In this document: piece by piece, positions 1 to 64,000 of the stretch
How the letters are laid out: each line of letters opens with the position of its first letter
How positions within the stretch are numbered: the first letter of the stretch is position 1
DNA from: Allodiplogaster sudhausi
Taxonomy: Eukaryota > Nematoda > Chromadorea > Rhabditida > Diplogasteridae
Direction of reading: 5' to 3'
Assembly (NCBI GenBank): GCA_945643635.1
Contig: CALZFC010000001.1
Coordinates: forward strand, 6,136,001 to 6,200,000
DNA length: 64,000 nucleotides
Translations under genes and position numbers: made by a program
Notes under the pieces: generated by a model
What the model saw: only the letters and a program-made list of their open reading frames with translations
Databases searched by the model: none
What the model was told of the DNA's origin: nothing

Positions 1-248
1 TAAAAGTATATTCGTATTGCTGCCCTTGCAGGAACATCTGATCGAGAATCACGCTCGTTTTGCTCTGCTTAACAGTATCTGATCGCTGCGGCATGCCAAT
101 AGAAGTCGTGCCTAAGAAAAACAAATAAAATTTAAATAAAATATAATAAAATAAACTAGAATTTCTTGCAATACAAGTAAAAAGGAGCCGAATGACAGAG
201 CCTAAAATACGGCCACATCAACGAACAGAGATGTAGGCTGGCTTAATT

Positions 249-640
249 GTTTTGGGCGGCCCATCCCGCAGTTATCTGGCCCTTGAATTTTGGGCCCGGC
301 CTGGACCGGCCCACTCCGGCCCGATTTTTGAACATGTCAGATTTCTACTTCTAATTCGTCTTTGTTTGAGTAAAAAACTATTTTCCCTTAATTTCCCTTT
401 CACAAATCTTTCATTTACTTCATTCCCACACGGAAAACTACTCCTGATCTGCAATATTATTTATGATCAATAAGAGTTCAGCCGGTCATCAGCATGTTCG
501 CTAACACATTTGCGAAAAACGGGCACACTCGGGCTCAGGACCGGGCCCTAGTTTGGGGCCCGGTCCTGAGCCCGAGTGTGTTTTTTTTTTCTAAAGGGCC
601 TTGGAAATTTGGGCCGGCCGGCCCTAGAGCCCGAGCCGCG
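249..640. mobile_element. GC-rich insertion in intron 3 of A1
   Basis: The intron between exons 4 and 3 is about 590 bp here, against 147 bp in the intact copy A4. The extra DNA is bounded by runs of GGGCCCGG/GGCCGGCC-type sequence (about 253-325 and 520-630) around an AT-rich centre. The same insertion sits in A2 (about 6237-6605), so it entered before the duplication. I see no transposase. It looks like a non-autonomous element, but the class is unknown and the exact ends were not resolved. Confidence 0.45.
524..580. repeat. Perfect 25-bp-arm palindrome
   Basis: The arms at 524-548 and 556-580 are perfect reverse complements (CACACTCGGGCTCAGG.. and its mirror) around the 7-nt spacer TAGTTTG. 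The second arm is absent from the sister copy near 6520-6550, which goes straight on to GGCCCGGCCCCACCC. The second arm was therefore gained in A1 or lost in A2. Confidence 0.9.
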
Positions 641-869
641 TGCATATCGGTCAACGACTCAAAGAACGGCATCTATAATAGTGTAATAAAAAGCATTAAC
701 CAGACGAATCTGGTCTTGTTCTTAGTCGTCTTGTCGCTCTTCTTCAGCGCGTATGACCTCGCTGGCGATCGCCTGCTCGAGCTCGGTAATCCGTATCCGA
801 AGGCGATCATTCATGTCCATTGAACCATCAGGGACCTGAACACAAAGACATTCACTAACTAGCCGATTG

Positions 870-1183
870 GTATAAAATTTGGCGAATACGATAAAGATAT
901 CAAAAACAGTGCACTCTTTAATTGTGTAGAGATGACGGTATTTTGTGGTGGATGCACCCGGACAGATAAGTAAACAAGGGAGGCAGACGTTCACTAACAA
1001 ACACAAACTATCAAGCACGAAAAGAATGCAACGTTTCTATGAATTCGTCAGTGGATGTAATGAAAAAATTCATTAAAGAAATGTAACAAGATTTTTGCAA
1101 AATATGTAGATCACAAAATACCTTAATCTTTACAAATTAAAAAGTGCACCGTTTTGATCTAAAGCATTCGCCAAATTTTATAT
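870..1183. mobile_element. Inverted-repeat MITE-like element upstream of A1 exon 3
   Basis: The left arm from 871 (TATAAAATTTGGCGAAT) and the right arm ending 1182 (ATTCGCCAAATTTTATA) are reverse complements. Imperfect pairing extends about 80 bp inward and includes GTGCACT..TTTAATT and GGTATTTTGTG on both sides. The A1/A2 duplication stops at this element's left edge. There is no coding sequence. I cannot define a target duplication because the other flank is not shared. Confidence 0.6.
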
Positions 1184-1282
1184 CAAAATTCGTTGTCAGA
1201 GATATGATGGGATCAGTAGAAGCACAGTTTAATGACGTGTCGCTTTATTTGAAGAGTGATGGAAAAGGAAGGGGATCGGGGA

Positions 1283-1289
1283 TATAAAA
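1283..1289 (+). promoter_or_regulatory. TATA box of the PEBP gene
   Basis: TATAAAA sits in GGGGATATAAAAGGCC, about 320 bp before the PEBP start codon. A leader intron would end at the TTTTCAG acceptor at 1594-1599. This is a plausible core promoter by sequence only. Confidence 0.5.
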
Positions 1290-1604
1290 GGCCGTCATAT
1301 GCGGAAGTTCAACGTATCTCGAGGCATTGACTGCCCACAGCTCTCAATTGAGAAACACCTTTAGCTCCAAAAATATCCCCTGTTGATTGCTAACATAAGA
1401 ACTTTTTTCCTTTAGTACCCTTTTTCTTTACATTTTCTTAATTTACATGTTTTTTTTCTTTATTTCTTTAATAAACTCTCTGAAACCTCTCTCTCTGACC
1501 ACCTCTGCTCTCCTCTCACTTTTCGGTGCTTTTCTGATTTCAAATGCTCTGCAAGTGGTGGATTGCTAACCATTCGGTCCCCTTTCACTTCATTTTCAGG
1601 GATA

Positions 1605-2732
1605 ATGATAGGTCAGGCGGTTTTGCTCTTCGCAGTGTCAGTTTTTTTTCTTTCCTCTCTGCCTCTCTCCATCCTTTCCTCTCTCATTATTCTCCTCCTC
1701 TCTCTCTCCTCTCTGTGTTTCTTTCCATCCATTTCCATTCTCTCTCTCCATCACTCTCCACTCCTCTTTCTCTCTCTTCATCTCTCTTCACTCCTCTTTC
1801 TCTCTCTCTCCATCTCTCTCCACTCCTCTTTCTCTCTCTCCATCCCTCTCCACTCCTCTTTCTCTCTCTCATCTTTCTCAATTGAAGTGCATGGCAAGTT
1901 TCGGCCATCTCACCCTACAAGGAGCATGGCGTCATCCCGGATGTTCTCAAGGATGAACCGCATTACAAGCTGCTTGTCACGTTTACTGATGGAGTTCAGG
2001 TGTAAAATTGAGAGAGAGAGAGAGTGCGAGAGAGAGAGACAGAGAGAGGGAGAGAGAGAGCGAGAGAGAGAGAACGAGAGAGAGAAAGAACGAAAGAGTA
2101 AATGTAAAATTGGAAGCCATCATTCTGCAGGCCAATACCGGGAACGTCCTCACTCCGACTGCCGTGCAGAAACAGCCCACTCTAAAGTGGCATCCCCTTC
2201 CCAATGTGCTCTACACTATTATGATTACCGGTTCGATCTTTATCTCCCTTTCTCTCTTTTTCTCTCTCTCTCTCTCTTTCCAGACCCGGATGCGCCCTCT
2301 CGAGCTAACCCCTTTCTCCGCGAGTTCCTCCACTTGCTTGTTGTGAATGTCCCCGGTTCTGACATCTCTGCCGGTGATGTCATCGCTGATTACAGTGCCC
2401 CTGGCCCGCCCAAGGGAAGCGGTCAGGAGACTCTCTTGAATTCACCTCTTCATTGATTCCCAACTAGAAAGTTCCTTGAATATAGCTGATAGAGGCCAGG
2501 AAGAGGATGTATTTATGCAGGTCTTCATCGCTACGTCATCACTGTTTGGCGGCAAACACGTCGTCTGACTATCCCGGCTATCTCAGCGAATGGTCGGGTC
2601 GGCTTCTCCACTGCTTCTTTCCTCCAGAAAACACACATGCACCAGCCGGCCATCGCTGGCAACTTCTTCCAGGTCACAACCCGTTTCAGTCTCCCACTTT
2701 TGTTGAGATTTATTATATATTATTTAATTTAA
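1605..2732 (+). CDS. Secreted phosphatidylethanolamine-binding protein (PEBP) family
   Basis: Five-exon model: 1605-1636, 1888-1999, 2131-2230, 2284-2421 and 2521-2732. All introns are GT..AG and the phases agree, giving 197 aa. Exon 1 encodes a hydrophobic signal peptide ([11 protein letters not shown]). The mature part shows the PEBP signatures: [19 protein letters not shown], then [20 protein letters not shown] and the GPPKGSGLHRYV ligand-pocket segment, and AGNFFQ near the end. PEBPs bind phospholipid headgroups; a signal peptide suggests an extracellular or excretory-secretory role. The usual AEW..YVP..Y ending is not present. After FFQ the frame runs into [13 protein letters not shown] and a TAA, so either a last exon is unseen (a GT follows CAG at 2672) or the C terminus is altered. 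A TC-rich intron (1637-1887) and a GA-rich intron (2000-2130) interrupt it. Confidence 0.85.
1660..1872. repeat. TC-rich low-complexity tract
   Basis: Imperfect CTCTCTCCACTCCTCTTT units fill intron 1 of the PEBP gene. Long open frames here are composition artefacts. Confidence 0.9.
2009..2095. repeat. GA-rich low-complexity tract
   Basis: GAGAGAGA runs in intron 2 of the PEBP gene are complementary in composition to the TC tract in intron 1, so the two introns could pair in the pre-mRNA. Confidence 0.9.
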
Positions 2733-3323
2733 TAGATGCATCTTTACTTGATTAAGATGCTGTTTCCACTTACTTTCTTGTATTTAACATTTATGACTAC
2801 TTACTAAATGTTGAGGCGGAAAACGACGGCTAAGTTCTTGTGCTTCAAGCTCAGCTCAGCGGCTAGCGTCAATAATTGATTCGAACACCTGTTGCATAAA
2901 TATTTTGAATACTAGCCGTTGTTAAATCACAAAAGTAATGCGTACAGAATCACCCTTTCTATGATAAATGTGTTATAAAGGAAAGATGTAATCGGATAAG
3001 TCGTAAACTAAATTAGAACGTGAACAAAAATAAATACGTGAAAATGTTCAACCTTATAGTTTTTTAATATTAATAATATTACTGTAAATAATATGAACGG
3101 GATATGCATTTTTTATGCTGAATACGCATTTTTGTGCGGTTTCCTCTTTATAACAGCCTATTTAGACCACGGAGAATACGATTGCGTATTCAGAAAAGGC
3201 TGAAATCTTATAATTAGAGTGAAATTTTTTGAGCACTTCTTTTGTTTAAACTTCTTGTTTTGTTTGAAATTATTATTTTCGTTGTGTATAAATGATAAGA
3301 TAATCTGCAAAATAAAGTTTTCT
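2733..3323. other. Intergenic, AT-rich
   Basis: No gene or clear repeat was seen. The sequence is AT-rich with many in-frame stops. It separates the convergent PEBP gene (plus) and the minus-strand gene at 3324. Confidence 0.6.
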
Positions 3324-4571
3324 CTAGCGAGAAAAAAGTGGGCTAGTTAACACCTCTGCATGAATTTGAGTTATTACTACTTTGCACAATACTAATGAAA
3401 CTACGAAAAGAGTCCGAATGAAAGGGCGTACTGCGTAGATATCGTTCTCGAAGCGCACGACGACGCGTCCTTGTCGGGAAGACGCAACGCTGCAGTTTGC
3501 TCTAATTTTTCCTCGGAACGGGCCGTCCAACTGGTCGTCCTCCCTCTGCTTCATCTCAGCTGTTTGCAAGATTGTCTGTTTGCCACTCACAACGATAAGT
3601 AGAAGTGATCGGATGACTGTGGAGTCCGGCTGATTGCGGCGGCCGGCTCGAACGGCACGGCCGAAGACTTGGACCGAACTTCGCGCCGACTGCTGCAGTG
3701 ACCAGTGGCCGAATCTTCCGCGATGAATCAATTGAGGGTCAAGCTGAAAAGGCTTCCACTTCCATTTGCCTTCAATCCATTCATTGCGAAACATCTGATT
3801 GTGATAGTCTACGTAATAAGCTCGTCGTCCTAGAATCTCGCGAATCCGTCCTGCTTCATCTCTGGTTTGGAAGGGCGGCTCCTTGAAGTATTCGATTTTC
3901 ATGGCTTTTTCGCTCGAGATGACGTCACCACCGTCTCGGCGAACAAGGTAGCGCGAAACTGTCGTAATACTTGAAACAAGGAACCAGTTCTCGTAGACGA
4001 GAATGCTGTAATAGTCTGTGTTGCTTGGCTGCTCGACAATTAGCGAGATGTCCTTGGCAAAGTGCGGACGTTCAATTGTTCCTTGCAAGACTTCGTACGC
4101 GACTTCGTTATTAAAGAGTGGCGAATCTGAGACGATTCGAGCGATCACAAAGTTGATATTGTCGATTGAAACGGGCACAAAGAGCTGCGTTGAGCTTGCG
4201 AAGCTCGCCGCTTGAAAGATGTTCAGATTATCGCTCGATGGAAGCGGTAAAACGCATGTTGCGTGTTGAGCCAGAACTGGTGATGACGTCATAGGAGCAA
4301 GCGGCGTGATGAAATAGTATCAGCCGAAGCCACTGCCCTTGTACACTCTGGCTGGGGGAAAGTCCGGATTGATGCTGTCGCCCTCGGGTAGAAGACGTCT
4401 CGAGGCCGTAGGGAAGTCTGCGCTGAGGGCGTTGATGAGCTGAGGGTGGCGCCAGAGGATCGCGTGCTCGGAGACGGCGAGAATCTTCGGTGACAGTTTG
4501 ACGCCAGCATCGTGAACTTGAAAGTTGCAAATCGGCACGACAGCACGCACTGCCATTGCTGTAGTGGAAGC
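3324..4571 (-). CDS. Unrecognised protein gene split by an in-frame TGA
   Basis: One reading frame runs from a TTTCAG acceptor at 4572-4574 to 3324, broken only by TGA at 4320-4322. The first part includes an ATG at 4556 (MAVRAVVPICNFQVHDAGVK). The second part resumes YYFITPLAPMTSSPV and runs 322 aa from the ATG at 4292. A 57-nt GT..AG segment (about 4273-4329, GTGGCTTC..CACCAG) would remove the stop and keep the frame, so a short intron is possible. Otherwise this is a nonsense mutation. I recognise no domain. The middle (IFQAASFASSTQLFVPVSID) looks like ordinary globular coding sequence. The last 100 residues are basic and may be past the real end. Upstream exons beyond 4571 were not found. 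Confidence 0.5.
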
Positions 4572-4572
4572 C

Positions 4573-5670
4573 TGAAAGTTGTTAATATCAGTGCATCTTT
4601 ATTTAGAAATGTTGGCTCGTCGCAAGTTTGTGGGATGTTTTTGTTTATTTATAGAATATCAAAAAATAGTAGCAACTTTCGAAGATAAATCCTATAATAA
4701 TGCTATAATTGGTCGCGCAAGTCAGAAGATTTGCGAATGTTTGAAAAGAACTTATGTTAGCTCTGACAAGAGCGATGATAAAAACGAAAGACGCGAGAGA
4801 TTTTCAAATAAGGAATGAACAAGTACGTGAGGTTTGCTGGGTATCAACAATGGACAGAAATAGACACGTTTAGATTGAGATTTGGAGAAAGCTCAAGATG
4901 AACAGCTAATAAGTTTAAATAAAAGCATGACACAGCAACTTGAGTCGAGCATGCAATTTGAAATGCCTAGCCAAGAAGTGGGGGGGGGGATTGGGTATTA
5001 AAGAGTATTCTACCTAATTAGCCTCTTCATGCTGTTGATCCTCGTTTAAGGACATAATGAATGCAGATCAGAGCTTTTATTAGGTGCGTAATGAAGCAAA
5101 AAGTTTCGCGGTGCTCGATCTCAAGATCGGTCAGCAGCTTGCGGATTGCATGTCAGCGCAGTATATGGTGAGGTGTACAGAAAGGGTGAGATAGACAGAG
5201 AGAAAATTATTTAGAATGTGAAAGACAAAGATAGGGAGAGGATGATAGAGAAAGGTAGCAAGAGGGAAAAAGCAAAAAAAGCGAACGAGAGAAAGAGAGA
5301 GAAGAGAAAGAGAATATGATAGAATAAATGGCACTTCTATACTTATTCTAACTTCCTCGCATCAAGAAATGAATTAACATACCCATGTTCATATGTAAAA
5401 ATGCACATAATTGTACGAATTCATTCATTAAAAAACTGATTATGAGTGGGAAGTGTGTAGGAGTTGATCAATCCGAACTCAAATTTTTAATGTACATATT
5501 TAAATGGACAATCGTTCTACAATTTTTTTAGAATGCTTTCGTGTCCTTCACGCCCTTCAATGCATAGAAGAACAAACAAACAATCCATATAGTAAAAAAT
5601 CAGAGAAACTAAACAAATTTTCAGCAAAAATTTGAGCATATTTATAAACAATTTAAATGTTAATTGCGAC
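4573..5670. other. 3' flank of the repeat unit, no gene
   Basis: Nothing coding is supported here. From about 4985 the DNA is homologous to 13330-13990 (shared words TTAGCCTC, TTAAGGACA, CTTTTATTAGGTGCGTAATGA, GTCAGCGCAG, AAAGACAAAGA). It belongs to the downstream flank of the tandem unit. A GA-rich stretch lies at 5180-5320. Confidence 0.65.
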
Positions 5671-5807
5671 GAAGATTTGGCTTTATTCTCCTATAGGCGT
5701 CCCATCGAATTATAGGCATCGAAAGGCAATGAAACACCTTTATTTATTTTTTATTTTTATTTTTTATAATTCGATGGGAGGCCTACATTAGAATAGAGCC
5801 GAAGATT
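5671..5807. mobile_element. Small MITE with GAAGATT target duplication
   Basis: Terminal inverted repeats of about 36 bp start GGCT(T/C)TATTCT and continue to CCCATCGAATTATA, at 5679-5714 and about 5764-5800. The centre is AT-rich. GAAGATT flanks both sides (5671-5677 and 5801-5807). The uninterrupted site is visible in paralogous flanks, for example near 13770 (GATGAAGAATCTTCAATGACAATG). The target duplication is 7-8 bp, with the eighth base differing (T against C), which would fit a hAT-type element. Confidence 0.75.
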
Positions 5808-6034
5808 CTTCAATGGCAATGAAAGCTCCAATAGAAAGTATGAATTTGTCACTCATGACATGTACATAGTGTTCATATTTCAGTGAAATTATCGAGTATC
5901 AATCGAAAAGGAAAAATGACTTTTAAGACTCCGTGATTGTTAAATTAAATTACGATGACTCATTCATCTTCGTTCATCATTGCGTATAAAAGTATATTCG
6001 TATTGCTGCCCTTGCAGGAACATCTGATCGAGAA

Positions 6035-8089
6035 TCACGCTCGTTTTGCTCTGTTTAACAGTATCTGATCGCTGCGGCTTGCCAATAGAAGTCGTGCCTA
6101 AGAAAAACAATTAAAATTTAAATAAAATATAATAAAATAAACTAGAATTTCTTGCAATACAAGTAAAAAGGAGCCGAATGACAGAGCCTAAAATACGGCC
6201 ACATCAACGAACAGAGATGTAGGCTGGCTTAATAGTTTTGGGCGGCCCGGCCCGCAGTTATCTGGCCCTTGAATTTTGGGCCCGGCCTGGACCGACCCAC
6301 TCCGGCCCGATTTTTGAACATGTCAGATTTCTACTTCTAATTCGTCTTTGTTTGAGTAAAAAACTATTTTCCCTTAATTTCCCTTTTACAAATCTTTCAT
6401 TTACTTCATTCCCACACGGAATACTACTCCTGATCTGCAATATTATTTATGATCAATAAGAGTTCAGCCGGTCATCAGCATGTTCGCTAACACATTTGCG
6501 AAAAACGGGCACACTCGGGCTCAGGACCGGGCCCTAGTTTGGGCCCGGCCCCACCCTAAAGGGCCTTGGAAATTTGGGCCGGCCGGCCCTAGAGCCCGAG
6601 CCGCGTGCATATCGGTCAACGAATCAAAGAACGGCATCTATAATAGTGTAATAAAAAGCATTAACCAGACGAATCTGGTCTTGTTCTTCCTCGTCTTGTC
6701 GCTCTTCTTCAGCGCGTATGACCTCGCTGGCGATCGCCTGCTCGAGCTCGGTAATCCGTATCCGAAGGCGATCATTCGTGTCCATTGAACCATCAGGTAC
6801 CTGAACACAAAGACATTCACTAACTAGCCGATGCTGGGTTTTGCCAGTCGATGGTCGTTTTAACGGTAGGTTTGCACTGTTTATAGATATCAGAGGAAAT
6901 TTTATGTTTTTTCCTTATTGCAATATCACGCTCTAACCCTCGACACCTTTCTTTCTTTCCTTTTTGGCAAAAATCTTCCTCGCTCTGTGCCCTCTCTCAC
7001 TCGCTCCCTCTCTGACCTGCTGCCACTCCTCTGTTCGCTCTTCTCCTCCTCCTCTTTCTCGCTCGTCGACCCCCTTGCTCTTCGATCTCAGACGTTCAAG
7101 TGCAGATTCAAGTTTTTCGATCTTCTTCTCAAGAAACTTTGGTTGATCGTCCACAGGAATGTCAGATTTCTGAAGGAGATTACTCATTAATCGTCTCTCT
7201 TCTTATTGCTCCTTCTCTCAATATCTCTCTCTGTTTTTCTATTTTTGTTAATATATGTATTTCTAAACCTGGATTGTCTTCGTGAACAAAAGCTGTCGTC
7301 GCCGATTTATCTGGATTCCATCATTCTGCTGAGCATTGACGGTGAGAAGAGCTTGTTCCGTTTCTTCATCTCTTTCGCTCGCTTTGTGGATCGCCTCGTT
7401 CAGCTCGTACTCTAACATGTCGAGGTCGATTTCCTCCAATTCAGTCATAGAAGGAATTCGGTGACGTGTTAAAAAGTTTTTTTTTCAGTCAGCTCGGGCA
7501 ACTGTTGCCGCTTTATTTGCTCTAGGATCTGGATTCCAGTATTTCCAGCAATAATTTCTGACATACGGGCTTGTTCTGTCTTCATTCCGGTTACTAGATC
7601 GTTTGCTATCTCATCGCGCTTCTTCTTGGCGTATCGGAAGGCGTCTTGCCAGTGGAGCGTGTCCAAGTTGCAATTCATGAGACATCGAATTTCTTCGAGC
7701 TCAGCAAGAACGTCGTTCAGGTCGATTAAGTCAAGCATTGTATATCGTTGCAGTCGAGCGAGCAGAACACGCTGTTGATCGAGCATTTCTCTGGCCTGAC
7801 GGCATTGAGCACGGAGCTTTTCAAGAGCGGCTTCGGCAGCCATGGCAATGTTTTCGAGATTCTTGTACGACCGCGGTTGCATATATTTATACGCCGGTTC
7901 ATGTAGAAGCCCTCGCGCTTCTGCCGTCATCTTTTCGAGCTTGCTGAGGAATGACGCGGTTGGGTAGATATGCTCATTTTGCACCAAGTTCTTGTTGTTT
8001 CGTAGAGCTTCAAGATCAATCCGGCATGAATTCATTGCACGCTCCAGGCTCGTCAAGAGGAAGTCGGAGTCACTGTCGTTGAACGACAT
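6035..8089 (-). pseudogene. A2: A-type family gene, frameshifted in exon 1
   Basis: Exons: 8089-7269, 7169-7017, 6800-6666 and 6097-6035. The start ATG follows an AACAG acceptor. The head exon has the family signatures YPTASFLSKLEKMTAEARGL, the DLNDVLAELEEIRC segment, and MSEIIAGNTGIQILEQIKRQ. After LPELTEK a run of nine A's ends in a stop (about 7473-7490). The downstream frame resumes as RHRIPSMTELEEIDLDML. Exon 1 is 821 nt where a multiple of 3 is expected, so a single-base loss explains it. Exons 2-4 are open, with coil EKKIEKLESALERLR, coil RLRIRITELEQAIASEV, and tail ending AKRA-stop. Intron 3 carries the GC-rich insertion shared with A1. Confidence 0.75.
6237..6605. mobile_element. GC-rich insertion in intron 3 of A2
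   Basis: This is the sister copy of the insertion at 249-640, without the second arm of the palindrome. It is bounded by GGCGGCCCGGCCCGC and GGCCGGCCGGCCC-type sequence. Confidence 0.45.
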
Positions 8090-8540
8090 TACTGTTAAAA
8101 CATTATAATTTATATCACAAGTACGAATGAATGAATGGCAATGAAATCTTCGTTCCACTATATGCACATATTATCGATAATAATGGCGCGCTAACATTGA
8201 ATTTGGATCATTTAGTGAAAATACAAAATTAATGATGGATGGTAATGTATGTGACAGAATGAGCGATGAAAAGACACTAGGAATAATTTACAAACAACCA
8301 CTAAACAAGAATGGGACACTACACGAAGCATAAAAGGGTACTACAATGGATCCCCTCTTTACATACCTAGATCGAGCAGATTGATTACGAGCAGACAGAC
8401 AGGGATAAGTATGTGAATAAAAAGCCAAGACTGTCGCAGTTTTTGAAATAAGATGACGCGGTCACGAAGGCTTAGTAGAGCAACAGCTGCGCCAGCGAGA
8501 TATTGAAAAGGGTGCCCGACTGACAAGAACAGAAATGGTG

Positions 8541-8675
8541 CAGGATCCTACTACGTGTTACTGCTCACGGGAATGCCAGCACTAACACTCTCGGCTTTTC
8601 TATGATGTTCTCATCATAGAAAAGCCGAGACTGATAGTGCATACCCGTGAGCAGTAACACGTAGTGAGATCCACT
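8541..8675. repeat. Long hairpin, about 60-bp arms with 4-nt loop
   Basis: The left arm (about 8541-8607: ..ACGTGTTACTGCTCACGGG..CTCGGCTTTTCTATGATG) is mirrored by the right arm (about 8612-8675: CATCATAGAAAAGCCGAG..CCCGTGAGCAGTAACACGT..). The inner 18 bp pair perfectly around TTCT. The outer part has a few mismatches near GCCAGCACTAA. No coding potential is seen. It could be a miRNA-like or siRNA precursor, a small foldback element, or a replication or assembly artefact. Confidence 0.8.
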
Positions 8676-9061
8676 CTAGAGAGTGATTGGCAACTACGAG
8701 GATGTAAGGCTGCGTGGCGAGAGTAATGGCAAATATGAGAGAGGCAGAGATGCAGTATAGATCCTACAACGCTGCTGCACTGCTGCCCAGTGAGAGAAAT
8801 GCCAGATAACAGTGAGAAGGTAAAGATCACTGCAATTTTCCCTGGCAAAGAGCGAGAGGAGAAATTTTCTTTGTTCTGTTTCGCTGAGCGAATGTGGAAC
8901 ATTCCATAAAAGATACAGCTCGTTCCTTAATTATTCGTATGATGGATACACCGTGAAAAGAGCCTGAAATGGCAAGAAATCTTTCATTTTATCTCTTTTC
9001 TCGATCTTTAATGCCTTTTCAGATTGGAAGATAAAGGAAGATGATATTTTTTTCGTCGGGT

Positions 9062-9145
9062 ATTCCTTTAATAGAGTGTGTACGACGCGGGTAATTCCCG
9101 ATTTTCTGGGGATTCGTCGATTTCAAGGGGCAGATAGGAGAGAAG
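9062..9145. promoter_or_regulatory. Partial copy of shared 5' block upstream of A2
   Basis: GTACGACGCGGGTAATT, GGGGATTCGTCGATTTCAA and AGAGAAGACC match the block found upstream of A3, A5, A6 and A9. Only its second half is recognisable. See the entry at 12765. Confidence 0.45.
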
Positions 9146-9289
9146 ACCAGATCAGATTAAATTTGTAACTTTCCTTCATCCCATCGACAATCAATCAGAG
9201 AGATTAACGCGATAACTGATTGTGGTTCAAATTATTTAAAAAAAAACTTTTAAAAAAATCTACTCAACCGCACTTATTGTCACTCGACA

Positions 9290-9775
9290 TTATGCCAGCA
9301 CATCTCGGATGCATACCGGCGGGAATGAGAAAAGTGAAGAAGAACGAGCAGTTTTAGTTATTTCATATGCATGCAAAAAAGAAAGCGCTGAGAAATGCAC
9401 AAGGAAGGAGAAGTGACTTGCTCATAGACGAGAACACACTATCTCATGAGAGCGCAGACATCGAAACAAAGCTGATTCAGCCGAGAGCCATTGATAGTTC
9501 TCCCTTCGGAGCGCACAGAAAAAAGAGAGAGAGAGAGAGAGGCAGAGTGTGTGTGTCTCTTGCAGAGAGCAAGACAGAGTGCGAATGACTGTACATTTGC
9601 ATGACCGTGCAGAGGAGCAGGCACGCAAAGTGAAGAAATGTCTGAGACTTATGAAGAGACGAGAGAACACGCCAGAGAACCATATGCAGAGAATGCAGCA
9701 AGAGTTCTAATCCGTTGAGCTAGAGAAGCGAAGATTGGAAGAACAGCTGATTGCAGCAGTCTTAAAAAATCGGAC
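9290..9775 (+). pseudogene. Remnant of plus-strand coiled-coil family (copy D1)
   Basis: This is homologous to 17600-18160 and 21470-21930. Shared words are GGATGCATACCGGCGG (motif GYIPA/GCIPA then a lysine-rich stretch), CTCATGAGAGCGCAGAC, and the 3' coil encoding a segment close to LEKRRLEEQLIAA. The frame is broken by stops, for example a TAA after ATGCAGCAAGAGTTC near 9708, so no intact protein exists. A GA/GT-rich tract lies at 9520-9560. Function unknown; I infer a decayed gene. Confidence 0.5.
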
Positions 9776-10369
9776 TATTAATAATTGTGATGAAGAATAT
9801 TCAATGACAATGAAACTGAAAAAAATAAATAAAGCTGAGAAGGTAGCGCCAATTTGACCTGTGTATGTAGATATTGGAAAACGGATACATTCCGAATCCG
9901 ATTTAAGACAAAATGTTCATTGGCGATACTTTCATAAAGTTTTGTCAGTGTATTTAACGTTCCCCAGAATGAATGTAGAAGTAACGGCGATAATTCGTTA
10001 ATTTTTTTATGAACTACATATACATTGACCTCACATTATCCAATGCTTTAGGTAGCATTTCGTCAATGATACACATCGAACTTTATAAAGTAACACCTGT
10101 ACGGAAGAACGCCTCCTTCTTCTGGATCGTGGCCAGCAAACAGAGCAAGCGACTAAACGGCGGATACCGATGCATTCTACTCCAAGAAATCGTCATCGAC
10201 TCGTTCTGTATATTCGCAATGACCTTCCATTCATTTCACATAGTCTGAACATCTTCCATTATATATTTTTTGTTATTTGTTATATTGTTTTTATTTTTTT
10301 ATAGCTAATTATAACAAAAGCCACTCCCTTGTTCTCTTCTCGATATCGTTATGTCTCTAATTAATTCAA
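9776..10369. other. Intergenic; paralogue of 18170-18660
   Basis: 10005-10250 aligns by eye with 18380-18640 (both hold AATGATACACATCG/CAATGGTACATCTTG-type and TTCTTCTTTTGGAT/CTTCTTCTGGAT words). A weak minus-strand frame is shared, but it has a stop here. No gene is supported. The remainder is AT-rich. Confidence 0.45.
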
Positions 10370-12545
10370 GTTAAATAACTACACCCTTGTCCTTTAGCCA
10401 GAAGTGCTACATCACTTCTCTCACTTCTCTGCACTCTCTTAAAGGATTACTTATTTCACTTGCTACTTTTTTTAACCGAGCTCTGTCACTCACTTGTTTA
10501 ATCATATGACCGAGCAGTTATTCAGAAAACTCTAGAAATCCTTTGAAGAGAAATGATTAGAAGAAAATCATTCACGCATTTATTGTTGAAAGATAAATCA
10601 TTTGAAGCAAAATGATTTGAAGAAAAGTGATTAGAACATAATCATAAGAAAAATCATTCAAGGATTTATTTTTTTGATGAAAAATCTAGAGATGAAAAGT
10701 CGGGAAAAATTAGAAGAGAATACACTTGAAGAAAAATCATGCGAAGAAAAATTGGAAAAAAAGTAGCAAGAAGAGAAGTCATTTGAAGAAAAAGTCATTA
10801 GAAGAAACATCAGCTCGCTGCTCGCTGCTGCATGAAATCATAAGTCGTGTTCAGCCTTAAAATAATTAAAATAATATAAAGTAAAATAGAATGTTTGACT
10901 CTAGAAGTTAAAGGGCGCTGGATGCCAGAACCTAAGTTAGGAGATGTCTACGATCAAGGATCTGCATCAACGAAAGCGAGATGAAGAATATTAACCAGAC
11001 GAATATGATATTACTCTTCCCCGTTTTCTTCAACTCGCTGCCGCTCGCCAGCTCGGGCTCGTAATCCGAAGGGTCCAGTGAACGATCAAGGAACTGAACA
11101 CAAAGACATTCACTGACGGGTTGATATTGGTTTTAGCCAGTTGATGCACAATCTAACAGTGGGATTGCCAAATAGCGGTTCTCTCTCGCTCTCTAACTCT
11201 CTGACCTGCTCTCGCTCCTCTGTGATCTCTTCTTGTTGACTTCTTCCTTGCTGGTCGACCACCTTTCGCTTCGATCTCAGGCGTGCCAGTGCAGATTCGA
11301 GCTTCGCTATCTGCTTCTCAATAAACTTGCACGCTTCATCGTCCACAGGATCGGATGTCTGAAGGAGATTACTCATGACATCCCCTCTCATTTTATCACG
11401 CTCTCTCTCTCTCTCTTTCACTTTCTTTACATTATATAGGTAAATAGCTCTTTTACTCTTTTTTTTAACCTCCATTTCTCTCTTAACCTTGATTTTCTTG
11501 ACGAAGACCAGCTGTCCTACCCGGGGACAATCGTTGCGCTGATTGTTAATGGCCAGAAGAGCTTGTTCCTTTTCTTCATCACTCTCGTTTGCCTGTTGGA
11601 TTGCCTCGTCGAGCTGTTTCTCAAGCCTGTCCGGGTTGATTTCGTCAAGGTTGATTTCGTTCCATGTAGTGAGAATTCCGGAAGGCGCCCAGTGATGAAT
11701 AATAAAGTTGTATTTTTCTGTCAGTTCAGGCAAGTGTTGCAGCCTAATTTGTTCCAGAATCTCCATTCCAGGCTTCGCAGCAATGAGTTGAGACAGACGC
11801 GCATGCGCCTTCTTCATTCCAATCACTTGGTCGTTTTTAATCTCATCGAGCTTCTTCGCGACGTTTTGGATGGCGCAGCGCAAGTCGATTTTGTCCACGT
11901 TGCTATCCCCGCGACTACGAATTTCTTCGAGTTTAGCAAGTACTTCGTCCAAATCGATGAAGTCACGCTTGTATCCCGACGGCCTGCCATGTTTCAGACG
12001 AGCGAGAAGTTCGCGCTGCTGGTCGAGAACCTTATTGTCCCGATGCCATTTGTCGGCTCGAGTACGTAGCTTTTCCAAAGCGGTGTTGGCTGAATTCATG
12101 GCGCTTTGGAGATCCTTGTACAACGGCTGTTGTGAGTAGCTTGCGAATTCATTTATTAGTCCTTGTGATTCTCCCGTCATCTTTGCGAGCGCAGCAAGGA
12201 AAGATCCGGTTGGATAGATGTGATCGTTCTGGAACACTTGGTTGTTGGTGACCAGTAGAGTATCGAGTGCACTTCGGCAGGCCTCCAATCGAGCGATATG
12301 GGGGCAAGGCGTCAGGCCGCAGAGATGGCGTGCTTGCATCTAGAAAATTTTATCTTTGTTTATTGTTATTTTAATTATGAAATATGTGAATATGTGAACG
12401 ATAACAAAGAATGGCCGCGTCCGTTCCACATTCATGATCATAATCAAATAATAATTTGTAAATTGCAATTAAACAAAGCAAAGTATACGACTATTATTAA
12501 ATTTAAATTAAAATTAAAAGTTCCCTTCAAAGTTCCTAAGCGCTA
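10370..12545. repeat. Segmental duplication, copy 1 (contains A3)
   Basis: This matches 34635-36900 in the same orientation with scattered differences and small indels. It runs from AACTACACCCTTGT past the A3 head exon to GTTCCTAAGCGCTAGCGCAT. It covers the whole gene plus about 200 bp of 5' flank and about 600 bp of GAA-rich 3' flank. Confidence 0.8.
10932..12339 (-). CDS. A3: A-type family gene with altered C terminus
   Basis: Exons: 12339-11488 (284 codons), 11358-11206 and 11093-10932. All are phase 0, giving 388 aa. Start MQARHLCGLTPCPH. The head exon is fully open, with YPTGSFLAALAKMTGES, GYKRDFIDLDEVLAKLEEIR, ARLSQLIAAKPGMEILEQIR and LPELTEKYNFIIHHWAP. Exon 2 gives the coil FIEKQIAKLESALARLRSKR. 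Exon 3 has lost about 37 bases relative to A4, so it is read in another frame and ends in TAG at 10932-10934; the canonical last exon is only a decayed remnant near 10835. The protein is predicted to be helical throughout, with no signal peptide or membrane segment. Function unknown. It may still be expressed; its near-twin is A7. Confidence 0.6.
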
Positions 12546-12764
12546 GCGCATTTATTGCGGTTATACGTATGCAATATGTGAATATGTGAAAGATCACAAA
12601 GAATGGTCGCTTCCGTTTCACATTACATATGTATGACACAAACGATCGATCATAAACAACATTGCGTTTGTATTTATTAACCAAAGCAGTAATTGATTTT
12701 TTTTAAATAAACAAAATAAATTAAAATAAATCAAAATAAAGGTAAGGACAAAGAGCAATTTGTA

Positions 12765-12960
12765 TGCAAGGTCGCTGGAGACGAAGATCAGCTCGGAATG
12801 ACCCGGACGAATGTGAGGGAGGACAATACTCTGTAATTAGCGCCGCCCCTTTCGAAGAGCTGCTTAAGAGGGCGTGGGCAACGCGTGCTAATTACGCAAT
12901 CGCGAGATCTCTGCCTTGCTGGGATTCGTCGACTTCACAAGAGGGCTGAGAGATTCCGAC
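12765..12960. promoter_or_regulatory. Shared 5' block upstream of A3
   Basis: A conserved non-repetitive block lies 430-620 bp upstream of the A3 start. Core words: GAAGATCAGCTCGGAATGAC, TTCGAAGAGCTGCTTAAG, ACGCGTGCTAATT, AATCGCGAGATCTCTG and CTTGCTGGGATTCGTCGA. It recurs at about 20690-20860, 26555-26735 and 41480-41690, with fragments at 9062 and 17450. It stays conserved while surrounding DNA diverges. It could be a promoter, a first exon (some copies are open on the minus strand) or simply part of the unit. Confidence 0.5.
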
Positions 12961-14026
12961 CATTTGAAAATGATTGCCAAAGGAATTTTCGAAGGAATTT
13001 TCTTTCTGGATTAATCAATATATGTATTTACATATGTACATACATACCTTAACAAGGAATCAAGACGATATTCGGCTAAAATGGCAAAATTTTTTTTTTC
13101 TTCTGCTAAGACAAGAATTAGCTGGCTGTCCTAGCAGAGATACTATTTATGAAGATAAAGCATGCTTTCTGCTCGTGTTGTTGAGGGGAAATGCAGACTA
13201 TGTCATTTCGATTTTATCTCGAGGGAAGCCTTTCCAACTGGCTCTTCCAAACGCGATCTCAGTCACTCTTTATCTGTTCTGCAAAGTAGTTTAATTCTTT
13301 CGAACATACAATTTGAAATTACAAAGATGAGAAGTGGCGGAGGTGCTATTCAAGGGTATTCCACCTTATTAGCCTCAGCATCAGTATCCTTGCTGATCCT
13401 TGCTTAAGGACACCATAAATGCAGATCGATGCTTTTATTAGGTGCGTAATGATACAAATACGCCTCCCAATGATCGATTTCAAGCTCGGGCAGCTGCTTG
13501 CGGTTAGCAGGTCAGCGCAGCATGTAGAGATAGAAAGAGTTTGAGTTAGAATGAGAAAGACAAAGAAAGAGAGAGAGAGAGGGAGAGAGAATGGTAACAA
13601 AAAAAAAACAAAGTCAAAATGGGAGAGGGAAGATACATGGATAGAGGAGAGAATGTGATTTTGCTTTCAAAGAATGCCTTCATGTCTTGAATGTCCTTCA
13701 AATAAAATAAGAAGAAGAATACTCGCGAAAAAATAGAGCGTATTAATAAGCAACTAAAATCCGAAGAGAATTGTGATGAAGAATCTTCAATGACAATGAA
13801 AGCTCAAATCTGTATACATATATTATGAATTTGGCATCAATCACATCCTTCATATAATACTTATGTATTTCAGTGAGGTTATGGGTTATCAATATAAAGA
13901 TCGAAAAATGAATGTTTTAAGACAAAGGTGGTAGGCAAATAGAATTTCGATGGCTCATCTTCGTTCATCATTGCGTCTCAAACTATATTCCGTAGAGCTG
14001 CCTTTGAAGGCACCTTTGAATTACAG
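12961..14026. other. Intergenic and 3' flank of A4
   Basis: No gene is supported. 13330-13990 is the same unit flank as 4985-5985 and 24420-24610. A GA tract lies at 13560-13590. Confidence 0.55.
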
Positions 14027-14791
14027 TCAGGCTCGTTTTGCTGTGCTGAGAAGCGGCTGCTCGCTGCGGCAGATCAACAAAAGCCGTGCCTAAGAAAAAC
14101 AGTTAAAGGTTATACAAATATACATGACTATATAATTATAGCAGTAAAGAGCAGCCTGAATGTCAGCGCATAAAACACGGCCACATCAATGATCAAGCGA
14201 CAGAATCTTTAAAAAAGCGTAATAAAAAGTACTTACCAAACGAATCTGGTCTTGTTCTTCCTCGTCTCGTCGCCCGTCTTCAACGCGCATGAACTCGCGG
14301 CCGATTGCATTCTCGAGCTCGGTAATCCGTAGCAGAAGGCGAGCATTCATTTCCATTGAACCATCGCGCTCCTGAACACAAATTCGTACATTCACTGACT
14401 GGCTGACGTTGGTTCCAGCTAGTTGGTAGTCAATCTCACAATGGGATTGCTAAACAACGGTTATATGGAGATATCAGAGGAAATTAGATGTTCGTTCTCC
14501 TTATTACTCCACCACTCTATATTCCATTACACGTTTCTGTCTCACCGTTCGGACTCCTTTTGCACTCTCTCCCCCTCTTACCTTCTCTCGATCTTCTGTT
14601 CTATCTTCTTCTTTTCCTCCTCCTCGCTCGTCGACCCCATTGGTATTCGATCTCAGACGTGCCAGAGCAGATTCAAGCTTTTCGATCTGCTTCTCAAGAA
14701 ACTTGTCATCTTCCACAGGAGTGTCGGAAACCTGAAGGAGATTACTCACCACGTGGACTCTCATCTTATCGTGTATACATATATAATATAA

Positions 14792-14844
<53 letters not shown>

Positions 14845-15671
14845 TCTTCTTTTCTTTATCTCTAAACCTTGATTGTCTTGACGAAGCCCAACTGTCGCCG
14901 CCGAACTGGCTGGAGGCCATCGTTTTGCGGAGTTTTGACGGCGAGAACAGCCTTTTTCGTTTCTTTATTTATCTTGCTCGCTTGTTCAAATGCCTCGTCT
15001 AACTCTTCCCCTAGCATATCGAGGTTGATTTTGTCCCATTTATTCGGAAGTGCAGAAGAAGGCAAGTAATTATTGAAAAAGTTGAATTTTTCGCCCAGTT
15101 CGGGTAACTCTTGGTGCTTAATTTGCTCTAAAATCTCGATTCCAGGCTTCCTAGCAAGGACTTGAGACAGACGTGTATATTCCTTCTTAATTCCAATCAA
15201 TTGATTGTTTCTAATCTCATCGAGCTTCTTCTCGACGTTTTGGATGGTGAGTCGTAAGTGGATTTTGTCCACGTAGCTGTTTTCAAAACGTCGAATTTCT
15301 TCGAGGCCAGCAAGTGCTTCATTCAGATCGATGAAGTCACGTTTGTATCCCAATGACCCGCCATTTTGTAGACGAGCGAGCAGATTGCGATGCTGCTCGA
15401 GCACTTCTTTGGCGCGATTAAATTGGTCGGCTCGAGCACGTAGGTTGCCCAACGCGGTACCGGCAGTCGAAACCGCATTTCTGAGATGGTTGTAAGCCGT
15501 CGATTCGTCGTATCTGCTGAGCTCATTTAGTAGCATTCTCGCTTCAGCCGTCTTCTTTTCGAGCTCGTTCAGGAAAGATGAGTCTGGGTAGATGTACGCT
15601 TTCTGCACCGCATCGCTGCGTAGTAGAGTTTGAAGCTCAGTTAGACACTTCTCCAATGTCCCCCAACTCAT
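14027..15671 (-). CDS. A4: complete A-type helical/coiled-coil family gene
   Basis: This is the reference model for the family. Exons are 15671-14868 (268 codons), 14731-14582 (50), 14371-14237 (45) and 14089-14027 (20 plus TGA), all phase 0, giving 383 aa with no internal stop. Donors are AAG/GTTTAG, AAG/GTAAGA and TTG/GTAAGT; acceptors are CTTCAG, TTCAG and TTCTTAG. Head: MSWGTLEKCLTELQTLL, YPDSSFLNELEKKTAEARML, GYKRDFIDLNEALAGLEEIR, TRLSQVLARKPGIEILEQIK. Coils: FLEKQIEKLESALARLRS and LLLRITELENAIGREFMRVE. Basic tail ARLLLICRSEQ..AKRA. There is no signal peptide or membrane span, so it is probably an intracellular alpha-helical, coiled-coil-forming protein. I do not recognise the family. 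An (AT)n run sits in intron 1. A conserved flank follows the 3' end. Confidence 0.8.
14775..14842. repeat. (AT)n microsatellite
   Basis: About 65 bp of nearly pure AT with two ATAC interruptions, in intron 1 of A4. Confidence 0.95.
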
Positions 15672-15734
15672 GAAGGCTGGCCTCTGAAAAATTTATTTTA
15701 TTTTTTAATTTTTTTGCGAGTTCATGCACACATA

Positions 15735-16867
15735 CAGTCCCGCCCAGGATCTTGGTACCAAGGACGCTTCGGACGATTCGGACGCTTCCAAATGCATCCT
15801 CGTTAATAACTTTTGTTCTAGAAAAAACTAAAATATTCTAAATGGTACATTAGTTTGCTTATAGAGTACGGATGCTACTGTTTAAAAATCTATGACTTTT
15901 TATCATTTGATAAGAAGTTATCAGTTTTTGCTACTAAAAAATTTCATTTCAAATATTTTTAAACGAAATTTCTCCTGTACCATTATTTTGTCTCTACACA
16001 CATCCCCAAATAATAAAATTAAAGATTGTATCATTGATAACGGAAATCGATAAATGAGAACTTATCACGCATGTTCATATGATGTAAAGATTCGCCTTAC
16101 GATTCTGAATCTAATTCTGTAATCAGTTTTCGACAGAAGGTGCCGGTTAACAATATATTTTTGATTGTGTGTACTTTACAAGACTTTCTTCAGAAAGAAC
16201 AGGGCAGGAAGGCCTTGCAGGCCGAGGGGGCGGGGCCTAACCCTTTTTTTCTCTGCCTGTGCTATTTCGCTACCTCAAACTTGGGTAATTAAACCGTAGA
16301 CGAAAAAGGAGCGCGCAATATTTCTGAGTATCAATGCTAGCGCAGCAACCTAGATTTGGACGCATCATACCGGGCCAAAATTTTGACAAAGACCAAGAAA
16401 ATGGGGAATCCTGAAGAAAGGCTTGCAAAGTACACACAATCAAAAATGTTGTTAACCGGCACTTTCTGTTGAAAACTGATTACAGAATTAGATTCAGAAT
16501 CGTAAGGCGAATCTTTACATCATATGAACATGCGTGATAAGGTCTCATTTATCGATTTCCGTTATCAATGATACAATCTTTAATTTTATTATTTGGGGAT
16601 GTGTGTAGAGACAAAATAATGGTACAGGAGAAATTTCTTTTAAAAATATTTGAAATGAAATTTTTTAGTAGCAAAAACTGATAACTTCTTATCAAATGAT
16701 AAAAAGTTATCGATTTTTTAACAGTAGCATCCGTACTCTATAAGCAAACTAATGTACCATTTAGAATATTTTAGTTTTTCCTAGAACAAACGTTATTAAC
16801 GAGGATGCATTTGGAAGCGTCCGAATCGTCCGAAGCGTCCTTGGTACCAAGATCCTGGGCGGGACTG
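15735..16867. mobile_element. Tc1/mariner-type foldback MITE with ~450-bp inverted repeats
   Basis: The ends are CAGTCCCGCCCAGGATCTTG.. and its mirror ..CCTGGGCGGGACTG, flanked by TA on both sides (15733-15734 and 16868-16869). The CAGT terminus and TA target fit the Tc1/mariner superfamily. The arms (about 15735-16190 and 16410-16867) are almost identical inverted copies. The unique centre is about 215 bp and encodes no transposase. It holds an exact reverse-strand SL1 at 16274-16295. It lies about 60 bp upstream of the A4 start, where it may separate the gene from its 5' block. Confidence 0.85.
16274..16295 (-). other. Exact 22-nt SL1 spliced-leader sequence inside the MITE
   Basis: The minus strand reads GGTTTAATTACC followed by CAAGTTTGAG, identical over all 22 nt to nematode SL1. 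It is followed by GTAGCG, so a GT is present as in an SL RNA gene. However, the downstream bases do not resemble the rest of the SL RNA, and no clear Sm site (AATTTTTGG type) follows within 100 nt. It could be a decayed or divergent SL RNA gene, or a leader captured from a trans-spliced transcript. Confidence 0.85.
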
Positions 16868-16869
16868 TA

Positions 16870-17449
16870 CATATGTACATACGTTCAGTACCATCCTACA
16901 CTGTTAGGTCCGAAATTAATAGGATTATTCCGATTAATGTGAACAATTAAATTACTTAAAACTTTAAATTCATACTCAAATTATTGAGTGGTTAAGCATT
17001 TTCTTGCAGTTTTCTTTGCAGAAAAGACATAACACGATGCGGAATGAGCATTTAGATGGTTAACAAATGTCATAAAATTGCAGAAATCTAAAAGGGTGGC
17101 TTTTCCTATTGTTTAGCAGCATGCGCTGCTGGGGTGCATTATCTCTTCGTCGAAGCAAAAAAAAACCTCTTTTTTTTCTGCGAAATTTACTTTTAGAACA
17201 AAGTTTTTTGTTGGTATTTTTATTTTGGTTTTGTATTTTGTTCTCAAAGGTGGTGAAAAAACGTTTTTTTTTTCTTTTTTTCTTTTTTTTACCAAACAAT
17301 TTATTGGTGAAGATCCAACAGTGGTGGATGGCTAAATAACGGTTAGAGCTATCAGAGGGAACCAGGAAAGCAATTTTTTTGTATTATTGAAGATCTTCTT
17401 TGTCTTAACTCTATCACTCTAACTTTCAATGCACATCTTTCCCTGTAGA
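16870..17449. other. AT-rich intergenic DNA
   Basis: Homopolymer-rich (runs of T and A at 17160-17290). The open frames are compositional. No gene is seen. Confidence 0.6.
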
Positions 17450-17599
17450 AAGTGCAATCAACACGGAACGACCCGAACGAAGGTGACAGGGGAACATTCG
17501 CGGTAGAAAGAATATGGAAATTCATCAAACACTACGACGTCAACAACTCTAGAGAAATCTGTTGCCACAAGGTGGTCTATGATAGCCCCCTTCCTTTAG

Positions 17600-18160
17600 T
17601 TGGCTCTCGACTAACAAATGTTGGATATATTCCAGCGTGAAGGAGAAAAATAAAAAAAACGAATGACGTATACACGGGAACAGAAGATTCTGTGACATCG
17701 CGTGAAAGCGCAGAGAACAAGCGCATATAAGAGGGCGTTGGAAGTGCTCCTCGGCCTGCAAGAGTGTGCAGAGAACACACTATCGCATGAGAGCGCAGAC
17801 GTCGAAACGAAAGCTGATCCAGGTGGGAGCGCATTGATCGTTCGCCTTGCAGAACGCGCATAGAAAGAGGATGTCTTGCAGAGAGGGCAGGCGGCAAAAG
17901 CAAACGAATGAGTCTACTACTATTTCTGCGAGAGAGTACAGACAACAGAATGCCAATGATTGTGCATTTGCATATGCAGAGAAACAGACGGCAAGAATGA
18001 AGAAGTGTCCGTGACGTCTGAAGAGGCGAGAGAACGTGAGAGCAGCGCACTAGAGAAACTACGCGGCCTTGAGAGTGCCAGGAGGAGAATGCAGCAACAG
18101 TTCCAATCAGTTAAGCTAGAGAAGCGAAGACTGGAGGAACAGTCTATTGTAGCGGACTAA
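17600..18160 (+). pseudogene. Plus-strand coiled-coil family copy D2
   Basis: This is the best-preserved 3' end of the D family. 17960-18160 is open and ends TAA. It encodes a charged coil with ARERESSALEKLRGLESARR, QQQFQSVKLEKRRLEEQ and final IVAD. Upstream, a frame with the VGYIPA motif ends in TGA at 17638, and homology to D1 and D3 continues in other frames, so this copy is broken. 17450-17500 is a fragment of the shared 5' block (AATCAACACGGAACGACCC). Function unknown. Confidence 0.5.
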
Positions 18161-19156
18161 AAAAAATGAGACTCTTAATAAACGAATGAATTGATAAAAA
18201 ATAAAGCTAGGAAAGAAAGCATGGCCAAGTTGATCTAGATACATATTGGAAAACGGAAACGTTCCGCATTCAATTTAAAACAAAATATTTTATTCTTTCA
18301 ATACTTTTAAAATATTTAATCTGTGTAAATTAGGTTCCTCAGAATACGTGTATTAGTAAAAACAATAATTTGTTAAATTTCATGGAATTACTAAATACAC
18401 TGACTTCGCATTACTCCATGATTTGAGCAACAATATGTTCGCCAATGGTACATCTTGCACAGAATACGGTAGCGTTTGTAGTGAACGTCTTCTTCTTTTG
18501 GATTGTGGTCATCAAGTAAAGTCATCGGATTGGGGGCTACAGACGCATTCTGCTCGGTGAAATCGTCGTCGAGTTCTTCGATATGACAGCAATGTCCTAT
18601 CATTCATTGCACCAAGTCAGCGCTGTTTCATTTCATTTATATTTTGTTATTCTGTTATTTTCTATTGTTCTAACATACATAGATATGTGTATGTACTATA
18701 AACAAAACACATCTCATAATATTCTCTTCTAGATGTCTTTATGTCTCTATATAATTAAAGTTACCCCACTGAATTTTCTTCATTTTTTCACAAGTTTGAT
18801 ACTTCATCTTGCACATCGAGTTTCAATGGGATATGTAACTTCTCTCATGCCCTTTTACCAGGAGCGCTACATCACTTTTCTGCACTGTCTTACTTGTCTG
18901 TTCACTCTCACTTCTCTGCACTCTCTCAAGAGTCTACTTATTTGACTTGTTAATAATTTTACCGAGCTCTGTTGTAACGGCGGTAAAACCTTTATTTCGA
19001 AAATCGCTTTGTAAACAATCATGGGAAAAAATTTCATTCGAGAATCATTTTAAGAAAAATCATTTGACGAAATATCATTCAATAAATTATCAGCATAAGA
19101 AGAATAATCATTAGAAGAAGAACCAGACCACCGCTCGCTGCTAAGCAGAAGTATTC
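18161..19156. other. Intergenic; weak minus-strand frame at 18391-18603
   Basis: 18391-18603 can be read on the minus strand (DHNPKEEDVHYKRYRI), and a partly similar frame exists near 10050-10160, but with a stop. I treat it as a decayed fragment. The rest is AT-rich, with GAA-type repeats at 19010-19130 similar to 10550-10800. Confidence 0.4.
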
Positions 19157-20556
19157 AACGCGCATGAACTCGCGGCCGATCGCATTCTCGATCTCGGTAA
19201 TCCGGATCCGAAGGAGATCACTTTTGTCCACTGAACCATCAGGAACCTGAACACAAATACATTCACTGGCTGGGTGATGTTGGTTTTAGTCAGTCGATGG
19301 TCGATCTAACAGTTGGATTTCTAAACATCGGTTTTAGCTATCAGAGGAAACACAAAAAGCTATTTCTTTATTCTTTTAGGAATTCTTTCGCCGGTTTACT
19401 CAATCATTCAATAAATCTATAACCCACTACACCTTCACTGTCCGTTTGAACTTCATTCTTGCTCGCTCTGTGCACTCTCTCATTCTCAGACTCTCTGACC
19501 TGCTGTAGCTCCTCTGTCATCTCTTCTTCTTCTTGTCCTCTTCCGTGATGGTTGACCAGCTTGCTCATCGATCTCAGACGTCCCAGTGCAGATTCAAGCT
19601 TTACGATCTGCTTCTCAACATCCTTGTGCGCTTCATCGTCCACAGGAAAGTCGAATGCCTAAATAAGGCAAATTATCACATCACCTCTCATTTTATCGTT
19701 CCTTCTCTTCCTCTCTCAAAACCTTGATTGGCTTGACGAAAACGAGCCGTCGTCGAAGACCTGTCTGGGAACCGTCGTTCTGTTGAGTATTGAAGGCAAG
19801 AACAGCTTGTTCCTTTTCTTCATCGCTCTCGCTCACTTTTTGGAGCGCCTCGTTGAGCTGTTTCTCTAGCTTGTCGATTTTGACTTCGTACCATTCGGTA
19901 AAAGAAGGAGAACAGTGGCGTATAATAAAGTTGTATTTTTCTGTCAGTTCGGGCATTTCTTGTCGCTTAATTTGTTCCAGAATCTCGATGCCTGGTGTTC
20001 CAGAAATGACTCCTGACAGACGCGCTTGCTCCATCTACATTCTTGTCATTATTTCCTTTTTAATCTCGTCGCGCTTCTTCTTGACGTTTCGGATGGCGTC
20101 GCGTACGCGGACTTTGTCCGCGTTGCTACTAACGTGATTTAGAATTTCACCGAACTCAGCAAGTGCTTCGTTTAGATCGATTACGTCACGCTCATATATC
20201 GATGAGCCGCCATTTTGTAGACGAGCGAGCAGATCGCACTGCTTATCAAGCACTTCTTTGAGCCGATGAAATAGTTCGGCCCGAGCACGGAGCTTGACCA
20301 GCGCGGCTTCGGCAGCAGTTGTGGTAGATTCGAGAGCACTGTGCGAGATGATGTAGTTAAGCTCCCGTCCTTCTTGTAGTACTGCTCGCGCTAGTAGTGT
20401 ACTGTCTTCGAGCTCAGCAAGGAAAGATGCAGCTGGGTAGATGTCCTCGTGAAGCACAACGTTCTCATTGTTGCGGAGTAGAGTTTTAAGTCTAATCTGG
20501 GTGGTCTCCACTTTCAGATCATAGCTCATCAATAGGTGGTGGCGACTCGATTCCAT
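19157..20556 (-). pseudogene. A5: A-type family gene with nonsense codon and lost 3' end
   Basis: Exon 1 is 20556-19723 (278 codons), in frame except for TAG at 20035-20037. There relatives have a lysine codon (MTR-M-stop-MEQARLSGVI). Exon 2 is 19658-19500 (AFDFPVDDEAHKDVEKQIVK), with acceptor TTATTTAG. Exon 3 starts at 19246 (VPDGSVDKSDLLRIRITEIE) but ends abruptly after FMRVE near 19157, joined to flank sequence. No last exon follows. The stop plus the missing tail argue for a pseudogene. Confidence 0.7.
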
Positions 20557-20689
20557 TCTACAAATAAATTATCCATCAAAACTGGATCAATTAATGAAAA
20601 GTAAGATTCAAACATGAATTAAAAAAAAATAAAAATGAAATAAAATTTAAAAAAAAAGTAATGCAAGGACGAAAAGGTAATTGTCGTTC

Positions 20690-20860
20690 GTTAGAAAGGA
20701 GGATCAACTTGGAATGACCCATACGAAGGTGACGAATGAAGATTCCCTGCAAGTAGCGCTACCGTCTTTCGAAGAGCTTCTTAAGAGGGAGTGAACGACG
20801 CGTGAAAATTTGACTAATTGCGAATCTCTCATTTGCTGGGATTGAAGAGAGAACACTGGA
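20690..20860. promoter_or_regulatory. Shared 5' block upstream of A5
   Basis: A copy of the block described at 12765: AGAAAGGAGGATCAACTTGG, TTTCGAAGAGCTTCTTAAGA, ACGACGCGTG, TTGCTGGGATT. It lies about 135-305 bp upstream of the A5 start. Confidence 0.5.
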
Positions 20861-21196
20861 TTGAAATAACATTTCTGTCGCGGAATGTATATATACCACC
20901 AATCAAAAATTGCCACGACTCGGATGAATAACATGAGCCCGAGTGACAGAATCAAATACAGAACAAAATACAAGTGGCCAGATATGCAGATGTCTGGTCA
21001 CTTGTATAAAAAAACTGGAAACCAGAACGGATTAAACTTTTCTCTCTCGCTCCCTCTCATCATCAGTGCCAATACAGAGACGATTGACGCGCTAATTTAC
21101 TCATTAACAAGAGTTCTGAAAATTATCAGGAGTGACGGCCTCGCGGAAGCCGGAGTCGGATATATGTATGTATGTACATACATACTTCTAATGTAA

Positions 21197-21930
21197 GGTG
21201 GAAAAATGTGGAGTAGTACAATTGCAAGTGGTGCGAGATAGATTCGCAGTGAATCTAGAGGCGCATGTGCTCGAAGATCCCGTGGTGCCTATTAAGACGA
21301 TTGTTAAGCTATCAAAAGAAGATGAGGAATTAATCAAAGAGTAGAGCAGAAAATAGCCGACGTCAATGAAATCGTAGTTGCTGCCAGGAGATCAGCAGGC
21401 AATGAGAGCATACAAATTCGATTACACTTCACTCGTTACGCTCCCCAATGGGCTCGATCTTAGGCTCAATCATTTCGGATACATACCAGCAGAAAAGAGA
21501 AAGATGAACAAGTGCGAAGTCTGCATGGCAAGAGCAGTTTCTGGTATTTCGCATGGAACGGTAAGAAGAAATTGAAAAGAACATGCGAATGGAAGTTGAG
21601 GAAGGAGGTCATCCTCCCGCATAGTGTGAAGAGAGCACACTTTCGCATGAGAGCGCAGACGTCGAAACGAAAGCGCATTGATTGTTCGATCTGCGGAACA
21701 CACAGAAAGAGAGAGAGAGAGTGTGTGTGTTTCATGCAGAGGAGCAGACACGCAAGTGTCTGAGGCGTCTGAAGAGACGAGACAACACAACACGAGAGCA
21801 GCACACCAGAGAACCTCTGTAATTGGCGTAGAGAGTGCAAGGAGGAGAACGCAGCAAGAATAAAAAAAACCCGTAAGCCTAGAGAAGCGAAGAGTTGATG
21901 AACAGCTGATTGCAGCATCTTCAAGTTTAC
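21197..21930 (+). pseudogene. Plus-strand coiled-coil family copy D3
   Basis: Stretches of clearly coding-like sequence lie in shifting frames. 21199-21345 gives VEKCGVVQLQVV, FAVNLEAHVLEDPVVPIKT and KLSKEDEELIKE before TAG. The next frame gives EQKIADVNEIVVAARRSAGN. Then DLRLNHFGYIPAEKRKMNK runs on to a stop near 21573. The tail (21760-21930) matches the D1/D2 coil but holds stops and a run of A's. No single frame survives. The original protein appears to combine a globular N-terminal part with a C-terminal coil. I do not recognise it. Confidence 0.5.
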
Positions 21931-22814
21931 TTCTCCATGTATTTATTTCTCTACGTAATTAAGGTATCCTCATTGAAATTGATAGCAAACAAGTTTCACA
22001 TTACATTTCTCACACAGAGTTTCAATATGAAAACTACGGAAGATAAATTTTTGCTTTGCGTTCTCCCTCTCACCCAGCCTCCAAAAACATATTATAGAGA
22101 TCTAGAAAATGGACACGAAGAAGAGGCTTGGGTTCAGGGTGTAAAGCAAGATGTTTCCTTCAGTCGCAGAAAGAGTCAGGCATATGGGAAAAAGAGCAGA
22201 ATGAGAGAGAGAGCATAGAGAGAGGGAGAGAGAGAGAAAATGTGAACGTGCAAAGGTGAAGGCTGTCAAGAGTAACCAAGAACAGATTACGGCCAATCAC
22301 ATGTCCAATGGCCGAAAAGCACATTCAACACAGCACACCTATCGCAACGTGGTCTATGTACTCATCACTTGTATCAGGCTTCTGACTAGGCTGGATCTTC
22401 TCGATCGGAATGGCGACCATCTAATAGTTCTTACCTTTAAAAAAATATATCATTCTTGCTGCGGAATGCCTACATGCAAATATCGCTATTTTCTTACTCG
22501 ATTGCTATTGAAGCTACTTCCAGTCGATGTGTTATTCACCATTAATTCATTTTATTGGCATAGAGATCATCTGAATTTTCTTGTGGAAGGGAGAAATAGT
22601 TTAGATTAGGCAATTCACAGAATTCCATGCCTAAACAATAGCGCATGCCAGGACGTTAGAGGAATTAGGCTCCACCTCCCCTCGATTCATTTATTAGGGA
22701 GGAGAAGAAGCTAGAAGTTGTCACACGTCTCTCGCCTCTTCCCTCTTCTCATCTCATCCGCTCCAATGCTTTCCTTTGCTTATGTATCGCTATTGATTCA
22801 CGACTTAATAAATA
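21931..22814. other. Intergenic before the TTL gene
   Basis: A plus-strand frame at 22256-22609 (117 aa, YRNVVYVLITCIRLLTRLDL) has no supporting family or splice signals, and I do not call it. A GA tract lies at 22200-22240. Confidence 0.45.
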
Positions 22815-22822
22815 TATATAAA
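22815..22822 (+). promoter_or_regulatory. TATA box of the TTL gene
   Basis: TATATAAA in AATATATATAAAGGGGCC lies about 140 bp before the start codon. A leader intron with a TTTTTCAG acceptor at 22924-22931 lies between them. Confidence 0.55.
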
Positions 22823-22953
22823 GGGGCCAGAAAATACGGCGAGCTCAAACTACTGCCTAACAAAGTTCTCCTAATACCATAATATATGTATTATGCATTC
22901 GGGCTCAGTTCTGCCTTTGAATTTCTTTTTCAGCTACTGATTGTATTACGGAT

Positions 22954-23628
22954 ATGCTTAATGAGTTGTGTTACGGACTACTCGCTTTCCTCGCTTGCTC
23001 GACCGCAGATTCTCGTCCTAAGTCGCAGCAGATCTCCGTTTCCGGAACTCTCAAGTGTGACGGCAATATTATGAACGGGAACGAGATCAAGTTGCTACTC
23101 CGCGGCAGTGGTGGTTATTACTTTATTCTTTCAAAAAGAAGATTCCAATTACACCTCACCTTTCTTCGAAGCCAAAAAAATTCGTTTAGCTTCCTCACAT
23201 TCATATTCAACCCTGAACACCACGATAACGGACGAGAATGGCAACTTTGCGGTGACGGGCTCAGCCGACCAGGACAGCCACATTGAGACTTATCTCCTCA
23301 TCCGGCACCGCTGCAACCTTGACGACGTTGGTCCGCTTTTCTAGATAAGCCACTGTGAGAACAAAGCGATGGCTTCATCATGGCTAAACAACTTTTTTCA
23401 GCCCTCTCTCAATAATAGTAGCCTTTCCTTCTCGTATTTGCTGACAGAATGAATGACAAACACCTGATACTGTAAGATCATTGCATAAATCCATTCGAAC
23501 AGGAATTCTGCGTTCATGAGAGTACTGTAAACATCTCGACAGAGTATATCAACAAGGACGATTTCAACATGGGGGACTTGCGAATGGAAATCGTAACTTC
23601 ATCGGGATCTCAACTTCTGTGCTCGTGA
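22954..23628 (+). CDS. Transthyretin-like (TTL) secreted protein
   Basis: Exons 22954-23110, 23139-23326 and 23503-23628 give 156 aa, the usual size for this nematode family. Signal peptide MLNELCYGLLAFLACSTA is followed by the TTL core: QQISVSGTLKCDG, then TITDENGNFAVTGSADQD, YLLIRHRCNLDD, then EFCVHESTVNIS, YINKDDFNMGDLRMEI and a terminal cysteine. Conserved cysteines (KCDG, HRC, EFC, LLC) are in place. TTL proteins are small secreted beta-sandwich proteins; some bridge apoptotic cells and phagocytes, and many are excretory-secretory products. Intron 1 as drawn is only 28 nt (GTGGTTATT..CAAAAAG). It is the only border that joins the two family-matching frames, otherwise there is a frameshift. 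A TATA box lies upstream. Confidence 0.85.
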
Positions 23629-24642
23629 GGATGGTTTATCCACAGTTTATTATAGTAACGTCAGTGCATACGTATATTGATTCAACCATCTCTGATAAAG
23701 TGTCTAACCACTATGGCATCGGCAGATCTCTCTATCGAATTTCCCAAGACTATCTATGTACATGTGCATTGACTGCAAATGCATGAGAATTTACTTCAAA
23801 CGCCATACCATAAATGAAACGAATGTTAGAAGTCAGTGCCTATACAGAATTCAAATGAACACGAAGATGAGCAAACCAGACTATGTGCTGCTCGAGATGT
23901 CTGAGAAATCTTCTGAGAAAACGACGGAATTGAATTTTTCCTTATTTCCCTATGCATATCGCTAGAACGCTTCTGATCTGCATTTGGATTGAATGAAGAC
24001 ACTGCAAAATAATCTGTTGAAGAGGACTTTTCTAGTACCAATGCTGGATAATAATCTCCACCAAGGAAGTGTCAAATTGTTTTGAGAAACTGATGATGCC
24101 GACGTATTTGAACACTCCATTGAAATGCGTCCTGAGCGCCGAAAAAATCAATTCAGTAATCCAATTAATCTGATTAATTTATGTACACGAAATGTTCGGT
24201 GCACCGATTCCATGGGATTGTTCATTGCCCGAACGTTAAATTTGTTCTATACATATATTTAAACACCTTTTGTTTTTCTTTGGGAGAAAGCTTTCATGTC
24301 TTTAATGTCCTTCAACGAAAAGAAGAACAAAACAAACAACGAAAGTGGTCTAAAATCAGTGAATATCTACAAATTAGCTTCCATTCAGATCGTATTAATA
24401 AACGATAGAAATGTGAAGGTAAACGTCATAAAGAAACTTTAATGACAATGAAACCTTCGATAGATATTATGTACTTGTCTTCCATCACAAGTCGTATATA
24501 TTTCAGGGGGTTTAAGCGGAATCGATTTCAAAAAGAACGCTTTAAGACGGCATGAAAATGAAATAAAATTTCATCTTGGTCTATCATTCCGTCTCCAAGT
24601 CTATTCCGTATTCTTGCCGTTGAAGGAAGATCTGATTGAGAG
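23629..24642. other. Intergenic and 3' flank of A6
   Basis: No gene is supported. 24420-24610 is the conserved unit 3' flank (TTTAATGACAATGAAA.., TCATTCCGTCTCCAAGTCTATTCCGTA..) also seen at 5800-5990 and 13770-13995. Confidence 0.6.
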
Positions 24643-26277
24643 TCAGGCTCGTTTTGCTCCGCTGAGAAGCGGCTGCTCGCTGCGGCAAGCCAACAGAAGT
24701 CGTGCCTGAGAAATGCCATTAAAATTATACAAAATAAAATATTGTAGAATGTCTGAATGTAGAAGTAAAAAAAATCCCAGAGCCTAAAATAGGACACTTC
24801 AACTAATGAGGAACGGCTTCTACGAAAATTAATTTAAAGTATTAACCAGACGAATCTGGTCTTGTTCTTCCTCGTCTCGTCGCTCTTCTTCAACACGCAT
24901 GAACTCGCGGCCGATCGCATTCTCGAGCTCGGTAATCCGTAACCGAAGGAGATCATTTATGCCCATTGAATAATCAAGGTCCTGAACATAAGGCTGATGT
25001 TGGTTTTAGCCAGTCGATGTTTGATCCAGCAGTGGGGGATGACTAAACAACGGTTATATGTAACAATCAGATTTAACCAGGATTTTTGTATTTTTGAAGA
25101 TCATCTTTGTCCCGTTTACTCTACCACTCTAATTCCCTACAACTTTCCCTCTCTTTCTCTCTGTCTCTCTCTCAGCGAACTTCATCCTTTCTCGTACTGT
25201 GTACTCTCTCTCACTCTCTCACTCTCTCCCTCTCTGACCTTCTGTCGCTCCTCTGTTCTTTCGTCTTCTTGTCCTCTTCCTCGCTCGTCGACCCCCTTTC
25301 TCTTCGATCTCAGACGTGCCAGTGCAGATTCAAGCTTTTTGATCTGTATTTCAGCGTCCAAAGGCGTTTCGGATGTCTTAAGGATACCTCTTAATATCTG
25401 TATATATGTAACTTTTTCGCTTTTTCGTGTACTATATCTCTCTCCTCATCATTATCTCTAAACCTTGAGGGTCTTTACGAAGGCCTACTGTCGTCGCAGA
25501 TCCATCGTTCTGCTGTGTATTGACGGATAGAACAGCATCTTCCGTTTCTTCATCACTCGCGCTTGCTTGTTGGATTGCCTCGACCAGCTGATTCTCTAGC
25601 TTGCCGGGGTCGATTTTGGCGAGGTTGATTTCGTTCCATATGGTGAGAATTCCAGATGGTGCAGAGCGATGTATGATCAAGTTGTATCTTTCGGTAAGTT
25701 CGGGCAACTGTTGTCGCTTAATTTGTTCAAGAATGTCGATGCCAGGTTTCCCAGCAATGAGCTGAGACAAACGTGTATGCTCGTTTTCCATTCCACTCAC
25801 TTGATCGCTTATAATCTGATCGCGCTTTTTCGCAACGTTTTGGTAGGCGTTGAACCAACGGATTTTGTCCTCGTCGCTGTTCATGAGACATCGAATTTCT
25901 TCGAGCTTAGCAAGTGCTTCGTTCAGGACAATGAAGTCACGCTTATATCCCGATGACCCGCAATTTTGCAGACGAGTGAGCAGTTCGCGCTGCTGGCTGA
26001 ACACTTCTTCGGCCCGATGCATTTGCTTGATGCGGGCACGCAGCTTGTTCAGCGCAGCTTCGGCTGTCACTGCGACACGTTCGAGATTAGCGTACTGACA
26101 GCATGGTCTGTCTCGGTCGTAAACCAGCGATTCACGTAAAAGTCTTCGCGCTTCAGTTGTTATCTTTTCGAGCTCACTTAGCATAAGGAAAGCCGCGGTT
26201 CTGTGGATTTGCTCGTTCTGCACCACATTGGGATTGTCGCTAAGCATAGTTTCAAGCTTACGCTGGCAGTATGCCAT
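24643..26277 (-). pseudogene. A6: A-type family gene, frame broken at end of exon 1
   Basis: Exon 1 is 26277-25464 (ATG of MAYCQRKLETMLSDN; head motifs RRLLRESL, GYKRDFIVLNEALAKLEEIR, TRLSQLIAGKPGIDILEQIK). Exon 2 is 25376-25239, shortened by loss of the KFLEK segment, with a TTAAG acceptor. Exon 3 is 24981-24847 (LLRLRITELENAIGREFMRV). Exon 4 is 24705-24643 (ARLLLACRSEQ..AKRA-stop). Exon 1 is 814 nt, one base out of phase: the usual RRRQLGFVKTIK end is read in another frame after QQNDGSATT. Unless a different donor is used, the coils cannot be translated. The usual start codon next to the acceptor is also lost, leaving MAYC as first ATG. Confidence 0.65.
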
Positions 26278-26554
26278 TTTATCGATCAGACTTCTCAATA
26301 GGGGTCGTGGAACGTTGTCGACATCATGATTCTTGCCTCTGAAAAATATTATAAGTTTAGATATGTTATTTTGCGAACTCGAATAAGCATGTACATATGA
26401 GTGATGACAAAGAAAAAGATCGCTCCACATTATTAATATGCATATTATGATAGATCATAATTATCATTGATATTTGACCAGTTAATCAAAACAAAATATC
26501 TGACTTTTATTAAAACAAAAATTAAAAGCACAGGTAGTGCGAGGACGAAGAGGA

Positions 26555-26735
26555 ATTTGTCGCTCACTAGAAAGGAAGATCAACTCAGAATGATCCGCAC
26601 GAGAGTGAAGGAGAAAGATTGGCGCAGCCCCCTTTCGAATAGTTTCTAATCAGGGTGCGGCCGACGCGTGCTAATTTGCTCAATCGCGAGATCTCTGACT
26701 TGCTGGGATTCATTGGCTGAATGAGAGGGCAGAGA
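26555..26735. promoter_or_regulatory. Shared 5' block upstream of A6
   Basis: AGAAAGGAAGATCAACTCAG, CTTTCGAATAGTTTCTAATC, GACGCGTGCTAATTTG, CAATCGCGAGATCTCTGACT and TTGCTGGGATTC match the block at 12765 and 41480. On the minus strand it is partly open (SQQVRDLAIEQISTRRPHP). Confidence 0.5.
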
Positions 26736-26858
26736 GGAGAGAAGAGAAATATGCTCAAACATGTGTCGGTCGATCAACATTGCTTCATTAATGCAAATTC
26801 TTAAGGAACCTAAATTTCTAACTACTGTAAAATTATAAATGCCAAAATATTTGGTTGG

Positions 26859-27198
26859 TGTCGGCAAGTGCCGAGTATAGGAAGTTCTTTTCCCCCATCC
26901 TACTAATGAATCATTCCTCCGCTTCATCTATTTTTGGTAAAGGAAAAGAATTCTAGATGAGTTGTTTTTCACCCTTCTCTTCTGCCAGACATATGAAAAG
27001 GTCTATATGAATCACCATCTCCTCCTCTTTCCTTGATAATGTGATAGAAGACAGAATGTCTGGAATGCTTTCTATCGTGCTTTAAAAGGAGAAGTCAAGC
27101 ACTTATTATTCATTTTACTCTCTTCATTTCGATTTTATGTTTGAGATGAACGGTTTAATTACCCAAGTTTGAGGGACAATAAAGGCTTGCTCGCAACA
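26859..27198 (+). repeat. Left LTR
   Basis: TG..CA ended. It holds SL1 at LTR positions 294-315 and an AATAAA polyadenylation signal at 27178-27183, 15 bp before the LTR end. Confidence 0.92.
27152..27173 (+). other. Exact SL1 sequence in left LTR
   Basis: The sense strand reads GGTTTAATTACC followed by CAAGTTTGAG, identical to the 22-nt nematode SL1. The next bases are GGACAATAAAGG, not a GT donor, so this is the leader as it would appear in a spliced RNA rather than an SL RNA gene. Confidence 0.92.
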
Positions 27199-27259
27199 AC
27201 TGGTGCGTCGGCACGCGTGAATCCTGGAGCGCCAAGTCAGAGACACAGCTGTTCCAGCA

Positions 27260-28620
27260 ATGTCAAAAACAATCTTGTCCAACGTGGACTCGCTGCTGCA
27301 AAAACTCAAAAAGAAACTCAACGATGCAGAGGCAATCGACTTCGACAACGATTCAATCAGTCAGTCAGAGATCGACTCTCTCGCAAAGGTAACAACTTCT
27401 TCACTCGCTTCGATACAAGTTCTACGTGAACAGCTCTTGTCAGATGAAGAGAGGATAATCGAGAGCAAGGTCTTCTCGATTGGCCTTCGGCAAGAAGACG
27501 GCTCTATTCTTGAGATGACCGTCAAGAGCACTCCGACAATCGTTGGAGCAGTGCGCGCAATCACGGAGCAACAGTTCCAACAGCAGCAACCTAAAGGAGT
27601 GTACACGAAGCCAACTCTCCTAATCGGATCAGATTACTTCTGGTCGATCATTCGTCACAAAGACAAAACCCTCCCTTCCGGCTTGTCTTTGATCGACACA
27701 ACTCTTGGACAGATCGCAACTGGATCCGCAGTAGTTGCAGCAGCGTTCCAAGATGATGCAATCACCATTGCCATCGCGAAAGAAGACAAGGTGAAAGAAG
27801 AAATTCTCAAGACCATGCATTCTCTAGATTGTCTGGGCATCACAGACAGCCATTTCGAAAAGGACGACGAAACCGCTGTGACGCTGTTCGAAGACAGCGT
27901 GACAATCTCGACTGAGCCCGGAGAAGAAGGCCGTATCTATGTTGGATGGCCGTGGAAGGAGAAGCACCCGAATCGCCCAACAAATCGAGGAATATGCTTC
28001 GGAAGGCTCAAATCTACCATGAAGAACCTCACTGAGCAAGCACGCCTCGAGATGTACGACGAAGTCATCAAAGAACAACTCCGCTCCGACGTCATTGAAG
28101 AGGTGCCCAAGGAACCTCCTTCTGACGGACGACCCATTCACTACTTGCCACACCACGGAGTGTACAATCCAGCCAAGAAGACAACCAAGCTTCGGATTGT
28201 CTATGATGCTTCATGTGGACCACAGAGAAGATCACTGAACGACATGATCTATTCCGGCCCCAAGATGATTTCCAATCTCGTTGGAATGCTCCTAAGAATG
28301 CGCTGCCACCAGTTCATCATCACAGCAGACATCAAGAAGGCCTTCCTGCAGCTCGGTCTGATCGAAAGGGATCGAGATGCCACTCGCTTTCTCTGGCTCC
28401 GTAACCCACTCGAGTGCGTCACTGAAGAAAACATAGTCGAGTACCGCTTCAAGCGGGTCCTCTTTGGCGTCATCGCCTCGCCCTTTTTGTTAGCAGCGTC
28501 CGTCGATCATCACCTGAGCAAACAGAACTGCCAACTCGCAGAAGAACTCAAGAACAGCATTTATGCTGACAACTTCATGATGTGTGCAGACAGTGAGGAG
28601 GAAGCAAGACGGAAAGGCGA
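27260..28620 (+). pseudogene. BEL gag-protease remnant and reverse transcriptase, first frame
   Basis: The frame starts MSKTILSNVDSLLQKLKKK (gag-like N terminus). After about 70 residues it jumps into the region downstream of the aspartic protease (KPTLLIGSDYFW), so most of gag and the protease are deleted. The reverse transcriptase follows: LRIVYDASC, DIKKAFLQLGL, YRFKRVLFGVIASPFLL and the active-site box IYADNFM. A Y-x-D-N box in place of YxDD is usual for this superfamily. The frame is lost near 28600-28625. Confidence 0.85.
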
Positions 28621-29603
28621 AGGAACTACTAGCTTCAGCACAAATGACATTGCGCGAATTCACAAGCAATAATGCTGCAATCCACGAAGAGTTCGCAGAC
28701 GAGCCGACAGAGAAAATAACGAAGTTCTTAGGTCTCATATGGAACACTGAAAAGGATCTTCTCTCGATCAAGACCGGCCAAAAGAGAGGTGAAGTACAGA
28801 CGAAAACGACAGTGAGCGCTGAACTTGCTGCCGGTTTCGACCCGCTAGGCCTCATCAGTCCTGCAGTCCTTCCTGCTCGACTATTCTTACAGAAGATCAG
28901 CAAAAAATACGACTGGAAAACAGCACTGGACGGCGAAGACCAACTTGAATGGCAACAGATCTCAGGAGAACTCCTGGAACGCCAGATGTCCATCAAAAGG
29001 CAAGTAATCGTCAACAGCTCCACAGAACTTCACTCCTTCTGCGATGCCAGTGGTAATGGCCTCGGAGTAGTAGTTTATCTCCGAACTACGACAGAAGGTG
29101 GAATTCACGCGGTGCCTGTGCTTGCAAAATCCAGAGTTGTCCCATCCTCAGAAAAAGACAAGGAAGAGAAGGTCACGATTCCATGTTTGGAACTAACGGC
29201 AGCACAGATTGGAGCCAAACTTCTATCCTTCACAAAAAAGGAGCTCAGAATCCAGCCGAAGCGAACGATCTTTTGGACAGACAGCCGATGTGTGCTCGCG
29301 TGGCTGAAGAACGAAAAGCTGGAAAAGCTGCCTCGTTACGTCGGAAACCGAGTGAACTCAATTCTAGAAGAGAAAATCGAGCAAATGAGATTCGTGCCGA
29401 CCAAAGAAAATCCCGCAGACATCGCATCTCGAGGAGTCCCTTTCGACGAGCTCCAGACATCTCAACTCTGGTGGAATGGACCAAGATGGCTCACAGTGGA
29501 GGAATCCGAATGGCCAGAAGCACCTCCTGTCAAGAAGACAACCAGAATGATGAAGAGATCCATCTCCAGACAGCTGCCGTCACATCGAGCACCTCCAAAC
29601 TGA
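28584..29603 (+). pseudogene. BEL reverse transcriptase end and RNase H, second frame
   Basis: This continues the polyprotein in another frame: KFLGLIWNTEKD, FDPLGLISPAVLPARLFLQK, then RNase H with LHSFCDASGNGLGVVVYL (catalytic D) and TIFWTDSRCVLAWL, ending with NPADIASRGV and LWWNGPRWL. The frame is lost again near 29540-29600. Confidence 0.85.
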
Positions 29604-30078
29604 AGCTGTCGCCTATCTCAATCAACACGGAAAGGTTCAGCAGCCTCAGCAGGCTCCTCAATGCCACTTCTCAAGTCATCCGCTTCGCAGCTCTCATGAT
29701 GAAGACTATTAACAAGTCTCCCCAGACAAGATGGCTTCAAGTCGCGACAACCTCAGCAACTCCGAGTGCTGATGAGCGAAACAACGCTCTTCGCCTCCTT
29801 CTCATGCAATGCGCTTACGATCATCCTCCAGACAAAGATTTGAAAACGAATCTAGACCTTCAAGAGAAAGATGGAATCTGGACGTGCCAAGGTCGCCTCG
29901 GCAATTGCGAACTGCCAGCGAGAACACGCCACCCGTGGTTTGTTAACGCGAAGTCACCCTTGGCGCGAGTCCTCATTCTCGACGCACACGTGCGCAGTGC
30001 ACACAGCAACTCCGCAAATACGGTCGCAACTCTCCGACAGAACTTCTGGATCAACCGAGCAAAGCAGTTGAGGCCAGC
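29550..30078 (+). pseudogene. BEL integrase N-terminal part, third frame
   Basis: This contains the linker and zinc-binding region: RLLLMQCAYDHP, PWFVNAKSPLARVLILDAHV, then HSNSANTVATLRQNFWI. It ends at TGA (30080-30082), and the matching CxxC continues in the next frame (SSCNSCRKRK), so there is a third frameshift near 30070. Confidence 0.8.
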
Positions 30079-33000
30079 GTGATCAGCTCATGCAATAGCT
30101 GTCGAAAGCGAAAGGTGACCCCTTTTGCTGCTCCACAGATGGCTCCACTGCCTCCGGAAAGAGTCATCCGTTCGCCCGCTTTCTCCTCCACTGGACTCGA
30201 CTACTTCGGCCCTCTCTCAACCATCAGAAATGGTCAACCACTATCGCAATGGGTGGCACTCTTCACGTGCACCGCGACTCGTGCAATTCACCTGGAAGTA
30301 GTCAATGATCTGTCTGCAGCAAGTGCCATCAACGCAATCAAGCGATTCATCGCAAGACGAGGGAAACCTGTGAAGATCATCACGGACAATGCCACCTGCT
30401 TCACACTCGCCCAGAAAGCGTGCGCTGAGGCCATCGGAGACCTGAAATGGCAATTCATTCCTCCGAGATCGCCTTGGCAGGGTGGGTTCTATGAGAGGAT
30501 GGTGAAGGAAGTGAAAGTATGCCTCCGCTCCACAGCCGGCAAGAAGAAGATCGAAGCAGATGAACTCCAAACTCTGATGGCAGGAATTGAAGCCATTCTC
30601 AACAATCGCCCACTCATTCAAACGGGTGACGACGGTGAAGTCCTTCGCCCACAAGATCTTCTGCAGCCTCTGGTGAACACGACGCTGCACTCCTTCGAAT
30701 TCGATGACTACGACGAGGACCAACCGAAACACAAACTACTAGAAGCATGGGAAGCGACGAATGAACTACTCGAAAAGTTCTGGGACATCTGGACCCGGCA
30801 TTATATCCCTGCATTGCGAGAACGGCATCAACAAATCATGAAGCAGAATCGTAGTCGAACCAACAGAGCTCCAACGATTGGCGAAGTCGTGATGGTCGTC
30901 GATGAACTCAAGAAGAGAGACGACTGGCCACTCGGAAGAATCGTCAAACTACACGAAGGAACAGACGGAAACATCCGCACAGCTACAGTGAGAATGAAAA
31001 ACAGGCGTGAGTTGAAGCGAAGCGTCACGCATCTTCTCGCACTTGAAGGAGAAGGAGATACGCTGCCAGCAGAAGTTACAGAAGAGGCAACCGATACGAC
31101 AGTTGATGCCGCCGATGCAGTTGACAAAAGGGCACAAGAAAAGAATCAACTAGAAGGTACGAGCAAGAACACGACTCAACGACGCTATAACCTCAGGTCA
31201 ATCGCGAAACAAGCTGTGGCGAGCATGTTTCTCATCCTGATCTTTGGAAACGGGACACTCGCTAGCCGATGCCCTAACGACAAGGCACCACTCGGATCAC
31301 AACTCTACTTCTTGGAAGAGTGCCAGGAGTACGGTGTCGCTGCCTTCAAGAAGCCCGACGGCTCACTCTGTCACTTGTCCCGAGAATGTCCTGGAAACGC
31401 CCTGCGTAGCGAATCTGGAGACCTTTGTGGCCCTCAATGCAGTTGTGAAGAATGGGCAAGTGGATGCTCTCACTACCAAGGCATGTTCACACACAACTCA
31501 TCCAGCAAGAATGAGAAAACCAAAGCAATCCTCGCAGATATGAAGCCAATCTACTGCTCTTGGCACCCGAATCCAAATTGCAGCAAGGATGAACTCCAAA
31601 TTGACGTCTCTCAAGTTATGTTATTCGATAACTCATATTACCCTCTGAAGGAGATGAACATCAAGTTTACCGAGTTCGATCGAGCACACTGCAAGGGACA
31701 AGGAGCCAAGACTGGAACATCCGAATACTGCACTCGCTTTAATTGCACAGAGAACGGAACTGCTTTCTGTTTCCTCCCGAAACAGCCGATAGCTCTTCTC
31801 GTCACCAAACAAGGAAATATCGCAATAAAGCAGTGGGGCTCGGTGTCAAGAACAGTCTACGGCTTCAAGAAGGAGAAAGAAGAGTGTACCACATGCTCAA
31901 TCTCCTGCTCAAACGAAGGAATTTCTGCAACCAGTGATGGTGTTCGACTGATAGCCGTACAAATGGAGAAGTACTGGACAATGGTCGAGCATCCCACGCA
32001 GCAGCAAGAAGTGCGCTTCCCGCATTCAGTGATTGCTATTCCGTACAACGTGAACGTGAAGATGCACAAAGGCAGCACTGTTGTCTTTGACAAGGACATT
32101 CACTGTGAAGCCAGAAACGTCTGCGAAAACATTACATGCACACTCTGCTGGGAAGCCATCATCCACCTCCAATGCTATTCGAAATGGATGATCGCCCTAC
32201 TCATGGCCGCCGCATACATCCTCCTATCACTAGCCGTCATGCTTCTGAGTGCCAGCCGATGCATTTGTAAGGCGCTTAAAGGAGGCGCCAACTCTGCCCG
32301 CCTAGCCAGAAGAAGCATCATCACAGTCGGGAGGGCCGTCGCGAGCTGCATCGGAAAATGCATCCCGAAAAGGAAACGCCATAAGGAATCTCGAATCCGT
32401 CTTGTCAGCCTCAAGAAGCGGAAAGAAGCAGTCCCGCTATTAGCTCTAGCTGTGATTCTATCAATCTTTACTCCAGCTTCAGCGTGCGACCAAACAATCA
32501 TCATCACCACCACCGAGGACTTATGTCAAATCCAAGACGACAAGACAGTGATTTGCACATCCATTGATGTAGCCAACTTCAACGGATCTGCAACAGGTGT
32601 AATAACCTGTCTCCAATTGAAGGACGAAAATGGCAATCCTGCAGCCTCAATCCAAATACAAGTCGAACAGATCGCTAACAAATGCGAAAAGCAGTTCAAA
32701 TTCGCCACAAGAGCCTTCGAGATCGAGACAACATCAGTGAAGAGGTGCGCTGGATCTGGAAGCTGTCAAGAAAATCGGTGTGCTATTATGGCAACCGATG
32801 AGGAGATAACTGAACTCGGGTATGTGAACAGATTCCCTGGAGTTTCTGGTTGTCTTGGAAGTTCCGGGTGTCTCTGGAACGGCTGCCTTTCTTGCAACAG
32901 CGCATGCACCTTCTTCAAATCAGTAGGAAGACCAACAGATAATCGACTATATGAAGTCTTTCACTGCTCCAGCTACCTGCCTGTCGTGACAATCAGCATC

Positions 33001-33894
33001 GAATTTTCAACCAACAACGAAACAGAGAAGCAGTTCTTCAAAATGTCACCAGGAATGCTGACAACCATGAAAGGAATCCAAGTGAAGATGAACTACGTCA
33101 TCGAACCGCCCATGCCAGCCTTGACGACAACCTTCGTATCAGACGGAGAAGTGGTGGCTCTACTGACGCCTGAGGAAGAAAGAGAAGCATCAGTCTTCCC
33201 ATGCAACTCCTCAGATCTCAGCCAGTGCCAATTCAGAAAGGAAGCTTGTCAGTGCAAATTAGCTGACGACGAATTAGTCAAGTGTGCCTGCGCAAATGGA
33301 CAAGCAACCGCAAATGCAATTCGAAGATGCACACTTCCACAACGGCAAGGTTCAGTCTGGTTTGAAGCAGAAGGCAGTTCGGTATCTGTGGCACAGCCGA
33401 CCGCAGTTGCCGATCTTTCGATTAGAATCCAGGACTTGGAGCTCGCTCAGATCGAGTCGCATGCGAAATGCATGATGGATTCAACAAGCATGGTCGGCTG
33501 TCATAGCTGTAGTGCTGGGGCAACGCTGACGTACGTCTGCACCTCTACTCCCCATGCAGCTATCGGCCACCTGAACTGCGATTCAGGAAAAGCCCTCTCT
33601 GTGAAGTGCACGCCCGAAGCCATTACGAGGATGACTACCTTCACTTCTTCCACCTCTGAAGTTCAAGAGAACTGCCAACTAAGCTGTGGTCGCGAACAAA
33701 TCAAAGTCAAGATCAATGGAACTCTCAAGACAATCTTCGATGTAAGCGAACAAAAAAGCAACACTCAGTTCGGCCTCATCATTGCCACTCGAAATAATAT
33801 ATTGGCCCTCCTTGCAGATCATATGTCCTATTCTATTGTTCTAATAGCATCATCAATCATGGTCATTTTCTTCGTCTGCAAAATCTGTATGTAG
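30079..33894 (+). CDS. BEL integrase core fused in frame to phlebovirus-like envelope
   Basis: 1271 aa, uninterrupted. Residues 1-380: integrase with CNSCRKRK, STGLDYFGPL (first D), KIITDNATCF (second D), PWQGGFYERMVKEVK (E) and the usual BEL C-terminal part. From about residue 385 a hydrophobic signal (MFLILIFGNGTLAS) starts an envelope precursor. A cysteine-rich first subunit ends in a membrane span near residue 705 (MIALLMAAAYILLSLAVML). A second signal-like segment (VPLLALAVILSIFTPASAC) precedes a cysteine-rich second subunit with a C-terminal membrane span (VLIASSIMVIFFVCK). The two-subunit layout is that of bunyaviral Gn/Gc and nematode BEL envelopes. Upstream frameshifts mean it is not translated as part of a normal polyprotein in this copy. 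Confidence 0.85.
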   Translation: MISSCNSCRKRKVTPFAAPQMAPLPPERVIRSPAFSSTGLDYFGPLSTIRNGQPLSQWVALFTCTATRAIHLEVVNDLSAASAINAIKRFIARRGKPVKIITDNATCFTLAQKACAEAIGDLKWQFIPPRSPWQGGFYERMVKEVKVCLRSTAGKKKIEADELQTLMAGIEAILNNRPLIQTGDDGEVLRPQDLLQPLVNTTLHSFEFDDYDEDQPKHKLLEAWEATNELLEKFWDIWTRHYIPALRERHQQIMKQNRSRTNRAPTIGEVVMVVDELKKRDDWPLGRIVKLHEGTDGNIRTATVRMKNRRELKRSVTHLLALEGEGDTLPAEVTEEATDTTVDAADAVDKRAQEKNQLEGTSKNTTQRRYNLRSIAKQAVASMFLILIFGNGTLASRCPNDKAPLGSQLYFLEECQEYGVAAFKKPDGSLCHLSRECPGNALRSESGDLCGPQCSCEEWASGCSHYQGMFTHNSSSKNEKTKAILADMKPIYCSWHPNPNCSKDELQIDVSQVMLFDNSYYPLKEMNIKFTEFDRAHCKGQGAKTGTSEYCTRFNCTENGTAFCFLPKQPIALLVTKQGNIAIKQWGSVSRTVYGFKKEKEECTTCSISCSNEGISATSDGVRLIAVQMEKYWTMVEHPTQQQEVRFPHSVIAIPYNVNVKMHKGSTVVFDKDIHCEARNVCENITCTLCWEAIIHLQCYSKWMIALLMAAAYILLSLAVMLLSASRCICKALKGGANSARLARRSIITVGRAVASCIGKCIPKRKRHKESRIRLVSLKKRKEAVPLLALAVILSIFTPASACDQTIIITTTEDLCQIQDDKTVICTSIDVANFNGSATGVITCLQLKDENGNPAASIQIQVEQIANKCEKQFKFATRAFEIETTSVKRCAGSGSCQENRCAIMATDEEITELGYVNRFPGVSGCLGSSGCLWNGCLSCNSACTFFKSVGRPTDNRLYEVFHCSSYLPVVTISIEFSTNNETEKQFFKMSPGMLTTMKGIQVKMNYVIEPPMPALTTTFVSDGEVVALLTPEEEREASVFPCNSSDLSQCQFRKEACQCKLADDELVKCACANGQATANAIRRCTLPQRQGSVWFEAEGSSVSVAQPTAVADLSIRIQDLELAQIESHAKCMMDSTSMVGCHSCSAGATLTYVCTSTPHAAIGHLNCDSGKALSVKCTPEAITRMTTFTSSTSEVQENCQLSCGREQIKVKINGTLKTIFDVSEQKSNTQFGLIIATRNNILALLADHMSYSIVLIASSIMVIFFVCKICM

Positions 33895-33926
33895 CTTTTT
33901 GTCTTCGCTAATTTCCTCTCCCCCAG

Positions 33927-34266
33927 TGTCGGCAAGTGCCGAGTATAGGAAGTTCTTTTCCCCCATCCTACTAATGAATCATTCCTCCGCTTCATCTATT
34001 TTTGGTAAAGGAAAAGAATTCTAGATGAGTTGTTTTTCACCCTTCTCTTCTGCCAGACATATGAAAAGGTCTATATGAATCACCATCTCCTCCTCTTTCC
34101 TTGATATTGTGATAGAAGACAGAATGTCTGGAATGCTTTCTATCGTGCTTTAAAAGGAGAAGTCAAGCACTTATTATTCATTTTACTCTCTTCATTTCGA
34201 TTTTATGTTTGAGATGAACGGTTTAATTACCCAAGTTTGAGGGACAATAAAGGCTTGCTCGCAACA
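33927..34266 (+). repeat. Right LTR
   Basis: 340 bp, matching the left LTR except for one base by my reading. The stretch before it (TTTCCTCTCCCCCAG) is pyrimidine-rich, not the expected polypurine tract. Confidence 0.92.
34220..34241 (+). other. Exact SL1 sequence in right LTR
   Basis: Identical to the copy at 27152-27173, followed by GGACAATAAAGG. Confidence 0.92.
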
Positions 34267-34271
34267 GTTGG

Positions 34272-34634
34272 AGAGAATATTATTATGACAATAAGAATTT
34301 CGGTTCATATTTTTTTTATTAATCTGAATGGACAATCCTTCCCATATTTAACAATAAACTTCAAAAGTGGAAAAAGAAAATAGTTGTGAATTACTGGCAG
34401 ATAAATAAATATTCGTTTGTAAATGCCAAAAAGTTTCTGTCAAAGAGACATTAAAAGTAAGAGTCACGGAAAACCTAAAGTATTTATGTGAGCCATCCTT
34501 TTTTTCCTACTATTTGTAGATCATTTCAATCGAGAGATCTCGAAGTGAATTCGGAAAAAAGTAAACATATCGAAAATATTTCACTGCGCACAACTATGAT
34601 ACTTCATTTTGCACATGTATGTACATAGATTCAG
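34272..34634. other. Intergenic, AT-rich
   Basis: Continuation of the interrupted target after the BEL element. No gene is seen. Confidence 0.6.
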
Positions 34635-36900
34635 TGAGATAACTACACCCTTGTCATTTTGCCAGAAGCGCTACATCGGTTCTCTGCACTCACTCACTTC
34701 TCTGCACTCTCTCACTTGTCTGCTCTCTTTCACTTCTCTGCACTTTCTCTCTCTCCACTGATTTTACTTGTTACTTATTTAACCGAACTCTGTTACTCAC
34801 ATGTTAATCACATTACCGAGCGGTTATTCTGAAATCTCTAGAAATCGTTTGAACATAAATCATTCAAGAATTTATAATTAGAAAATAAATAATTTGAAGC
34901 AAAATCATTTGAAGAAAAAATCATTAGAAGATAAATCATGAGAAAAAACATTCAAGGAATTATTTTTTAATGAGAAATCAAGAAATGAAAAATCGGGAAA
35001 AATTAGAAGAGAATTCACTTAAAGAAATTCTTATGAAGAAAAATCGGAAAAAGTAGCCAGAAAAGAACTCATTAGCAGAAAAATTGTTAGAAGAAAGATC
35101 AGCCTACTCTCGCTACGGCATGAAGTCGTGTCCAGCCTAAGAAAAACAATTTAAATTATATAAAGTAAAATATAATGTTTTACTATAGAAGTGAAAGGGC
35201 GCTGGATGCCAGAGCCTAAATTAGGAGATCTCTACGATCAAGATGGGCTAAAAGCGAGATGAAGATTATTAACCGGACGAATATGATATTACTCTTCCCC
35301 GTCTTCTCCAGCACGCGTGAACTCGCTGCCACTCGCCAGCTCGACCTCGTAATCCGAAGAGTCCAGTGTACGATCAAGGAACTGAATACAAAGATATTCA
35401 CTGACATGGCTGACATGATTTAGCCAGTTGATGGTCGATCTAACACTGGATAAACAACGGTAATTGCGATCAGAGAAACGAGGGTAAGCTCTAACCATCT
35501 ACACCCTCTCCCTCCATTCGAACTTCATTCTTTTCGCTCTGTGTTTTCTCTCGCTCTCTCACTCGCTGACCTGCTCTCGCTCCTCAGTTATCTCTTCTTG
35601 TTGACCTCTTCCCTGCTGGCCCACCACCTTTCTCTTCGATCTCAGACGTGCAAGTGCACATTCGAGCTTCTCTATCTGCATCTCAATAAACTTGCACGCT
35701 TCCTCGTCCACAGGAGTGTCGGAAGTCTGAATTAGATTACTCTTCACATCCTCTCTCATTTTATCTCTCTTTCTCACTTTCTTGATAGTATATATATTTA
35801 CATCTTTTACTCTTTTTTACCTACATTTTTCTCTAAACATTAATAGTCTCGACGAATACTAGCTGTCGCACCTGGGGACAATCGTTCCGCTGATTGATGC
35901 CGGCCAGACCAGCTTGTTCCTTTTCTTCATCACTCTCGTTTGCCTGTTGGATTGCCTCGTCGAGCTCTTTCTCAAGCCTGTCCGGGTTGATTTCGTCAAG
36001 GTTGATTTCATTCCATATAGTGAGAATTCCGGAAGGCGCCCAGTGATGAATGATAAAGTTGTATTTTTCTGTCAGTTCAGGCAAGTGTTGCAGCCTAATT
36101 TGTTCCAGAATCTCGATTCCAGGCTTCGCAGCAATGACTTGAGACAGACGCGTATGCGCCTTCTTCATTCCAATCACTTGATCGTTTTTAAACTCGTTGA
36201 GCTTCTTCGCGACGTTTTGGATGGCGCAGCGCAAGTCGATTTTGTCAACGTTGCTATCCCCGCGACTACGAATTTCTTCGAGTTTAGCAAGTACTTCGTC
36301 CAGATCGATAAAGTCACGCTTGTATCCCGACGGCCTGCCATGTTTCAGACGAGCGAGAAGTTCGCGCTGCATGTCGAGTACTTTATTATCCCGATGCCAT
36401 TTGTCGGCTCGAGCACGTAGCTTTTCCAAAGAGGTGTTGGCTGTATTCATGGCGCTTTGGAGATCTTGGTACGACAGCTGTTGTGAGTAGTTCGCGAATT
36501 CATTTATTAGTCCTTGTGATTCTTCCGTCATCTTTGCGAGCGCAGCAAGGAAAGATCCGGTTGGATAGATGTTATCGTTCTGCACCACATGGTTGTTGGT
36601 GACTAGTAGAGTATCAAGTGCAGTTCGGCAGGTCTCCAAACGAACGATATGGGGGCAGGGCGTCAAGTTGCAGTTATGGCGTGCTTGCATCTAAAAAATT
36701 TTATCTTTGTTTATTGTTATTTTAATTATGAAATATGTGAATATGTGAACGATAACAAAGAATGGCCGCGTCCGTTCCACATTCATGATCATAATCAAAT
36801 AATAATTTGTAAATTGCAATTAAACAAAGCAAAGTATACGACTATTATTAAATTTAAATTAAAATTAAAAGTTATCTTCAAAGTTCCTAAGCGCTAGCGC
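34635..36900. repeat. Segmental duplication, copy 2 (contains A7)
   Basis: Sister of 10370-12545, offset about 24351 in the head exon. The 5' end of the match is at GCGCTAGCGCATC near 36900, after which the two diverge. Confidence 0.8.
35289..36690 (-). CDS. A7: A-type family gene, open
   Basis: Exons 36690-35839 (284 codons), 35726-35571 (52) and 35381-35289 (30 plus TAA) are all phase 0, giving 366 aa. Start MQARHNCNLTPCPHIVRLE. The head is very close to A3. Exon 2 coil is FIEMQIEKLECALARLRSKR. Exon 3 differs from A4 (FLDRTLDSSDYEVELASGSE) and ends in its own TAA, so the usual 20-residue tail exon is not used. The first donor is AAT/GTTTAG. No membrane or signal segment. Together with A3 it forms a sub-branch with a new C terminus. 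Confidence 0.65.
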
Positions 36901-37394
36901 ATCACATAGATAGAGAGAGAGTGTGAAGAGAGAGTGAGAGAGAATATCACAGCGAGAGAAGCAGAGTGATCGCATGAATGCGCGACATATTCCCTTTTTT
37001 CCTACCATTCATAACAAACTTCAGTTTGAAAGAGCTGATTGTAAGTGAGAAATGCGGAGGAGTCATTGAATGCCAACGTCTCAATATTTCTATGCATCAT
37101 TAAATGGACACTCCTTCAGCTTGAAAAAAAAATGAAAAAGAAAAAACACATATTTACATACATATGTATGTACGGTCAAAAATCAATTACTGTCTACAAA
37201 TTTACTGCATTTCAGAGAGTATTAACAAGAACAACTAAAATGAGAAGAGAACTGCGATGAAGAATCTTCACTGGCAATGAAACTTCCAAAAGATATTATG
37301 TCTTTGTCAAGGTCGCCCGAATGAGTACCATGGCGAAGAATACGGCAACATCAACGAAAAAATCATCTATGAAAGGGTAATAAAATGCACTAAC
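36901..37394. other. Intergenic, including 3' flank of A8
   Basis: GA-rich tract at 36908-36965. 37250-37310 resembles the unit 3' flank (GATGAAGAATCTTCACTGGCAATGAAA). The flank runs directly into exon 3 of A8, so the last exon has been deleted here. Confidence 0.55.
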
Positions 37395-39069
37395 CAGGAA
37401 AATCTGGTCTTTTTGTTCCTTCTCTCGTCGCTCTTCTTCAACGCGCATGAACTCGCGGCCGATCGCATTCTCGAGCTCGGAAATCCGAATCCGAAGGGGA
37501 TCATTCGTGTCCATTGAAGGATCAGAGACCTGAATACAAAGACATTCTGATGGGGTTTTAACCAGTCGATGTCCGAACCAACAGTTCAATTGATAAATTA
37601 CAGCCGTTTTTCTCAGTGGAAACACAATTTTTTTACCCTTTTAGTCAATAAATCCCTAGCCTTCTCTCTACCCCTTTCTCGAACTCTTTCTCCGTTAGAA
37701 CGTTATAATTTCTCGCTCTGTGCACTCTCTCAATCTCTCACTCTCTGACCTTCTGCTGCTCTTCTGTTATCTCTCCTTCCTGTCCTCTTCCTCGCTTACT
37801 CTTCGATCTCAGACGTGTCAGTGCAGATTCGAGCTTTTCGGCTCCCTGATTTTTGGTCAAATGATTTTTGGTCAAGTGATTTTTGGTCAAATTTTTTTTT
37901 GATTGTTGGTCAAATGATTATTGGTCAAATGATTGTTGGTCAAATGATTTTTGGTAACATGATTGTTGGTCAAGTGATTTTTGGTCAAATGATTGTTGGT
38001 CAAATGATGTTTGGTCAAATTTTTTTCAGAAATAAGTGATTTTTGGTCAAATGTTCCAAATATCGCAAATAGGTGCAGGTTTTAAGGTGACCATAAGGGA
38101 AAACTCCTACCACGAAGTATGGTTCTTCTACTAGCCTCTCTCTGCTCTAGAAAATTGGGGTATGAGCCAACGTGTTAAGAAAAACCCGGCCAATGTTGTT
38201 TGCGCGCCCCATATGCATGCGATTCAAGCGCAGGTGTTCAATGGCCCCGTCGGCAACGGCGTAGCTCTGCCACTTGCAATCGACGTTTCTAGCTCAACCT
38301 GACCAAGTAAGGCGAAAAAAAGAGACACTATGTATTCGCCTCGGACCTCCTATAAATATGCATCAAATTTGCGGTAAAGGCTGGCGGGGACGCACAAGTC
38401 GCCCTCGGGAACTGTATGACACTGCCTTTTGTGCCGGAGAGCAAAGTGGAGAATTCATTTAAACATCAGCTCCACTCGGCGCCATTACTGCATTCAATGA
38501 TTACTTCAAGTCCACGTGGGTAGGCAGGATCCACATATTTATTTGATTTTATTGCTCAAATTGTAAAATTTGACCAAAAAACACCTATTTGCGATATTTG
38601 GAACATTTGACCAAAAATCACTTGACCAATAATCATGTGACCAAAAATCATTTGACCAACAATCATTTGACCAAAAATCATTTGACCAACAAAAAAAAAT
38701 TTGACCAAAAATCACTTGACCAAAAATCATTTGACCAAAAATCAGGACACCGAGCTTTTCGATCTGCTTCTCAAGAAACTTGTGATCGCTCACAGGAATG
38801 TCGGATGTCTGAAGGAGAATACTCACATCGCATGCTTTCTCTATCTTTATGTATACTTCCTATTATAATTTTCTCTTTTTTACATTTGCCAAATTTCATT
38901 CTCTCTAAACCTTGATGGTCTTGACGAATTCCAGCTGTCCTGTCTGGAGACCTTCGCTCAGCTGAGAATTGACGGCTTGTTCCTTTTCTTCATTACTAGC
39001 TTGTTGAATTGTCTCGTCGAGCTGTTTCTCTAGCTTGTTGAGGTTGATTTCGTTCCATTCAGTAGGAAT
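37395..39069 (-). pseudogene. A8: A-type family gene split by a foldback element and truncated
   Basis: Exon 3 is 37529-37395 (VSDPSMDTNDPLRIRISELE; donor GTTAGT). Exon 2 begins at 38808 (TSDIPVSDHKFLEKQIEKL) and ends at 37750, but is interrupted by the 910-bp insertion at 37841-38750. Of exon 1 only the last about 160 nt remain (39069-38911: IPTEWNEINLNKLEKQLDE). Exon 4 is absent. Upstream, exon 1 is joined directly to exon 3 of A9. This copy cannot make the family protein. Confidence 0.8.
37841..38750. mobile_element. Foldback element with tandem-repeat arms, inserted in A8 exon 2
   Basis: Both arms consist of repeats of a 14-16 bp unit (TGATTTTTGGTCAAA / TTTGACCAAAAATCA) in opposite orientation: about 37845-38060 and 38565-38745. 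The middle is unrelated GC-richer DNA of about 500 bp. CGAGCTTTTCG flanks both sides (37830-37840 and 38751-38761), giving a 9-11 bp target duplication that restores the coil exon when one copy is removed. This size would fit a Mutator-like element, and the architecture is like foldback elements. No transposase is seen in the centre. Confidence 0.85.
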
Positions 39070-39073
39070 TCCC

Positions 39074-40663
39074 CAGCTCGAGCTCGGTAATCCGTAGCCG
39101 AATCGGATTATTCGTGATAATTGAATGATCAGGGACCTGAACACAAAGACATTCTGATGGGGTTTTAGCCAGTCGATTTCCGAACCAACAGTTCAATTGC
39201 TAAACAACAGCCGTCGCTCTCAGTGGAAACGCATCTTTTTCACCCTTTTATTCACTAAATCCGTAACCCTCTTCACCTTTCTTTCTGTGATGGTAAGCAT
39301 CCTAGAGATTCGGCGGGGCGATTGGCTCCGCCTCTCTTATCCTAATCAATCCTGTTTTTCCTACATGCCACTTTTTCTTCTTCTCGGAAATGTGGTAGTT
39401 GACATCTCTTTTCCTTAATGTACTTCTGATAAATATGTGTATTATTAACTTGTCTGCATTATTTGCATTCTACCACTGAACTGTTTGTATGTGAATACAC
39501 AGAAGGAAAAGAACCCGCACACTCTCACTCTCTGATCTGCTGCCTCTCGGCTATTATCTCTCCTTCTTGTCCTCTTCCTCGCGTGCTCTTCGATCTTCGA
39601 TAATGATGATTCAAGCTTTTCAATCTTCTTCTCGAGAAACTTGCCATTGTCCACAGGAGTATCGGGTGTCTGAAGGAGATTACTCAACTCATCGTCACTC
39701 ATTTTTATCTCTATCTTTTTTGTGTGTATATATATATGTATATATATATATTTATATATATACTTCCTTTTATATATTTCTCTCTTTTTACGTTTGCCAT
39801 ATTTCCTCTCCACATCATTCTCTCTAAACCTATATTATCTTGAGGCCAGCTGTCCTGTTTGGAGACCATCGCTCTGCTGAGAATTGACGGCTTGTTCCTT
39901 TTCTTCATTACTAGCTTGTTGAATTGTCTCGTCGAGCTGTTTCTCTAACTTGTTGAGGTTGATTTCGTTCCATTCAGTAGGAATTCCAGAAGGTAGCCAG
40001 TTATGTGCGATAAAGTTGTATTTTTCGGTCAATTTGTGTAACTCTTGCCGCTTAATTTGTTCTAGAATCTCGATGCCAGGTTTCCCAGCAATGACTTTTG
40101 AGAGACGCATGTGCTCCTTCTTCATTTCCATCACCAGATCCTTTTTAATCTCATCGCGCTTCTTCTTCACATTTTGGACAGTGCGTCGCAAGCGGTTTTT
40201 GTCCCCGTCGCTGGTCATGAAACATAGACTATCCTCGAGCCTAGCTAGTGCTTCCTTCAAATCGATTAAGTCAAGCTTATAACCCGATGACCCGTAATTC
40301 TGCAGACGCGTGAGCAGAACACTTTTTCTGGTCAATCACTTCATTGGCCCGATCCAGTTTGTTGGCACGAACACGTAGCCTGTCCAGTTTTGCTTCGGCC
40401 GTCAAAGCTGCATATTTTAGATTCTTGTACGATGACAGTAGTCTGTAGGCCCGCAATTCATGTAGCAGTCCTCGCGCATCAGCCATCCTCTTTTCAAGCG
40501 CATTCGTTATATGTAAAAACGCGTTTGGATGGATCTGCTCATTCTGCAGGACATCTATGTTGTTGTTTAGAATAATTTCAAGTTTAAGTCGACAATTAGT
40601 CAATCTAGTCGTCATTCCCCATCTGCTGTCGAAACCACTGTCATCGTAGATATTATAATCCAT
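39074..40663 (-). pseudogene. A9: A-type family gene, frameshifted; exon 3 fused to A8
   Basis: Exon 1 is 40663-39830: start MDYNIYDDSGFDSRWGMTT, head motifs NEQIHPNAFL, GYKLDLIDLKEALARLED, MRLSKVIAGKPGIEILEQIK. A frameshift at an A-run after EVIDQK (about 40325) switches frames. The exon end is also altered (GQLAS then stop). Exon 2 starts at 39669 (TPDTPVDNGKFLEKKIEK) and loses the frame in an arginine-rich stretch. Exon 3 (39137-39074, VPDHSIITNNPIRLRITELE) stops abruptly and continues into exon 1 of A8. No last exon. An (AT)-rich microsatellite lies in intron 1 (39724-39765). Confidence 0.75.
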
Positions 40664-41479
40664 GCCTCTGAAAAATATTATAATTTATATTTTGTGTTTA
40701 CGGTCATAAATATGTATATATATATTTTTTTTCGACATCAAATAAATTAATGTGACGACACTTGGAGACACAAATTCAGAAATTATTAAAAAATTCCTGC
40801 ATTGTGATAGAGATAAGGGAGAAAACTTAGAAAAGTAGAACTTAGAAGGGGAAGATAGGGGGAACAGGAGAGAAAGGAAAGGAAGAGTAGCCACTGCACC
40901 CGTCCCACTCAGGGAGAGCCAGGCCCTGACTTCGTCTTGCCGTCAAAGACGGAAAAGCGAGAAGCGGATCGCTGTATGCACGGGAGAGGGCGTGCAGAGA
41001 AGCGAGCACAGCGACGTACTCTTGGAACGTTGAGAGGAGTAGGAAAAGAATGGTCAGGGAGAGGGGAAAGGGTGTTTGGGATGGCCGAGAGAACAACATT
41101 ATATGCCTGTGATGCTTGGGACGGATAGTACTGAGCTAACAGAGAGAGAGACCATGAATACGATCTCATGCAACGATTAGTGAAGGAGTGGCAATGAGAG
41201 AAAGAGGCAATTTCATGTACCATCGAGCAGATCGATGAGCAAACGAATGATACAACTGATCTTTCCTAGTAGTCGGAATGTGAAACGAAAATATGCTTGT
41301 TCTACCTGTGGATTGCCTAAATTTATAAAAAAAGAAAGATAGGAATGGCAACCAGCATCTTCATAATTTTGAATGAGTGATAGCAATGAAAGCTCTCCTC
41401 CGCTCCACATTATACACACATATGTTCATATTATAGATTATAATAGCGCGTTAAAAATACAAGGAATGCAAGGAAGAAG
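40664..41479. other. 5' flank of A9
   Basis: No gene is supported. A GA/GGGA-rich stretch lies at 40850-41160. Confidence 0.55.
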
Positions 41480-41690
41480 AGGAATTTGTCGCTTATTAGA
41501 AAGGACGATCAGGAATGACCGAATTTGACGGAGGAACATTCGCTGAAATTAGCGCTGGCCCTTTTCGACGAGCTTCTTAAGAGGGTGTGGACGACGCGTG
41601 CTAATTTGTCCAATCGAGAGTTCTCTGACTTGCTGGGAATCGTCGACTTCAAGAGAGGGCAGAGAGGAGAGAAGAGAACACTCGATTAAA
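41480..41690. promoter_or_regulatory. Shared 5' block upstream of A9
   Basis: The longest copy of the block: TTAGAAAGGACGATCAGGAA, CTTTTCGACGAGCTTCTTAA, GTGGACGACGCGTGCTAATT, AATCGAGAGTTCTCTGACTT, GCTGGGAATCGTCGACTTCA, then AGAGGGCAGAGAGGAGAGAA. The minus strand is open for about 33 codons (EVDDSQQVRELSIGQISTRR..). Confidence 0.55.
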
Positions 41691-42206
41691 ACAACATTTT
41701 CTAGCGGCATTCATATTCATATATTGATCGTACTACAATGCAAACTTGAATTCCCGCGTTCGCCCTGGGAGTAGGCACTCTCTTATTCCCCCATGTTATT
41801 TTGAAGGCCGCACAAATACGTTTATCACGTTGTTAATTGTTTTAAATAATAGCATCTTTATTCGACTCATGGCGAAGTGATTAAAGCGAACAACGATGAA
41901 TTCTAGCTTTCGGTAGCTCTAGACTGCTATCCTCCTCCAAGAGCGACGGTTGAGGTGACCATGGTCACTTGACTCGTCCCGTGCAGATGCTTCTTCGACA
42001 GCCCAAAAACGGCGTTCCTCAAATGACACAATCGTTTTTCTTAAGTTTACATTAGAAGACGAATTATACCAGTCCTAAAGAATGTGTTCACGACGAAAAA
42101 TAATCTGCTAGGACTCGGCAACAATAATTGGCTCAAAATGTTTGAATCAATTTTTTTCTCACACGAATGTAACATGAACGCTGACATCAAATTTCTAAGT
42201 CAACCT
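41691..42206. other. Intergenic between A9 and the chemoreceptor
   Basis: No gene is seen. A C-terminal exon of the receptor could lie here but was not recognised. Confidence 0.5.
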
Positions 42207-44449
42207 TTAAAAAAAATTAAATGAAAGTGACTTAATATGTTTAAATAAAATGACAGACCTGTAGTCCTTGACAACGATGAGCACGACAAGGCCGTCAATG
42301 CAGGGAAAGATGGGAAAGAACATGGAGATGAAGCCCGGAGGGATATCGACGGTCACGCCGACAAAAGGCAGGAAGAATGCAGAGGCCTCGGGCGCGTAAA
42401 TGCACACGATCGGTGTGGTAATCTATGAATTTTGCGAAGAATCGATTTGGCGGCAGTTTGAAACAAGATTTATGCTGCCTTTTAAATATCTAATTTCGCT
42501 GAGCGTCCAAGAGTGGTGGACTAAAGGAGGAGATCTCATCCCTATACGAAAGCTTGCCGTTGACGTATAGTTATTTGTGTTTGTTTTTGATTAATTTTTG
42601 TGAGCAATCGAAAAAAACAAATATGTCAAAATACACTTTTGTGGCTTCTTCACCTTTTGTGAATGACACAAACCTGCATAACAAGCGCAAGAAAGAGCTG
42701 AAGCTGAACGTTGGCCACCTTCAAAGAGTTCGTGTCAGTGCGCACCTAAAAGTAAGATAAGAATCAATTTCGACAACCTGGCAATTTCTCGTTGCTACTT
42801 TTGGTATGAACGATCGCTTTAAGGTGTTAGTTGGTGTATGGCGAATCAATAAAATGTTTTGTAATCTAGCGGTCTGTTTAATGCAATTTGCACGCCGTAT
42901 CCCTGTCAAATTTCTCAGGGAAAAGAGCGCGAATTCAAACGTGTCATTTAAATTTCCTGCAAACGCACCTGCTTGATTCCGTGGATGATAAAGTGCGAAA
43001 AGATGACGACGGCGCCGAGTGGAACGCCCATCATCAGCATCAGCAAAGTCGAGATGGCCATCCTTGCCGGCTCGGCCATTCCACTATTCTTAAAAGGAGC
43101 AGAACTTTTTTGTGCTCGTCTGCCTAATAATGGTCGAGTTATCTTTTTGAGAGAAGTGGCTTCAAGATTCTGAAAATTCCTGATAAATTACGGCTGAGTT
43201 CTGCGTTCGTTCCTAACCGAGTTGTACACGTAGGCCGTATCATTATACCACGGGTAGTACGGCTCGAAGACAAGGACTTTCATGTTTGCATGCTCCTCAG
43301 GCGATGGTCCGAGGCCAACGCTGATGAGGTAGCTTGAGCTCGCCCAGCAAGCAAAGTGAAAGTTGCCCAGGACGACAAAGGTCGCTCGACACTCGAGATA
43401 GGGACGGAAATGGGGTCTGGAAAGTCAGCGACTAGAGCTTGCTTTAGATTTCGGATGGATTTTTTGACTTCAGAAACAGCAACTGAACCTGCTAACAGCT
43501 ACATATGTTGGTAAATAAATGATGCGCCTAATACTTCAGAGACTTTTGTATGTATTGCATACAAAAGTTTTCCAGATAATAGACGGTCGAAACTGTAGGA
43601 TATTTATAGAAGTATTTGGCAAAATGTTTGTATTGTTGTAATGACAAATAAATAACTTGAGCTGACTTGCAGAGCATGACGTAGCGGTAAAGGAAGCAGT
43701 AAGAGAGCAGCAGAATGGTGACAGTATGAGTCCCACTGTAGAGCCCGTTGCTCCAGCTGATTTCACATCTTTTCTATTAATATGTCAATATTAATATGCT
43801 TCCTCATATTCTTTTTGGTAGAGACCCCGAGAGAGATGGAAGTAGAAAAGTGAGATTATACTAACCATAAGCACGAAAAGCTATTGAACTCTAACCATAT
43901 AATTTTTGGAAGTCATTAGAATGTTCTCAATTGATAGCTTTTTTTTTCGAAACAAACCTACTACGAGCGACTCCGGGCATAAACAAGAAAAAGTCGCCTT
44001 TGATCATTCCAGCTACCTGAAAAGAAATATTTTATTGTTTTTGTTTCTCGACATAAATCAATTATGTGTGCGTTAAACGAGCACTAACCTTAACCGTTAT
44101 CCATTTGAATTTTTCTGAGAATGGTAGTAGTGTCTCTATAAATCATATGTGTGTATGCAATCCTTGTATTATGCAAAAGAGGTCGAATTAAAGAGTGAGT
44201 TTTTGACTCCTTTAATTGGAGATTCTTTGAACTGACTGGACGGAAAATGGCGCAGAAAATGGTGAAGAAAATGTCGTGGACAGCGAAGGCGATAATGTAG
44301 TACTTGTACTTGCCAATGTGGACGCTGGTCGATGCCATGGAAAGGAAGAGAACGACGCTGTTGGCGACAAGAGCAGTTACTGGAAAGATAATTTCAAAAA
44401 ATATTGTGCAAATTTCGAAATCATCTTGATTAATCAATTTCGAACTCAT
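42207..44449 (-). CDS. Seven-transmembrane nematode chemoreceptor-type GPCR
   Basis: Seven exons with consistent phases: 44449-44237, 44016-43958, 43768-43667, 43416-43218, 43088-42969, 42745-42674 and 42422-42207, giving 326 aa, the normal size for these receptors. Hydrophobic segments: IFFEIIFPVTALVANSVVLF (TM1), YYIIAFAVHDIFFTIFCAIF (TM2), VTILLLSYCFLYRYVMLC with the RY box (TM3), ATFVVLGNFHFACWASSSYL (TM4), MLMMGVPLGAVVIFSHFII (TM5), VQLQLFLALVMQ (TM6), then FISMFFPIFPCIDGLVVLIV followed by KDYR (TM7). The P-IDGL..KDYR ending is typical of the Str/Srd/Sri-like chemosensory families; I cannot choose between them. The last exon is read through to TAA; a GT after KDYR (42258) leaves room for another exon. 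Confidence 0.8.
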
Positions 44450-45105
44450 CTTAAATACCCTTACTATCGGTTAAAAGAAAATCCGACTTGAAATTACGTT
44501 GCCTTTTCATAAACCTTAGAATTAAAGCTCATTTAATGTTTCTCCATCATCAAGCTGGAAACAACAAGGATGTGGAGGGAACAAAAGAGTGGTGCCTGAG
44601 ATTTCGTCGATGAGCTTTTAGCATATGAATTATTTGGTAAAGATTTGAGTTTTCGTCAAATAATGATGTATTATAAAAGTGCCATCGAGCGGCACAGGAA
44701 GGAGTTGAACTGGCTTCTCGCCTATGCTCGTCCATTCGACGACGCTGATGACCGTTCGTGCATCTTCGGAGATGTCCATTGGAGTCATTGCCTTCTGTGC
44801 GTCGTGCTGTGACAGTATCAAAGACGCAACGGGGTAACTAATACACAGTATATTTAGGATCCGAAAGAATGCGAGTATTCTGTCTCAAGGCAACTCCTAG
44901 ACATGATTGTGAGCTCTGAAGAGCTTTACGTAACGAATGAGTGGGCGTTGCCGAGGCTATCTAACAATAAGATACAACCAGTGGTGTTTCCATTTATAAT
45001 CTCTTCGTAATCCGACGTATGATAAACATGCGTAATTTGTATAGTATTAAATGTGATGTATGTTTGAGTGGATTTGTCTGGATTTAGACATTAAACTACA
45101 TTTAT
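44450..45105. other. Intergenic
   Basis: Minus-strand open stretches at 44550-44821 have no recognisable family and may be chance. Nothing is supported. Confidence 0.45.
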
Positions 45106-45432
45106 ATGTACATGAAGAAAATGTCTATGACTCTGTCTAACAACTTCACTGCTAAATCTTTCAAGAATGCAGTAGATAAAAAAGAGATTATCTCCGATAC
45201 CAATCTTCCAGACGCATTGTTGATTCATCGTGAATTAGGTGGAGGAATCGGATTTGGCATGGGTCTTCACATCTTACGATACGCATCTAATTCTGAGATA
45301 AAAATGACAATACGTAATCCTGTCATCAAAACAAGTTTATTCATGAAAGAATCCCATGTTTTGCAGAATGCTTTCGGACTAACGAAGAGATATCCAGCTG
45401 CAAAATTCAACAGAGGAAACTTCCTGGTTTAA
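45106..45432 (+). CDS. Hypothetical protein, 108 aa
   Basis: A single open frame starts MYMKKMSMTLSNNFTAKSFK and includes LPDALLIHRELGGGIGFGMG, ending NRGNFLV before TAA. I recognise no family. No splice borders or neighbours support it, and the amino-acid mix is plausible but not decisive. It could be an exon of a larger gene, or chance. Confidence 0.25.
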   Translation: MYMKKMSMTLSNNFTAKSFKNAVDKKEIISDTNLPDALLIHRELGGGIGFGMGLHILRYASNSEIKMTIRNPVIKTSLFMKESHVLQNAFGLTKRYPAAKFNRGNFLV

Positions 45433-45758
45433 CTCTATGAAATGAACAAAATATATGTATGACGAAAACGAATGTCAACTCAGACAACAATGACTTGCTC
45501 TTCTAAAGAAAATGTTTTGACACATTTCGTTCACCAACACCGCTCAGCTGTCTTGAATAATATTATTAATGTTATTAATAATATTAACTATAAACATTAG
45601 CAATGTTAATAGTATGAATAATGAATATTAATAAGACGCCGAGACGCATATTTGTGCTGTTTTCTTTTACATTTATTAGCATATCGCATCGCTAAACATA
45701 AATAATTCAAAATCTCGAAAAAATAATTTGGAAATTGAAGATAATTATTTTTTATAAT

Positions 45759-45798
45759 TTTTAGCTTGGATCCTGGCATCAAGATCCAAGCTAAAAAT
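45759..45798. repeat. 15-bp-arm hairpin
   Basis: TTTTTAGCTTGGATC and GATCCAAGCTAAAAA are perfect reverse complements around CTGGCATCAA. Confidence 0.85.
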
Positions 45799-46390
45799 GG
45801 CAACACCCCCTCACAACAGTAACCTCGAAGCTTTCTTAAACAATAGTTGAAAAAAGGTGAATTTATCTTTCTCTCGCAGTGTGTGTGCGAATTAGGTTCG
45901 ATAACAAGTCTTTATGTACATAATACTAAGAATTCCGCGTAAACTTGGAAGGAAAAAAACAATGCAAGAACTGAAAACATGGCTTGAAAAATTTCTACTG
46001 AGGGCTCACAAATTGAGAAGTGTATTAATATTTTAATCTGACAATGTGTAAGTTTTCAATTAAAACCACAAAACATTACGACACCTGGTTAGATCCGATG
46101 GACGCATTGAACTCATAATATGGGAGTGAGGAGAATCGTTAAACTAATTCAAAATTACACATTTGAAATCTAAACATATTTGTGAGTGAGAATGTTCAAG
46201 AGCAACGAAAACAACATGTCTAGTTGACGTACACTTCTGCCTACTGACAATGAGAGTTTACTGTACGATTGGCTTCTTAGGGATTGTTCTCCTGGCACGG
46301 CGATGTCGTCTTTCAAGTATCGCGCACTAAAATGCATCAAAACAAAGACCTCATATTATCCTCTGGGTACAATGACCTTAACACACTTAC

Positions 46391-49300
46391 CAGACGAATC
46401 TGATCTTGTTGTGCTTCGTCTCTTTGCTTTTCTTCAACGAGCATGAACTCTTGGCCCAGCATTTGCTCCAGCTCGGCAATTCGCTCAAGATAACGTTTGT
46501 TGGCGGGCGCTGGACGAAAAAAGACCTGAATATAACAGTCTCTCTCTCCTTCATTCAATCTTTCTTTCTCTCTTACTTAGCTTCGTTCGTATACTCTGCT
46601 TCTCAATCTCATTTTCTCTTGTAGTGTACTTCTCTCTCTCTCAGCTCTCTGTGTCTCTGTCTGCTTCTCGATCTACACACAGAAAACGATGTGACACGGG
46701 ATGTCACAATTTGATGTCACAATAATGTACCGATTTTACTTCGGTACATATGTGTTCCACCCCATGTCACAATTTATGTTCCAAAAAATTGTGACCTCCA
46801 GTGAAACAGAAATGTGACGCGCCATGTCACAATTTTCGAGCGGTGGAGGGCAGCGTATCCCAGCAAAAATGTGACATTGCATGTCACAATTAGGCGGCAG
46901 CACATAAATTGTGACATGCTCCCACCGTTAGCTCCGCCCCTTTTGCTCTCCCTCCCCCTTCATCCATTCTTCGAATTAGTGATTCATTTACTATTATGCA
47001 TGCCACTGGCATTTAATAACAAGAAGAATTATTCATTAAGTTAGTGAGACCTTCAAAAGATTACAGTAACAACTCAACACATTCACAAGGAAACAGTAAC
47101 AACTAACACACTTACAAGATAACCGCGCCGAGTTAAATGAATTTGGGCTACTTAATCATGATAAAATTGAGTTACTGGTCATAAAACGACAAGAATTAAT
47201 ACATTCTGTAAAGACTGTTTTTCTTAGAAGGATATGTCTATGTTACCAGTTACTTTCTGAATGAATCTTGGAAATAAAAATTCGATAGTTCTAAAATGAA
47301 AGAAACGTATAGCATGAAAGCAAGTTAAAAAATGAAACAATCTTTTACTAAGATGAAAGAATGTTCTCAAGTGAAATAAACTCAAGTAAAAGAAAATTTT
47401 CAGATGTAAGAGTCAACAAAAAAATGTGATCTAATGAGATCAGACTGGCCTCTATTCGGCCATAATGGCCTCCAACTTGCGGTAGATGAGCCCTGCATCT
47501 CTTGACATGGGCTCCGGAATGCCGAGCAGATTCGCAAGAAGGGACAGCTCTTGTTTCACTTCGTGTGGGTACTCGAGGTCGAACAACCAGAAGCAAGCGA
47601 GGTAGGAGAGAAGCGCATGGGCAAGGTCTCCAGAAACCTGCAGCATGCGTATTATAAAGCAGGTAAAAAATAAATAAAAAAGCTATGAGTATAAGAATTT
47701 TTTTTAATTTGTTAAAATTAAATTTTTTTAATTTGTTAAAATTACATTTCAACTTTTTTTTTTAACAAAACATGACTGACGGTTACATCGACTCCCTCAA
47801 GAGCGATGATGAACTTGGCAGAGACATCACCGTATGCGACTATCACCGGCTGCCGGATGCCCTCATTCTTGAGTTGATCAAGAGCCGACGACGCAGAATG
47901 ATGTGCCTAAGCAGCATAGTTTACACTCCTCTCGCTGTATCGTCTCTCTTTCTCGCTCCTTTTCACTCACAAGATAAGAAAAAGGCAACAGGAAACTAAT
48001 GTCACTTAACTTATAAGCAATAGGTAGATATTGATTGGGAATTTGAATTGTAATAAATAACGGACCAGGAAGCGATTGTAGACGAACTTGACACGAGATG
48101 GCTTCTTCTTTTTGTCTGTATGCTCGAACAGTGCCAGCATGTTGAGTAAGAACTCGAATGTAGCGAAATCTGAGGCATACAATTATTCTCTTTTTAACAG
48201 TTCGATGAATAGTTTGGAAATACAATTGAACCTGGGTTACAAAGATAAATACTTAGTACACATGGATGCATTTTTTTCGATAACTCAAAACTTTATAAGG
48301 TTGAGAATACCGAACCATTTGTTCCAGGCGGGAAGGCGTTCGCTTCAACAAGAGATCTTCTCTTCGCTTCGGATATTACGCGCAGGGCACGCTGAGACAT
48401 TGCCGGCGCAATCTTCTCTTGCAATCTCCGTGGAAAGTCTCCCGCGGAAGCGCACTTTGACGCGATGAAGTCATCGACAATCTGCAAGCAAATTCAAAAG
48501 TATATTTGTCTAATGTGAATTCCAAAAATTTTGTTCTAAACTCAAGCCATAGAGCAAGAAATAACTCATGTAAGTATAGACAAATTATTTAAATGTAAAA
48601 CAAAATCCGACAAATAAAAAATCACATACGTAACGGGACTGCGCGTAGAAGGAGTAACGTGTCATTGTTGCTCGCGGAGGATTGTTCTGGCAAAAGCGTA
48701 TACGACAGTTTCTAAAAAAAATTATATATCGCCATTTGTGAGAGAGCTGCTACTAGTAGTAGAATTTTACATTTTAATCTAAAGACTCTCTTATATATGA
48801 CAAAATGAAATATCTGTATAACTTTAAAGACTCGAGAGACAAAAACCTCTTCTGCTTAAGGAGTTCGAGGTGCTCGACAGAGCCGTGTATCAAGTTGTTA
48901 ATTCGCTTAAACAAAAGGTTTTGTAATGCCTTTAATTTTCAAAATATAACAGTATCTTGTAGAGCTTTAACTGACATTTAAATGATCGTCAGTTTCTCTC
49001 TCCTCCTCGTTATCCGAAGAAGCAAGCCACTCTCGGCTGCCTGCTTTCTTCTTGTACTCTCTGATGGGCTGTGATAGCAAGCTTCTTTTTCCAAGAAGAG
49101 ATCTGACCCGCCTAACGCGGCATTCGACAAGTCCCTTGTGGCTGTCGATGAAGGCATCCTGAAATGCTTTCTGTAGTTACATCAGAGAAAATTCAGGTAA
49201 CTAGCAATGCGTTATCGAGTCTTTCAAATTTCATAATGATCTTCATTCAGTTAAAAACTGTTGTGTAGAAAAAAAGGTTGCTAACTATAGAACAGTTGGG

Positions 49301-52300
49301 GTATCCTGCGAATAGATGCGTAACGAAGCTCCGCGTCTCTTTCGGGGATGGTTTTTCTCTGCTAAAAAAGTGCGGTAAAATATCAGTTGTTCAAGAGTTG
49401 AAAACTAGCGTGTCAGCGTATGTCAGCAGAAAGTCGGCGATCCTTCTCGTAAGCAGGCAGCGGCCAACCCTGTCGTCCGAAATGTCATACGACGGGTCAT
49501 CTTGTAGCCTCTTGAGGAATGGAGCTCCTTGCTTGCCAACCAATAACTTCTCAAAGCTGCATTTCAAAAGGCGCTGGTTCAGACGATGGTAGAAGGGGTC
49601 TTAAACGCATACGTTTACTTGTTTAAAAGGAAAATTAATTAGAAATCTGCTTGCGCCGAGTTTTGCTTGCATACTAAAGGATACAACAGACAAAAGTGCA
49701 GTTTACTAAACAGAAATTTAAAGGCCTGCCTGTGTACATCGTCCGATCTGGAACTGCCGAGGGAGTTCTGACCAACGGTGACTCCGAGCGAACTTGAGGT
49801 GTCGAGGGATGAGAAATCGCTAAGTAAATTAAATGAATTACTAGCTGCGCTTACAATCTGAGTATGATTTACCTCCAAGCTCTTCAAGATCGCGATCTTT
49901 GTCGACTTCTCTCTCACAAGGGTTAGCATCTTCAACATCAACTGAAAATTCATGAATCTAAGATATGAGCATTCATTTTAGTATAACCTTGCTCCGCTCG
50001 AGTATCATCAGGAAAAACTGCGTTTTTCTCCCACGAGAGCGCAGTCGGATTGGTTGGCGAAAGGGACTCATTTTTTGCCAGGAATGTGGAAGAAATCGAG
50101 AGGGATAGCTCCTGGCTGTTCATCGTAGTCGAAGTTGCCGGACTCTGAGAAGTGATCCACGTAAAAATATACTCATTTAGAGAGATAGGCAATCGGTAAA
50201 CCTCGAGTAAGCTTCCTGTTGCTATGTAATGTGCGTGTGGCGCCGCAACAACTTGAGAGGGGTGAACGTCTATCATACGCTGAGGAGTGTTGAGCTGCAG
50301 CCTGACATTTGTCAGAGGGGAGCCAGTCCGTGTACTCACATATTGCTTGACTTGTGCAATGGTCTCGAAGTAGCAGTCCTCTTCGCCCAAACACTCGGGC
50401 TCAGGAGCACCCGCTTCCAACAGAATGGTTAGACGCATTGGGTCTAACGCTAAAGATCACACTAACTAGGAAATAAATCATGCAAATGATCACATATTCG
50501 TGAGCCGTCGTAAATAACGGGATAAATTGAAATATTGATCTTCAGATCAAAGTATTTGTTTATTGCTAAGAGAAAATAACGAAAATATTCTAGCAGTGGC
50601 AGAGGGCGTGTCTTGGCATGAAAGCGGTCTCATTTCCCTCGGGGTAGCCGTCAAGAGGCAGTGGATCAAAAAGTTCCTTGAAAAAGACAGTTGTGATCGC
50701 TCCAGATGCGGTGAAGAAGCAACATTGTCTGCTGTCATCAAATCGAGCGGGATGTCCGATCTTTGCAACGATCTTCCATGTTTGTTCCGTGAATGCGAAG
50801 CAATCGATCTGGGCAGGAACAAAGCTGCTACTCTTGTTCAGCAAAACGATGTCTCCCGACTTGTAGAGTGTCCCGTGATGCTGGAGTAGGAGAGTGCACT
50901 TCACCCGTCGTTCCTTCAGAACTGCCCGTGCGAGCGCTGACACTTGATGTTGCTCGATTCCTTTTCCGGGAACGAATTCCACCTCCTTCTGAAGACGTAG
51001 TGCCCAAAGAGTGCGCTGGATGTGAGTTGCGAACGTGCACGGCAGACACGTGAAGTTCCTTGTAATGTAGGACCGTCGCTTGACGTACGCATTCAGTTGC
51101 TCGAATTGCAGAGTACTCAGTTGTCCAACTGGCCCTAGAGAACGAATCGCAGCTGCATAGTGCAGCAACGCGTGCGTCTTGTAGATGGGCCTGGACGAAT
51201 GGGCTGCAGCTGCGCGAGAGGGCGGAATGTCCAGAGGGACAACTCGCCAAGCAAGAGACACGTATTCCTCGGCCGTAGAACGTACCAAATCAATGTCGCC
51301 AGATGTCAACTCGAATGAGCAGAGAAGGCGACTCAACTCGGAAAAGCGCTGGAACAGAAGCCGGATCTCAGGTTCCGCAACCATTACGTCCAACGGGAAG
51401 AGAAATGGGACGAGCCGAATGAGAAATGCTGTGTCGGCTGCCTTTTGCCCGGACACAGGGTCACCTTGCGAAACATCGGCCGGGATTGGGTTGATTGTGC
51501 AGCTGCTGTCGACTCGCCCAGTAGCAAAGGCACATAACTTATCGTTGATATCCTTGAGCGGAAGTCCATTCCGAATGATGGCCCGAATGACCACTCCTAG
51601 AAGACGGCAGCTCTCGCCCTCGTACAAGTCGTGGGCGATATCACAGTAGGAATCCTCCGACACGTGGTATCCCGTAATGCCGTTGAGTGGCGAATCCCCC
51701 ATCACGCCAAAAGCAGGAGGGCCGTTCGCTTGATACCTTAAGTTATCGCTTAAATTCATCCTATCTCCGATCAACGACAAAGGAACCGACCACGCCAAAG
51801 TCCGTAATTGGCAGTCCTTCTCTAGGTGAACGGCTCCAAAGTCGCGGTAGTTGGTCAAGCAGTGACGGCAAGGGAAACCTCCGGAAAAGCACGTCTGCAT
51901 CTGGCGGACTTGGTTTAGTGCCAGGTTATCACCAAGAACCGAGTGCAGCCAAGGGTAGACGACAACGCTTCGCCCTCTCCACGACACCATGATTCCGTTT
52001 TCGTAGAGTACGTTCAACTCTACCTAAGAAGTTAAACTAATTGTTGATCTTTATTTACAACTTTTACGCTTTTTTAAAAATTTTACTTCAAATATATTAC
52101 GGCACCTTGAAGCTTTCTAGAAGAGGCTTGTAGCCATAAGCCTTGTGATCAGACCCGTACGATGTCGCGTAGAGAAACCTAAAGCATTTACTTGAAGAAC
52201 TGCTTTTTTTATTTTAGCATTTTGACACTTACTTCCATTTATGTAGACACGAAGCATGCCGTCTCAGTCCGGAAAAAGTGAAGAACATCATGGTTTGAGA

Positions 52301-55300
52301 GTGGATAGACGACGCCTTTCGTAGACCACTTCCAGGGCAAACGTCATCGAGGTATACCACAATCGGAAGTAGTGGTTTCTTCGTTCTGGAGGTAGCGTCA
52401 CGAAACCGTTGCCCGTCCAGTGGAGACAGGAAATTCCCCCTTCCGAATGGCTCCATTTCTAACACCTGAAAAGCATACAGATTCTATATACTTCAATGTA
52501 ACACAAAATAGCGATAAACCTGTTGAAATTCCACGTTCCGAAAGGCCGCTTCTATCGAATCCTTCAGTGGGACAATGTAGAACTTGCACGGTCGATCGAC
52601 ACGACTCTGCTTCCCATCCAAGTCGCGTACGGGGACAGTCATCGTCCCCATTTGTCGAGGCAAAGGTTCAATGTAGTCCTGTTCTTGTCGAAGCGCAGCC
52701 TTCCTTCTGTATGATGTAGCAACGGTGTTCAGTGTCGCCATAAACTGATCGAAATGGGAGTCGTTCATGGCTCGAACGTTCTTAGCGATACGGCGAATCA
52801 GATCCACCATTTTATCCGTTTCCGACTCTGTTATTCCAATTCGGCTTGTGGAGGTGAGGATCTCGGCTCTAATCGTTTCGCAGAAGTTGGTCGAATCATC
52901 AGCTTCGAGCGCTTCCGAGTCGTCATTCTCATCGTCCTCCTCCTCCAGCTCAGTTGCAGATATGTCGCCGTCCAACTCCTCAACATCCTCTTGAAGAGAC
53001 GAGGCATCCATGTTGCCATTGTCAGCAACATCCACATCCATTGCACCATCGCTATCGCTGCTGTCGGAATAAAGACCCCTCATCAGAGCAGGATCTGAAG
53101 AGAAGACTTGCGATGTTCAATAGTGAGGTACTGTTATTACTTGTTTAAATTACTACTCACGTTGTTGGCTCAAGTGAACCCGCCATGCTTGAAATCGTCC
53201 GAACTCAGATGAGCAAAAGCGGCAGTGATATTGATTTTCTCCAAGGTGTGACTGTTGACAATGCCGTTTTAAGTGGGCCAATGTAGGAAGCTCCTCCTCG
53301 CAGACGTCCGCTGGACAACGCATCGTTAAGATTCTAAACTGTAATTTGTTGTTTTCCTTTTTCATTAGATATTAACATTCAATGTTATCTTTCTATGTGC
53401 TCTTTCTTTCTATAGTTCTTGCAGCCTTGTATTCCTTTTTTCGTCTAAAACTTTCTTCCATAACTATATTGTTTTCTCTTAATAATGAATTTTTTTTCTG
53501 TATGAATATTCTTAAGCATATAACATGCTTAACAAATATTGGATATTGTAACGTAATTAAAAACCAACTTTGTAACAGAAAAATACAAATCACACGTTTG
53601 CATTTGTGCAATTCGTTAATTCTCAATTCGTTGTAACCAGTGGGTTGTGTTACAGTAGTTCATAGTAAACAAAAGAGTTGCCCAGAAAAAAATACTTTGT
53701 AAAAACTTTCAAATAACACTCTTACAATGGAGCGATTCGCTTATTTTCAATCAGTTGTAACTACTGGTTGGGTTACGGTAGTTTATAGTAAACATAAAGG
53801 TGCCCAGAAAAATCCACTCAAAAAACTTACTCTTTTGAATAGGAACGCAATCGCTTATTCTCAATTACTTCAAGGAATTTACTTGCACAGACACATACAG
53901 AACAGATTGGGATACGGTACCTTTAAGAAATTAAACTTGTCCAGAAATTTATCACTTTCCATTTAAAATAAATCATTGGTACGGATTCGCGAATTAATTC
54001 GCTCAAATTTCGTAAGGTTACGGTTCTGGGCAACTCTCCTGAAAATCAAGAACAGTTTCCCAGAAATGGGAGAAAATAAATACCTTTGAATATAATTTAA
54101 AAGTCAAAAGATATAAGCTTACATTCTCTAAACTTAGCGTAACTTCGCTAATCAATAGCAACTACAGCTTCGATAATTGTAATTGTAAGTCACATAAAGC
54201 ACTTACAAAAGCATCTCAAGGTTTCAAGTAACTTTTCACTTGCACCAACAGTATTCCAATACTCGATAAGTTTAAGGACGAGAGTACGGTATGTTAAATA
54301 TTTAAAAAAAATAAGTTAAATCATATCCCACCTTGCTGCAAATGTCGCACCGGAACGGCTTCCGATCAGTGTGGTTGACGGCGTGTTGTTGGAGACCTGG
54401 AAAAAACTTACATTTGGAAATATTTCAGTTCAGAATATACAATGGTAATCCTGTATAAAATGTTGAGCAAAAAAGAAGCATTAATTATTCGTCGTACCAA
54501 AATTTATTTTCTTTTTTTAAAATATACACATCGAGTTGGGTTACGGTACTTCTTAGAAAAGAAAAGAAAGAAACAAGAAAAGAACAGTTTCGCTTATTTT
54601 AAATAAGTTATACAGAGCTGGTTTGATTACGGTTTTTTTTCTGGAAAACAAAAGAAACTTGCCCAGAAATTGAATTAACTACATAACCGATAGGGTATAA
54701 AAAGGTATTGTCGATTTCACAGAATAATTCCTAATTTTGGGCATCATCCTGAGGGACAGATGGGCAGAAACAGCTAACAAACCTTGCTAATATTTAGGAT
54801 CATCGACAGTGGCTTCTATTCCCTGATAATAACAACTACAAATTTCTAACCACGTTACCCTAGAATTGAAGACTAGACAATGTATATAAACATAACGAAC
54901 CTTCGCAAGTCTGCGGCAGCTTCAGATGGCAGAAGCGCGGTCTGCGCGGAGATGCGATGTCTTCCAGCTCCGGTAGGAAGTCAGGGGAAGAGTGCGTACC
55001 GATTTTCTAAACAACGCATTATTTATATTTAAAATCTTTTGAATTGTATTATCCTGCTTTCAAAGTTAAGAAAAATAATAAACGTGGAATAGGTAATAAC
55101 AAATGAACAAGGAAAAAAAATGTTCGGAACAAACTTTTCAATGTGTGGGAAAATGAGTTTTTTGTACTCTTAAAGAACAATAAACGAACGAAACTTATTT
55201 AAAAGTCAAAGTTGTTAGACGAGTCTGAAAAGTTATCGTACCTGGACAAAAATGCAGCAGCTTAAGCGTTGAAGCTGCGCGGTGCGCGGTTGTTGGGTGG

Positions 55301-57791
55301 ATTGGGCAAGAGAAATACTGAAAATATAAAATTGCTGAAATAAGTATACGAATTTCAACATGAAATATAAACGATAGTTAATGTACCAATAAAGAGAAAA
55401 CACATTAAATATTTAAATTCGTTGGGAAGAATGGCAGCATCAATTAACAGATGTATCAACTTATGAAGAAAAGAATTAAAAGCAAACCACGCTCGGATGT
55501 CGAAAGAATTTGATCTTGCTGCGCGCGCCGACACGCTGTCTAGTTCCAGCAATCGCAGACAAGAAGGGCTAGCCTGATAATAAAAGAACAACGTTGCATA
55601 TTCAGCATATTTAATAATGTTAATTTTATCACTCATTCGTGAGAAAAGAAGACAAAAGTGCTAACAATAAGGGAATAAAAACTGCAATAGAAACTTGCAA
55701 GAATAACCATTAACAAATCAGCTTTTTCATATCAATAGCGGGATGAATGAGTTAAACTTTTCAATTACTTACTATTAGAAGTTGAGTCTCCAGTTGTTGA
55801 TCGAGAGCACAAAGAGCAGCTTGGCTAACTACGCGGCCCGGGGACTCTCGCTTTCTAACTGAAACAAAAGAGCAGAATCGCTACGCTTACACGTTATAAA
55901 TGTCATATCAAAAAGCGATTCAATATTACAAACATGAAATAAAAAAAGGATAAGTTTTAAGTGTTTGTTAACCCGAGATTTTCTTCCGAAAATTAAACGT
56001 TCCGTTCAAATGATGATTCCGAATATTTTTTTAAACATGGTCGAAAGTGGTACAATGTCACATTTTCTGTTCTCGCATCGCCTCGTCCCTCCTTGCCACC
56101 AAAATGTGACATCCGTTGTCACAATTCTCTTCGGCGGCCGCTTGCGTGTCACATTTTTGGTCACAATTTTGGATGGAACATTAATTGTGCGTCACATTTT
56201 TTTCTGTGTGTAAGTACATATATCTCTTTGTCCGCTTCTCACTCACTCTCTCATTCGGCTTCTTTATCACTTTCGATATCTCACTCGGATTCTTTTTCCC
56301 ACTTTGCATCTCTATTCCTCTGACCTGTTTTTGCTTTGGAGATGCTTTCCCAATGTCCGCTCCTTCGGCCTTTTCTCGCTCCGATTTCAGTCGTGCAATT
56401 GCAGCTTCAAGTGCAGAAATCTTCTTTAGAAGGAGGTCACGCTCTTCCTCGACATCGCGCTCCTGAAAAAATCATTCATTTTACCGTTCGACAATCAGTC
56501 ACTCTCTTCCTCCAAGTACATGACGCATTTCAATGGAGTTTTCTATTCGCTCCATAGGCCGAACGTCCTGCTCCTTTAAAATGGTTCAGGATATGTATTT
56601 TCTCGTCAGTGTCAATCTGTTTTGAGAAACTAATGTTAACTCCGTATTTAGCAGTGTCTAATTTGTCTAGGTTAAGCAGACAAGCCCATTGGACTGCGTC
56701 CTAACCTTTCTAACCTGTTGCTCTTCCGAGTCCTCTGAGACATCGAGATTTGCTTCAAAATCTCTTGCAAGGTTGGCTTCTTCCAGTTGGCGAATTCTCT
56801 GCTCGTCAGCTTGAGGTTGGTCTTCTTCTACTTCTTGTTGTTGCGATCCTTCGTGAAGCTGATCGAACTGCTGAACACTGTCAGTCGGTTCGTCCTCTCT
56901 TCCTTCTCGGAGCGTCTCGTTCAGCACTCGCTCAAGCTCGTTGAGCTTTGTTTTAAAAGCATCCGCGGCGACGCTGATCACTCTTCCATCAGCATAATGA
57001 ATTGTAGGAGGTTCATTGTAATGCGGAGCAATTATATTGAACTCGTTCATGAGATCGGGCACCTCTTGGCGCTGAAGACGTCCGAGAATCTCCTTACCAG
57101 GTTTCCAAGCAATAACTTGAGACAGACGCGAGTGCTCCACTCGCAACTCAGTCATTGCGCTCGTCATAACACTTTTGTCGTTGATAATCCCATTGCATAT
57201 GTTCACTGCGAGTTGGACTTCGGACTTGAAGAGGCATTCGTGCGTGTCACGATTGTCCGTTAGTCGAGACTGTTTCGACTGTAGGTTCATATTGATCTCG
57301 GACTCAATGCTGCGCAAAACTTCTCCCAGTTTCTCACGAACGTCTATCGCAGACAGCAGTTTCCGCTTTGCCTCAGGAACGCCAAGCTTTAGCAGAGCGA
57401 CGAGCGCGTCAACAAGTTGCTCGTACTTTCCTTCTACCATGTTCCATTTTTCGACCTTTTGTAGGACGGTGGTGGCAGAATCGCATGCGACTTGAAGCTT
57501 AGCGTTCGGCGCAATCCTTAGCAGTCTTTGCGCTAAATGGGCAGCGCTTGCAAGATTAGTAACGGCGCTCGCGTACTTGTCGAGATGTAATGGACTGAGG
57601 ACAGCACGGCGCATCTCTTCTGCTTGATCGATCAGAGTATTCAGGTTTTGTGCACGTATATGAGCAACAGTGTCCAGATTAAGCGCATCGCCAACTCTAC
57701 TCATTTGAAACTTCCTGCTGTGATCCTCTCGATCCCAGCTTGCAGCGATTCCTAAACCTTCTCCTTTCCTGCTGTCCATGAGCACGAGCAA
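46391..57791 (-). CDS. B1: B-type family gene with a 9.5-kb transposon in its second intron
   Basis: Exon 1 is 57791-56715 (359 codons; start MLVLMDSRKGEG, alternative ATG at 57779). Exon 2 is 56462-56325 (ERDVEEERDLLLKKISALEA..). Exon 3 is 46525-46391 (VFFRPAPANKRYLERIAELE, QMLGQEFMLVEEKQ; donor GTAAGTG). All are phase 0 and open, with the family motif SRLSQVIAWKPGKEILGRLQ in exon 1. The intron between exons 2 and 3 contains the transposon 46676-56210. Without it, about 260 bp of ordinary intron remains. I did not find the 20-residue last exon downstream, so the 3' end is unresolved. Expression would need splicing across nearly 10 kb. Confidence 0.6.
46690..46920. repeat. Subterminal repeats, left end of the transposon
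   Basis: About ten occurrences of TGTCACAATT or AATTGTGACA-type words, often paired as GTGACxxGxxATGTCACAA palindromes. The matching set at the right end is 56050-56205. Likely transposase-binding sites. Confidence 0.75.
47452..50438 (-). CDS. Accessory gene of the CMC/EnSpm-like element
   Basis: A many-exon gene starts at ATG 50438 (MRLTILLEAGAPEPECLGEE). Well-supported exons: 50438-50202, 50144-49988, 49941-49873, 49819-49712 and 49599-49406 (PFYHRLNQRLLKCSFEKLLV). Further coding-like exons lie near 49361-49294, 49160-48990 (DAFIDSHKGLVECRVRRVRS), 48715-48633, 48484-48308 (IVDDFIASKCASAGDFPRRL), 48172-48071 (FATFEFLLNMLALFEHTDKK), 47880-47771 and 47640-47452 (GDLAHALLSYLACFWLFDLE, ending at a stop). 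The phase between the fifth and sixth exons does not close by eye, so one border is wrong or there is a frameshift. Such elements often carry a second protein of unknown role beside the transposase. No known domain was recognised. Confidence 0.5.
50590..55858 (-). CDS. CMC/EnSpm-like transposase with zinc fingers
   Basis: Ten exons with fully consistent phases: 55858-55773, 55573-55488, 55317-55251, 55006-54901, 54396-54332, 53338-53161, 53094-52520, 52465-52233, 52178-52106 and 52023-50590, giving at least 966 aa. The 5' end with the start codon was not located. N-terminal half: C2H2-type pieces (HTDRKPFRCDICSK; CPADVCEEELPTLAHLKRHC; YHCRFCSSEF) then an acidic linker (EEEDDENDD). Catalytic half: LPIVVYLDDVCPGSG, YATSYGSDHKAYGYKPLLES, GDNLALNQV, CRHCLTNY, GDSPLNGI, DIAHDLYEG (the family's HDLxEG box with a probable catalytic Asp), KTHALLHYAAAIRSLGPVGQ, LQFEQLNAYVKR. 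These are signatures of animal EnSpm-like transposases. The last exon is open and uninterrupted, so the element may be active. Confidence 0.8.
56050..56205. repeat. Subterminal repeats, right end of the transposon
   Basis: Contains ATGTGACATCC, TTGTCACAATTC, GTGTCACATTTTTGG, TCACAATTTTGG and GTGCGTCACAT, inverted relative to the left set. Confidence 0.75.
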
Positions 57792-59017
57792 TGCCGGAGC
57801 ACTGACAATGAGGTAGAAGTTTTCAGCGTAGATTTGTCTAATAGTATGTATGTATGTAAGGGAGTTTTGTAAAAAAAAAAAAGAACAGTAGGGCTCGTTA
57901 CTGCCATTGCAGTTTACATAAAAAAATAATTTTAATACATTAAAACTGAAAATGGAAAAATGGGAAGAAAAAAACTTTTACTAAAATGGGAAGAAACATT
58001 ATTAGCCAACGTTTAGAGCGAACAGTACAATATCGATGCCAGTATGAGAGGGTCGCTCTGCCCGATAGGCCGAAGTACGCAAAGAGAGGGAGAGGCAGAG
58101 AGAGAGAGGCAGGCATTGCGAGAGAGAACGGATGGTGAGACGGGCGTTGGCAGGTTCGATAGGCAATCGAGCTTATCAGCCACTTCTGACAATGAATAAC
58201 AGCACTTTGTAAGCTACGTCTTACCGCCTGAGTGTTAACCCCTAAAGGAACATATACATATGTACAAATGCACCCTTTTTAAGGTAACATCATCAAAAGT
58301 TTCACTTCCATCATGATCTACAGATTTTTTGCATCAAATGTTTAAAGCAAGATACTTGTGCCGTGATCCAGCCAATGTTAGGAGGCATTCACCAGAGCCA
58401 TCAATATCAATACGGTCCTTTCTCCTGTGAATTACGTTTTATAATTTTGCTATACAAAAATTCACTGACCATACATTGTTTTGCCTTAAAATGCATCAAA
58501 ATCTATCATGACCAATGCATGTATGAAAGCACAACTCTTTGCAACTACTTTATTCGCAGCATGATAAGGCAAATAGATAATGAAAAGAAGAGAGAAGATG
58601 AGACGAAAAATTCCTACAGAAGTCGCATCAACAGGGTAGACTGCTTAAGAATAAAGATTTTTACCTCATTTTTTACATGAGTACAGGGTGTCGATAAAGC
58701 TACAAAACATTATGATGTCTGGGTGGGTAGATCGCGTAAAAAGAGAGTGAGGAGAAAATTAATCGTTCAGTTTCTCGATCGAGTTCATCGTTTAAAGATT
58801 TCAATATTGATTTTTCGTCTTTTATTGCGTTATAGGACAAAGTTAATAAGAACATAATCATACAACTAATTTAAAAAAAATTGAAATGTGTTCAACGAAA
58901 ATAATCTGCAGAGAAAAATAAGAATCTAGTGAGTCTACGATAATTTAGAAATAAAGCATTGATGTTACCGCTTTATCCTCTGAATGGTTTTCGGTGATCG
59001 AACATTCTACCCACGAT
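57792..59017. other. 5' flank of B1 and 3' flank of B2
   Basis: No gene is supported. 58020-58190 (GGTTCGATAGGCAATCGAG, AGCCACTTCTG) matches 60730-60965, and 58690-58830 matches 46080-46150 and 61265-61375. These are the B-type unit's own conserved 5' and 3' flanks. Confidence 0.6.
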
Positions 59018-59813
59018 TCAGGCACGTTTGGCTCTGCTGAGAATAGGCTGCGCGCTGTGGGTAGCCAACAGTAGCCTCGCCTAATTAAAGAATTAAAATA
59101 AAGTAAAAATTAAACTATGTCTTATTATTAAATGAGAAAGAGAAGTTGGACACCAAAAAGCATCAACGCCCCCCCCCCCGGATCACATCATGGGACAAGG
59201 AAAGACCATTGCACACTTACCAGACGAATCTGGTCTCGTTGTTCCTCGACTCGTCGCTTCTCTTCAACGAGCATGAACTCTCGCCCCAGCATTTGCTCGA
59301 GCACGGCAATTCGCTGTAGATAAGCTTTGTTGGCGGACGATGACGGACTTGCAACGACCTGAATATAACAGGCTCTCTGTCACTATTCTGATTCTCTCTC
59401 TCTCTTCTTCTTCTTCTCTCTCTCCCAACCTCTCTCTACCTTACTCTGCTTCTCTTTTTCTCTCTCTCTTACCCGTTTTTGCTCCGTTGATGCTTTCCCA
59501 ATGTCCCCTCCTACGGTCTCTCGTTCCCTTCTCAGACGTGCGACTGCAGCTTCAAGTGAAGAAATCTGGTTACGAAGGAGCTCACGCTCTTCCTTGATAG
59601 CACGCTCCTGAATTTGATCCATTTATTATCCCGTTCCACAACCAGTCAGCCTCTGCCGCCTTGCATATAAAATCCCGCCCAGCATTATAGATATGTACGT
59701 AAATTATATGTATGTATATGTATATGTGATACATACATATATTCCAAAAGTGATGGATAACGAATACATATTTCTTACTTTCATCTCAGACATAATCGTT
59801 TCTCAAGTATTTC

Positions 59814-59857
<44 letters not shown>

Positions 59858-60326
59858 CTCTTTGTTTCTTTCTTCCTCTATTTCCTTCTTTCTCTATCTC
59901 TTTCCTACTGACATGCAGCTCTTCCAACTCCTCCGACGCATCGAGATTCGCATCAGAACATCTTGCAAGATTGGCCTCGTCAAGTTGGCCAATTCCATGC
60001 TCGTCATCTTGAGCAGCAATTTCAGGCAGTTCGTTCTCGTTTGCTACTCGGAGCGCCTCGTTCAGCTGACTCTCCAGGTCGTTGAGCATTCTGCTAAAAC
60101 TATCCGCAACGACGCTGATTACTCTTGAGTGAACTGTAGAGCCTCCAGAGAAATGCGGAGCAATACAGTTGAACTCGGCGATGAGATCGGGCAGGTCTTG
60201 CCGCTGAAGACGTTCCAGAATGTCCTTGCCAGGTTTCCCAGAAATAACTCGAGACAGCCTCGAGTGTTCCGCTCGCAACTCTGTCATCACGTTCTCTTGT
60301 TCGCACGTATTCCAGCCGTCGTCCAT
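59018..60326 (-). CDS. B2: B-type family gene with shortened head
   Basis: Exons 60326-59913 (138 codons), 59607-59473 (45), 59358-59221 (46) and 59080-59018 (20 plus TGA) are all phase 0, giving 249 aa. Start MDDGWNTCEQENVMTELRAE. The head begins only about 10 residues before SRLSRVISGKPGKDILERLQ, so the first roughly 200 residues of the family head are missing. The DNA just upstream (AGCCTGCACGACACAATCGG) matches the B3 5' flank near 63697, so an internal deletion joined promoter DNA to mid-exon. Coils: LLRNQISSLEAAVARLRRER and LQRIAVLEQMLGREFMLVEE. Tail ARLLLATHSAQ..AKRA. A (TC)n run is in intron 1 (59818-59850). The gene still reads open and may encode a short variant. Confidence 0.65.
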
Positions 60327-60397
60327 GAGCAACAAGGAATGAGGAGGTAGACGTGGCTCGAGCGAGCCTGCACGACACAATCGGGAATAAGCCGGAC

Positions 60398-60438
<41 letters not shown>

Positions 60439-61638
60439 GAACAGGAGAGAAACAGAGAGTGAGAGAGAGAGAAAGAAATTAACAGATAAAAGCAAATTGA
60501 TCGCATTCAAGACTTACTAATTGTCATGTCCCTCCCTAGTGGACTAGCTAGTTAATAAGTCAGTGAATGCGTTCAACCATTGCATCCATCTTTTTTTATC
60601 TTCAAAGTGGCTTCAGAGAAAAAAGAAAGAAGAAATACGAATGGCAAAGAAGAAGAAGAATGAACGTCATCATAGTTAGTCATTTTGACTAAAAAAAATG
60701 GGAAAGAAAAGATCTTCTTATTAGTAGCCAACTGAGCGCATCATCGGAATGGTTCGCCGCCATATGTGGGAATGTATGAGAGGAGGGGTGAGGGGGTTGG
60801 TCCGCTCGATAGGTCGGGTCACGCGAAGAGAGAGAGAGAGAGAGAGAGTGAAAGAGCGAGAGAGAGAGGGAAAGAGAGGGAGAGGGATCATTGTGTGAGA
60901 GAGACCAGACGACGAGAGAGGATCTGGCTGGTTCGATCGGCAAATTGAGGTTAACAGCCACATTTGAATATCCGCGCCTTCCCTCATTCCATTCATCCTC
61001 AGCCCACCCTCTCCACCCTGACTGGATTTTTTTAGTAACACCAATAAGAATTTTTATTAACATTATGATCTTCAGATTTTTGCGTTAAGCCATTGAAACA
61101 AGATTCTTGTGCACGCGATCAAGGCTATGCTTCGAAGCATTCCCCAGAACTTTCGTGGTTGATGCAAAAATAAATAAATAAATAAATAGAAGGAACTGAT
61201 TATTTTTTATGAGAAGATTATTTTTTCCTTTATGCATAAAGCTTTGGGATCCAAGCAACAAAAATACGACGACATGTTGTTAGATCCGATGGAGGTATTG
61301 AACTCGTAAAAATAAGTGAGAAAACAATTAATCGTTCGGTCGCTCGAATACATTGTTTAAAGATTTGAATATTGATTATGTTTTTGTTTTTGGTTACTTT
61401 ATTTAGTCACATAATAAAATAATTAAAAAAAACTGAAAGTAAAAAAAATAATAAGTACATGAACAAAAAAATTAATAAATTCCAATAAACAACATTGTTC
61501 TTACACTAGTGAATTCATTCAACCAACCACTTTGAGCGATCAAACAATGTTCGTAAGGACATGAGAACACTCGTTGTCAGATTTAAAGAATAAAATGAAA
61601 AGTATGTATATGCATATAGGAACAATCTCCAAGTTAAA
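60327..61638. other. 5' flank of B2 and 3' flank of B3
   Basis: GA microsatellites at 60400-60470 and 60820-60890. 61255-61390 is the B-type 3' flank (GTTAGATCCGATGGAGGTAT.., TTAATCGTTCG..). No gene is supported. Confidence 0.6.
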
Positions 61639-63482
61639 TTAGTTGTCCTTGTTCATGTTCTTGTAGCCAACAATCATTTCTTTTCTGCAAGCAGCGACCA
61701 CGGCGACCTTGACGCGTCCGCCCTTCTCGAATGCGCTGCGGATCTGCTCGCCGAGTGGCCCCTCAGGCAGCCCGAATTCCCCCTCAGATACGTCGCCCGT
61801 CTCCGGGTGCTGGAGCGTGGCGAAGTCGTCGTCGATATCCACGAGCGTGTACTCCTTGCGCTTGACGATAGGGACATCCACGTTGTCTGCGGAGTCGCGG
61901 ATGTCCTCGACTGTCGAGCCGTCGAACATGTCGACTGCGATGAGATGCACCTTGGCGTGGCCTGACGCCTTGACGATCTTGACGATCTTGCATGGACGTC
62001 GCTCAATCATGACGCGATCGTTCTCGCGGAGTGCTGAGCATAGCTTCCGAAAGGTTTCCCCGACGCCAGACTGCGTGGCCACGACTTCGTCGTCGTGTCG
62101 CTTCTCTTCAGTAAGCATGCATTCTCGGCCTAGCGTTTGCTCGAGCTCGGCAATTCGCTCAAGATAACGTTTGTTGGCGACCGTTGAACGAGGAAGGGCC
62201 TGAACGTAACCGGTTTTTTTTCTCTCTCTCTCTCACACACCCTGCTTCTCTATTTCTCTGTCGTTCTGATTCTCTATTTGTCTCTCACCCTGCGTCTCTA
62301 TTTCTCTCTCACTCTATCTGTCTCTTTAACTTGTTTTTGCTCCGGAGATGCTTTCCCAATGTCCTCTCGCTATTCCGCAATTTCTTAGTTTGTTAAAAAG
62401 TATTTTCTAAAGAATTTTGTCTCGCTTTCTCTCTCTCTCTCTCTGATTCTGTCTCGCTCTATTTCTTATTCTCTTTTTTTTCAAACCTGTTTCAATAAGA
62501 GAGACGGCACCAGCTCAACTTCTTCGTGACTCTGCTCAAGCTGCCGAGCGAGTTCAGCCGGTTCGTCCTCGTTTACTTCTTGGAGCGCCTCGCTCAGCTG
62601 ACGCTCCAGCACGTTGAGCATTGTTTTAAAGGTGTAAGCATGGACGGTCATTCCTCCCACATATTTAACCGGCATGTCTGGTCTATACCACGGCTCAATA
62701 TTGTTGAAATCAGCGATGAGATCGGGCAGCTCTTTCCGCTGAAGTCGTTGCAGAGTCTCCTTGCCGGGTTTTCCGGCAATGATCTGAGACAGACACGAGT
62801 GCTCCGCGCGCAACTCGTTCATTGCCATCTCCACTAGATTTTTGTCTTTCACCATCTCAAAACACATGTTTTGCGCATGGTCGACTTCGGAATCGAAAAG
62901 GAACTGGTCCCTGTGGCGACCAGTTTTGAAGTCGTTCTTGATGCAGGGCTCAAAGATGAGCCCACTAACTTCGCCCAGTTTCTCACGACATTCGATGGCT
63001 GTCAACAGTTTGAGCTTCTGCTGATGAATGCGAAAGTCTCGCAGAGAGGCGAGTGTGTCGAGAAGTTCTTCGAACCTTTTCTCGGCCATCTTCCTTTTCT
63101 CGATCTTTTGCAGGAAGGCGGCGGCAGCGTCGGCGGCAGTTTGAAGCCGCTCGTGCGGTGCAAACCTCAGCAGTTTTCGCGCCGACTTTGCGGCCCTTTC
63201 GAGTTCGGCCAGGATGCACGCGTAGTTGTCGGGATGGAATGGAGTGCGCTCTGCACGGCGCAGCTTTTCCGCGTGCTCGAGCAGCGTCTCCAATTGATCT
63301 GCACGGAAACGAGCGTCTTCGTCCAGCTGATGGGCGTTGCGAAGTTTCTGGTCGGCGATCACGTAAGTCGCACGGTAGATCGATGGTGTGAATGTTGGTC
63401 GCCCGACCGCGCCAGCTTCTCTCGCGTAGTTGAAGCCGCTGTACTCCATATCATCATCATCATCGTAATCATCGTCGGACAT
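61639..63482 (-). CDS. B3: B-type family head fused to an eIF5A-like domain
   Basis: Exon 1 is 63482-62487 (332 codons): acidic start MSDDDYDDDDDMEYSG, then the helical head with HPDNYACILAELERAAKS, CLSQIIAGKPGKETLQRLQR and LPDLIADFNNIE. The donor is CAG/GTTTGA. The next open exon is 62199-61639 after GTTCAG, phase 0, so the join is in frame and gives 518 aa. It begins with the normal family exon-3 coil (ANKRYLERIAELEQTLGREC) but then continues into eIF5A: LCSALREND, RRPCKIV, GHAKVHLIAVDMFDG, NVDVPIVKRKEYTLVDIDDD, LPEGPLGEQI. eIF5A is a ribosome-bound elongation/termination factor needing hypusine on a loop lysine. Here the loop between CKIV and GHAK is four residues shorter and lacks the STSKTGKH motif. 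Exon 2 survives only as a remnant near 62330-62380. The tail exon is absent. Confidence 0.75.
62210..62480. repeat. TC-rich intron of B3 with exon-2 remnant
   Basis: The minus strand still shows EDIGKASPEQKQ (about 62332-62368), identical in character to the end of exon 2 in B1 and B2. The coil in front of it is gone and a TAG lies just upstream in frame. Confidence 0.6.
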
Positions 63483-64000
63483 CTGTTAAAAAGAGCCAAT
63501 ATTTACATGTTGTATATATTAAAGGAGTGTTAAATGGCCACGCGTCGAATTGGTTTTCATAAAGAACGCGCGCACTGTCGCGCCTCATGCATAAAGTAAC
63601 AATGAATTAAGATTAATGATCTAAAGCAAGTAGGGCATGGCTTTCCTTGGATAAAAGGAGCACAAAGAATGGCAGTTGTGGAAGTGGCTCTCGCGAGCCT
63701 GCACGATACAATTGGTAATAATGTGACCCGGACGGAGAGTTGGTGGAGTAGCGTTTACTCTCATTAGCGCCCTCTACCGTCTAAGCGAGTGCCGAGAAGA
63801 GGTGCAACCACGAATTAGCACTCGTCATTGCACCCTATCAACACTCTCTTCAATCATTTAAGACTCATTTCCAGATGCTCGAGCATGAAATGAACACTAA
63901 ATTTAACCGCATTTTTTTCTATTTGTTTCTAGCGTATTGTACACAAGTTAATCCTTGAAATTTTTTACATCGAGAGCGAGAGAGAGAGCGCGCGAGAGAG
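63483..64000. other. 5' flank of B3
   Basis: 63690-63800 (GCGAGCCTGCACGATACAATTG.., AGCGCCCTCTACCGTCTAAG) is shared with the B2 upstream region. The window ends in a GA repeat. No further gene is seen. Confidence 0.55.

Follow-up and report, generated by a model that had tools for sequence, protein, structure and literature searches.

The minus strand of the window, the whole 64,000-nucleotide stretch of Allodiplogaster sudhausi DNA analysed here, contains a two-exon gene in which a coil protein runs into an eIF5A domain. Exon 1 (63482-62487) encodes a coil protein that is predicted to be all-helical and belongs to a tandem family, in 332 codons extending from an ATG to a phase-0 donor, CAG|gtttga, which by the usual consensus we take to be weak. 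A phase-0 GT-AG intron of 287 bases (62486-62200, gtttga...ttcag) separates it from exon 2 (62199-61639), a single open frame in phase with exon 1 that continues to a TAA. The start of exon 2 (62199-62098, ALPRSTVANKRYLERIAELEQTLGRECMLTEEKR) is coil-derived, matching the second coil exon of paralogues at 46516-46415 (71% identity, E 3e-12) and 59343-59242 (68%, E 1e-10). The remainder (62097-61639, TAA included) is an intronless eIF5A-derived part, identified through Pfam, PDB, an AF2 model, and alignments with the host's eIF5A genes and with a second chimera on another contig (C17). It exceeds the curated cut-offs of both eIF5A families (PF21485, E 1.4e-12; PF01287, E 1.9e-14), and its best match among PDB sequences is yeast eIF5A-2 (E 3e-32). 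The comparison with C17 shows that it begins earlier than is apparent, with HDDE (62097-62086) corresponding to the KHDDDHF of the eIF5A N-terminus. The original prediction of a coil exon running unbroken into an eIF5A homologue is therefore borne out by one frame with matches on both sides. The joined exons encode a predicted protein of 518 residues, with about 366 residues of helical coil ahead of the eIF5A domain, and are followed by a 3'UTR block (61638-61420) common to the C17 chimera at 78% identity. When 7993 candidates from a database of 5.8 billion proteins were scored, none passed as a match to this protein, and no report of a coil-eIF5A chimera was found among the titles and abstract openings listed from the literature searched, in which subscription journals are thinly covered. 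The intron also contains an apparent remnant of a middle coil exon (62368-62331, minus strand; GACATTGGGAAAGCATC...), which is longer in the copy at 59.6 kb and, if spliced in frame, could add an exon of 13 codons (REDIGKASPEQKQ).

Nine other stretches of the window match exon 1 at E 1e-3 or better; the lowest E-value belongs to 57698-56850 (45% identity). Coil exon 2 was compared between eight copies in the window, on the minus strand, and three on a further contig (C57), and the TTCAG at the intron acceptor of the fusion gene is common to seven other copies compared. In six of the eight copies the exon is continued by a shared tail with a GT donor, exemplified by the paralogue at 60296-59219 (minus strand), with an exon 1 piece (60296-60009), coil exon 2 (59343-59242), the tail GACCAGATTCGTCTGGT and the donor. 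This is the unfused state, which the C57 copies share, having the coil exon and donor, and no eIF5A. Tail and donor are absent from a copy at 19 kb and from the fusion gene, in which the eIF5A domain replaces the tail. Among 11 coil members, no two matched the same Pfam family, no PDB sequence matched the coil part below E 0.029, and Foldseek returned no match at E 0.001 or better. Exon 1 is plainly under purifying selection: 307 of 332 residues are identical between the window and C17, with 25.5 synonymous changes over 219 sites and 26.5 nonsynonymous changes over 777 (p 6e-6), giving a dN/dS of 0.28 (NG86) to 0.35 (maximum likelihood).

A PF01287 search of the assembly from which the window comes (352 Mb, 382 contigs) found four places: two ordinary eIF5A genes, on C49 and C112, and the two chimeras. 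The ordinary genes each have four coding exons and three introns (MADHDHDDDHFVAAESGAAATFPKQCSALRKNEHVMIKGRPCK|VVEMSTSKTGKHGHAK and so on). Their coding sequences differ at 11 of 489 bases, and the two loci share 91% identity over 2.95 kb; they are hence recent duplicates or haplotypes. A protein search of the assembly, with 35 of 35 candidates scored, found no third chimera, and the best other assembly match of the window's eIF5A domain reaches 55% over residues 31-186. The host also has SL1-like genes, at a minimum of 26 places (E up to 1e-3, among 50 of 60,808 candidates scored), all under the Rfam gathering score; one that was examined carries the standard leader GGTTTAATTACCCAAGTTTGAG followed by GT. 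Together with an exon that matches the Srj and Str chemoreceptor families, these genes mark the host as a nematode.

The C17 chimera preserves a more complete arrangement, consisting of a near-identical exon 1, coil exon 2, a GT-AG intron, and then an open eIF5A exon. This last exon begins within the 5'UTR of ordinary eIF5A (GGTAACCCGC), which is there translated in frame. The sequence shared with the ordinary genes reaches six bases further upstream, as CTTCAG|GGTAACCCGC in C17 versus CCTCAG in the ordinary genes, in which the directly preceding TTGCAG is taken to be a trans-splice acceptor. A separate feature of the C17 locus (C17:3334000-3343900, L005) is a GA-rich intron tandem array upstream of coil exon 2, with an 81-base period and about 13 regular copies by BLAST starts.

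A chimeric retrogene should have lost at least two parental introns, carry parts of the parental mRNA from outside the coding sequence, and be joined in frame to recruited exons. Firstly, neither chimera has any intron within its eIF5A part, against three in each of the C49 and C112 genes. Secondly, both chimeras carry parental sequence behind the coding region: the window's 3'UTR (61562-61514) matches the 3' region of C112 over 49 bases (90%, E 2e-14), and that of C17 matches the region behind the C112 gene over 48 bases (85%, E 4e-11), with no such match seen in the downstream bases of C49 that were examined. Thirdly, C17 retains the 5'UTR and, directly upstream of the common sequence, a 16 of 22 match to SL1, a score reached by 9 of 20,000 random window positions. 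Fourthly, at the level of sequence, the junctions in both copies are phase 0 and join the eIF5A part in frame to the coil exons. The lost introns, the UTR pieces on both sides and the leader relict together point to a retrocopy of a trans-spliced mRNA, which appears to be the only natural reading, the C17 copy likely deriving from one trans-spliced to SL1. This agrees with the earlier suggestion that a cDNA had been captured. Ten derived states, one of them a codon deletion, are common to the chimeras and distinguish them from the ordinary genes, and hence both most likely descend from one capture. Relative to C17, the window gene lacks the second intron and the 5'UTR, such that the coil's EEKR joins the HDDD-type N-terminus of eIF5A directly; it is because of this loss that eIF5A appears in the window as one unbroken exon.

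The 3' side of the insertion is less legible. A processed pseudogene would be expected to have a poly(A) tract and a target-site duplication. There is no target-site duplication in 61380-62140, and no poly(A) tract on the 3' side, where only A6 runs at 61226 and 61208 occur; both marks have possibly decayed. The exon-2 tail of the family has not been displaced but is absent, with eight matches elsewhere in the window (one with three mismatches) and none in 59.3-64 kb. Hence the insertion event cannot be read cleanly on this side. A simple insertion inside exon 2 of the window copy was ruled out, as the displaced tail was not found downstream, and is opposed also by C17, in which the retrocopy lies behind the following donor. 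Horizontal transfer of eIF5A was similarly ruled out, since the copies carry pieces of the host gene's UTRs; the window domain has 14 of 41 Ascaris-specific states.

eIF5A is described as one of the most strongly conserved proteins of eukaryotes and as the sole known carrier of hypusine, Lys50 being the modified residue in a loop that enters the active site of deoxyhypusine synthase (PMC10042821). In the window copy, the loop is reduced to CKIV-KIVKAS-GHAK, compared with CKIVEMSTSKTGKHGHAK, the remnant KIVKAS (61980-61963, minus strand) replacing EMSTSKTGKH with 12 fewer nucleotides, and hence four fewer residues, as originally noted. The motif SKTGKHG, for which the window copy has CKIVKIVKASGHAK, is present in all 60 aligned eIF5A proteins (from a set of 121 with identifiers, and one of the 60 being partial) and in both ordinary host genes, a difference far beyond chance. 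As SKTGKHG is missing, so is the part that enters the synthase. A functional eIF5A would have the loop STSKTGKHG with a modifiable lysine; both are gone from this copy, and the prediction that it is no ordinary eIF5A stands. In the alignment to the host's canonical genes, their three introns and loop are all missing from the window copy. The suggestion of a tandem KIV duplication fares less well. The repeat is literal (AAGATCGTC twice, 61989-61972), but relative to C17 the loop is explained also by point changes and one net 12-nucleotide in-frame deletion, and therefore no duplication is required. The C17 chimera still has its loop, with glutamate at the hypusine lysine (SKTGEHG). Hence the loss of the loop postdates the capture, and the hypusine lysine is gone from the two chimeras in different ways, replaced by glutamate in one and missing together with the loop in the other. 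A duplication of another kind occurs in an Ascaris suum eIF5A record (P0017), in which an 18-residue stretch of the hypusine loop is exactly repeated (VEMSTSKTGKHGHAKVHL twice); this is likely a cDNA assembly artefact.

The rest of the domain is predicted to fold. An AF2 model, built on an alignment of the 60 eIF5A proteins and therefore biased towards the eIF5A fold, gave block mean pLDDT values of 87-96 over residues 51-180. As envisaged when loop modelling was originally proposed, it shows what replaces the loop: strands 68-77 and 83-90 are linked by a short turn. The best Foldseek match to the model was a ribosome-bound eIF5A (E 1.2e-15), with the fungal protein HEX1 appearing from rank 38. 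The N-terminal SH3-like and C-terminal OB domains of a functional eIF5A are thus both recovered by Pfam, AF2 and Foldseek.

The absence of introns, the parental UTR pieces, the in-frame joins and the sister chimera are demonstrated, as is the fact that neither copy has a hypusine lysine. The best explanation is probably that this is a coil protein with a retrocopied tail of eIF5A fold, which can neither be hypusinated nor function as eIF5A. An SL1-trans-spliced eIF5A mRNA would have entered, by reverse transcription, the intron that follows the second coil exon, where the 5'UTR of the retrocopy could have been taken as a splice acceptor and translated, a state persisting on C17. The chimera locus would then have duplicated, and in the window copy one deletion would have fused the coil exon to the eIF5A N-terminus, and another removed the loop. 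The coil part, being under purifying selection, presumably retains the gene's original role, and the tail would have been kept open and folded, freed from the constraints of binding the ribosome and deoxyhypusine synthase. The tail most likely forms a folded end of the coil protein that is tolerated and perhaps put to new use, and the fusion is predicted to be unable to be hypusinated or to act on stalled ribosomes.

The principal alternative is that the eIF5A part is a drifting retro-pseudogene tail, carried in the coil transcript at most as dead weight, its frame open through luck or because premature stops are kept out of the coil mRNA. We consider this unlikely, although the substitution rates lend it weight. 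On a tree of C49, C112, C17 and the window copy, dN/dS was about 0.018 for the ordinary host genes, 0.117 on the branch between these and the chimeras (below 1, p 1.3e-4, with parental time included), and 0.30 on the C17 branch (p 0.057 versus 1). The window branch, at 0.61, could not be distinguished from 1 (p 0.18), and is far from the strong purifying selection of the ordinary genes that a functional eIF5A would experience. When the two chimeras are compared, the domain differs at 83 of 345 nonsynonymous and at 27 of 99 synonymous sites (p 0.51). At sites where C49 and C17 agree, the window copy has changed at 24 of 62 positions conserved in at least 90% of eIF5As, and at 19 of 53 others (p 0.85). 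As the window's dN/dS is not distinguishably below 1 and conserved residues are not spared, the eIF5A-type pattern of constraint has gone; 86 of 148 aligned residues remain unchanged from canonical eIF5A. The absence of stop codons is not decisive alone, since under neutrality the frame remained free of stops in 95 or 205 of 2000 simulations with 114 substitutions, using two base compositions, and in 35 or 115 of 2000 with 174.

Against drift stand four other properties of the domain. Firstly, the domains of the two chimeras are separated by 106 substitutions and three gaps (one representing a trimming end), with zero frameshifts, compared with 178 substitutions and 23 frameshifting gaps in their noncoding flanks (Fisher 4.8e-5); outside simple sequence, 20 frameshifting flank gaps remain (Fisher 1.6e-4). 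The flank rate predicts about 14 frameshifting gaps in the domain, and both chimeras are open, rather than disabled as a processed pseudogene would be. Secondly, the replacements private to the window copy are mild, with a mean BLOSUM62 score of 0.09 versus -0.51 under neutrality, a value matched by 4 or 5 of 1000 simulations, and by 1 to 15 of 1000 across eight settings with the loop in or out. Hydrophobic-to-polar changes among them numbered 3, against 4.7 to 6.9 expected, which is not significant (56 to 278 of 1000), and in C17 the replacements showed no significant mildness relative to neutrality (119 to 128 of 1000). Thirdly, fixing both chimera branches jointly at a dN/dS of 1 was rejected (p 0.022). 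Fourthly, GC content at third positions is 0.767 in the window copy versus 0.79 to 0.83 in C17 and the ordinary genes, a level retained under neutrality in 0 to 12 of 500 simulations at 114 or 174 substitutions, although at 80 substitutions it was retained in 0 or 70 of 500, depending on the starting sequence (70 from C112). Hence the original proviso that a dN/dS of about 1 would indicate decay is answered only in part: the window branch and the chimera-to-chimera counts are compatible with it, but the kept frame, mild replacements and joint test are not.

The rates themselves have to be read in the context of an uneven locus. Between 64000 and 60520, identity to C17 is patchy, at 95% for exon 1, 88-89% for the flanks, 76% for eIF5A and 78% for the 3'UTR; the corresponding divergences are 0.05 for exon 1, 0.12 upstream, 0.13 downstream (3'UTR included), 0.28 for the eIF5A part and 0.25 for its noncoding 3'UTR. 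Taken together, the eIF5A block is either older than its flanks or faster-evolving. This suggests ectopic gene conversion of the flanks as the simplest account, in which case dN cannot be scaled by the flanks, and conversion may also blur the history of the chimeras. Positive selection on the fast domain is not claimed: since synonymous sites and the 3'UTR are also fast, conversion of the flanks is as likely.

It is quite improbable that the fusion is instead a dominant-negative or regulatory eIF5A, occupying the ribosomal E site or deoxyhypusine synthase. The high-confidence predicted fold, which is closest to eIF5As and to a ribosome-bound structure first, would suit such a role, as would the removal of the hypusine site from both copies by different routes. 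However, the positive charge of the eIF5A N-domain is linked with binding of the synthase (PMC10042821), and the net charge of the window's N-domain is +1, against +5 in 55 of 58 eIF5As (one duplicated and one partial sequence being excluded), with its C-domain at -3 against -7 to -12 in 60 of 60. The charge pattern for binding the synthase is therefore weakened, in addition to the loss of the loop that would enter it. The coil residues preceding the domain, and the failure to spare conserved sites, also count against such a factor, and nothing was found in favour of a dominant-negative role specifically.

At least as improbable is a separate short mRNA, trans-spliced with the leader at the acceptor at 62200 and translated from an in-frame ATG (62118-62116) into a stand-alone eIF5A-like protein of 159 residues. 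This is a normal eIF5A length, the host has SL1 genes, and the acceptor is kept among the coil copies. However, coil copies without eIF5A have this acceptor too, and several of them the ATG as well, and hence both are features of the family; the extra intron in C17 moreover separates both from eIF5A. That an assembly error placed eIF5A beside the coil exon can be dismissed, as although the locus lies among simple repeats, no support for an error was found, the domain is in frame and identical to no other place in the assembly, and a second, diverged chimera, its exon 1 nearly the same, is present on another contig.

The coil protein with a retrocopied eIF5A tail has precedents in part. Chimeric retrogenes are described in Caenorhabditis, with type II, in which the retrocopy lies in the last exon, among five types, and trans-spliced transcripts are suggested to be reverse-transcribed (PMC3532220, 2012). 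As in the cases described there, an intronless copy of a multi-exon gene has recruited neighbouring exons and supplies the last exon; unlike those cases, the parent is eIF5A, C17 carries an SL1 relict, the modification site is gone from both copies, and the chimera has been duplicated. Dinoflagellate retrogenes, in which a relict spliced leader marks reverse transcription of a trans-spliced mRNA (PMC6050394), resemble C17 in retaining such a relict, although the leader in C17 is nematode SL1, degenerate, and inside an intron of the host gene. Compared with canonical eIF5A (PF21485 and PF01287; C49, C112), the window domain has both domains at nearly whole length, but has neither the hypusine loop nor introns, and follows a coil N-terminus. 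The SL1 relict hence offers a readable case of a trans-spliced mRNA turned into a new last exon in a nematode.

A second comparison is with HEX1, which itself is not known to have the hypusine lysine; the window copy likewise has an eIF5A-derived fold and no such lysine. A HEX1 protein would have a C-terminal peroxisome signal and its own domain arrangement. The fusion ends in NKDN, of which KDN is presumably no peroxisome signal, and Foldseek prefers eIF5A: among the best 50 Foldseek matches listed, TM by target was 0.76-0.94 for eIF5A versus 0.48-0.59 for HEX1. The window gene also differs from HEX1 in being animal, coil-fused and of retrocopy origin. HEX1/HexA of the fungal Woronin body (PDB 1khi) is suggested to have originated from a duplicated ancestral eIF5A gene, and represents an eIF5A-derived fold outside translation (PMC6371581). 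The animal case described here brings together a chimeric retrogene and HEX1-type reuse, with the further feature that the hypusine site has gone in two ways. That it might constitute an animal counterpart of HEX1, with a retro-captured eIF5A fold serving as a new non-translational structural or binding domain, its hypusine site discarded differently in each of the duplicated genes, is a tentative proposal that we regard as possible and somewhat doubtful. The natural pair of fused copies, in which the lysine was replaced in one and the loop removed in the other, offers a ready test of the abilities of the eIF5A fold without hypusine, and of the way in which an essential factor escapes its constraints.

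Several further observations concern other sequences. Records of Streptomyces plasmids (NZ_CP109263 and five others) match exon 2, and at least five Streptomyces records, those listed all being S. anulatus, contain a gene annotated as eif5A with 43.5% identity to exon-2 residues 49-129; judged on its sequence, this match is an eIF5A-like gene in bacteria. The window itself has a BEL/Pao-type element (27221-33891, plus strand) with Peptidase_A17 (E 9e-38), reverse transcriptase and DUF5641 domains, and an integrase core under its cut-off. Its last frame encodes phlebovirus-like glycoprotein domains (G2 fusion domain, E 1e-60; G1; G2 C-terminal), by which it would be classed as an envelope-bearing endogenous element. 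Three perfect 22-base copies of the SL1 leader occur in the window, at 27152-27173 and 34220-34241 on the plus strand and at 16274-16295 on the minus strand. The first two flank the BEL/Pao element and are each followed by the same 25 bases (GGACAATAAAGGCTTGCTCGCAACA), and hence the leader seemingly lies within the element's terminal repeats. Behind the third copy comes GT, the pattern of an SL gene, although an Rfam scan of the window reported none.
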